A DNA stretch of 35,935 bases from Nocardioidaceae bacterium (GTDB lineage: Bacteria; Actinomycetota; Actinomycetes; Propionibacteriales; Nocardioidaceae): positions 1 to 35,935 of the forward strand of contig JACCXZ010000032.1 of the NCBI GenBank assembly GCA_013696745.1, given 5' to 3'. This document shows positions 1-35,935 of this stretch, one piece after another. The notes beneath the pieces are model-generated. The model searched no databases and had not been told where the DNA came from. It saw only the letters and a list, made by a program, of their open reading frames with translations. The position numbers were made by a program, and so were the translations under genes. The first letter of the stretch is position 1. Each line of letters starts with the position of its first letter.

Positions 1-2946
1 GTCCTCGCCCGGGGTGTCCGCGCCGCCCTGCTCGGCCTGCAGCTCACTGATCTGCTCGAGGAGGGCGTACAGCTCCTCGTTGGCCTGCTGGTACGCGCCG
101 AGGTCGTTCTCCTCCAGAGCGGCCAACGCCTCTTGTGTCCTCTCTTCGACCCGCTCCAGCAGTTGTTGAAGCGTCTCATCGGTCCCTGGTCCGGCCGGCG
201 GGTCCGGCTCGCCCGGCGGCGGCTCGGTCGGCGGGTCCGGCTCGCCGATCTCGCCATCTTCGATCCCCAGCACGCTGTTCAGCGCCTGGTCCAGACTCGT
301 CCCGAACCCGACGTCCTCGCCCAGCGAGGCCACGACGTACTGCAGCACCGGGTACGTACCCGTGGCCCCGGACGCCTGGGTGTAGATCGGCTGGACGTAC
401 AGCAGGCCCTCGCCGACCGGGAGGGTCAGCAGGTTGCCCGGCAGCACGTTGACGTTGTTCTGCCGGAACTGGAACAACTCTCCGGCGAGGCCGTCGTCGG
501 TGTTGATCTGGTTGGACATCTGGCTCGGACCCGGCACCTGTGTCTGCGTGGGCAGGCTCAGGATCTGCATCGTCCCGTAGCCCTCCTCGCTGTCGTCGGT
601 TGCGTCGGCGTTGACCGACACGAAGGACGCGAGGTTCTGGCGGTTGCTGGGTGCGAAGACGCTGGTCAGGGAGAACCGGGGCTCGTCGGCTCCCGGCACC
701 TGCACTGAGAGGTAGTACGGCGGCTGGCTGGTGGTGTCCGACGTCGGGTCCTCCGGGACGACCCACCGCTCGGCGGCGTTGTAGAAGTCGATGGCGTCGG
801 TGACGTGGTAACGCTGCAACACCTCGCGCTGCACCTTGAACAGGTCCTCTGGGTAGCGCAGGTGCTCCAGCAGCTCCGGAGAGATCTCCGATCGGTCCTG
901 CACCACGCCGGGGAAGACCTCGCGCCAGGTCGCCAGGATCGGATCCTCCTCGTCCCATTCGTACAGGTCGACTGTGCCGTCGTAGGCGTCGACGACCGCC
1001 TTGACCGAGTTGCGCATGTAGCTGACCTCGTCGGCGGGCAGCGCCGCGATCTGGGTCCCGTCGGTCAGCGTGTCCGACGTGGCGTCGTCCAGGCTCGTCT
1101 TCTCCGCCTGGGGGAAGGCGTTGGACGTGGTGTAGCCGTCGACGATCCACACGATCCGGCCGTTGACGATGGCCGGATAGGTGTTGCCGTCGACGGTCAA
1201 CCAGGGGGCCACCTTCTCGACCCGTTCGCGCGGCTCCCGGTCGTAGATGATCGTCGACTCCTCGTTGACCCGGTCGGACAGCACCAGGTTGGGTTCGCCG
1301 AACTTCAGCGCGTACAGCGCCTTGTTGAAGATCCCCCCGATCGGGACACCGCCCTCCCCGTCGTAGGTGAACGTCGAGGCGTCGCCCTCACCGTCGTCGC
1401 CGGCCGAACCCTGCGGCGTGTCCACTTCGACCTGGCTGGCGCCTTCGGGCGCACCCACGACGGAGTACTCGGGGCTCTGCTCACCGAAGTAGATCCGAGG
1501 CTGGTCCACCTCCAGCGAAGGGTCCGTGGACTGCAACGGGATGTCCTCGACCACGAACGACGGTTCACCGCCGGGGCCCCGCTCGTTGCCCTTGGCGGCG
1601 ACCACGCCGTAGCCGTGGGTGTAGACCGTGTGGTCGTTGGCCCAGTTGCGCTGGTTGTCGGCCAAACCGTCGATGTTGAGCTCACGGGCGGCGATGATGA
1701 CGTCCTGGGGCTGGTCGTTGTCCTCGAGCACGTAACGGTCGACGTCGAGGGTCTCGGGCACCGAGTAGTAGCCGCGAACCTGTTGGAGCTGTTCGAAGGC
1801 CGGCGACACCAGCGTCGGGTCGAGCAGTCGGGTGCCCGGCGTGTTGTCCGCCGCCGCGAGCAGCTCCTCGGCGCTCAAGGACGTCTGTGCGTCGTAGGGG
1901 ACCTCCTCCACCCCGGTCAGGGCGTACGCCTCGCGGGTGGAGTCGATGTTGCGGGCGATGTAGGGCGCCTCCCGATCCGGCTCGGACGGGTTGACCTGGA
2001 AGGACTGCATGATCGCCGGCCACACGCCGCTCACCAGGATCGAGGACAGCGCGAGCAGGCCCAGACCGATGGCCGGCAGCAGCAACGATCGCCAGATGAC
2101 GTTGGCGAAGAACAACAGCGCGCAGATCAAGGCGATGATGATCAGGATGTTCTTGCCGGGGATGCGAGCGTTCTCGTCCGTGTACGTCAGCCCGGTGACC
2201 AGCCCGCCGTCGGCGATGGACAGCTCGAAGCGGTCCAACCAGTACGCAAACGCCTTGAGCAGGACGAACAGGCCGACCAGGACCGACAGGTGCACCTGCG
2301 TCGAGGTCGCCACCCGGCTGTTCTTGTCCTGCAGCGTGATGCCGCCGTAGACGTAGTTGACGAGGGCGACGGCGATGATGCTGATCGCGAGCGTCGCGAA
2401 GCCAAACGAGGCGAGGAAGCGCAGCCACGGGAAGTCGAAGACGAAGAAGCCGAGGTCCATGGCGAAGTTGGGGTCCTCAGCACCGAAGGGTTGTCCGTGG
2501 CGCCACAGCACGAACGTCTGCCACTGCCCGGACGCCACCCCGCCGGCCGCCAGGCCCAGAAGCACGGCGATGGCGGCCACCAGACGCTTCTTGATCGGCT
2601 CGATGACCTCGCGGTAGCGGACCACCGGGTCGAAGCGCCGCGGCCTCGGCACCACCAGCGGCTGCGTCCGGTAGGCGATGATGATGTTGGCCGACACGAC
2701 GAGGGCGAACACCAGGCCCAGCATGAGGAACAACGCAGTGCGGGTGAACAGGATGGTGCTGAAGACATCGGTGTAGTCGACCGAGGAGAACCACAGGCGA
2801 TCGGTCCACACGCCGGTGAAAACGGCGCCGAGGAACAGGAGTCCGGCCAACGTGGTCAGGGTCGGCAGCAGTACCCGGCGCCCCGTGGGCTCACGCAGCT
2901 GCGTGGGCGCCGGGCGTGGGGCAGGGCTGTCGAATTCGTCGGCCAC
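1..2946 (-). CDS. UPF0182 family multi-pass membrane protein (C-terminus truncated by left window edge)
   Basis: Own translation of the minus strand from GTG at 2946: VADEFDSPAPRPAPTQLREPTGRRVLLPTLTTLAGLLFLGAVFTGVWTDRLWFSSVDYTDVF... open to position 1, with N-terminal TM segments and a large C-terminal extracytoplasmic domain ending in a Pro/Glu linker. Not in the ORF track because it runs off the window. Confidence 0.9.
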   Translation of the reverse strand, partial: MADEFDSPAPRPAPTQLREPTGRRVLLPTLTTLAGLLFLGAVFTGVWTDRLWFSSVDYTDVFSTILFTRTALFLMLGLVFALVVSANIIIAYRTQPLVVPRPRRFDPVVRYREVIEPIKKRLVAAIAVLLGLAAGGVASGQWQTFVLWRHGQPFGAEDPNFAMDLGFFVFDFPWLRFLASFGFATLAISIIAVALVNYVYGGITLQDKNSRVATSTQVHLSVLVGLFVLLKAFAYWLDRFELSIADGGLVTGLTYTDENARIPGKNILIIIALICALLFFANVIWRSLLLPAIGLGLLALSSILVSGVWPAIMQSFQVNPSEPDREAPYIARNIDSTREAYALTGVEEVPYDAQTSLSAEELLAAADNTPGTRLLDPTLVSPAFEQLQQVRGYYSVPETLDVDRYVLEDNDQPQDVIIAARELNIDGLADNQRNWANDHTVYTHGYGVVAAKGNERGPGGEPSFVVEDIPLQSTDPSLEVDQPRIYFGEQSPEYSVVGAPEGASQVEVDTPQGSAGDDGEGDASTFTYDGEGGVPIGGIFNKALYALKFGEPNLVLSDRVNEESTIIYDREPRERVEKVAPWLTVDGNTYPAIVNGRIVWIVDGYTTSNAFPQAEKTSLDDATSDTLTDGTQIAALPADEVSYMRNSVKAVVDAYDGTVDLYEWDEEDPILATWREVFPGVVQDRSEISPELLEHLRYPEDLFKVQREVLQRYHVTDAIDFYNAAERWVVPEDPTSDTTSQPPYYLSVQVPGADEPRFSLTSVFAPSNRQNLASFVSVNADATDDSEEGYGTMQILSLPTQTQVPGPSQMSNQINTDDGLAGELFQFRQNNVNVLPGNLLTLPVGEGLLYVQPIYTQASGATGTYPVLQYVVASLGEDVGFGTSLDQALNSVLGIEDGEIGEPDPPTEPPPGEPDPPAGPGTDETLQQLLERVEERTQEALAALEENDLGAYQQANEELYALLEQISELQAEQGGADTPGED

Positions 2947-2994
2947 GTGTCTCCTCTGTCGGTACGGGTTGCGCTGTTGGTACGGGTAGCGCTG

Positions 2995-3510
2995 TCAGTC
3001 TGTCAAAGTCTGAAACAGGAGCCCCACCAGCGTCGGGACGAGGTCGACTCCGTCGAGCACGTCAGCCGTGTCGTCGTGCGACCTCAGCCGTAGCGCGCAG
3101 TGCGCCCGACCGTCTCGGGTGACGGCCACGGCCATCCGCACCTCGTGGGCATCGGGGTGCTCCGCTGCGAGCACCTTGGCCTGCTCGGCGTCGTCCGGTA
3201 GCTCCCCCTCTGCGCCAAGCGGGAGCACCAGCCGCTCGACCACCGTGGCGCAGCCGGCCACGCCTGGTGGCCACATGATCCCCGTCAGCACCTCCTCGAG
3301 ATCCTGGTCGGCGGGCACCTCGTCCTGCTCGATCGGCGTGAGGCTGCCGGCCGCATCGGTGGGCAGCCCGAGCGTAGCGGCCAGCTCGGGCTCGGCGTCG
3401 ATCAGCTCGGAGGTCGTGACCAGGGCGTACAGGCGGGGAGGCTGGTCCCAGCCGGCCGCCGCCACATGTCTTTCGACCTCCAGCACCACGGTGCGGACGG
3501 CGTCAGTCAT
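2995..3510 (-). CDS. PPA1309 family conserved actinobacterial protein
   Basis: 171-aa ORF MTDAVRTVVLEVERHVAAAGWDQPPRLYALVTTSELI...; family recognised by sequence and by position between UPF0182 and the PDZ protease. Confidence 0.75.
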   Translation of the reverse strand: MTDAVRTVVLEVERHVAAAGWDQPPRLYALVTTSELIDAEPELAATLGLPTDAAGSLTPIEQDEVPADQDLEEVLTGIMWPPGVAGCATVVERLVLPLGAEGELPDDAEQAKVLAAEHPDAHEVRMAVAVTRDGRAHCALRLRSHDDTADVLDGVDLVPTLVGLLFQTLTD

Positions 3511-3536
3511 CTGCTGGTCCCGTCACCGGGGCTCTC

Positions 3537-4619
3537 TCAACACGTCGGTACCGAGGCGTCGGGGTCCTCGGCGAGGGCCTCGAGCGAGGAGATCGCGCCC
3601 TCCAGCGTCTCGATCCGGAGCACGGTGATCTGGGCGAAGTCGACCGGGGCGCGCAGCGCCTCCGTACAGTTGCCGGCCGGGGACAGGAAGAATGTGGCAC
3701 CTTCTTCTTGCGAGGACACCAGCTTCTGTGCGACGCCGCCGATCTGTCCCACGTTGCCGTCGTAGTCGATCTCGCCGGTGCCGGCGACCACCTCGCCACC
3801 GGTGAGGCTGCCCGGGGTGAGCTTGTCGTAGATCGCCAGCGCGAACATCGAGCCCGCGCTGGGCCCGCCGATGCTGCGCTCGAGGTTGAAGGTCACGTCG
3901 ACGGGCACGTCGAACCCGGGACCCACGGTGATGCCGATCGACGTGCGCGGTCCGTCGACGTCGTCGTCGGTCTCCTCGGCCGTGATGTCGACCGTGCGCG
4001 GTTCACCGGCACGCAGCACCGTCACCGCGATGGTGTCGCCCGGCTCCCTGGAGCGCACGGCGGTGACGACGGCGTCGCTGTCGGCGACCGGGTCACCGTC
4101 GACGGCGAGGATGCGGTCGCCCGGCTCGAGGACGCCGTCGGAGGGTCCGTCCACGACCACACCTGCGACCAGCACGTACTCCTCGACGTCGTACCCGGCG
4201 GCACGTACGCCAGCCACCTCGGAGGTCTCCTGGGAGCCGGTCATGGCCACCCGGGTCAGGTCCTGGGCCTCCTGCGCGGACTGTTCCGGCGGGTACACCA
4301 CGTCGCGTGGGATCAGCGCGTCCTCGGGGTCGAACCATGCGCCGAGGGCCTGGAACAGTGTCACCTTGCTGTCGGCTCGGGTCACCTGGGCAGTGGTCAG
4401 CCGCAGCTCGCCCTCGGTCGGGTACGTCTGCACCTCGCTGCCGAAGGAGATGACGTCCTGGTCGGTGGGCCGGCCGGCCGCGCTGATGTCGGAGCCCAGG
4501 GTGTCGGCGGTGAGCCCCGGGGACTCCAGGACGTACGGGACGGGCACCAGGAATGCGACGCTGACCAGGATGGTGAGCAACACACCAGCGACCGTCAAGG
4601 TCGAGGCGCGCTGGGTCAT
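3537..4619 (-). CDS. Membrane-anchored PDZ domain / Lon-like (S16) serine protease, YlbL type
   Basis: MTQRASTLTVAGVLLTILVSVAFLVPVPYVLESPG; PDZ stretch GVVVDGPSDGVLEPGDRILAVDGDPV; Lon-type catalytic Ser GGPSAGSMFAL and Lys GGVAQKL. Confidence 0.9.
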   Translation of the reverse strand: MTQRASTLTVAGVLLTILVSVAFLVPVPYVLESPGLTADTLGSDISAAGRPTDQDVISFGSEVQTYPTEGELRLTTAQVTRADSKVTLFQALGAWFDPEDALIPRDVVYPPEQSAQEAQDLTRVAMTGSQETSEVAGVRAAGYDVEEYVLVAGVVVDGPSDGVLEPGDRILAVDGDPVADSDAVVTAVRSREPGDTIAVTVLRAGEPRTVDITAEETDDDVDGPRTSIGITVGPGFDVPVDVTFNLERSIGGPSAGSMFALAIYDKLTPGSLTGGEVVAGTGEIDYDGNVGQIGGVAQKLVSSQEEGATFFLSPAGNCTEALRAPVDFAQITVLRIETLEGAISSLEALAEDPDASVPTC

Positions 4620-4632
4620 GCGGTCAAGCCTC

Positions 4633-4905
4633 TCACCGGCCGACAACGCCGGGAGGGCGCGGGTGCGCGGCTCCGTCTCGCAGCACACGTTGGGACGGAC
4701 GCACGGCGACGCCGCTGGGGCGCTCCGGGCTCTGGGCGACCACGTGACGGGCCGCGGACGGCACGGGGCGCGCCAACGCCGCACCGAAACGCTCGGCCTG
4801 CACCTGCTCGTCGGGTTCGCGTCGGGCACGCCCCGCCCAGGTGGCCCACAGCATCGCCAGGGCTGTCAGTCCGAGAGGGACCGCGAGCCAGTACAGGATC
4901 TCCAC
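4633..4905 (-). CDS. Small single-TM hypothetical protein
   Basis: 90-aa ORF MEILYWLAVPLGLTALAMLWATWAGRARREPDEQ..., co-directional and 13 bp upstream of the PDZ protease start. Confidence 0.5.
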   Translation of the reverse strand: MEILYWLAVPLGLTALAMLWATWAGRARREPDEQVQAERFGAALARPVPSAARHVVAQSPERPSGVAVRPSQRVLRDGAAHPRPPGVVGR

Positions 4906-4946
4906 CGGCCCAGACTAGGCGGCGCAGTCCCGGCACGGCCGCAGCC

Positions 4947-5384
4947 TCACGGCGTGCCGACCCACTCGTCGGCGCCGTCCTCGAAGACCTGGTGCTTCCA
5001 GATCGGCACCGTGCCCTTGAGCTCGTCGATCAGATCCCTGCAGGCGGCGAACGCCTCGCCACGGTGCACGGCGCTGACACCGACCACCACGGCCAGGTCC
5101 CCGACGACCAGGTCACCTACCCGGTGCACCGCGGCCACTGCCAGCACGTCGTGGCGTGCCGCCACGTCCCGCGTGGCGTCCTCGAGCCGCTGCAGGGCGG
5201 TGGGGTGCGCCGAGTACGACAGCGCCGTCACGCCGCGCTGTTGGTCGTGGTCGCGCACGACACCGACGAACACGGTGACTCCTCCGGCGGACTCGTCGGC
5301 CACGGCCTCGTGGACCTCGGACTCCAGCAGGGGCGTCTCCCGGATGTCGAGAAGTCGTACCGCGTCGCGAACGGGCTCGGCCAT
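4947..5384 (-). CDS. moaE: Molybdopterin synthase catalytic subunit MoaE
   Basis: VTVFVGVVRDHD...VTALSYSAHPTALQRLEDATRDVA...VAAVHRVGDLVVGDLAVVVGVSAVHRGEAFAACRDLIDELKGTVPIWKHQVFEDG is characteristic of MoaE. Confidence 0.93.
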   Translation of the reverse strand: MAEPVRDAVRLLDIRETPLLESEVHEAVADESAGGVTVFVGVVRDHDQQRGVTALSYSAHPTALQRLEDATRDVAARHDVLAVAAVHRVGDLVVGDLAVVVGVSAVHRGEAFAACRDLIDELKGTVPIWKHQVFEDGADEWVGTP

Positions 5385-5438
5385 GATCGGCAGCCTACGC
5401 ACGAAGGGACCTCCGAGGTGGCCCGGTACGTTGGGCGC

Positions 5439-6821
5439 ATGGCCAGTTCCGATGACGTTCCCGACCGCAACCGCCCGGACGACGACGACTCCGAGCAGCC
5501 GGCGAACCCGTTTGCGGGTACGCCCTTCGAGCAGCTGCTCGGCGGCATGGGAGGTGCCCTCGGGGGCACCGGCGGCCAGATGCCGGACCTCGGCGCCATG
5601 ATGGGGCAGCTTCAGCAGATGTTCGCCGGTGCGAGTGGGCCGGGGCACGTGAACTGGGATCTGGCTACCCAGGTGGCTCGCACCCGGGTGGCGCAGCAGC
5701 CCGACCCGTCGCCCGGCGACGCCGACCGGGTGCGCGTCGTCGATGCCGCGAGACTCGCCGAGCTCTGGCTGGACGAGGTCACCGACCTGCCGGCCGGTGC
5801 CACCAGCGTCGACGTCTGGAGCCGCGCGGAATGGGTGGAGCAGACCAGGGCGAGCTGGGAGCAGCTCGTCGAGCCCATCGCCACCAACGTCGTGCGCGCC
5901 ATGGGCGAGGCGCTGCCGGACCAGGTCCGCCAGATGGCCGGGCCGTTGATGTCCATGTTCGGCCAGGTCGGTGGTGCGATCTTCGGCCAGCAGGTAGGAC
6001 AGGCGGTCGGCGAGCTGGCCACCGAGGTGGTCGGTGCCGCGGACGTGGGCCTGCCCCTCGTCGCACCCGGCCGTTCAGCGCTGCTGCCCACCAACGTCCG
6101 ACAGTTCAGTGAGGGCCTGGCTCAGTCCGACGACGACGTCTTGTTGTACCTCGCGCTGCGCGAGTGCGCCGCCCAACGGCTGTTCGTCCACGTGCCGTGG
6201 CTCAAGGCGCACCTGTTCGGTGCCGTCGAGGACTTCGGCCGCGGCACCAGCATCGATGTGAGCAAGATCGAGTCCCAGCTCACGACATTGGACCCGAGCG
6301 ACCCGGCCAAGATCCAGGAGGCCCTGGCGGGTGGTCTGTTCGAGCCGGAGAACACCCCGGCCCAAAAGGCTGCGCTCATCCGGCTGGAGACCGCCCTGGC
6401 CCTGGTCGAGGGATGGGTCGACGAGGTCGTCACCCAGGCCACCGTCGACCGAATGCCCACCGCGGTGGCTCTGCGCGAGGCCGTTCGCCGGCGTCGTGCC
6501 GCCGGTGGCCCGGCCGAGCAGACCTTCGCCTCGCTGGTCGGCCTGGACCTGCGGCCCCGCCGGTTGCGCGATGCCTCCAACCTGTGGGCGGCTGTGCGCG
6601 ACGCCCGGGGACCGCATGGACGGGACGCGATCTGGTCGCACCCCGACCTGCTGCCGACCCACGAGGACCTCGACGACCCGATGGGTTTCGTCGCCGGCGC
6701 CGAGACCGACGAGCCCACCGCCGAGGGCGAGCTCGACTTCGACACCGCGCTTGCGCAGCTGCTCGACGACGCCGAGACCGATGACGACGGGGACAGCCGC
6801 CCACCGCCTCCCCACGGGTGA
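5439..6821 (+). CDS. Zinc-dependent metalloprotease, DUF2342 family
   Basis: Start ATG 5439 (MASSDDVPDRNRPDDDDSEQPANPFAGTPFEQLLGGMGG...); FIHVPWLKAHLFGAVEDFGRG-like region (FVHVPWLKAHLFGAVEDFGRG); long C-terminal acidic tail; syntenic position. Confidence 0.85.
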   Translation: MASSDDVPDRNRPDDDDSEQPANPFAGTPFEQLLGGMGGALGGTGGQMPDLGAMMGQLQQMFAGASGPGHVNWDLATQVARTRVAQQPDPSPGDADRVRVVDAARLAELWLDEVTDLPAGATSVDVWSRAEWVEQTRASWEQLVEPIATNVVRAMGEALPDQVRQMAGPLMSMFGQVGGAIFGQQVGQAVGELATEVVGAADVGLPLVAPGRSALLPTNVRQFSEGLAQSDDDVLLYLALRECAAQRLFVHVPWLKAHLFGAVEDFGRGTSIDVSKIESQLTTLDPSDPAKIQEALAGGLFEPENTPAQKAALIRLETALALVEGWVDEVVTQATVDRMPTAVALREAVRRRRAAGGPAEQTFASLVGLDLRPRRLRDASNLWAAVRDARGPHGRDAIWSHPDLLPTHEDLDDPMGFVAGAETDEPTAEGELDFDTALAQLLDDAETDDDGDSRPPPPHG

Positions 6822-7426
6822 GCCTGCACCGCGACACCGCCCGGGTCCTGGACGCCTGGTCCGCGCCCGACCCGGCCCAAGAACAGCTGCGGAGCACGTA
6901 CCTCCAGCACCTGCTGCGTCATCCGGACGCGATGTCTCGTTCCTGTTCACCGGACCACATCACCGCCAGCGCCCTCATCGTCAGCCACGACCACCGGCGG
7001 GTGCTGCTCACACTGCACGCCCGGCTCGGACGGTGGTTGCAGACCGGTGGGCACTGCGAGGACGACCGGAGCCTGCACCGGGCGGCGCTGCGCGAGGCGC
7101 AGGAGGAGAGCGGCATGCAGGATCTCGTCATCGATCAGGTGCCGGTCCTGCTGTCCCGGCATCCGGTGCCCTGCGGGCCGCTGCGTCCGGCGCACCACCT
7201 CGACGTCCAGCACGTGTGCGTCGCGCTGGCCGACGCGGTGGCCGTGCGCGGCGAGGAGTCGCTGGACCTCGCCTGGTTCGACGCGGACGACCTGCCCGAT
7301 CAGTCCGATGACTCGATGCGCAGGCTGGTCAACGCCTGTCTCGTCCGGCTCCGGCACCCGGTGTCGACCCTTCAGTCATCCCTGTCCCAGGGCAGCCCGG
7401 CGACCGCGGACACGCCCTCCAAGTAG
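6818..7426 (+). CDS. NUDIX hydrolase
   Basis: Nudix box GGHCEDDRSLHRAALREAQEESGM; GTG start overlaps the upstream stop (GTGA). Confidence 0.9.
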   Translation: MSLHRDTARVLDAWSAPDPAQEQLRSTYLQHLLRHPDAMSRSCSPDHITASALIVSHDHRRVLLTLHARLGRWLQTGGHCEDDRSLHRAALREAQEESGMQDLVIDQVPVLLSRHPVPCGPLRPAHHLDVQHVCVALADAVAVRGEESLDLAWFDADDLPDQSDDSMRRLVNACLVRLRHPVSTLQSSLSQGSPATADTPSK

Positions 7427-7932
7427 CCTCGTGCCCGCTCGGTGCGGGGATAGCGCTCCACCATGACCCAGAAGTCGGGTCCGTGGCCGGAGACCAACAG
7501 GTGCGTCAGCTCGTGCACCAGGACGTAGTCGATCACCCATGGCGGCATCCCCTGCAGCCGCGCGGACAGCCGGATGGTGCGGTCGGGGATCGTGCACGAG
7601 CCCCAGCGCGTCTGCTGGTTGTCGACCCAGCGCACCGACTCCGGCACCGCCTGGCCGTCGAGGTATCGGCGGGACAGCTCCTCAGCGCGCGTCATCAGCT
7701 CGTCGTCAGTGGGGCGGCGCCGCCGTTCTCGTCGCTCGAGGCGGACCAGCATGGCCTCGACCCAGCGGTGCTCCTCGGCACCGCTCAGTCGAGCCGGCAC
7801 CATCACGACCACCTTCTCACCCTCACGGTGGGCCGACACCGTACGAGTGCGCCGACGGCTGCGGCGGATCTCCACCTCGAGGCGTTCGCGGTCGCTGCCA
7901 GTCCGGTCGGTTGCCGTTGCGTCCCGCGCCAT
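7372..7932 (-). CDS. YgjP-like / DUF45 M48-type metallopeptidase
   Basis: HELTH motif in VIDYVLVHELTHLLVSGHGPDFWVMVERYPR; RWGSCT motif; start ATG at 7932. Confidence 0.88.
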   Translation of the reverse strand: MARDATATDRTGSDRERLEVEIRRSRRRTRTVSAHREGEKVVVMVPARLSGAEEHRWVEAMLVRLERRERRRRPTDDELMTRAEELSRRYLDGQAVPESVRWVDNQQTRWGSCTIPDRTIRLSARLQGMPPWVIDYVLVHELTHLLVSGHGPDFWVMVERYPRTERARGYLEGVSAVAGLPWDRDD

Positions 7933-8066
7933 CTGCGTACCTCCCGCGTCGGGTTCGCGCCCCAACCTAGCCCGCGCGACGGCGACAAGCGCCGCCCATG
8001 CTGCGGCTGGGTGTCGTACGGTGACCGGAGCGCGCGTACGGCGGGCTGCACCGGACAACGGGGGCG

Positions 8067-9440
8067 ATGAACACGGACACGTCAGGTGCCCAGCAGGACC
8101 CGCCCGCGACCCCACGGCCCGAGCGGCCCGCCATCCCCCGGCGCGCAGTGGCCCGGACCGCCCGGATGGCCAGCCTCCCCCTCGGCTTCGCCGGACGGGC
8201 CACGCTCGGGCTCGGACGCCGACTCGCCGGGGCCAACGCGGACGCGGTGAGCCGCGACGTACAGCAGCGCACCGCCGAACAGGTGTTCAAGGTGCTCGGC
8301 GAGCTCAAGGGCGGTGCGATGAAGTTCGGCCAGGCGCTGAGCGTGTTCGAGTCCGCATTGCCCGACGAGCTCGCGGCGCCGTACCGGGCGGCCCTCACCC
8401 AGCTGCAGGACGCCGCTCCCCCGATGGACTCCGGAACGGTCCACCGGGTGATCGCCGCCGAGCTCGGCCCCCGCTGGCGCGAGCAGCTCGTCGAGCTCGA
8501 GCCCGACCCGGCCGCTGCGGCGTCGATCGGACAGGTCCACCGCGGCCGGTGGCACGACGGCCGTCGAGTCGCGGTGAAGGTGCAGTACCCCGGTGCCGGG
8601 GAGGCGCTGTCCTCGGATCTGCGCCAGATCGCGCGGGTGGCCAGGATGGTCGGCCCCCTCGCCCCGGGGATCGAGGTCATGCCACTCGTCGACGAGCTGC
8701 GCGCCCGCATCGAGGAGGAGCTCGACTACCGGCTGGAGGCACAGGCTCAAGCCGTGTTCGCGGCCTCGTACGCCGCGGATCCCGACGTCGAGGTGCCAGC
8801 GGTCGTCGCACACACCTCCAAGCTGCTGGTGACCACCTGGATGGACAGCACCGGATCACTGGCCCGGCTGATCGCCGAGGGGTCCCAGGCCGACCGCGAC
8901 CACTTCGGTGAGCTGTACGTGCGCTTCCTGTTCAGCGGTCCGGTCCGAACCGGGTTGCTGCACGCCGATCCGCATCCCGGGAACTTCCGGATGCTGCCCG
9001 ACCGGCGGCTCGGCGTCGTCGACTACGGTGCGGTCGCGCGCCTGCCCGAGCACGGTCTGCCCAAGCCCATCGGCCGGCTGCTGCGCCGTGCCGTCGAGGA
9101 CGACTACGACGCCGTGCTGCAGGGGTTGCGCGACGAGGGCTTCATCCGCCGCGGCGTGGATCTGGATCCTGGTGTGCTGCGCGACTTCCTCGGCCCGTTC
9201 GTCGAGCCGGCGCAGTCCGAGACGTTCCGCTTCAGCCGGGAGTGGATGCGCGGCCAGGCGAACCGGTTGTACGACCCGAACGACGCGCTGCCGGTCTCCC
9301 TCAAGATCAACCTCCCCCCGTCGTACCTGCTGATCCACCGGGTCTGGATCGGCGGTATCGGGGTGCTGAGCCAGCTCGGCGCCCAGGCGTCGTTCCGAGC
9401 CATCTGTGCGGAGTCCCTGCCGGGTTTCGCGGACGGCTGA
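8067..9440 (+). CDS. ABC1/AarF/UbiB atypical kinase
   Basis: KxGQ-type motif GGAMKFGQALSVF, AAASIGQVHRG, VAVKVQYPG, LLHADPHPGNFRML. Confidence 0.93.
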   Translation: MNTDTSGAQQDPPATPRPERPAIPRRAVARTARMASLPLGFAGRATLGLGRRLAGANADAVSRDVQQRTAEQVFKVLGELKGGAMKFGQALSVFESALPDELAAPYRAALTQLQDAAPPMDSGTVHRVIAAELGPRWREQLVELEPDPAAAASIGQVHRGRWHDGRRVAVKVQYPGAGEALSSDLRQIARVARMVGPLAPGIEVMPLVDELRARIEEELDYRLEAQAQAVFAASYAADPDVEVPAVVAHTSKLLVTTWMDSTGSLARLIAEGSQADRDHFGELYVRFLFSGPVRTGLLHADPHPGNFRMLPDRRLGVVDYGAVARLPEHGLPKPIGRLLRRAVEDDYDAVLQGLRDEGFIRRGVDLDPGVLRDFLGPFVEPAQSETFRFSREWMRGQANRLYDPNDALPVSLKINLPPSYLLIHRVWIGGIGVLSQLGAQASFRAICAESLPGFADG

Positions 9441-9460
9441 GCGCGGGCACTACGGACCCA

Positions 9461-9535
9461 CCATGGCAAGTTGTCACTTCCCATGGTTTGCGTCCCATGG
9501 GAAGTGCAGTTTCCCAGGGGACCCTGGTAAACCGC
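9461..9535 (+). repeat. Two-hairpin intergenic repeat, copy 1
   Basis: ccatggcaagttgtcacttcccatggtttgcgtcccatgggaagtgcagtttcccaggggaccctggtaaaccgc; 68/75 identical to 31801-31875 by manual alignment. Perfect 12-bp inverted repeat CACTTCCCATGG (9475-9486)/CCATGGGAAGTG (9495-9506). Confidence 0.9.
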
Positions 9536-9642
9536 GCCACGCAAGACAGAGCACGACGCCAAGCGGCTGGTGGGTGCCGCGTAGGCTGTCCGACCGGGCC
9601 GGAGCATCCGGCGTGCAGGGCTGTGCAGACGGGCGGGTGAAG

Positions 9643-10866
9643 ATGGCGCAGGGGCCGCACCGGGTCTTCCTCCACATCGGCGCTCCCAAGACCGGGACCA
9701 CGTACCTGCAGCACATGCTGTTCGGCTACCGCACGCAGTTGCTCGCCGACGGGGTGAGCTACCCCGCCGACAGCTACGACGACCACTTCTTCGCCGCCGT
9801 CGACCTGCAGGCCCTCGACTTCAGCGGTGTGCCCCGTCCGGAGGCGGCAGGCGCCTGGGACCGGCTCACAGCGCGAGTGCACGCCTGGGAGGGCGTCAGC
9901 GTCGTCTCGCACGACGTGCTCGCCGGCGCCACGCCGGAGCAGGCCCGCCGGGCGATCGCCTCGTTCGCCCCCGCCGAGGTGCACGTGGTGCTGACCGCCC
10001 GTGACCTCGGTCGCCAGCTCCCCTCGCACTGGCAGGAGGACGTCAAGCACGGTCAGACCCGTACGTTTCGACACTGGTACGACGCCATCGCTCGACGTGA
10101 GGACGACGACTGGCAGCTGCGCTGGTTCTGGCGGGTCGAGGACCTGCCCGACATGCTGCAGCGTTGGGGCTCGACGTTGCCGCCCGAGCGCGTCCACGTC
10201 GTCACCGTCCCCCACCCCGGTGCGGACGAGGGAACGCTCTGGGCGCGCTTCGCCTCGGTCCTCGGTGTCGACCGCGACGACCTCGACCTCGACGTCGTGA
10301 GCCATCTCAACCGCGGCCTCGGCGTCGCCGAAGTGGCGTTGCTGCGGACCATCGCCGGGTTGCGGGACGACCGGCTCGACCAGCGCGCCTACGAGCATCT
10401 GGTCAAGGGTGTCCTGGCGCACGAGACCCTCGAGCGGGTCGATCCCGCCGGTGCGTTCGGGTTGCCACCGGACCTGCTCCCGCACGTCCGGGAGACGTCC
10501 CAGCGCTGGGTCCAGGCCATCTCCGCGGCAGGGTACGACGTGGTCGGTGACCTCGACGAGCTGCTTCCCACCGATCGCAAGGACGGCCGGCTCGACCCGG
10601 ATGCCGCCGATGCGGCCGACATCGCCCGCATCGGTGCCTTCGCGCTGTACGAGACGACCGTACGACTGGCTCAGGAGCGGGAGGCAGCAGCCGAGCATGC
10701 CCGAGCGCTCCAGCGGGAGCTGTCTGCCGCGCACGAGGTGATCGCCGAGCACGAGGGGCTGCCTGCTGGTGAGCGGGTACGCCGCACGGTGGTGGAGATC
10801 GGGCGAAGGAACCGTGCCGTCGACGCCCTTCTCGGGACCTACCGGCGGCTCCGTCGTCGACCTTGA
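9643..10866 (+). CDS. Sulfotransferase-like P-loop protein
   Basis: HRVFLHIGAPKTGTTYLQHMLFGYR resembles the 5'-PAPS-binding loop; in-frame ATG at 9643. Confidence 0.7.
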   Translation: MAQGPHRVFLHIGAPKTGTTYLQHMLFGYRTQLLADGVSYPADSYDDHFFAAVDLQALDFSGVPRPEAAGAWDRLTARVHAWEGVSVVSHDVLAGATPEQARRAIASFAPAEVHVVLTARDLGRQLPSHWQEDVKHGQTRTFRHWYDAIARREDDDWQLRWFWRVEDLPDMLQRWGSTLPPERVHVVTVPHPGADEGTLWARFASVLGVDRDDLDLDVVSHLNRGLGVAEVALLRTIAGLRDDRLDQRAYEHLVKGVLAHETLERVDPAGAFGLPPDLLPHVRETSQRWVQAISAAGYDVVGDLDELLPTDRKDGRLDPDAADAADIARIGAFALYETTVRLAQEREAAAEHARALQRELSAAHEVIAEHEGLPAGERVRRTVVEIGRRNRAVDALLGTYRRLRRRP

Positions 10867-10920
10867 CAGTGAATGGTGCTCGTCGGCGGCCATGTCCCCG
10901 TTCTACACCGCCGGCACGAC

Positions 10921-10957
10921 GACGGTCCCGGTCCCCGGTGCAGGGGGCCGGGACCGT
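10921..10957. terminator. Bidirectional terminator hairpin between convergent genes
   Basis: gacggtcccggtcccc-ggtgca-gggggccgggaccgtc; long GC-rich inverted repeat between the + sulfotransferase stop (10866) and the - small ORF stop (11008). Confidence 0.75.
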
Positions 10958-11007
10958 CTGTCTGCCCGTCAGATCGAGCTCCGCAGCGGCTGTTGCTGCG
11001 GTGTGAC

Positions 11008-11178
11008 TCAGGCGCTCGTGACGCGGGCCAGGTGCAGCGTGGCTGCCTTGGTCGCGCGTTCGGCCCGACGGTTCAGGCGCTGGGCTGCGGCCAGGTGGTA
11101 GGCCTGCCGTGCTTCCTGCGCTTGGCGGAGGCGCTCGCGATCATGCGCTCGCGCCAGTTCCTCGGACATGAGGTACAT
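11008..11178 (-). CDS. Small basic helical protein (56 aa), downstream of whiB7
   Basis: MYLMSEELARAHDRERLRQAQEARQAYHLAAAQRLNRRAERATKAATLHLARVTSA; ATG at 11178, co-directional with whiB7; resembles short MYLM...-type proteins seen in actinobacteria (recalled, not searched). Confidence 0.6.
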   Translation of the reverse strand: MYLMSEELARAHDRERLRQAQEARQAYHLAAAQRLNRRAERATKAATLHLARVTSA

Positions 11179-11230
11179 GGTGTGACTCCTGGTATCAGTG
11201 CTGGACAAGGTGGTGTTCCTGGTGTGTCGG

Positions 11231-11524
11231 TCAGGCCGCGGCGGCATCCTTGCGGGGGCGTCCGCGTGGGCGCTTGCGCGGGATGACGGTGCCCTGAAGG
11301 AAGAGCTCGCCACCCCAGACGCCCCACGGCTCACGACGATCGAGCGCACCGGCCAGACACTGCGCACGTACGGGGCAACCGAGACACAGGGCCTTGGCCT
11401 CCTCCACGTCCGCGGGCGTCTCGGCGAAGAACAGCTCGGGGTCGTAGTTCCTGCACGGCAGTGCACGGTCATCGACCGTGCCGGGGTCGACCCCCGGCAG
11501 TGCTTCGAGAACGCTGATGGTCAT
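11231..11524 (-). CDS. whiB7: WhiB-family Fe-S transcriptional regulator WhiB7 (WblC-like)
   Basis: Cys cluster PCR...CLGCPVRAQC, GVWGGE turn, and C-terminal AT-hook RKRPRGRPRK; located next to uvrD2 as in mycobacteria. Confidence 0.93.
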   Translation of the reverse strand: MTISVLEALPGVDPGTVDDRALPCRNYDPELFFAETPADVEEAKALCLGCPVRAQCLAGALDRREPWGVWGGELFLQGTVIPRKRPRGRPRKDAAAA

Positions 11525-11590
11525 CAGTCACCTCCTTGTGACCTGTCGGTCTGACGGTGGGACTCGGCAAGAAGTCCCGGGAAAGACAAG

Positions 11591-11623
11591 GGCCGCGGAA
11601 TCCGTCGATGGGATTCCGCGGCC
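11591..11623 (-). terminator. Intrinsic terminator/attenuator in the whiB7 leader
   Basis: Perfect 13-bp stem GGCCGCGGAATCC (11591-11603) / GGATTCCGCGGCC (11611-11623), 7-nt loop; followed on the minus strand by cttgtctttccc. Confidence 0.8.
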
Positions 11624-11649
11624 TGGAGGTGCCGGTCTGAACTGACGTT

Positions 11650-11901
11650 CTAGATCGGTGGACCCCAGGCCCGGCGTCCCATGAGGACGGCCTTGTCGGT
11701 CGAGCGGATGCCGTCGACTGCACGACCACGGGCGGCGAAGCCGGCAAACGTGTCGGACGTGGTGTCGACGCGACGATCCGTGAGGACGGACTCCTGGCGT
11801 GCGTACGCGAACGCGTTCCCCTGGGTGGGCAGGAGGGCGCGATCGCACATGCGCGGTCGAGTGGTCGCGGTGGACGGATCGGTCATGTGGTTGATGATCA
11901 T
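11650..11901 (-). CDS. whiB7 leader uORF (83 aa)
   Basis: ATG at 11901 preceded by a strong SD (ggaaggaggggcccgATG); product MIINHMTDPSTATTRPRMCDRALLPTQ...LMGRRAWGPPI*; stops 26 nt before the terminator hairpin. Confidence 0.6.
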   Translation of the reverse strand: MIINHMTDPSTATTRPRMCDRALLPTQGNAFAYARQESVLTDRRVDTTSDTFAGFAARGRAVDGIRSTDKAVLMGRRAWGPPI

Positions 11902-12020
11902 CGGGCCCCTCCTTCCAGCTGTGCTTCGAGGCCGTGGTGGCACTCGATCGAGGTCTCGCTGTCGGCGTGATCCGGTAAAGGACGCGCGCGGAGCAGGTGC
12001 TTACCGAATCGAGCGAGACG

Positions 12021-12060
12021 AGCGTACGCCCCCGGCGAACGGCCGCGCAAACGAATTACC
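12021..12060 (-). promoter_or_regulatory. Candidate whiB7 promoter with short AT-rich motif upstream of -35
   Basis: Minus strand: ggtaattcgt-TTGCGC-N18-TACGCT; the AT-rich part overlaps the uvrD2 stop codon. Confidence 0.4.
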
Positions 12061-14179
12061 GCAACTCTCGATGAACTTCTGCGGGCCGCTTCACCCGCGC
12101 GTCACCGGCGCCGCACATCGACAAAACGTCCTCGCCGTACTTGTCCAGCTTGGCCTTGCCGAGCCCGGGGATCGCGAGCAGCGAGCGGGAGTCCGCAGGC
12201 CGCGACTCCGCGATCGCGGTGAGGGTCGCATCGGTGAACACGCAATAGGCCGGAACCTTCTGCTCACCGGCCCGCTCGGCCCGCCAGGCACGCAGCTGCT
12301 CGTACAGCTGCTCGTCGTAGCTGGCTGGGCAGTCGTCACAGCGACCGATCTTGCGCTCGGCCGCGGACGACAGCAGGCCTCTGCACGTGCGGCACCGGGC
12401 CGGTGCCTTGACCGTGCGGCCCGACTTCGCTCCCCGGCGACCGCCTGCCGCCTCGGCGCCCGCTCCGGGCAGGATGCCATCGAGGAAGCGGGTGGCTCCC
12501 CGGTTGCCCCGCGAGCCCGGCGATCGGGCCGCCGCCCACGACACGTGCAGCGTCGTCCGGGCCCGGGTGAGCCCGACGTAGAACAGCCGGCGCTCCTCCT
12601 CGACCGCCTCAGCAGTGGAGGCGTACACGATCGGCACCGTGCCCTCGTGCATGCCGGCCATGAACACGGTCTCCCACTCCAGGCCCTTGGCGGAGTGCAT
12701 CGTGCTCAGCGTGACCCCTTCGGCGACCGGTGCATGCTGGGCCTGGGCCCGCCGCGCGAGCTCGGCGGCCAGCGCGGGCAGGTCGGCTGCAGGCTGCTCG
12801 GCGGCGAAGTCCTGCGCCATCGTCACCAGCGCCTGCAGGGACTCCCAGCGGTTGCGTTGCGCTCCGGCCGCCGCTGGTGCCTCCGGGCGCCAACCCATCG
12901 TCGACAGGACGGAACGGGTGTCTGCGACCAGGTCGGACGTGACCTCAGCGGCCCGTGCGGCGCCGCGCAGCAACGTGACCGCCTGGCGCACCTCGGGCCG
13001 CTCGAAGAAGCGCTCGACGCCGCGCACGACGTACGGGATCCTGCGATCGGTCAGCGCGTCCTCGTAGCCCTGGGACTGGGCGTTGATCCGGAACAGCACG
13101 GCGATGTCCCGCAGCGCATGTCCGTCATCGCGCAGGCGCTGGATCCGGGCGGCGACGTCGTCGGCCTCGGCCACCTCGTCGCTGTGCCCGGCGAACGTCG
13201 GCTCCGGACCCGCCGCACGTTGGGCACGCAGCACCACTGCAGGGGCCGGCGACCCGTTGGACGGCCGGCGGCCGTGCGCCACGGCGTTGGCGGCCTGCAC
13301 GACCTGCGGGGTCGAGCGGTAGTTTCGGACCAGCTCGATCCGCTGGGTGCCCGGGTGCTTGGCGGCGAAGCCGGTCAGGTAGTCGGCGCAGGCGCCGGCG
13401 AAGGAGTAGATGGTCTGCATCGGGTCCCCGACGACGCACAGTTCGTCGCGGCCACCGAGCCACAGGTCGAGCAACGCCACCTGGATCGGGCTGACGTCCT
13501 GGAATTCGTCCACCACGAACCATTTGTACTGTCGGCGCACCGTGGCAGCGACCCGCTCGTCCTCGGTGAGCAGCGCCGCGCAACACAGCAGGACGTCCTC
13601 CATGTCGATGCGCCCACGGTCGCGCTTGACCTGCTCGTACGTCGCGAAGATCCGCCCGGCCTCGGTCAGGTCGACACCCGCGGGGCTGCGTCCGGCCCCG
13701 TCGGCTCGGCGTGCGTAGTCCTCGGGCGACACGTTGCTCACCTTGGCCCACTCGACCTCGCCGGCGAGGTCACGCAGCAGGGCGGAGTCGGCGCGGACGC
13801 GGCAGCGGGAGGCCGCCTCGGCGAGCAGGGAAAGCTTGGAGGCCATCAACTCGGGCAGCTCGCCTCCGAAGACCTGCGGCCAGAAGTAGCGAGCCTGCCG
13901 CAGGGCGGCGGCGTGGAACGTGCGGACCTGGACCCCCGGGGTGCCGAGCTGGTGCAGCCGGGAGCGCATCTCCCCCGCGGCGCGCGTGGTGAAGGTGACA
14001 GCGAGCACCTCGGTAGGGACATACATGCCCTGCTCCACGCCGTGCGCGATGCGGTGCGTGATCGCCCGCGTCTTGCCCGTGCCGGCACCGGCGAGCACGC
14101 ACACCGGCCCGCGCAGTGCGGTGGCGACGGCTCGCTGCTCAGGGTCCAGCCCCTCCAGCAGTCGGTCGGCATCGCTCAC
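12056..14179 (-). CDS. uvrD2: ATP-dependent DNA helicase UvrD2
   Basis: Walker A CVLAGAGTGKTRAITHRIAHG; tetracysteine CRTCRG...RCDDC; C-terminal HRDC-like LTAIAESRPADSRSLLAIPGLGKAKLDKYGEDVL. Confidence 0.92.
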   Translation of the reverse strand: MSDADRLLEGLDPEQRAVATALRGPVCVLAGAGTGKTRAITHRIAHGVEQGMYVPTEVLAVTFTTRAAGEMRSRLHQLGTPGVQVRTFHAAALRQARYFWPQVFGGELPELMASKLSLLAEAASRCRVRADSALLRDLAGEVEWAKVSNVSPEDYARRADGAGRSPAGVDLTEAGRIFATYEQVKRDRGRIDMEDVLLCCAALLTEDERVAATVRRQYKWFVVDEFQDVSPIQVALLDLWLGGRDELCVVGDPMQTIYSFAGACADYLTGFAAKHPGTQRIELVRNYRSTPQVVQAANAVAHGRRPSNGSPAPAVVLRAQRAAGPEPTFAGHSDEVAEADDVAARIQRLRDDGHALRDIAVLFRINAQSQGYEDALTDRRIPYVVRGVERFFERPEVRQAVTLLRGAARAAEVTSDLVADTRSVLSTMGWRPEAPAAAGAQRNRWESLQALVTMAQDFAAEQPAADLPALAAELARRAQAQHAPVAEGVTLSTMHSAKGLEWETVFMAGMHEGTVPIVYASTAEAVEEERRLFYVGLTRARTTLHVSWAAARSPGSRGNRGATRFLDGILPGAGAEAAGGRRGAKSGRTVKAPARCRTCRGLLSSAAERKIGRCDDCPASYDEQLYEQLRAWRAERAGEQKVPAYCVFTDATLTAIAESRPADSRSLLAIPGLGKAKLDKYGEDVLSMCGAGDARVKRPAEVHRELR

Positions 14180-14279
14180 GCGGCATCACTCACGGGGCTC
14201 CTCGGCGTACGGATCGGAATAGCTGTGGACGGACGACGTTGAACTCGATGACCACACTAGATCCCGGGAGGGACAACGC

Positions 14280-14537
14280 ATGTCTGCCCAATCCACGTCG
14301 GCGAAGTTCACGATGTACTCCACGCCGTGGTGCGGCTACTGCCACCGGTTGAAGAGCCAGCTCGAGCGTGAGGGCATCGAGTTCGACATGGTCGACATCG
14401 AGCAACAGCCCGACGCCGTCGCGATCGTGGAGCGGGTCAACCACGGCAACCAGACGGTGCCCACGCTGGTGTTCAGCGACGGCTCCGCGCTGACGAACCC
14501 CTCGGTCGCGCAGATCAAGGCGCAGCTCGCCTCCTGA
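14280..14537 (+). CDS. mrx1: Mycoredoxin (glutaredoxin-like)
   Basis: FTMYSTPWCGYCHRLKSQLEREGIEFDMVDIEQ...NHGNQTVPTLVFSDGSALTNPS; CGYC active site. Confidence 0.9.
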   Translation: MSAQSTSAKFTMYSTPWCGYCHRLKSQLEREGIEFDMVDIEQQPDAVAIVERVNHGNQTVPTLVFSDGSALTNPSVAQIKAQLAS

Positions 14538-14546
14538 GCCGGCTGC

Positions 14547-15458
14547 TCACCAGTTGCCAGGGACCTCGCCGCCGTACCACGTCTCGATCAGCCAGCGCGA
14601 GATCGACAGCCTGCCGGGCAGGCGGACGCTACCTCCGGCAGCCAGCGCCGTGAGCTGCTCACGGGTCACCCAGCGTGCCTCGGCGATCTCCACGCCGTCC
14701 ACGTCGATGTCGGTGCCCTCCGCCACCGCGAAGAAGCCGACCATCAGGCTCGACGGGAACGGCCACGCCTGGCTCGCCCCGTAGCTGACCGTCGAGATCG
14801 TGATCCCGACCTCCTCCGCGACCTCACGACGCACCGCGTCCTCGAGGGCCTCCCCCGGCTCGACGAAGCCGGCCAGGGTGGAGAAGCGTCCTGCCGGCCA
14901 TACCCGCTGACGGCCGAGCAGCGCCCGGTCGACGGAGTCGATGACCAGCATGATCACGGCGGGGTCCGTCCGCGGGAAGTGTGACGCCTGACAGACCGGA
15001 CAGCGCCGGACGTGACCCGCATCGGCGGCCACGGTCTCGGCTCCGCAACGTGCGCAGCGCGGGTGGGTGCGGTGCCAGTTGGCCAGGCCGGCTGCGTGTG
15101 CCATCAGGCTGCCGCCCAGCGGATCGAGCGCCGCGGCCGCCTCCCGGGTGCTCACCCGACCGGACTGCTCGGGTACCTCGTCCACCAGCACTGCGAGGTA
15201 TGTCGGCCCGCCGTCGCCCTCGCCCAGTACGGCTCGGTCGCCTGGCGGGGCCTGGGACGGCGGCAGCAGCTCGAGGTGTTCGCCATCGAGCACGACGTGT
15301 CTGCCGTCGGTGACCACGACGCACGGCTCGTTCTGCTTCCACAGCCCGGTCGCCCAGTCGTCGTCGCCCCGTACCAGGCCGAGACGGTCGTGCCACGCGC
15401 GCGCGAAGGCGAACTCGGGGGTCAGCGTGCGCGGGTCGGGTGGCGAGGCGTCGGGCAC
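14547..15458 (-). CDS. nudC: NAD(+) diphosphatase NudC
   Basis: Zn ribbon CARCGAETVAADAGHVRRCPVC; Nudix box GFVEPGEALEDAVRREVAEEVGI; SQAWPFPSSLMVGF motif. Confidence 0.95.
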   Translation of the reverse strand: MPDASPPDPRTLTPEFAFARAWHDRLGLVRGDDDWATGLWKQNEPCVVVTDGRHVVLDGEHLELLPPSQAPPGDRAVLGEGDGGPTYLAVLVDEVPEQSGRVSTREAAAALDPLGGSLMAHAAGLANWHRTHPRCARCGAETVAADAGHVRRCPVCQASHFPRTDPAVIMLVIDSVDRALLGRQRVWPAGRFSTLAGFVEPGEALEDAVRREVAEEVGITISTVSYGASQAWPFPSSLMVGFFAVAEGTDIDVDGVEIAEARWVTREQLTALAAGGSVRLPGRLSISRWLIETWYGGEVPGNW

Positions 15459-15631
15459 GCGGAGCAGCCTACGGCGGGCCGGCCTCGGCGAGCCGGACAG
15501 CCGGCGCTGGAGCGCGCCTCGATTTGGTCACGGGGTGGCATCGTGACCGTAGGTTCGTAGCGGGGCCACCCCGTACCGAATGGGTGAGGCAGTGGAGCCA
15601 CCCAGTCACGTCGGCTGGATACGCTGCCGCG

Positions 15632-16348
15632 ATGAGCACCCACATCGGCGCGGCGGCAGGTCAGATTGCACCCCGCGTCCTCATGCCGGGCGATCCGCTT
15701 CGGGCACAGTGGATCGCCGAGACCTTCCTCGAGGACGCCACCTGCGTGACGCGGGTGCGCAACATGCTCGGCTTCACCGGGACGTACCGCGGGGAGCCGG
15801 TCAGCGTGCAGGGCTCGGGCATGGGGCAGCCGTCGATCTCGATCTATGCCACCGAGCTGTTCACCGAGTACGACGTGCAGCAGGTGGTACGCGTCGGGTC
15901 CTGCGGTGCACTCGCCGAATCGCTGGCGCTGCGCGACCTGGTGATCGCGACCAGCGCCGCGACGGACTCCGGCGCCAACAAGTTGCGATTTCACGGCCTG
16001 GATTTCGCGCCCTGCGCTGACTTCGGGCTGCTGCGTGCGGCGCACGACTCGGCGGTCGGACGCGGTCTCGCCCCTGCAGTCGGGCAGATCTTCTCCTCTG
16101 ACACGTTCTACAACCCGCGACCCGAGCTGACCGACCTGCTCGCCGACCACGGTGTGCTCGCCATCGAGATGGAGGCGAACGCGCTCTACACCCTCGCCGC
16201 CGCCCACGGCCGTCAGGCGCTCGCGATCTGCACGGTGTCCGACCACATCAGGACCGGCGAGCAGACCACCGCAGCCGAACGCGAGCAGACCTTCGGCGAC
16301 ATGGTCGAGGTGGCACTCGACGCCATCCTGGCCGTGCCACTGCGCTGA
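15632..16348 (+). CDS. deoD: Purine-nucleoside phosphorylase, DeoD type
   Basis: RVLMPGDPLRAQWIAETFL, VQGSGMGQPSISIYATEL, VVRVGSCGAL, VLAIEMEANALYTLAA, TVSDHI. Confidence 0.93.
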   Translation: MSTHIGAAAGQIAPRVLMPGDPLRAQWIAETFLEDATCVTRVRNMLGFTGTYRGEPVSVQGSGMGQPSISIYATELFTEYDVQQVVRVGSCGALAESLALRDLVIATSAATDSGANKLRFHGLDFAPCADFGLLRAAHDSAVGRGLAPAVGQIFSSDTFYNPRPELTDLLADHGVLAIEMEANALYTLAAAHGRQALAICTVSDHIRTGEQTTAAEREQTFGDMVEVALDAILAVPLR

Positions 16349-16423
16349 CGATGGCCGGTGAGGGGTCCCGGTCAGTCGCCTACGCCGACGACCAGTTCCC
16401 CGACGGCTGAGCACGGCGACAGC

Positions 16424-19400
16424 TCAGCCAGCCGCACGTCGAAACAACTCCTCGATACCGGCGCGGTCCGGCAGCCCCGCGGGCCGCACCACCTCCGCGT
16501 CGCGCACGTAGTAGAACCCCGCGCTCACCGCCTGCAGCGGCAGGCCGTGCATCTCCGCCCACGCGAGCCGGTAGATCGCCAGCTGCAGCGGGTCGGCGTC
16601 CTGGCGTCGCCCGGTCTTCCAGTCGATGACCTCGAAACCGTCGGCCGTCGGGTACACCGCGTCGATCCGACCGGTGACGACCTGCCCGGCGAGCAGCAGC
16701 GTGAACCCGGCCTCGACCGCATGCGGCACCCGGTCGCCGAACGGGCCTTCCGCGAACGACTTCTTCAGCAGCTCGAGGTCCTCGTGGTCGGTGATGTCGG
16801 TATCGGCCCGCCCCGGGAGGTCGGCAGGATCCAGCAGCGACTGCTGACCGACGTGTGACTCCACCCAGCTGTGGAAGCGGGTCCCGAACCGGGCAGCCGG
16901 CGACGGGAGGCGCGGCATCGGCCGGGCGAAGTCGCGAGCCAAACCGGCCGGGTCGTCACGCAGCCGCTGCACCGTGGTGGTCGACAGGGAGGGTGGCAGC
17001 TCGACCTGAACTCGGCCTCGAGCGGCGGCTTCCGCCTCGTTCACGAGCTGGGCGATCTCGCTGTCCAGCGCCGCCAGGTCGAGTCCGGTCTCGACACGCA
17101 CCGCCTGCCGGACCTCCTCGGACTCCGGCGAGCGGTCCGCACCCAGAGGCCCGGTCGGCTCGTCCATCGCGGCCCGCACCGCGTCCGCAGCGACCTGTCG
17201 GCGAGCGATGCGGTCCTCGTCCAGGCTGCCTGGGAATCGGACCGGCGTCGCCGACTCCAGCACCGGGTTGCGGCTGCCGTCGACGGGCGCCTCGGCGTGC
17301 CATGGCGCCACGTCGGTCTGGGGGTCGACCGCGCCGTGCAGCTCGAGCAGGTACGGCGACGGACCTCGCGGCGTGGCCTGCGTGCGACCCCACCAGTGCC
17401 CGCTGCCCACCAGCAGCTCCTTGGCGCGGGTCACGGCGACGTAAACCAGGCGCCGCTCCTCCAGCTCCGCGTGCTCGCGGCACTGAGCCGAGTAGTCGTT
17501 GATGCCCCGCGTGCTCCACTCAGCGAGCACCGGGAGCCTCCTGCGGTCGCCGCGCAGTGGCCACGGCACATCCTGGGCCGACCACTGCCAACGGGAGCGG
17601 GCCTTGGCCGACGGGAAGACGCGGGCGGAGAGGAACGGCAGCAGCACACCGCGCCACTCCAGCCCCTTGGCCGCATGCACGGTGAGCAGCTTCACCGAGT
17701 CCGACCCCGAGGGCTCGGCGAGCGTCATCCCCCGGTTGTAGAGCGCTTCGGCGTCCAGGTAGGCGACCAGGCCGTGGACCGACGCGAACGGGTCGTGTGC
17801 CGCGAAGTCCGCCACGGTCTCCAGCAGCAGCGCCACGTTGTCGGCGGCTTGGTGGGCGTCCGGGCTGCTCGATGCCGCCAGCTCGACGTCGAGACCGAGG
17901 GTGAGGACCACACGGCGGACCAGGTCGCTCAGCGGTTCGCCGGCCGCCCGGCGCAGCATCGACAGCTCCGCAGCCAGAACTGCGAAGCGTGCGCGAGCTT
18001 GCGGCGAGTACGCCTTGTCGCCGGGGTCGGCCAGTGCGTCGGACAGCGAGGCGACCTCGCTCGGGTCGATGCCGACCACAGCGGCATCCAAGGCAGCGGC
18101 CAGATCGTTCCCGACCGGGCCGGCGCCACCGCGTACCAGCTCCTCGGAGCGCTCACCGAGCAGCGCGAGGTCGCGTACGCCGACCCGCCAGCGCGGACCG
18201 GTCAGCAGACGTAGCAGCGCGGCGTTGGCGGTCAGGTCGCAGACCACCCGCAGGGTGGCCACGACGTCGGCGACCTCCGGCTGGCTCAGCAGGCCGGACA
18301 GCCCGACCACCTCGGCCGGGATGCCCGACCGGCGCAACGCCCCGGTCAGCTCCGCGAGCTCGGCGCGGTTGCGGACCAGCACCGCGATGTCGGACCACCG
18401 CGCGGGCGGCCCGGTGCGGCTGAGATCCGCCCGCATGCGCCGCACCGCTCCGGGGGCCCAGGCGATCTCGTCGACGACACTTTCGTGCAGCGCCAGGGTG
18501 ATCCCGCCCTGCGGGGCACCGGCACGCACGCACAACTGCTCGGCACCCTGGTGGGCGGCGTACAGCGGGCCGGCGAGCCTGTTGGCGGCCTCGAGGACGC
18601 GCACGGCACACCGGCGGTTGACCATCAGCGGGTACGTGGGCGCGGCCATGCCGTCGCGCTGCGGGAAGTGCACGCCGAAGTCGTCGATGTTGTCGACCGA
18701 GGCCCCCCGCCAGCCGTAGATGGCCTGGCACGGGTCGCCGACCGCGGTCACGGCATGCCCGCGACCGTCCTGGCCGGGACCGCCGCTGAAGAGACCCTGC
18801 AGCATCCGGCGCTGGGAGACCGAGGTGTCCTGGTACTCGTCCAGCAGCACGGCCTTGAACCGGGCCCGCTCGCTGAGGCCGACCTCGGGGCACTCGATCG
18901 CCAGCCGGGCGCCGGCGGCCATCTGGTCGGAGAACTCAGCGATCTCCTCGTCGGCCTTCAGGGCACGGTAGGCAAGCACCAGCTCGAGCAGCTCGTCGCG
19001 CTCACACGACGTCGCCACAGCCTCGTTGATCTTGACCAACGGCTTGCCGCTCTTGCCGAACGGCTGCTGCTGCAGGGTCTCTCGCAGTGCTCGGTCGTGC
19101 TCACGCAGCTGCTGCACGCTGACCAGGTGGTCCTGCAGCTGCGCGTCGAGGGACAGGATCGCCGTGACCACCGTGGACAGGTTGCCGCTGAGCCGCTCGA
19201 CCGGGTGCGACGAACCGGTGACCACCCGGGCGGCGAGCTGGAAACGGGTGGCGTCGGAGACGACCCGCAGGCCCGGCTCAAAGCCGAGCCGCAGCCCGTG
19301 CTCGGTCAGCAGGCCGCCGGCGTACGCGTGGTACGTGGAGACGGTCGGCTCCGCGAGCTCCTCGTCGAAGCGAGCCGTACGGGTCGTGCGGGTCGTGCGG

Positions 19401-19720
19401 GTCGCGGACGCGAGCCTGTCCAGCGCCCCCCGAATCCTCGCGTCGAGCTCGCCGGCTGCCTTGTTGGTGAAGGTCAGCCCGAGAAACTCGCAGGGGCGGA
19501 CCCGGCCGGTGCCGACCAGCCACACCACGCGCGCGGTCATCACCGTGGTCTTGCCGGACCCGGCACCGGCGACTACCACGCCCGGCTCGAGAGGTGCGGT
19601 GACGATCCGCATCTGCTCGTCGCTCATGTCGATCCCGAGCACGTCGCGCAGCTGATCGGGATCGCGCAGCACCGGGCGCGGCCCGGACACCGATGGTGAC
19701 AGGACAGCCGGCTCAGTCAT
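16424..19720 (-). CDS. adnB: UvrD-like helicase/RecB-nuclease fusion, AdnB-type DNA end-resection subunit
   Basis: Walker A VVAGAGSGKTTVMTARVVWL; C-terminal RecB-type nuclease GTRFHSWVESH...TGRIDAVYPTADGFEVIDWKTGR...LQLAIYRLAW; 8-bp overlap with adnA. Confidence 0.9.
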   Translation of the reverse strand: MTEPAVLSPSVSGPRPVLRDPDQLRDVLGIDMSDEQMRIVTAPLEPGVVVAGAGSGKTTVMTARVVWLVGTGRVRPCEFLGLTFTNKAAGELDARIRGALDRLASATRTTRTTRTARFDEELAEPTVSTYHAYAGGLLTEHGLRLGFEPGLRVVSDATRFQLAARVVTGSSHPVERLSGNLSTVVTAILSLDAQLQDHLVSVQQLREHDRALRETLQQQPFGKSGKPLVKINEAVATSCERDELLELVLAYRALKADEEIAEFSDQMAAGARLAIECPEVGLSERARFKAVLLDEYQDTSVSQRRMLQGLFSGGPGQDGRGHAVTAVGDPCQAIYGWRGASVDNIDDFGVHFPQRDGMAAPTYPLMVNRRCAVRVLEAANRLAGPLYAAHQGAEQLCVRAGAPQGGITLALHESVVDEIAWAPGAVRRMRADLSRTGPPARWSDIAVLVRNRAELAELTGALRRSGIPAEVVGLSGLLSQPEVADVVATLRVVCDLTANAALLRLLTGPRWRVGVRDLALLGERSEELVRGGAGPVGNDLAAALDAAVVGIDPSEVASLSDALADPGDKAYSPQARARFAVLAAELSMLRRAAGEPLSDLVRRVVLTLGLDVELAASSSPDAHQAADNVALLLETVADFAAHDPFASVHGLVAYLDAEALYNRGMTLAEPSGSDSVKLLTVHAAKGLEWRGVLLPFLSARVFPSAKARSRWQWSAQDVPWPLRGDRRRLPVLAEWSTRGINDYSAQCREHAELEERRLVYVAVTRAKELLVGSGHWWGRTQATPRGPSPYLLELHGAVDPQTDVAPWHAEAPVDGSRNPVLESATPVRFPGSLDEDRIARRQVAADAVRAAMDEPTGPLGADRSPESEEVRQAVRVETGLDLAALDSEIAQLVNEAEAAARGRVQVELPPSLSTTTVQRLRDDPAGLARDFARPMPRLPSPAARFGTRFHSWVESHVGQQSLLDPADLPGRADTDITDHEDLELLKKSFAEGPFGDRVPHAVEAGFTLLLAGQVVTGRIDAVYPTADGFEVIDWKTGRRQDADPLQLAIYRLAWAEMHGLPLQAVSAGFYYVRDAEVVRPAGLPDRAGIEELFRRAAG

Positions 19721-22700
19721 CGTCGTCCGCTGCGACCCGACGGTCGACCGAGAGCAGCGAGGCGCCCGCGGCCTGGGCCGGACAACAGCTGGTGAAGTCG
19801 CACGAGCGACAGTGGCTGCCCGTCGTGGCGGCGAAGTCCTCGGCCCGCACGGTCGCGACCACCGATGCCAGCTGCTCCTCGGCGAACGAGTTCTCGGTCA
19901 ACGACGGCTGGTGCTGAACCTTCGTCGCACCGCGCACCGACGTGCGCAGCTGAACCAGCTCGGCGCCAGCGAGGCGGGTGGGGCCGGGCACCAGCTCGTC
20001 GACCGCACCGTGCCGCACGGCGAGCTGGTAGACGCCGAGCTGGGGGTGCTCGGCGATGTCGGAGCTCTTGGGAGCCTGCCGCCCGGTCTTGAAGTCCACC
20101 ACGACCACCCGTCCGTCGGCGTCGACCTCCACCCGGTCCATCGACCCACGCAGCACGACCGGCTGACCGGCCACCGCGAAGTCGACCTCGAACGCGTGCT
20201 CGGCGGCGAGTGGCTCACGTCCGCGGTCGGCCAGGTGCCAGGAGACGAACCGCTCGAGTGCGGCCTCGGCCTCGACGCGCTCGGCCGCACCGGCCCAGGG
20301 CACGGCGAAATCCAGCTGGTGCCACACCCGGTCCAAGCATGCCCGCAGCTGCGCCGGCTCGGCGTCCACGTCGCCCGCCGTCACCGCCGCCACCAGCGCA
20401 TGCACGACGCTGCCGAAGCCGGTGGCGGTGGTCTGTGCGGTGGCGCCGCCGGCCTCGCGCCCGAGGAACCAACGCAACGCGCAGCTCGAGACGGCGTCCA
20501 CCGAGCTGGCCGACAATGCGAGGGCGGCATCCACCGGGCGTACGGGCACCTCGGACTCACTCGGCGGCAGGACGCCCCACCAGCGGTCTGGGTCGGCTGC
20601 CGGCACCAGTGCGCCGGCGGGAGCCGGCAGTGCGCCGATGGTGGCGATCCGGCGGGCCAGGGCCACTTGTACCTCCGGGTCATCGGTCGCCTCCACCTGA
20701 CGGCGCAGCTCCCCCAGCAACCCACGCAGTGACAGCGGGCGACGCGGGCGGCCCCGGGCGGCGTCCCGCAGGCGTTCGACCGCGGTTGGCTCCTGCGCAT
20801 TCACTGCTCCGGGCCCGGGCTCGACCAGCTCGGTCAGGAAGCGGGAGGGCTGGTCGCCGTCGTCGCCCTGACTGGCCACGGCGGTCAGGACGACACGTTG
20901 CCGGGCCCGGGTCACCGCGACGTAGAACAGTCGACGCTCCTGCGCCAGCAGGGCAGCTCGCGACGGCGACGCGGGCGCCTGGTCGCCTCCCTCGAGCAGG
21001 CGGTCTGCCTGCAGCAGCGATCCGCGGTGCCGTACGTCGGGCCACACGCCTTCCTGGACGCCGGCCACCACGACCACCCGCCACTGCAGCCCCTTGGAGC
21101 GGTGAGCGGTGAGCAGCCGGACTGCCGGGGTTCGGCGGGTGCCGAGGTCGGCAAGGCTCTGACCCGGGATCTGGTGGGCGTCGATCTCGTCCAAAAAGGC
21201 CCGCACACCGCGCCGTTGCTGCCGCTCCTGTGCCCGCGCCGCCTGGTCGAACAGGCTGCACACGGCGTCGAGGTCGTGGTCGGCTCGCACGGCGCCGACT
21301 CCACCGGCATCCACCTCGGCGGCCAACCGGCGTGGCCACCGCGAGCCGGTCCACAGGTGCCACAGGACCCGCTCGACCGGCTCCCAGGCCTCGACCATGT
21401 CCGCCGCCTGCTCCAGCAGGGTCGCGAACCGGGCGACCGTCGCGGCCTCCGGGGAGCGCAGTCCCGTCACCACCGAGGAGTCGGTGACGGCCTCGGCCAG
21501 CAGGACCGAGGATGGCCGGTGGTCGTGGCGACGCAGCTGCTGGGCGAGCCGGCGGACCTGGCGCGGGTCCATCCGGCACAGCGGCGAGGTGAGCAGTGCC
21601 TCGGCGTCGAGGCGGGGCCCCAACGGCTCGGGTGCCACGCGCATCGCCACGATCTCGAGCACCGCCCGCACGGCCATGACAAGGGTCCTGACGGCTGGTT
21701 CGGCGTTCAGCGGGATCTCGTCACCGGCGACCTCGACCGGCACGCCGGCCGCGACGAGCGAGCGGCGCAGCCGCGGGATGGACCCGCTGGTTCGTACGAG
21801 CACCGCCATCTGCGTCCACGGCACTCCGTCGTCGAGGTGGGCGCGGCGCAGCAGGTCGGCGATGTTCTCCGCCTCGGCGGCGGGACTGGTGAAGGTGACG
21901 ACCTCGACCGTGCCGTCTGCGTGCGGCGGGTCCAGCGGCTGCGGTGAGCGGAACGCGGTCCGGGTGGCTTCGTCGAGGCCCGGTGGCAGCGGCAGCCGGG
22001 CGGCGACCGTACGGGAGGCGGCCAGGATCCGCGCTCCGAAGCGCCGGGTGCAGGACAGCGCCAAGACCGGTGCCGGTGTCCCCTCGCACGTCGGAAAGTC
22101 GGTGGGAAAGCCCAGGATGCCGCGGACGTCGGCGCCGCGGAAGGCGTAGATGGACTGGTCGGGGTCCCCGACGGCGACCAGGTCGCGGCCGTCGCCGGCG
22201 AGCCCGCGCAGCAGGCCGACCTGCGCCGGGTCGGTGTCCTGGTACTCGTCGACGACGACGAGCCCGAACTCCCGACGCAGCACCGCCTGGTGCTCGGGGG
22301 TGCCGGAGATCAGCCGGGCACGGTGCACGATCTCGGCGTGGTCGACGAGCCCCTGGCGATCCATCACCTGGAGGTACTCCTCGAGGAACCCTCCTGCCGC
22401 GACCCAGTCGGGGCGTTCGTGCGCCCGACCGGCCGCACTGAGCTGGTCGGGGTCCAGACCGAGCGCGCGCACCTGCGCGAGCATCCGGGACAGCTCCGGA
22501 GCCATGCCCTTGGCCGTGACCGCGGCCCGCAGGCTGCGCGGCCAGGTTTGCGGCCCGTCCTCGAGGCTGCCGTCGAGCAGCTCCCGGATGCGCACGTCCT
22601 GCTCGGCCGCGCTCAGCAGCTGCAGGGGCGACGTGTAGTCCGCAGCGTCACTGAAGCGCCGGACCAGCGCGTAGCAGAAGGAGTGGAACGTGGTGGCCGT

Positions 22701-22985
22701 CGGCGGGGCGGAGCTCTGGCCGAGTCGCGCGAGGATCGCCGAGCGCAGCTGATCGGCCGCCTTGCGGCTGAAGGTCAGGAGCAGCACCTGCTCGGCACGC
22801 AACCCACGGCGCTGCACCCGGTCGGCCACCAGCTCCACCAGGGTGGTCGTCTTGCCGGTGCCAGGACCGGCCAGCACCAGCAGCGGACCGCCGGGATGAT
22901 CAAGCACCGCACGCTGCGAGGCGTCCAGCTCCGGCGGGCCCGCCGGGGCGGTCGGGGGACGACGAAGCACGTACGAACGAGGCAT
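19713..22985 (-). CDS. adnA: UvrD-like helicase/RecB-nuclease fusion, AdnA-type DNA end-resection subunit
   Basis: Walker A LVLAGPGTGKTTTLVELVADRVQRRGL; nuclease VVVVDFKTGRQAP...QLGVYQLAV; C-terminal Cys cluster CRSCDFTSCCPAQ. Confidence 0.9.
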   Translation of the reverse strand: MPRSYVLRRPPTAPAGPPELDASQRAVLDHPGGPLLVLAGPGTGKTTTLVELVADRVQRRGLRAEQVLLLTFSRKAADQLRSAILARLGQSSAPPTATTFHSFCYALVRRFSDAADYTSPLQLLSAAEQDVRIRELLDGSLEDGPQTWPRSLRAAVTAKGMAPELSRMLAQVRALGLDPDQLSAAGRAHERPDWVAAGGFLEEYLQVMDRQGLVDHAEIVHRARLISGTPEHQAVLRREFGLVVVDEYQDTDPAQVGLLRGLAGDGRDLVAVGDPDQSIYAFRGADVRGILGFPTDFPTCEGTPAPVLALSCTRRFGARILAASRTVAARLPLPPGLDEATRTAFRSPQPLDPPHADGTVEVVTFTSPAAEAENIADLLRRAHLDDGVPWTQMAVLVRTSGSIPRLRRSLVAAGVPVEVAGDEIPLNAEPAVRTLVMAVRAVLEIVAMRVAPEPLGPRLDAEALLTSPLCRMDPRQVRRLAQQLRRHDHRPSSVLLAEAVTDSSVVTGLRSPEAATVARFATLLEQAADMVEAWEPVERVLWHLWTGSRWPRRLAAEVDAGGVGAVRADHDLDAVCSLFDQAARAQERQQRRGVRAFLDEIDAHQIPGQSLADLGTRRTPAVRLLTAHRSKGLQWRVVVVAGVQEGVWPDVRHRGSLLQADRLLEGGDQAPASPSRAALLAQERRLFYVAVTRARQRVVLTAVASQGDDGDQPSRFLTELVEPGPGAVNAQEPTAVERLRDAARGRPRRPLSLRGLLGELRRQVEATDDPEVQVALARRIATIGALPAPAGALVPAADPDRWWGVLPPSESEVPVRPVDAALALSASSVDAVSSCALRWFLGREAGGATAQTTATGFGSVVHALVAAVTAGDVDAEPAQLRACLDRVWHQLDFAVPWAGAAERVEAEAALERFVSWHLADRGREPLAAEHAFEVDFAVAGQPVVLRGSMDRVEVDADGRVVVVDFKTGRQAPKSSDIAEHPQLGVYQLAVRHGAVDELVPGPTRLAGAELVQLRTSVRGATKVQHQPSLTENSFAEEQLASVVATVRAEDFAATTGSHCRSCDFTSCCPAQAAGASLLSVDRRVAADDDD

Positions 22986-23178
22986 GCCGACACTTCAGCA
23001 GGCGGCTCCGACAGTCCCCGTAGGCCTGTCCGGTCGGGCCGGTCAGCTGTCACGCCAAGCGGCCCGGTTCCCTGCAACGCCGGACGCAGGTGCCGGGCCG
23101 CCCCGACATGGCAGAGACGGGACATGCAAACGACCGGACGTACGGGGGTTACGTCGCCCGCACGCCGCACCGGGCACG

Positions 23179-23967
23179 ATGGGTGCCGTGACGCAGCCCG
23201 CACCGCAGCCCGCACCGGCGTCCACGACGGACCGACGACGGATCGGCGCCGAGATCTGGATCGTGCTCGGTCTGTCGCTCGGCGCCTCGGCCGTGTACGC
23301 CGTGGTCAGCCTGATCGCGAAGCTGACGGCCGGACCACTGCGTGAGCAGACGGCCACGTTGAACGCCTCCCGCAGTCCCCGTGAGTACCTCGACCTCAGC
23401 TATCAGCTGCTCGGCATCGGCTTCGGTGTCGTACCGGTCATGCTCGCGCTCTACCTGCTGTGGACGCCCGCTCGTACGGCTCGTGCACGGATCGGTCTCG
23501 ACCTGCGCCTGCCGGGGGGTGACCTGGCGTACGGAGTCGTCCTGGCGGCCGTCATCGGCGTGCCGGGCATCGCGCTCTACCTGATCGGCCGGTGGCTCGG
23601 GGTGACGGCCACCGTGGTCCCGAGCGGGCTGGACGCGTACTGGTGGACGGTCCCGGTACTCATCCTGTCCGCGGTGCAGAACTCACTGCTCGAGGAGGTC
23701 GTGGTGGTGGGCTACCTCATGACCCGGCTGCGGGAGCTCGGCTGGACAGTCGGCGCGACGATCCTCACCAGTTCGCTGGTCCGCGGGTCCTACCACCTGT
23801 ACCAGGGCCTCGGCCCCGGCCTCGCCAACGCAGTGATGGGCGTGATCTTCGGCTACTGGTACCACCGCACGGGGCGGGTGATGCCGCTCGTCGTCGCGCA
23901 CACGATCCTGGACATCGTCGCGTTCGTCGGGTACGCCTACGTCAAGGACCTGGGGGTGCTGCAGTAG
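23179..23967 (+). CDS. CPBP family intramembrane glutamic endopeptidase
   Basis: LLEEVVVVGYLMTRL, SLVRGSYHLYQG, MPLVVAHTILDIVAF with multiple TM segments. Confidence 0.88.
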   Translation: MGAVTQPAPQPAPASTTDRRRIGAEIWIVLGLSLGASAVYAVVSLIAKLTAGPLREQTATLNASRSPREYLDLSYQLLGIGFGVVPVMLALYLLWTPARTARARIGLDLRLPGGDLAYGVVLAAVIGVPGIALYLIGRWLGVTATVVPSGLDAYWWTVPVLILSAVQNSLLEEVVVVGYLMTRLRELGWTVGATILTSSLVRGSYHLYQGLGPGLANAVMGVIFGYWYHRTGRVMPLVVAHTILDIVAFVGYAYVKDLGVLQ

Positions 23968-23974
23968 CGCGACG

Positions 23975-24304
23975 TCAGGAAGCCGGCGACCACGCCGCCC
24001 GTGCCATGTCGACGCGGGTGGCCCCGGCGTCACCGACGGCCCTACCTCGCAGAGCCGTCCCCTCGACCCGGTAGTGCTCCAGCGCCCGCCGCTCGTGGCT
24101 CGGCGGAAGGGATCCGTCCGTGCGAACGACCCGCCACCACGGGACCCCGCCCCCGTCGGTCGCCAGCACGTTGCCGACGCGTCGCGGCCCGCAGCGTCCG
24201 ACGTGGTCGGCGATCGCGCCGTAGGACATGACCCGGCCCGGCGGGATCCGTTCGACCAGGCTCAGCACGTCCTCGACGTACCGCTCGCGCTCCTCGGTGT
24301 CCAC
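23975..24304 (-). CDS. MGMT-family alkyltransferase-like (ATL) protein
   Basis: VERIPPGRVMSYGAIADHVGRCGPRRVGNVLATDGGGVPWWRVVRTDGSLPP; the PCHR active-site position reads PWWR (no catalytic Cys). GTG start at 24304. Confidence 0.85.
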   Translation of the reverse strand: MDTEERERYVEDVLSLVERIPPGRVMSYGAIADHVGRCGPRRVGNVLATDGGGVPWWRVVRTDGSLPPSHERRALEHYRVEGTALRGRAVGDAGATRVDMARAAWSPAS

Positions 24305-24332
24305 GGGGGCAGGGTCAGTGGCACGGCCGGCG

Positions 24333-25505
24333 TCAGTACGACGGCTGGCTCGGGTCGATCTGGTTGACCCAGGCCACGATGCCGCCGCCCACATGGACGG
24401 CGTCGGCAAAGCCTGCACCCTTGAGCACCGCGAGCGCCTCGGCCGAACGGGCACCGGACTTGCAGTGCAACACGACGGGCGTGTCCTGGCTCAGCCGGTC
24501 GAAGGCGTTGCCGTTGAGGAACTCGCCCTTGGGAATCAGGACGGCACCCGGGATCTGGTTGATCTCGTACTCGTTGGGCTCGCGGACGTCGACCAGCGTG
24601 AAGTCGCGGGTGCCCTCCGCACGCTCCTTGAGCATGTGCTCGAGCTGGACGACCGAGATCGTCGAGCCGGCGGCCGCGTCGGCTGCCTCGTCACTGATCG
24701 CCCCGCAGAAGGCCTCGTAGTCGATCAGCCCGGTGATGGGCTGACCGTTGGGGTCGCGGTTGACGGTGAGCTTGGTGTACTCCATCTCCAGCGCGTCGAA
24801 GACCATCAACTTGCCGACCAGGGGCTCCCCGATGCCGGTGATCAGCTTGATCGCCTCGTTGACCATGATCGAGCCGATCGACGCGCACAGGACACCCAGC
24901 ACGCCGCCCTCGGCGCACGAGGGCACCATGCCCGGCGGCGGCGGCTCGGGATACAGGTCGCGGTACTGCGGCCCGTGCTCCGCCCAGAAGACCGACACCT
25001 GTCCGTCGAACCGGAAGATCGAGCCCCACACGTACGGCTTGTTCAGCAGCACGGCGGCGTCGTTGACGAGGTACCGGGTGGCGAAGTTGTCGGTGCCGTC
25101 CACGATCAGGTCGTAGCCGGCGAAGATGTCCAGCACGTTGTCGTTGTCCAGGCGGGTGTCGTGCAGCACGACGTGGACGTACGGGTTGGTCTCGGTGATC
25201 GACTCCAGGGCCGAGACCGCCTTCGACTTTCCGATGTCGCTCTGGCCGTGGATGATCTGACGCTGCAGGTTGGACTCGTCGACCTCGTCGAACTCCACGA
25301 TGCCGAGCGTGCCGACTCCCGCCGCGGCGAGGTACAGCAGCGCCGGGCTGCCGAGTCCGCCGGCGCCGACGACGAGGACCCTGGCGTTCTTCAACCGCTT
25401 CTGGCCGGTCATGCCGACATCGGGGATGATCAGGTGACGGCTGTAGCGACGCACCTCGTCGGTGGTCAGCTCTGCGGCTGGTTCGACCAGCGGGGGCAAC
25501 GACAC
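24333..25505 (-). CDS. moeZ: Adenylyltransferase/sulfurtransferase MoeZ (ThiF/MoeB + rhodanese)
   Basis: RYSRHLIIPDVGMTGQKRLKNARVLVVGAGGLGSPALLYLAAAGVG; rhodanese loop LHCKSGARSAEAL; GTG start at 25505. Confidence 0.95.
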   Translation of the reverse strand: MSLPPLVEPAAELTTDEVRRYSRHLIIPDVGMTGQKRLKNARVLVVGAGGLGSPALLYLAAAGVGTLGIVEFDEVDESNLQRQIIHGQSDIGKSKAVSALESITETNPYVHVVLHDTRLDNDNVLDIFAGYDLIVDGTDNFATRYLVNDAAVLLNKPYVWGSIFRFDGQVSVFWAEHGPQYRDLYPEPPPPGMVPSCAEGGVLGVLCASIGSIMVNEAIKLITGIGEPLVGKLMVFDALEMEYTKLTVNRDPNGQPITGLIDYEAFCGAISDEAADAAAGSTISVVQLEHMLKERAEGTRDFTLVDVREPNEYEINQIPGAVLIPKGEFLNGNAFDRLSQDTPVVLHCKSGARSAEALAVLKGAGFADAVHVGGGIVAWVNQIDPSQPSY

Positions 25506-25634
25506 GTTCGACTCCTCCAGGCCATCGGACTGGGCCAGAGGCCCATGGGCTTTCACCGGGAACAACTCTCCCGACTCCACCGATGTTCCTTGCCCGCACC
25601 CGATGCCTGCAGCCCCGTCCCACACCGCGGACGG

Positions 25635-26703
25635 TTAGCCGCCGTTCCTCGTCCGGATCTCCAGCGTGGCCACCTCGCCGGTGCTGACGGTGACGAAGCC
25701 GATCCTCGGTCCAGTGACACCGGCCTCGGTGACGCGGACTCGGTACCGGCCCGGCATGAGGTCCACGACGCCGAACCAGCCGGAGCCGTCGGTCCGTGCG
25801 GTGCCGGCCAGGCCGCCACCGTGCTGGCGGAGGACCGTGATCGAGGCCTGGTCCAGCGGCGTACCGTCCCGGTCGACGGTGGTGCCGGCGAGGTGTCCGG
25901 TGGTGAGCTCCGTCTTCCAGTCCATCTCCGGCACGGCTGCAGGCTCGCTGAACAGCGACTCGGTGAGCGACTGCGCCAACCGGTCGCGCTCGGCATCCTT
26001 GACGGCCGGGTCGGTCGAGGCGGTGGCGGTCATCGAGGGGTTTGCGTAGGAGTAGCCGTTCCACCCGGCGACGCCTGCCGAGACCGCTGCCCGGGCCTGC
26101 ATCACCTCGGCGTACGGCCGGGTGTTCTCCCAGCCGCCGTACGTCTGCGGACCGACCGCGTACGTGATCCCGTTGACGCTCAGCCGGTCCGACGAGTCCC
26201 GCTGGTACATGGTGAGGTAGATCTGGCGCACCAGGGCGCTCACCTGGTCACGCCTCCACTGGCTGAACTCCTCGTCGTCGGCGGAGGGCACATCGCTGCG
26301 ACCGGTCTCCTCGGCGAGCCGCCGCAGCGACGTCTGCGAGTAGCCCAGTCGTTCTGGAAGGTTGGCGCTGTTGTAGTCGGGATAGCGGATGTAGTCGAGG
26401 TTGACGACGTAGTCCACGGCATCGGGGTGAGCGGGGTCGATGAAGGCATCGGTGCGCGGGTACAGCGCGTCGTTGCAGAAGCAGTCGCAGCGGCGGCCGA
26501 CCTGGACCACGAGAACGTTGGCGTTGGCGTCCTTCGCATCTGCGACGAGCTGATCCGCCTGGGCCGGCGAGTAGATGCCCCGGTTGAACGCGTCCACCCA
26601 GTAGCCGCGCCACTGCTCGGACTGCTCATCTGCGCCGACCGGGGCCGATCCCCAGTGTCGACAGCATCGCGACTGCGAGCACCGTGGTGAGGAACCTGCG
26701 CAT
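25635..26703 (-). pseudogene. GHL10/DUF187-like glycoside hydrolase, probably degraded (signal-peptide frameshift plus internal in-frame deletions)
   Basis: WRGYWVDAFNRGIYSPAQADQLVADAKDANANVLVVQVGRRCDCFCNDALYPRTDA matches the GHL10 barrel start, then abruptly FIDPAHPDAVDYVV|NLDYIRYPDYN and AEVMQ|ARAAVSAGVAGWNGYSYANP. ATG 26703 gives the signal peptide MRRFLTTVLAVAMLSTLGIGP in another frame from the body. Confidence 0.65.
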
Positions 26704-26738
26704 GGCACTCCCTGTGTAGCCAAAGGTCTAGAACATCA

Positions 26739-26774
26739 GACCATTGGTCACCTCAGGATGAAGAGGACATCCTG
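26739..26774. promoter_or_regulatory. Two dyad-symmetry elements upstream of the tetR gene (candidate operator)
   Basis: gacca-t-tggtc (26739-26749) and caggatg-N7-catcctg (26754-26774) in the divergent intergenic region. Confidence 0.4.
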
Positions 26775-26888
26775 TAAGGGGTGATTGCTGGATCGGTCCT
26801 CGCAGTTGCCGGGGTGCGGTTACGATTTGCGTCGTCCGTGTGCGCCAGGCGCGGGCGCGAGCTCGAGCACCCGGACCGTGAGGGACAT

Positions 26889-27557
26889 GTGACGCAGATC
26901 CGTGAGACGCCGCGCCGTGGCACCCGCCTGCCCCGCAGCGCACGACGCGCCCAGCTGCTCGACGCGGCTCTCGAGGTCTTCGTCACCAACGGCTACCACT
27001 CCGCGGCGATGGACGAGATCGCCGAGCGGGCAGGCGTGTCCAAGCCGGTGCTGTACCAGCACTTCCCCAGCAAGCTGGAGCTCTACATCGCGCTGCTGGA
27101 CACGTCCTGCGACGACCTGCTGCAGGGCGTTCGCGAGGCGCTCGACTCCGTACCCGCCAACAAGGAGCGGGTCACCGCCACGATGGCTGCGTTCTACGAC
27201 TACGTCGCCGGCGCCAAGGCGGCCTTCCGACTGGTCTTCGAGTCCGACCTGACCAACGACCCCCACGTACGCGAGCGGGTCGACCGGGTGACCAACGAGT
27301 CGGCCGCCCTGGTCGCCGAGGTGATCGCCGAGGACACCGCGCTGCCGGCCGAGGCAGCGAAGCTGCTCGCGGTCAGCCTCGTCGGCATGGCCCAGGTGAG
27401 CGCCCGCTACTGGGTGGCACACGAGGATTCCAGCCTCGACCAGGAGACCGCGGTGGCGCTGGTGAGCGGGCTGGCCTGGCGCGGGATCCGCGGCTACCCG
27501 CTGGGCGGTGAGCAGGCGCACGGCGTTCGGGAGCACGGGCGCCGCGCGCCGTCCTGA
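26889..27557 (+). CDS. TetR/AcrR family transcriptional regulator
   Basis: RRAQLLDAALEVFVTNGYHSAAMDEIAERAGVSKPVLYQHFPSKLELYIALLD; GTG start at 26889. Confidence 0.93.
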   Translation: MTQIRETPRRGTRLPRSARRAQLLDAALEVFVTNGYHSAAMDEIAERAGVSKPVLYQHFPSKLELYIALLDTSCDDLLQGVREALDSVPANKERVTATMAAFYDYVAGAKAAFRLVFESDLTNDPHVRERVDRVTNESAALVAEVIAEDTALPAEAAKLLAVSLVGMAQVSARYWVAHEDSSLDQETAVALVSGLAWRGIRGYPLGGEQAHGVREHGRRAPS

Positions 27558-27670
27558 CGCGGCTCCGCAGCAGGCCGCGAGGAATTCACCCCGTACTGCC
27601 GGGCTACGCTCGCGGCATCGTCGACACGGCCCCGTACCGGGGACGTGCGTCACGTCAGACAGGAGGCCTC

Positions 27671-27898
27671 GTGGAGGTCAAAATCGGTGTGCAGCACACC
27701 ACCCGCGACATCGTGTTCGACACCGAGCAGAGCCGTGACGACGTGGTCTCGGCCGTCACGAAGGCGCTCGGCGAGGACAGTGGCCTCATCTGCTTCGCGG
27801 ACACCAAGGGTCGTACGGTGCTGGTGCCGGCGGCCAAGCTCGCCTACGTCGAGGTGGGCGAGGAGACCTCGCGCAAGGTCGGTTTCGGCAAGCCCTGA
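27671..27898 (+). CDS. DUF3107 domain-containing protein
   Basis: 75 aa VEVKIGVQHTTRDIVFDTEQSRDDVVSAVTKAL...LVPAAKLAYVEVGEETSRKVGFG; aggagg SD before the GTG. Confidence 0.9.
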   Translation: MEVKIGVQHTTRDIVFDTEQSRDDVVSAVTKALGEDSGLICFADTKGRTVLVPAAKLAYVEVGEETSRKVGFGKP

Positions 27899-27933
27899 GC
27901 GCGACATCCAGAGCTGAGCGCGGATCGAGCGGT

Positions 27934-28626
27934 TCAGGATGCCAGTCCGAGCGTCGCCATCCGGTCGGCGTGTGCCTCGGTGAGTCTGACGAACATCCGT
28001 CCGATCGTCGCGAGGTCCATGCCGGGACGGTCGACCGTGCCGGCCAGCAGTGCCGACAGGCTGTCCCGGTCGGCGACCACGGCCTGAGCCTGGCTCAGTG
28101 CCTCGCCGACGAGGCGGCGTCCCCACAGCGCGAGCCGGCCGCCGATCCGTGGGTCGGCAGCTATCGCGCCGCGTACCCGGTCGACGACGAAGGCACTGTG
28201 ACCGGAGTCGGCAAGGGTGGCCAAGATCAGCTCGCGGGTGTCGACGTCCACGTAGGCAGCCACCTCCCGGTAGAAGTCGTTGGCGAGGGCGTCACCGACG
28301 AATGCCTTCACGAGTCCCTCCAGCCAGTCCGAGGGAGTGGTCATGTCGTGGAAGCTGTCGACGGCGGCCACGAACGGTGCCATAGCCTCGTCGACGTCGG
28401 CGTCGAGCTCGCGCAGTCGCGCGCGCAGTGCCTCGAAGTGCCCGAACTCCGCCGAGGCCATCGCGGCGAGGGCCGCCTTGTCATGGGTGTCCGGGGCCAT
28501 CTTGGCGTCCTCGGCGAGACGCTCGAAGGCGGTCAGCTCGCCGTACGCGAGGGCGCCGAGGAGGTCCACCACGCCCTCCCGGTAGGCGGGGTCCTGCATC
28601 GCGGACGCGGAGCCGGGTTCAGACAT
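27934..28626 (-). CDS. Ferritin-like fold-containing protein
   Basis: YREGVVDLLGALAYGELTAFERLAEDAKMAPDTHDKAALAAMASAEFGHFEALRARL; helical ExxH-type pattern; syntenic between DUF3107 and rhlE. Confidence 0.85.
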   Translation of the reverse strand: MSEPGSASAMQDPAYREGVVDLLGALAYGELTAFERLAEDAKMAPDTHDKAALAAMASAEFGHFEALRARLRELDADVDEAMAPFVAAVDSFHDMTTPSDWLEGLVKAFVGDALANDFYREVAAYVDVDTRELILATLADSGHSAFVVDRVRGAIAADPRIGGRLALWGRRLVGEALSQAQAVVADRDSLSALLAGTVDRPGMDLATIGRMFVRLTEAHADRMATLGLAS

Positions 28627-28724
28627 GCGCGCAGCGTAGCGAGCGCCCCGCGGGCCGTGCAGGGCGGCGGCGGTCCCGCGGCTAGACTCTGGACGACCCA
28701 CCACCGTCTCGAATCGAGAAGATC

Positions 28725-30161
28725 CTGACCACCTTCCAAGATCTCGGCGTCCTTCCGGAGATCGCCGACTCGCTGGCCGAGGTCGGAATCACCGATGCCT
28801 TCCCCATTCAGGAGCTGACCCTCCCCATCGCGCTGATCGGTACCGACCTGATCGGGCAGGCGCGCACAGGCACCGGCAAGACCCTCGCGTTCGCCATCCC
28901 CGTGCTGCAGCGGATCATCGCCCAGCACGATGCGGATGCTGCCGAGCTGGCTGCCTCCGGCAAGCCGCAGGCACTGGTCATCGCGCCGACCCGCGAGCTG
29001 GCCATGCAGGTCTCCGGCGACTTCTCCGTGGCCGGCAAGGGCCGCGGCGCCCGCATCCTCACCGTCTACGGCGGTGTCCCGTACGAGCCGCAGCTCGATG
29101 CTCTGGCACGCGGGGTCGACGTCGTCGTCGGCACCCCCGGACGGCTGCTGGACCTCGCCAACCGCGGCACGCTCAACCTGTCCCAGGTCAAGGTGCTGGT
29201 GCTCGACGAGGCCGACGAGATGCTGGACCTCGGCTTCCTGCCCGATGTCGAACGGCTGCTGGCCAAGACGCACGAGCTGCGCCAGACGATGTTGTTCTCG
29301 GCCACGATGCCCGCAGCGATCGTGACCCTCGCGCGCACCCACATGCGGCACCCGATGAACATCCGTGCGGAGTCCGACAGCGACCAGCAGACCGTGCCCG
29401 CGACGGCGCAGTTCATCTACTGGGCGCACGACCTCGACAAGCCGGAGGTCGTCGCGCGCATCCTGCAGGCCGAGGACCGGGGTCGGGTACTCATCTTCAC
29501 CCGTACGAAACGGCGTGCTCAGCGCGTGGCCGAGGACATGGCCGAGCGTGGCTTCAAGGCGTCCCCGCTGCACGGCGACATGGCACAGGTCGCCCGGGAG
29601 AAGGCGATGAAACGCTTCCGCGACGGGACCATCGAGGTCCTGGTCGCCACCGACGTCGCCGCTCGCGGAATCGACGTCACCGGCATCAGCCACGTGATCA
29701 ACTACACCTGCCCCGAGGACGAGAAGACCTACCTGCACCGCACCGGCCGGACCGGCCGCGCCGGGGCCTCCGGCATCGCCATCACATTCGTCGACTGGGC
29801 GGACCTGACCCGCTGGAAGGCGATCAACAAGGCCCTCGACCTGCCGTTCGACGAGCCGCAGGAGACGTACTCCACCTCGGATCACCTCTTCCACGACATC
29901 GGTATTCCCCGCGGCGCCACCGGCCGGGTCACCCCTCCCGCGCCCCAGCAGCAGCACGCCGGGCGGTCGTCGCGCGAACGCCCGCCCCGCCAGCGCGACC
30001 GACAGCGGACCCGCACCCGCGGTGGCGCCCCGGTAGCATCCGAGGGGACTGCAGTGCCCTCGAGCAGCGACAGTCCCGGCCCCTCGGGCGGCGCCCACGG
30101 TGAGGCTCCACAGCGTCGTCGTCGGCGACGACGTTCAGGTGGGGGCTCGACCGAGGGCTGA
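28725..30161 (+). CDS. rhlE: DEAD-box RNA helicase (RhlE-like); start codon uncertain, probable CTG at 28725
   Basis: TTFQDLGVLPEIADSLAEVGITDAFPIQELTLPIALIGTDLIGQARTGTGKT; VLDEADEMLDLGF; HRTGRTGRAG. The frame is open from 28686, but no ATG/GTG/TTG precedes the Q-motif region. Confidence 0.9.
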   Translation: MTTFQDLGVLPEIADSLAEVGITDAFPIQELTLPIALIGTDLIGQARTGTGKTLAFAIPVLQRIIAQHDADAAELAASGKPQALVIAPTRELAMQVSGDFSVAGKGRGARILTVYGGVPYEPQLDALARGVDVVVGTPGRLLDLANRGTLNLSQVKVLVLDEADEMLDLGFLPDVERLLAKTHELRQTMLFSATMPAAIVTLARTHMRHPMNIRAESDSDQQTVPATAQFIYWAHDLDKPEVVARILQAEDRGRVLIFTRTKRRAQRVAEDMAERGFKASPLHGDMAQVAREKAMKRFRDGTIEVLVATDVAARGIDVTGISHVINYTCPEDEKTYLHRTGRTGRAGASGIAITFVDWADLTRWKAINKALDLPFDEPQETYSTSDHLFHDIGIPRGATGRVTPPAPQQQHAGRSSRERPPRQRDRQRTRTRGGAPVASEGTAVPSSSDSPGPSGGAHGEAPQRRRRRRRSGGGSTEG

Positions 30162-30182
30162 CCTTGACGCCGCCTCGGCGGC

Positions 30183-30902
30183 TCAGTCGAGCACGACGAC
30201 GCGGGTGCCGACGGGCGCGAAGGCCCACAGCTGCCTCGCGTCGCGGGGGGCCTGACGGATGCACCCGTCCGACAGCGGCGTCCCGAGGTCGGCGATGCTC
30301 TGCACCCGGTCGCCCCGATGGTCGACGGGCAAGTCGTGGAAGCCGATCGCGGCGTTCTCCCCGTAGGTGAACCGCACCATGTGGCGCATGGAGGTGTCCT
30401 CCGTGTACCCGGTGGCGTGCACGGACTTGGAGTAGACCTCGTACCGGCCCGCCTCCAGGTTGTCCAGCCGGCTGCCGGAGACCAGATAGCTGTCGAGCAC
30501 CGTGCCGTTCGCGCGGACGAGCCAGACCCGCTGGTCACCCATGTCGTACACCACTCGGCGACCGTGACCGGACCGGGGCGGGGCAGTGGTCAGGTCCGCC
30601 GTGGGCGGGTCCGGTGCCGCCTGTGGATCGGTGGGTTCGCTCAGTTCGGTGGGTTCGTCGACGGGCGTCTCGAGCACCAGTGCCTGGGGCAGCGCACCGG
30701 CCACCGCGTGGTCCCGGTCCCCGGGGTACGGCAGGATACCCACGGCCACGACGACAGTGCTCGCCGTCACGGTCAGGGAGGCGACCAGCGTCGCGATGCG
30801 ATAGGCCCTGCGCAACCAGGGCCGCCTCGCCTTCGAACCGTGCCGCCACGCCGCGCCACGGTCCTGCAGACGACCAGTCTTGGGTCGGGTCATGTGGCTC
30901 AT
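30183..30902 (-). CDS. L,D-transpeptidase (YkuD domain), membrane-anchored
   Basis: N-terminal TM RIATLVASLTVTASTVVVAVGIL; IGFHDLPVDHRGDRVQSIADLGTPLSDGCIRQAPRDARQLW catalytic motif. Confidence 0.9.
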   Translation of the reverse strand: MSHMTRPKTGRLQDRGAAWRHGSKARRPWLRRAYRIATLVASLTVTASTVVVAVGILPYPGDRDHAVAGALPQALVLETPVDEPTELSEPTDPQAAPDPPTADLTTAPPRSGHGRRVVYDMGDQRVWLVRANGTVLDSYLVSGSRLDNLEAGRYEVYSKSVHATGYTEDTSMRHMVRFTYGENAAIGFHDLPVDHRGDRVQSIADLGTPLSDGCIRQAPRDARQLWAFAPVGTRVVVLD

Positions 30903-30934
30903 GGTAGGGGCCGGGCACTCGTGCGTTGCGGACC

Positions 30935-31705
30935 TCAGCTGCGCGCCTCGAGCAGGTTCGCGGCCAGCTGGCGATAGGCCCCGGCACCACGGTGGCTGCG
31001 TGCCGTGCTCAGGATGGAGCGTCCGACCGCCGGCGCCTCAGCGAACTTGATCGTCTTGGGGATCGGCGGCTCGAGCACCGGCAGCTCGTACGTCTCGCTG
31101 ATGGCCTCCAGCACGGTGCGCGCATGCTTCGTACGTCCGTCGAACAGCGTCGGCAGGACGCCCATCACCGACAGGCCACGGTTGGTGAAGCGGCGGACGT
31201 CGTGCACCGTGTCCAGCAGCTGGCCGACCCCGCGGTGCGACAAGGTCTCGCACTGCAAGGGGATCATCACCTCGTCGGCGGCCGAGAGCGCGTTGACCGT
31301 GAGGACCCCGAGGGACGGCGGGCAGTCCAGCAGGATCCAGTCGTACTCCTCGCTGACGTCCTCCAGCGCCGTCCGCAGGACGTGTTCTCGTCCGGTACGG
31401 GTCAGCAGGGCTGCCTCCGCCCCGGCGAGCTCGATGGTGGCCGGCAACAGGTCCGGACCGTCATCGGTGCTCATGATGACGTCGGCTGCGGACTTCTGCC
31501 CGAGCAGTACCTGGTGGACGCTGACGTCGAGATCCTCCGGGTCGATGCCCAGGGAGAAGGTCAGGCACGCCTGAGGATCGAGGTCGACCAGCAGTACCCG
31601 CCGCCCGAGCTCGACCAGGGCGGCTCCGAGGGAGGCGACGCTCGTCGTCTTCGCGACGCCACCCTTCTGATTGGTGACGGCGACGGTGAGACTCACCCGG
31701 GTCAT
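30935..31705 (-). CDS. ParA/Soj-like Walker-type ATPase
   Basis: VAVTNQKGGVAKTTSVASLGAALVELGRRVLLVDLDPQACLTFSLG; DWILLDCPPSLGVLTVNAL. Confidence 0.93.
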   Translation of the reverse strand: MTRVSLTVAVTNQKGGVAKTTSVASLGAALVELGRRVLLVDLDPQACLTFSLGIDPEDLDVSVHQVLLGQKSAADVIMSTDDGPDLLPATIELAGAEAALLTRTGREHVLRTALEDVSEEYDWILLDCPPSLGVLTVNALSAADEVMIPLQCETLSHRGVGQLLDTVHDVRRFTNRGLSVMGVLPTLFDGRTKHARTVLEAISETYELPVLEPPIPKTIKFAEAPAVGRSILSTARSHRGAGAYRQLAANLLEARS

Positions 31706-31800
31706 TCTGCCGCAGGTCGGATCAGCCCCAGACCACTGGCTCAACGCCGCGGCACAACCGTCGCTTCGGGCGCACTCCCCATGGCTTCCAGCACCACCTC

Positions 31801-31875
31801 CCATGGCAAGTTGTCACTCCCCATGGGTTGCGTCCCGTGGGCAGTGCGGTTTACCAGGGGACCCTGGGAAACCGC
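31801..31875 (+). repeat. Two-hairpin intergenic repeat, copy 2
   Basis: ccatggcaagttgtcactccccatgggttgcgtcccgtgggcagtgcggtttaccaggggaccctgggaaaccgc; aligned without gaps to 9461-9535. Second hairpin GCGGTTTaCCAGGG-ga-CCCTGGgAAACCGC. Confidence 0.9.
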
Positions 31876-31899
31876 ACCCGAAGCGGCCCGACCGCGGTG

Positions 31900-33006
31900 T
31901 CAGGACAGGTCGACGATGGCGGCCACGGGGCCGCCGCCCTCGGGACCCTGGTGGGCAGCCGACACGGACACGAACACGGCGGGGTCGCCGGTGACAGCGG
32001 CCGTGACCCCGCCGACGCACGCCTTGATCTGGCGGTGCCAGTGCACGTCGGAGTCGTCGAGCATCGCGTTGCGGCGGCCGCGTACCGTGCCGTCCTGGCT
32101 CGCCTCGCACTTGAGGAAGACGTTGACCAGACGACCGTCGAGATCGCTGGTACGGGGGCGCTCTGGCAGGTCCAGGCCGGCGTCCTTGATCGCGGCCCAG
32201 ATGCCGTCGGCGTCGAGGGCGTCCTGCATGACCGAGTGACCGATGCGGTATCTGCCGCCGACCCCGCGGGCGTTGCCGACCACGACGACCTGCGCCCGGT
32301 CGAGCTCCACGCCCGAGGAGCAGGACGCCACCGCGGAGTACAGCGACCGGTCGTGCATGACGTCGGCGTCGGTGGGCAGCTCGATCTCACCCAGCGCGAC
32401 GGCGATGCCGAGCGCGGTGACGCCGTTGGACAGGTCCATGGACTCGTGCGTCTGCTCGGTCCACACCGTCTCGCCACGGCTCTTGGCGTCGCGGATGGTC
32501 TGGATCGTCAGCAGCGGCGTCTTGGTCTGGACGTAGTGCACGTCGGCCACGTCGGTGATCCCGGCCCGCTGCATCGCGACCTTCACTGCGTCGGCGACCT
32601 TGCTGATCATCGGGGTGCGGCCGATTTCCTCCGGCAGCAGCCGCTCGCTCATCGCGTAGCCGACCGCGAGCCGCGGTTCGTCGCTCAGCACGGCTCGGTC
32701 GTCGGGCACCGTGGCGAACACCGTGGCGTGCGGGCTGATGACGCCGTCGGTGCCACCGGACCACACGATCGGGATCTCCTGGACGTCCTGCGCCGAGCGG
32801 GTTCCCTTGGCCGCGATCACCTCACGGAAGGCCCGGTCGGCGATGATCCGGGTGTAGTCGTTGACGCCGCCGTTGCCCTCGGTCTTGCCGATGACGGCGA
32901 TCACCCGGTCGGCCTCCAGGACCCCGTTGTCGATGAGCTTCTCGAGTTCGCTCGCGTCGGCGACGGAGTGGATCGGGATCTTGCGTACTTCGATGGCAGC
33001 GGGCAC
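31900..33006 (-). CDS. Ring-opening amidohydrolase (cyanuric acid hydrolase/barbiturase, AtzD/TrzD family)
   Basis: [26 protein letters not shown]...[113 protein letters not shown] start at 33006 with SD gaaggaagg (the track start at 33069 is less likely). Confidence 0.9.
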
Positions 33007-33065
33007 GGGAGGTTGCCTTCCTTCGTGGGGTACGGGTGCGGTGACGGTCCGGGATGCGAGGTCTC

Positions 33066-34001
33066 TCATCCGGCCACGACGCGGGTGCCGACGCGACCGG
33101 CGACGGCATCGGTGATCTGGGGCAGCGAGGTGATGATGCCGGTGCGGTGGGTGTGCTCGGTGAACCGGGTGACCGCCTCGACCTTGGGCCCCATGGAACC
33201 GGCGGCGAAGTGGCCGGCCGCGGCGAGCTCGCGCATCCGCGCGGCGCTCAGCTCACCGAGCGGGCGTGCTTCGTCGGTTCCCCAGCCGACGACCGCGGCC
33301 TCGACGTCGGTCGCGATGACAAGGGCGTCGGCTCCCAGCCGCTCGGCCAGCAGGGCGGCCGTGAGGTCCTTGTCGATCACGGCCTCGATGCCGGCGTACC
33401 CCTCGCCGTCGTGGTGGACGGTCGGAATGCCCCCGCCTCCGCAGCAGACCACCACGTAGCCGGCGGTGATCAGCGCCTCGGCGGCCGGGAAGTCCAGGCA
33501 CTCCAGCGGCTCCGGCGACGCGACCACCCGGCGCCAGCCGCGGGCTCCGGCGCTCACCCAGTGCTGGCCGTGATCGATCATCAGGGCTGCCTCACCGGCG
33601 CTGACGTAGCGACCGATCGGCTTGCTGGGGTTGGTGAACCCTGGGTCGGCGGCGTCCACGAGCGTGCGGGACACCAGCGCCGCGGACCGGATGTCGAGCC
33701 CGCGGTCGGCCAGCGCCTCGTCGAGCGTGTCGAGCACGAGCATGCCGATCGTCGCCTGGGTCTGCGCACCGCACCAGTCGAGGGGTACGGGCGGGACGAA
33801 CTCCGCGGCGAGCTCGTTCTTCAGCAACAGGTTGCCGACCTGCGGACCGTTTCCGTGGGTCAGGACGACCTGGTGGCCGTCCTGGATCAGGTCGGCGACG
33901 CTGTCCATCGCCGACGCGATGGCTGCTCGCTGGTCCTCGGGACCAGCAGTCCCGTCGGCCGCCGTCATCGCATTGCCGCCCAGGGCCACCACCAGTCGCA
34001 T
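33066..34001 (-). CDS. arcC: Carbamate kinase
   Basis: [72 protein letters not shown]. Confidence 0.93.
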
Positions 34002-34156
34002 GGGGGTGAATCTAGGCGGCGCAGCGGCGCTCCGCACATGGGCAGATCCGCCCAACCCTGCCATGGGTCTCCGGCAACCTGTGCCACCCGAAATCCACGT
34101 TCGCCCGTCGCGAACCGCACTGGCGCGGGTCCCAGTCCGGCCGCTTGACTGCCCGC

Positions 34157-35149
34157 ATGGACATCCTGGTGCTCGGTGGAACGGCATGGCTCGGACGCGC
34201 AGTAACCCAGGAGGCCGTGGGCCGCAATCACGCGGTGACGTGCCTGGCCCGTGGTGAGAGCGGCGGCGCGGCCGACGGTTGTGAGCTGGTCGTGGCCGAC
34301 CGCGCGGACCCGCACGCGTACGACCAGGTACGCGACCGTGACTGGGACACCGTCCTGGACGTCGCGTGGCAACCGGCCTTCGTACGCGGCGCGCTGGACG
34401 CCCTCGGCCGACGCGCCCGGCACTGGACGTACGTGTCGTCAGGCAGCGTCTACACATCACACGCGCAGCCCGGTGCCGACGAGAGTGCGGCACTGCTGGA
34501 GCCCACCGAGCTGGAGCGTGTCGACCGGGAGATCTACGGCGAGGCGAAGGTCGCCTGCGAGCAGGCGTGCATGCGGGCCGTCGGTGATCGGCTGCTGGTA
34601 GCCCGCTCGGGTTTGATCGGCGGTCCCGGCGACCACACCGACCGCACCGGCGCCTGGGTGGCGCGGGCCGCCCGCGACCCGCACGCACCGATGCTCGTCC
34701 CCGACACGCCCGACGCCCCGACCCAGGTGGTGGACGTACGTGACCTCGCCGCGTGGTTGGTCGACAGCGCCGAGCGGGGTCGGGTCGGGACCATCGACGC
34801 CGTGGGGCCGGTCGTGCCCCTTTCGGAGTGGATCGGGCTGGCCCGCCAGATCGGGGAGCATGAGGGCCCGGTCGTCGTGGTGCCGTCGGCGTGGCTGGTC
34901 GAGCAGGGCGTCGAGCAGTTCATGGGCCCAGGCTCGCTGACCCAGTGGCTGGTGGAACCCGGATGGGAGGGGTTCCTCGCGCGCAGCGGGGCGGCTGCGC
35001 GCGCAGCCGGCCTGACCTGCCGCCCGCTGGGTCAGCTGCTGCGAGACGTGCTCGCCTGGGAACGGGAGCAGGGTCTCGACCGCGAACGCCGGGCCGGACT
35101 GGACGCCGCTCGCGAAGCCGAGTTGCTCGAGGCGTGGACCGCGGCCTGA
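34157..35149 (+). CDS. NAD-dependent epimerase/reductase (extended SDR-like)
   Basis: [21 protein letters not shown] Rossmann motif, [27 protein letters not shown]. Confidence 0.85.
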
Positions 35150-35162
35150 GGGGCGGACCGGC

Positions 35163-35412
35163 CTACCGGGGCACCACCGTGATCGAACATCGGACGCCGG
35201 GCACGCGGCTCAGCCTCGCATCGGCCGTCATCAGCGGGCAGTTCAGCAGCTCCGCCACGGCGACGTAGGAGGCGTCGTAGGCGGATAGGTTCTCCCGCAG
35301 GTCCCAGACCCGCTCCAGGAGCGTGAAGACCGGATACCTCGTCATGCCGAGACGCCGCAGTGCGTTCACCGCGTTCCACCCCGACTCTGCCGCCAGTTGG
35401 CCGGCCGCAACC
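35163..35412 (-). pseudogene. PIN-domain (VapC-like) toxin remnant
   Basis: C-terminal PIN signature RVWDLRENLSAYDASYVAVAELLNCPLMTADARLSRVPGV; the N-terminal PIN catalytic part (V[VI]DAS) is absent and NALRRL runs straight into GMTRYPVF. Confidence 0.6.
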
Positions 35413-35439
35413 CGTTTGATCGGAGTCGATGGATGCTCG

Positions 35440-35817
35440 CTCGTCGGTCGGTCAGACCAGCGGCAGCCAGGATCTGCTGTATCAGATCGTTCTTTCCGCT
35501 GCCGTACTCCTCCAGGTCCACGACCCCAGCGCCGACTGCCCTTCTTGACCGCGGCGTACTGGTGACGGAGGTTCGGATCCGCACACAGAGTGTCCCTGAC
35601 AGCTAGATGGTTGCGGAGCGACAGGGAGCCATCGACCACGACGTACGTGTTCGTGCCGGTCAGCCGCTCCGGCTCCCGAAACGCCCATCGCAGGGGATTC
35701 CCAGCTCCCCGCGCGGTCTGAACCCGAGACCTACGAGAACGCCCGATGCCGCGGCAACGCCTCGAATCGTGCTGGCCACGTGGAGTCGTAATCCGCGACC
35801 TCAACCTCGGCGTGCAT
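35440..35817 (-). pseudogene. GrpB-family protein remnant (frameshifted, internally deleted)
   Basis: Fragments in different frames: MHAEVEVADYDSTWPARFEALPRHRAFS* (from ATG 35817), NPLRWAFREPERLTGTNTYVVVDGSLSLRNHLAVRDTLCADPNLRHQYAAVKK, and GAGVVDLEEYGSGKNDLIQQILAAAGLTD. Confidence 0.65.
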
Positions 35818-35935
35818 GCGCGACCGTTGTCGTTCCGGAGCCTGTCCGGCGGTCTCCGGCGTGAGCGGCGACGACGCCTATGAGACAGTCGTCACGTTCG
35901 GCGTTGCCGACGCGCACCAAGAACTTCTCGATGGC
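35801..35935 (-). CDS. 3' end of an unidentified ORF entering from the right edge
   Basis: Open minus-strand frame AIEKFLVRVGNAERDDCLIGVVAAHAGDRRTGSGTTTVAHARRG* ending at 35801; no family recognised. Confidence 0.25.
   Translation of the reverse strand, partial: AIEKFLVRVGNAERDDCLIGVVAAHAGDRRTGSGTTTVAHARRG

Follow-up and report, generated by a model that had tools for sequence, protein, structure and literature searches.

Dispersed two-hairpin elements at gene 3′ ends in Nocardioidaceae and their inverted pairs around a predicted AbiEi-like nuclease gene

The repeated block and its copies in the source genome

The window considered here is the whole analysed stretch of 35,935 nucleotides of contig JACCXZ010000032.1, which belongs to a member of the Nocardioidaceae (2.61 Mb in 202 contigs, 85% complete), referred to below as the source genome. 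Two copies of a hairpin-forming block lie in the window, and the following features are found at and around them.

8067–9440, + strand: ABC1/AarF kinase-like gene, upstream of copy 1 (PF03109, E=7e-54)
9455–9537, + strand: element copy 1 (model match; core 9456–9535), with the order hairpin B (HB), hairpin A (HA), tail on the − strand
9456–9471, + strand: tail (T) of copy 1, including the third arm; outer part ACCCACCATGG, inner part CCATGGCAAGT
9475–9506, + strand: HA of copy 1, 12-bp stem 9475–9486 with 9495–9506, loop TTTGCGTC
9507–9535, + strand: HB of copy 1, stem centre at 9520/9521, one C·T mismatch
9637–10866, + strand: gene downstream of copy 1, without a Pfam match
30935–31705, − strand: ParA-like ATPase gene, on the opposite side of copy 2
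31795–31877, + strand: element copy 2 (core 31801–31875)
31900–33006, − strand: ring-opening amidohydrolase gene (PF09663), its stop 22 nt from the HB end of copy 2

The stop of the AarF-like gene, at 9440, lies 14 nt ahead of the model match of copy 1, and it is the tail of this copy that faces the gene. The initial annotation had described a 75-bp block 3′ of aarF that recurs at 31801–31875 and holds two hairpins. The second copy is real, with 91% identity to copy 1 over the 75-mer and 88% over 83 nt, and both hairpins of copy 1 are present as described: a perfect 12-bp inverted repeat of CACTTCCCATGG (9475–9486) with CCATGGGAAGTG (9495–9506), and the pairing of GTTTcCCAGGG (9509–9519) with CCCTGGtAAAC (9522–9532). 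The size of the block needed revision; the 75-mer does repeat, and the element itself is longer, with a left end at about 9455/9456 and a consensus of approximately 81 nt, (G/C)ACTCCCCATGGCATGTTGTCACTGCCCATGGGTTGCGTCCCATGGGCAGTGCGGTTTACCAGGGGACCCTGGTAAACCGC. As RNA, copy 1 is more stable than its shuffles on both strands (z −2.8 on the + strand, −4.1 on the − strand). Rfam families gave no match above the gathering score anywhere in the window. Elsewhere in the window, at 12056–22985, several − strand ORFs share common repeated blocks (families D1, D2 and D4) at similar relative positions. These fit neighbouring paralogous helicase-like genes, the function being a guess.

A search of the source genome with the 75-mer returned 40 full-length matches at 82–100% identity, and a covariance model (R1) trained on 31 of its copies located 69 full-length places, all with E<=1.3e-7. 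The recurrence of the block is thus far beyond chance. Read outward from the stop of the neighbouring gene, the order is HB, HA and tail, which is the complement of the + strand given for copy 1. Within the source genome, two stem positions of HA show double changes that preserve the pairing. In HB, one pair is mismatched in 14 of the 31 copies, and the equivalent pair is the C·T mismatch of copy 1. An unconstrained RNAalifold consensus mixed the arms of HB and the tail and was set aside.

The six-base loop of HA (columns 35–40 of alignment A1) occurs in both orientations in about equal numbers overall among the copies of the source genome: TTGCGT 16 times against 14 for its complement ACGCAA, TTGCAT 6 times against 8 for ATGCAA, and TTGCCT twice against 10 for AGGCAA. 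The presence of the loop in both orientations, as though the hairpin could invert freely, suggests that the palindromic structure arises in the DNA itself.

The position of the copies was scored in fetched genome stretches, in which genes were called with the gene caller of this analysis. The element is intergenic, with 4 of the 69 copies overlapping a called gene. A gene that reads toward the HB end usually has its stop 0–50 nt from that end, and the tail end is typically farther off. In the frame of the element, the orientations of the flanking genes at the 62 scorable copies were +− for 26, −− for 21, ++ for 8 and −+ for 7.

Pairing conserved across genera and the third arm

Diverged elements were found in further genera of the family Nocardioidaceae. 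Matches to a second model, R2, are present in 154 of 347 genomes and in 18 of the 26 genera of the family. In a search at the level of the order, among the matches listed outside the family, all lie in one other family (f2). An exact scan for the HB pattern, with one genome per GTDB species, gave matches only in records of Aeromicrobium, Nocardioidaceae and Propionibacteriales.

An alignment of 35 elements across genera shows that the stems are rewritten between genera while the pairing is kept, with changes on both sides in 16 of 25 pairs. Compensatory cells numbered 115; shuffles gave 36.2 ± 5.5, and slid controls no more than 30. It had been proposed beforehand that only two copies in the genome together with none in relatives, or a lack of conserved pairing between copies, would argue against a genuine family; the copy count, the spread among relatives and the covariation all came out on the side of the element.

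The initial annotation also described three mutually complementary arms. A third arm does exist and covaries with HA between genera; its place was misjudged. The pairing first drawn for it in copy 1, between CCATGGCAAGT (9461–9471) and 9475–9486, has one pair that is formed in none of the 31 copies and two that are formed in only 5 of the 31. It is the outer tail (consensus ACTCCCCATGG, alignment columns 2–12) that forms the conserved third arm; across genomes, and despite sequence change, it is complementary to the near arm of HA, counted outward from the gene stop. The 3′ part of the tail, in the reading HB, HA, T from the gene stop outward, repeats the far arm of HA. When third arms were scored against their own HA, the mean was 22.2, as compared with 16.2 ± 0.73 in shuffles, and none of 400 shuffles scored as high. 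As the outer tail is complementary to the near arm of HA in genome after genome, this near arm has two possible pairing partners. The predicted − strand RNA fold of copy 2 makes use of the tail.

Some Aeromicrobium-like copies have a second HB where the tail would be. At one shared gene boundary, a single HB is found in G060 (L130), and the arrangement HB-HA-HB′ in G059 (L135) and G018 (L157). The difference amounts to one module cleanly gained or lost between HB copies that are nearly identical.

A predicted nuclease gene bounded by inverted element pairs

Inverted pairs of elements bound one gene of approximately 320 amino acids. Such a unit, the proposed autonomous form, is about 1.2 kb long and carries HB outward at both ends; the unit of genome G036 measures 1.24 kb and consists of two inverted elements around a single gene. 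Homologous genes in further g19 and g5 genomes, both codes standing for genera, are enclosed in the same way. In the source genome there is one unit, with a gene that starts on one contig (C76) and ends on another (C32), the two sharing an exact overlap of 127 bp. Its elements lie at C76:3838-3920 and C32:451-533, and the parts of the gene at C76:4010-4702 and C32:1-450. This gene is the only top-clade copy of the source genome and has a frameshift just before the GEFDG motif; its product may be inactive, unless the frameshift is an assembly error or another copy resides in the missing ~15% of the genome. At least one genome, G066, has elements without a top-clade nuclease.

Homologues were searched with five seed proteins (alignment A3), which had been picked since they lie between elements. 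The tests on newly found loci (25 loci, 42 flank tests and the matching of ends) rest largely on non-seed loci, with four of the seed genomes taken into the end matching. An element was present at 22 of the 25 newly found homologue loci, on both sides at 18 of them and always with HB outward; the other three are without recognisable R2 ends. Matched control loci of the same genus had an element in only 1 of 29 cases, and that match was marginal. Inverted repeats flanking the gene, detected independently of the model at E<=1e-7, were found at 26 of 28 nuclease loci and then in 39 of 42 further tests, among which one gene was entered twice (L321 and L331). Of the three tests that fell short, two (L306 and L318) concern truncated loci, and L306 has elements on both sides by R2. 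No other gene had flanking inverted repeats at 1e-6 (0 of 252). The ends of a unit best match a solo copy sampled from their own genome in 15 of 20 genomes, a figure reached in none of 10,000 permutations; in the remaining 5 of 20 units the ends do not match the solo subfamily of their own genome.

The predicted protein has an N-terminal AbiEi-like winged helix and a C-terminal domain with a predicted PD-(D/E)XK nuclease fold of the Vsr/EDxHD type. Pfam gave AbiEi below threshold only and PADLOC returned AbiEi matches, while NCBIfam and a sequence search of solved structures had no match to the protein. Its AlphaFold2 model (pLDDT 92) was matched by Foldseek to the AbiEi antitoxin 6y8q (E=5.7e-6), and both the winged helix and the antitoxin fold of AbiE are recognised in it. 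The C-terminus was matched to the catalytic domain of I-Bth0305I (3r3p) with a probability of 0.99 but an E-value of 0.28, and superposes on it at 2.7 Å with a TM score of 0.76 by target length. The residues E205, D238 and E249 are invariant in 20 of 20 aligned sequences, so that the core fold and the acidic catalytic residues of PD-(D/E)XK and Vsr-like nucleases are both found, the former in the predicted structure and the latter in the sequence. There is no AbiEii nucleotidyltransferase toxin gene beside the nuclease, as the units examined hold the nuclease gene alone. No homologue was found in phage records, and plasmid records contained four distant ones.

Distant AbiEi/DUF559-like paralogues also lie within inverted palindromic repeats, of unrelated sequence (L244, L249–L252 and L257–L266, in the source genome (G000), G036, G066, G018, G086 and G101). 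For two of these end types, solo copies occur at other places in G066 and G036, and a 480-kb portion of G066 contains dispersed ones of both (L252/L258 and L266). The element family may be one among a larger class of palindromes that bound such nuclease genes.

Mobility, known systems and interpretation

The unit of G036 is located at the 3′ end of a gene which we take from its sequence to encode 5-formyltetrahydrofolate cyclo-ligase. The same site is a plain spacer in G066 (1 nt), G074 (13 nt) and G064 (24 nt), so that the unit is polymorphic in presence with a clean empty site. In G069 and G105, the site is occupied by a different palindrome, like the ends of another nuclease lineage, that of L244/L251. 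The simplest history is an insertion of the unit in the lineage of G036, a polarity drawn from several outgroups for this one unit only. For the solo copies, G036 was compared with G066, an Aeromicrobium-like species pair with flanks approximately 90–95% identical. For 14 of the 18 copies of G036 the site was identified in G066, where 3 copies are shared, 2 persist as decayed traces and 9, at 8 sites, are absent. Given the two sites with decayed traces, the solo differences could partly be losses. Alignment by eye of several sites revealed no clean duplication of the target. At one locus of G066 (L211, about 19060–19135), an unrelated strong hairpin (AGAACCGCCCCTGACCC..GGGTCAGGGGCGGTTCT) stands where G036 has the element, which suggests the replacement of one 3′-end hairpin by another.

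The closest parallel is with the REP, BIME and REPIN palindromes of Escherichia coli, Pseudomonas and Stenotrophomonas and their RAYT enzymes. The initial annotation had suggested a REP/BIME-like mobile palindrome, and the element is of that kind, being dispersed, intergenic, 3′ of genes, high in copy number and conserved in pairing between lineages. Shared with REP/RAYT are the short, high-copy intergenic palindromes mostly found 3′ of genes, the recurrent stem mismatch, the low-copy enzyme gene within the same palindromes, and the lineage-specific subfamilies. These likenesses would also speak for elements moved by a Y1 tyrosine transposase (TnpA-REP/RAYT), since RAYT genes are bounded by their own REPs as the nuclease is by its elements. 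The Y1 family PF01797, which had been named as the possible mobiliser, has no match in the source genome or in 13 element-bearing relatives, most of them 97–100% complete, whereas control genomes were positive. A Pfam-detectable Y1 enzyme as the mobiliser is thereby refuted, and a Y1 origin in general appears scarcely credible. A GTAG (or CGTC) tag beside the palindrome defines REP/REPIN (PMC3733652, PMC8266576), and no conserved unpaired tetranucleotide of this type is found in alignments A1 and A2. The arrangement resembles REP/RAYT in function but, owing to the absence of Y1 from the 14 genomes and of the tag, is not a member of it. It differs further in its 80-nt unit of two hairpins plus tail, in its partner, a predicted PD-(D/E)XK nuclease with an AbiEi-like domain, and in its hosts, which are Nocardioidaceae and one related family.

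Other known systems share single traits with the unit. Type IV toxin-antitoxin systems of the AbiE type have the same N-terminal winged helix and AbiEi fold, and AbiEi proteins bind inverted repeats in their own promoters (PMC7319586). The nuclease unit differs from them in an added C-terminal nuclease domain, in having no AbiEii gene and in its position within inverted elements of about 80 bp. The C-terminal domain superposes on the catalytic domain of the EDxHD/Vsr-like homing endonuclease I-Bth0305I, as above; unlike a homing enzyme of that kind, the nuclease lies outside any intron or intein and has its own inverted palindromic ends and dispersed solo ends. Like the solo copies, MITEs and other small palindromic repeats (RUP, Correia/NEMIS and ERIC) are short, non-coding and similar to the ends of a larger unit. 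To our knowledge, MITEs and small palindromic repeats with a known partner depend on DDE transposases, whereas the partner here is a predicted nuclease and no target-site duplication was seen at the sites aligned.

Two further explanations bear on what the solo copies are. They could be non-mobile, conserved two-way intrinsic terminators or stabilisers of mRNA 3′ ends that selection maintains and gene conversion homogenises. The start of HB 0–50 nt behind stops, the placement of 26 of the 62 scorable copies between convergent genes, the stable RNA folds and the unrelated hairpin at one polymorphic site in a relative all agree with such a role. A U-tract is absent, however, the sequence differs from lineage to lineage, copies are polymorphic between close species, and one sequence is found, inverted, on both flanks of one particular gene family. 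A purely non-mobile role is rather unlikely on these grounds, and a terminator role and mobility may coexist. The nuclease could also be a homing-type or an abortive-infection/toxin-antitoxin gene, its palindromes being only operators or terminators and the solo copies relics of gene deletion. This would suit the fold matches to I-Bth0305I and AbiEi and the PADLOC matches, and the solo HB of G060 against HB-HA-HB′ in G018 and G059 could be read as a deletion or an incomplete gain. This explanation appears improbable: the units examined have no partner toxin gene, operators need no full outward-facing ends of about 80 nt on both flanks, and deletion would not easily give 69 solo copies against one unit, at different intergenic sites.

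The preferred reading, to which a probability of roughly two in three is given, is that the 75-bp block is a solo, non-autonomous REP/MITE-like copy, that the nuclease unit is the autonomous source and that the nuclease mobilises both. The distribution of the elements and their association with the gene are observed; protein binding, cutting and mobilisation, and any benefit to the host, are inferred. Just as inverted repeats are bound by AbiEi antitoxins, the palindromic ends would be bound by the winged helix. The predicted nuclease would cut both at or near the element, in its hairpin or cruciform form, and at target sites that follow stop codons, with repair or strand transfer installing solo ends or the whole unit. 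Copies may be tolerated behind stop codons, where they could act as two-way terminators or mRNA 3′ ends, possibly as a side effect.

The facing pair of elements around the gene of a predicted DNA-cutting protein suggests a mobile element of a kind not described before; no earlier description of the element or of the link between nuclease and palindrome was found in the open-access PMC papers searched. A wider proposal, with the chances for and against it evenly balanced, is that proteins combining an AbiEi-like domain with a PD-(D/E)XK domain, which are numerous in Nocardioidaceae and probably in other actinobacteria, serve as the enzymes of a novel class of mobile elements. Each lineage of the enzyme would have its own pair of hairpin ends, from which non-autonomous solo ends would be shed to colonise gene 3′ ends, giving a REP-like world that evolved independently of Y1 transposases.

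On that proposal, a function open to testing could be assigned to a large set of proteins labelled “AbiEi antitoxin” by homology, and many so far unexplained palindromes at the ends of actinobacterial genes would be the mobile ends of AbiEi-like proteins. If the nuclease moves the elements, the REP-palindrome lifestyle would have a second origin, from a nuclease related to homing enzymes. The family would also be a compact model in which to study how copies inserted behind stop codons come to form part of transcript ends.
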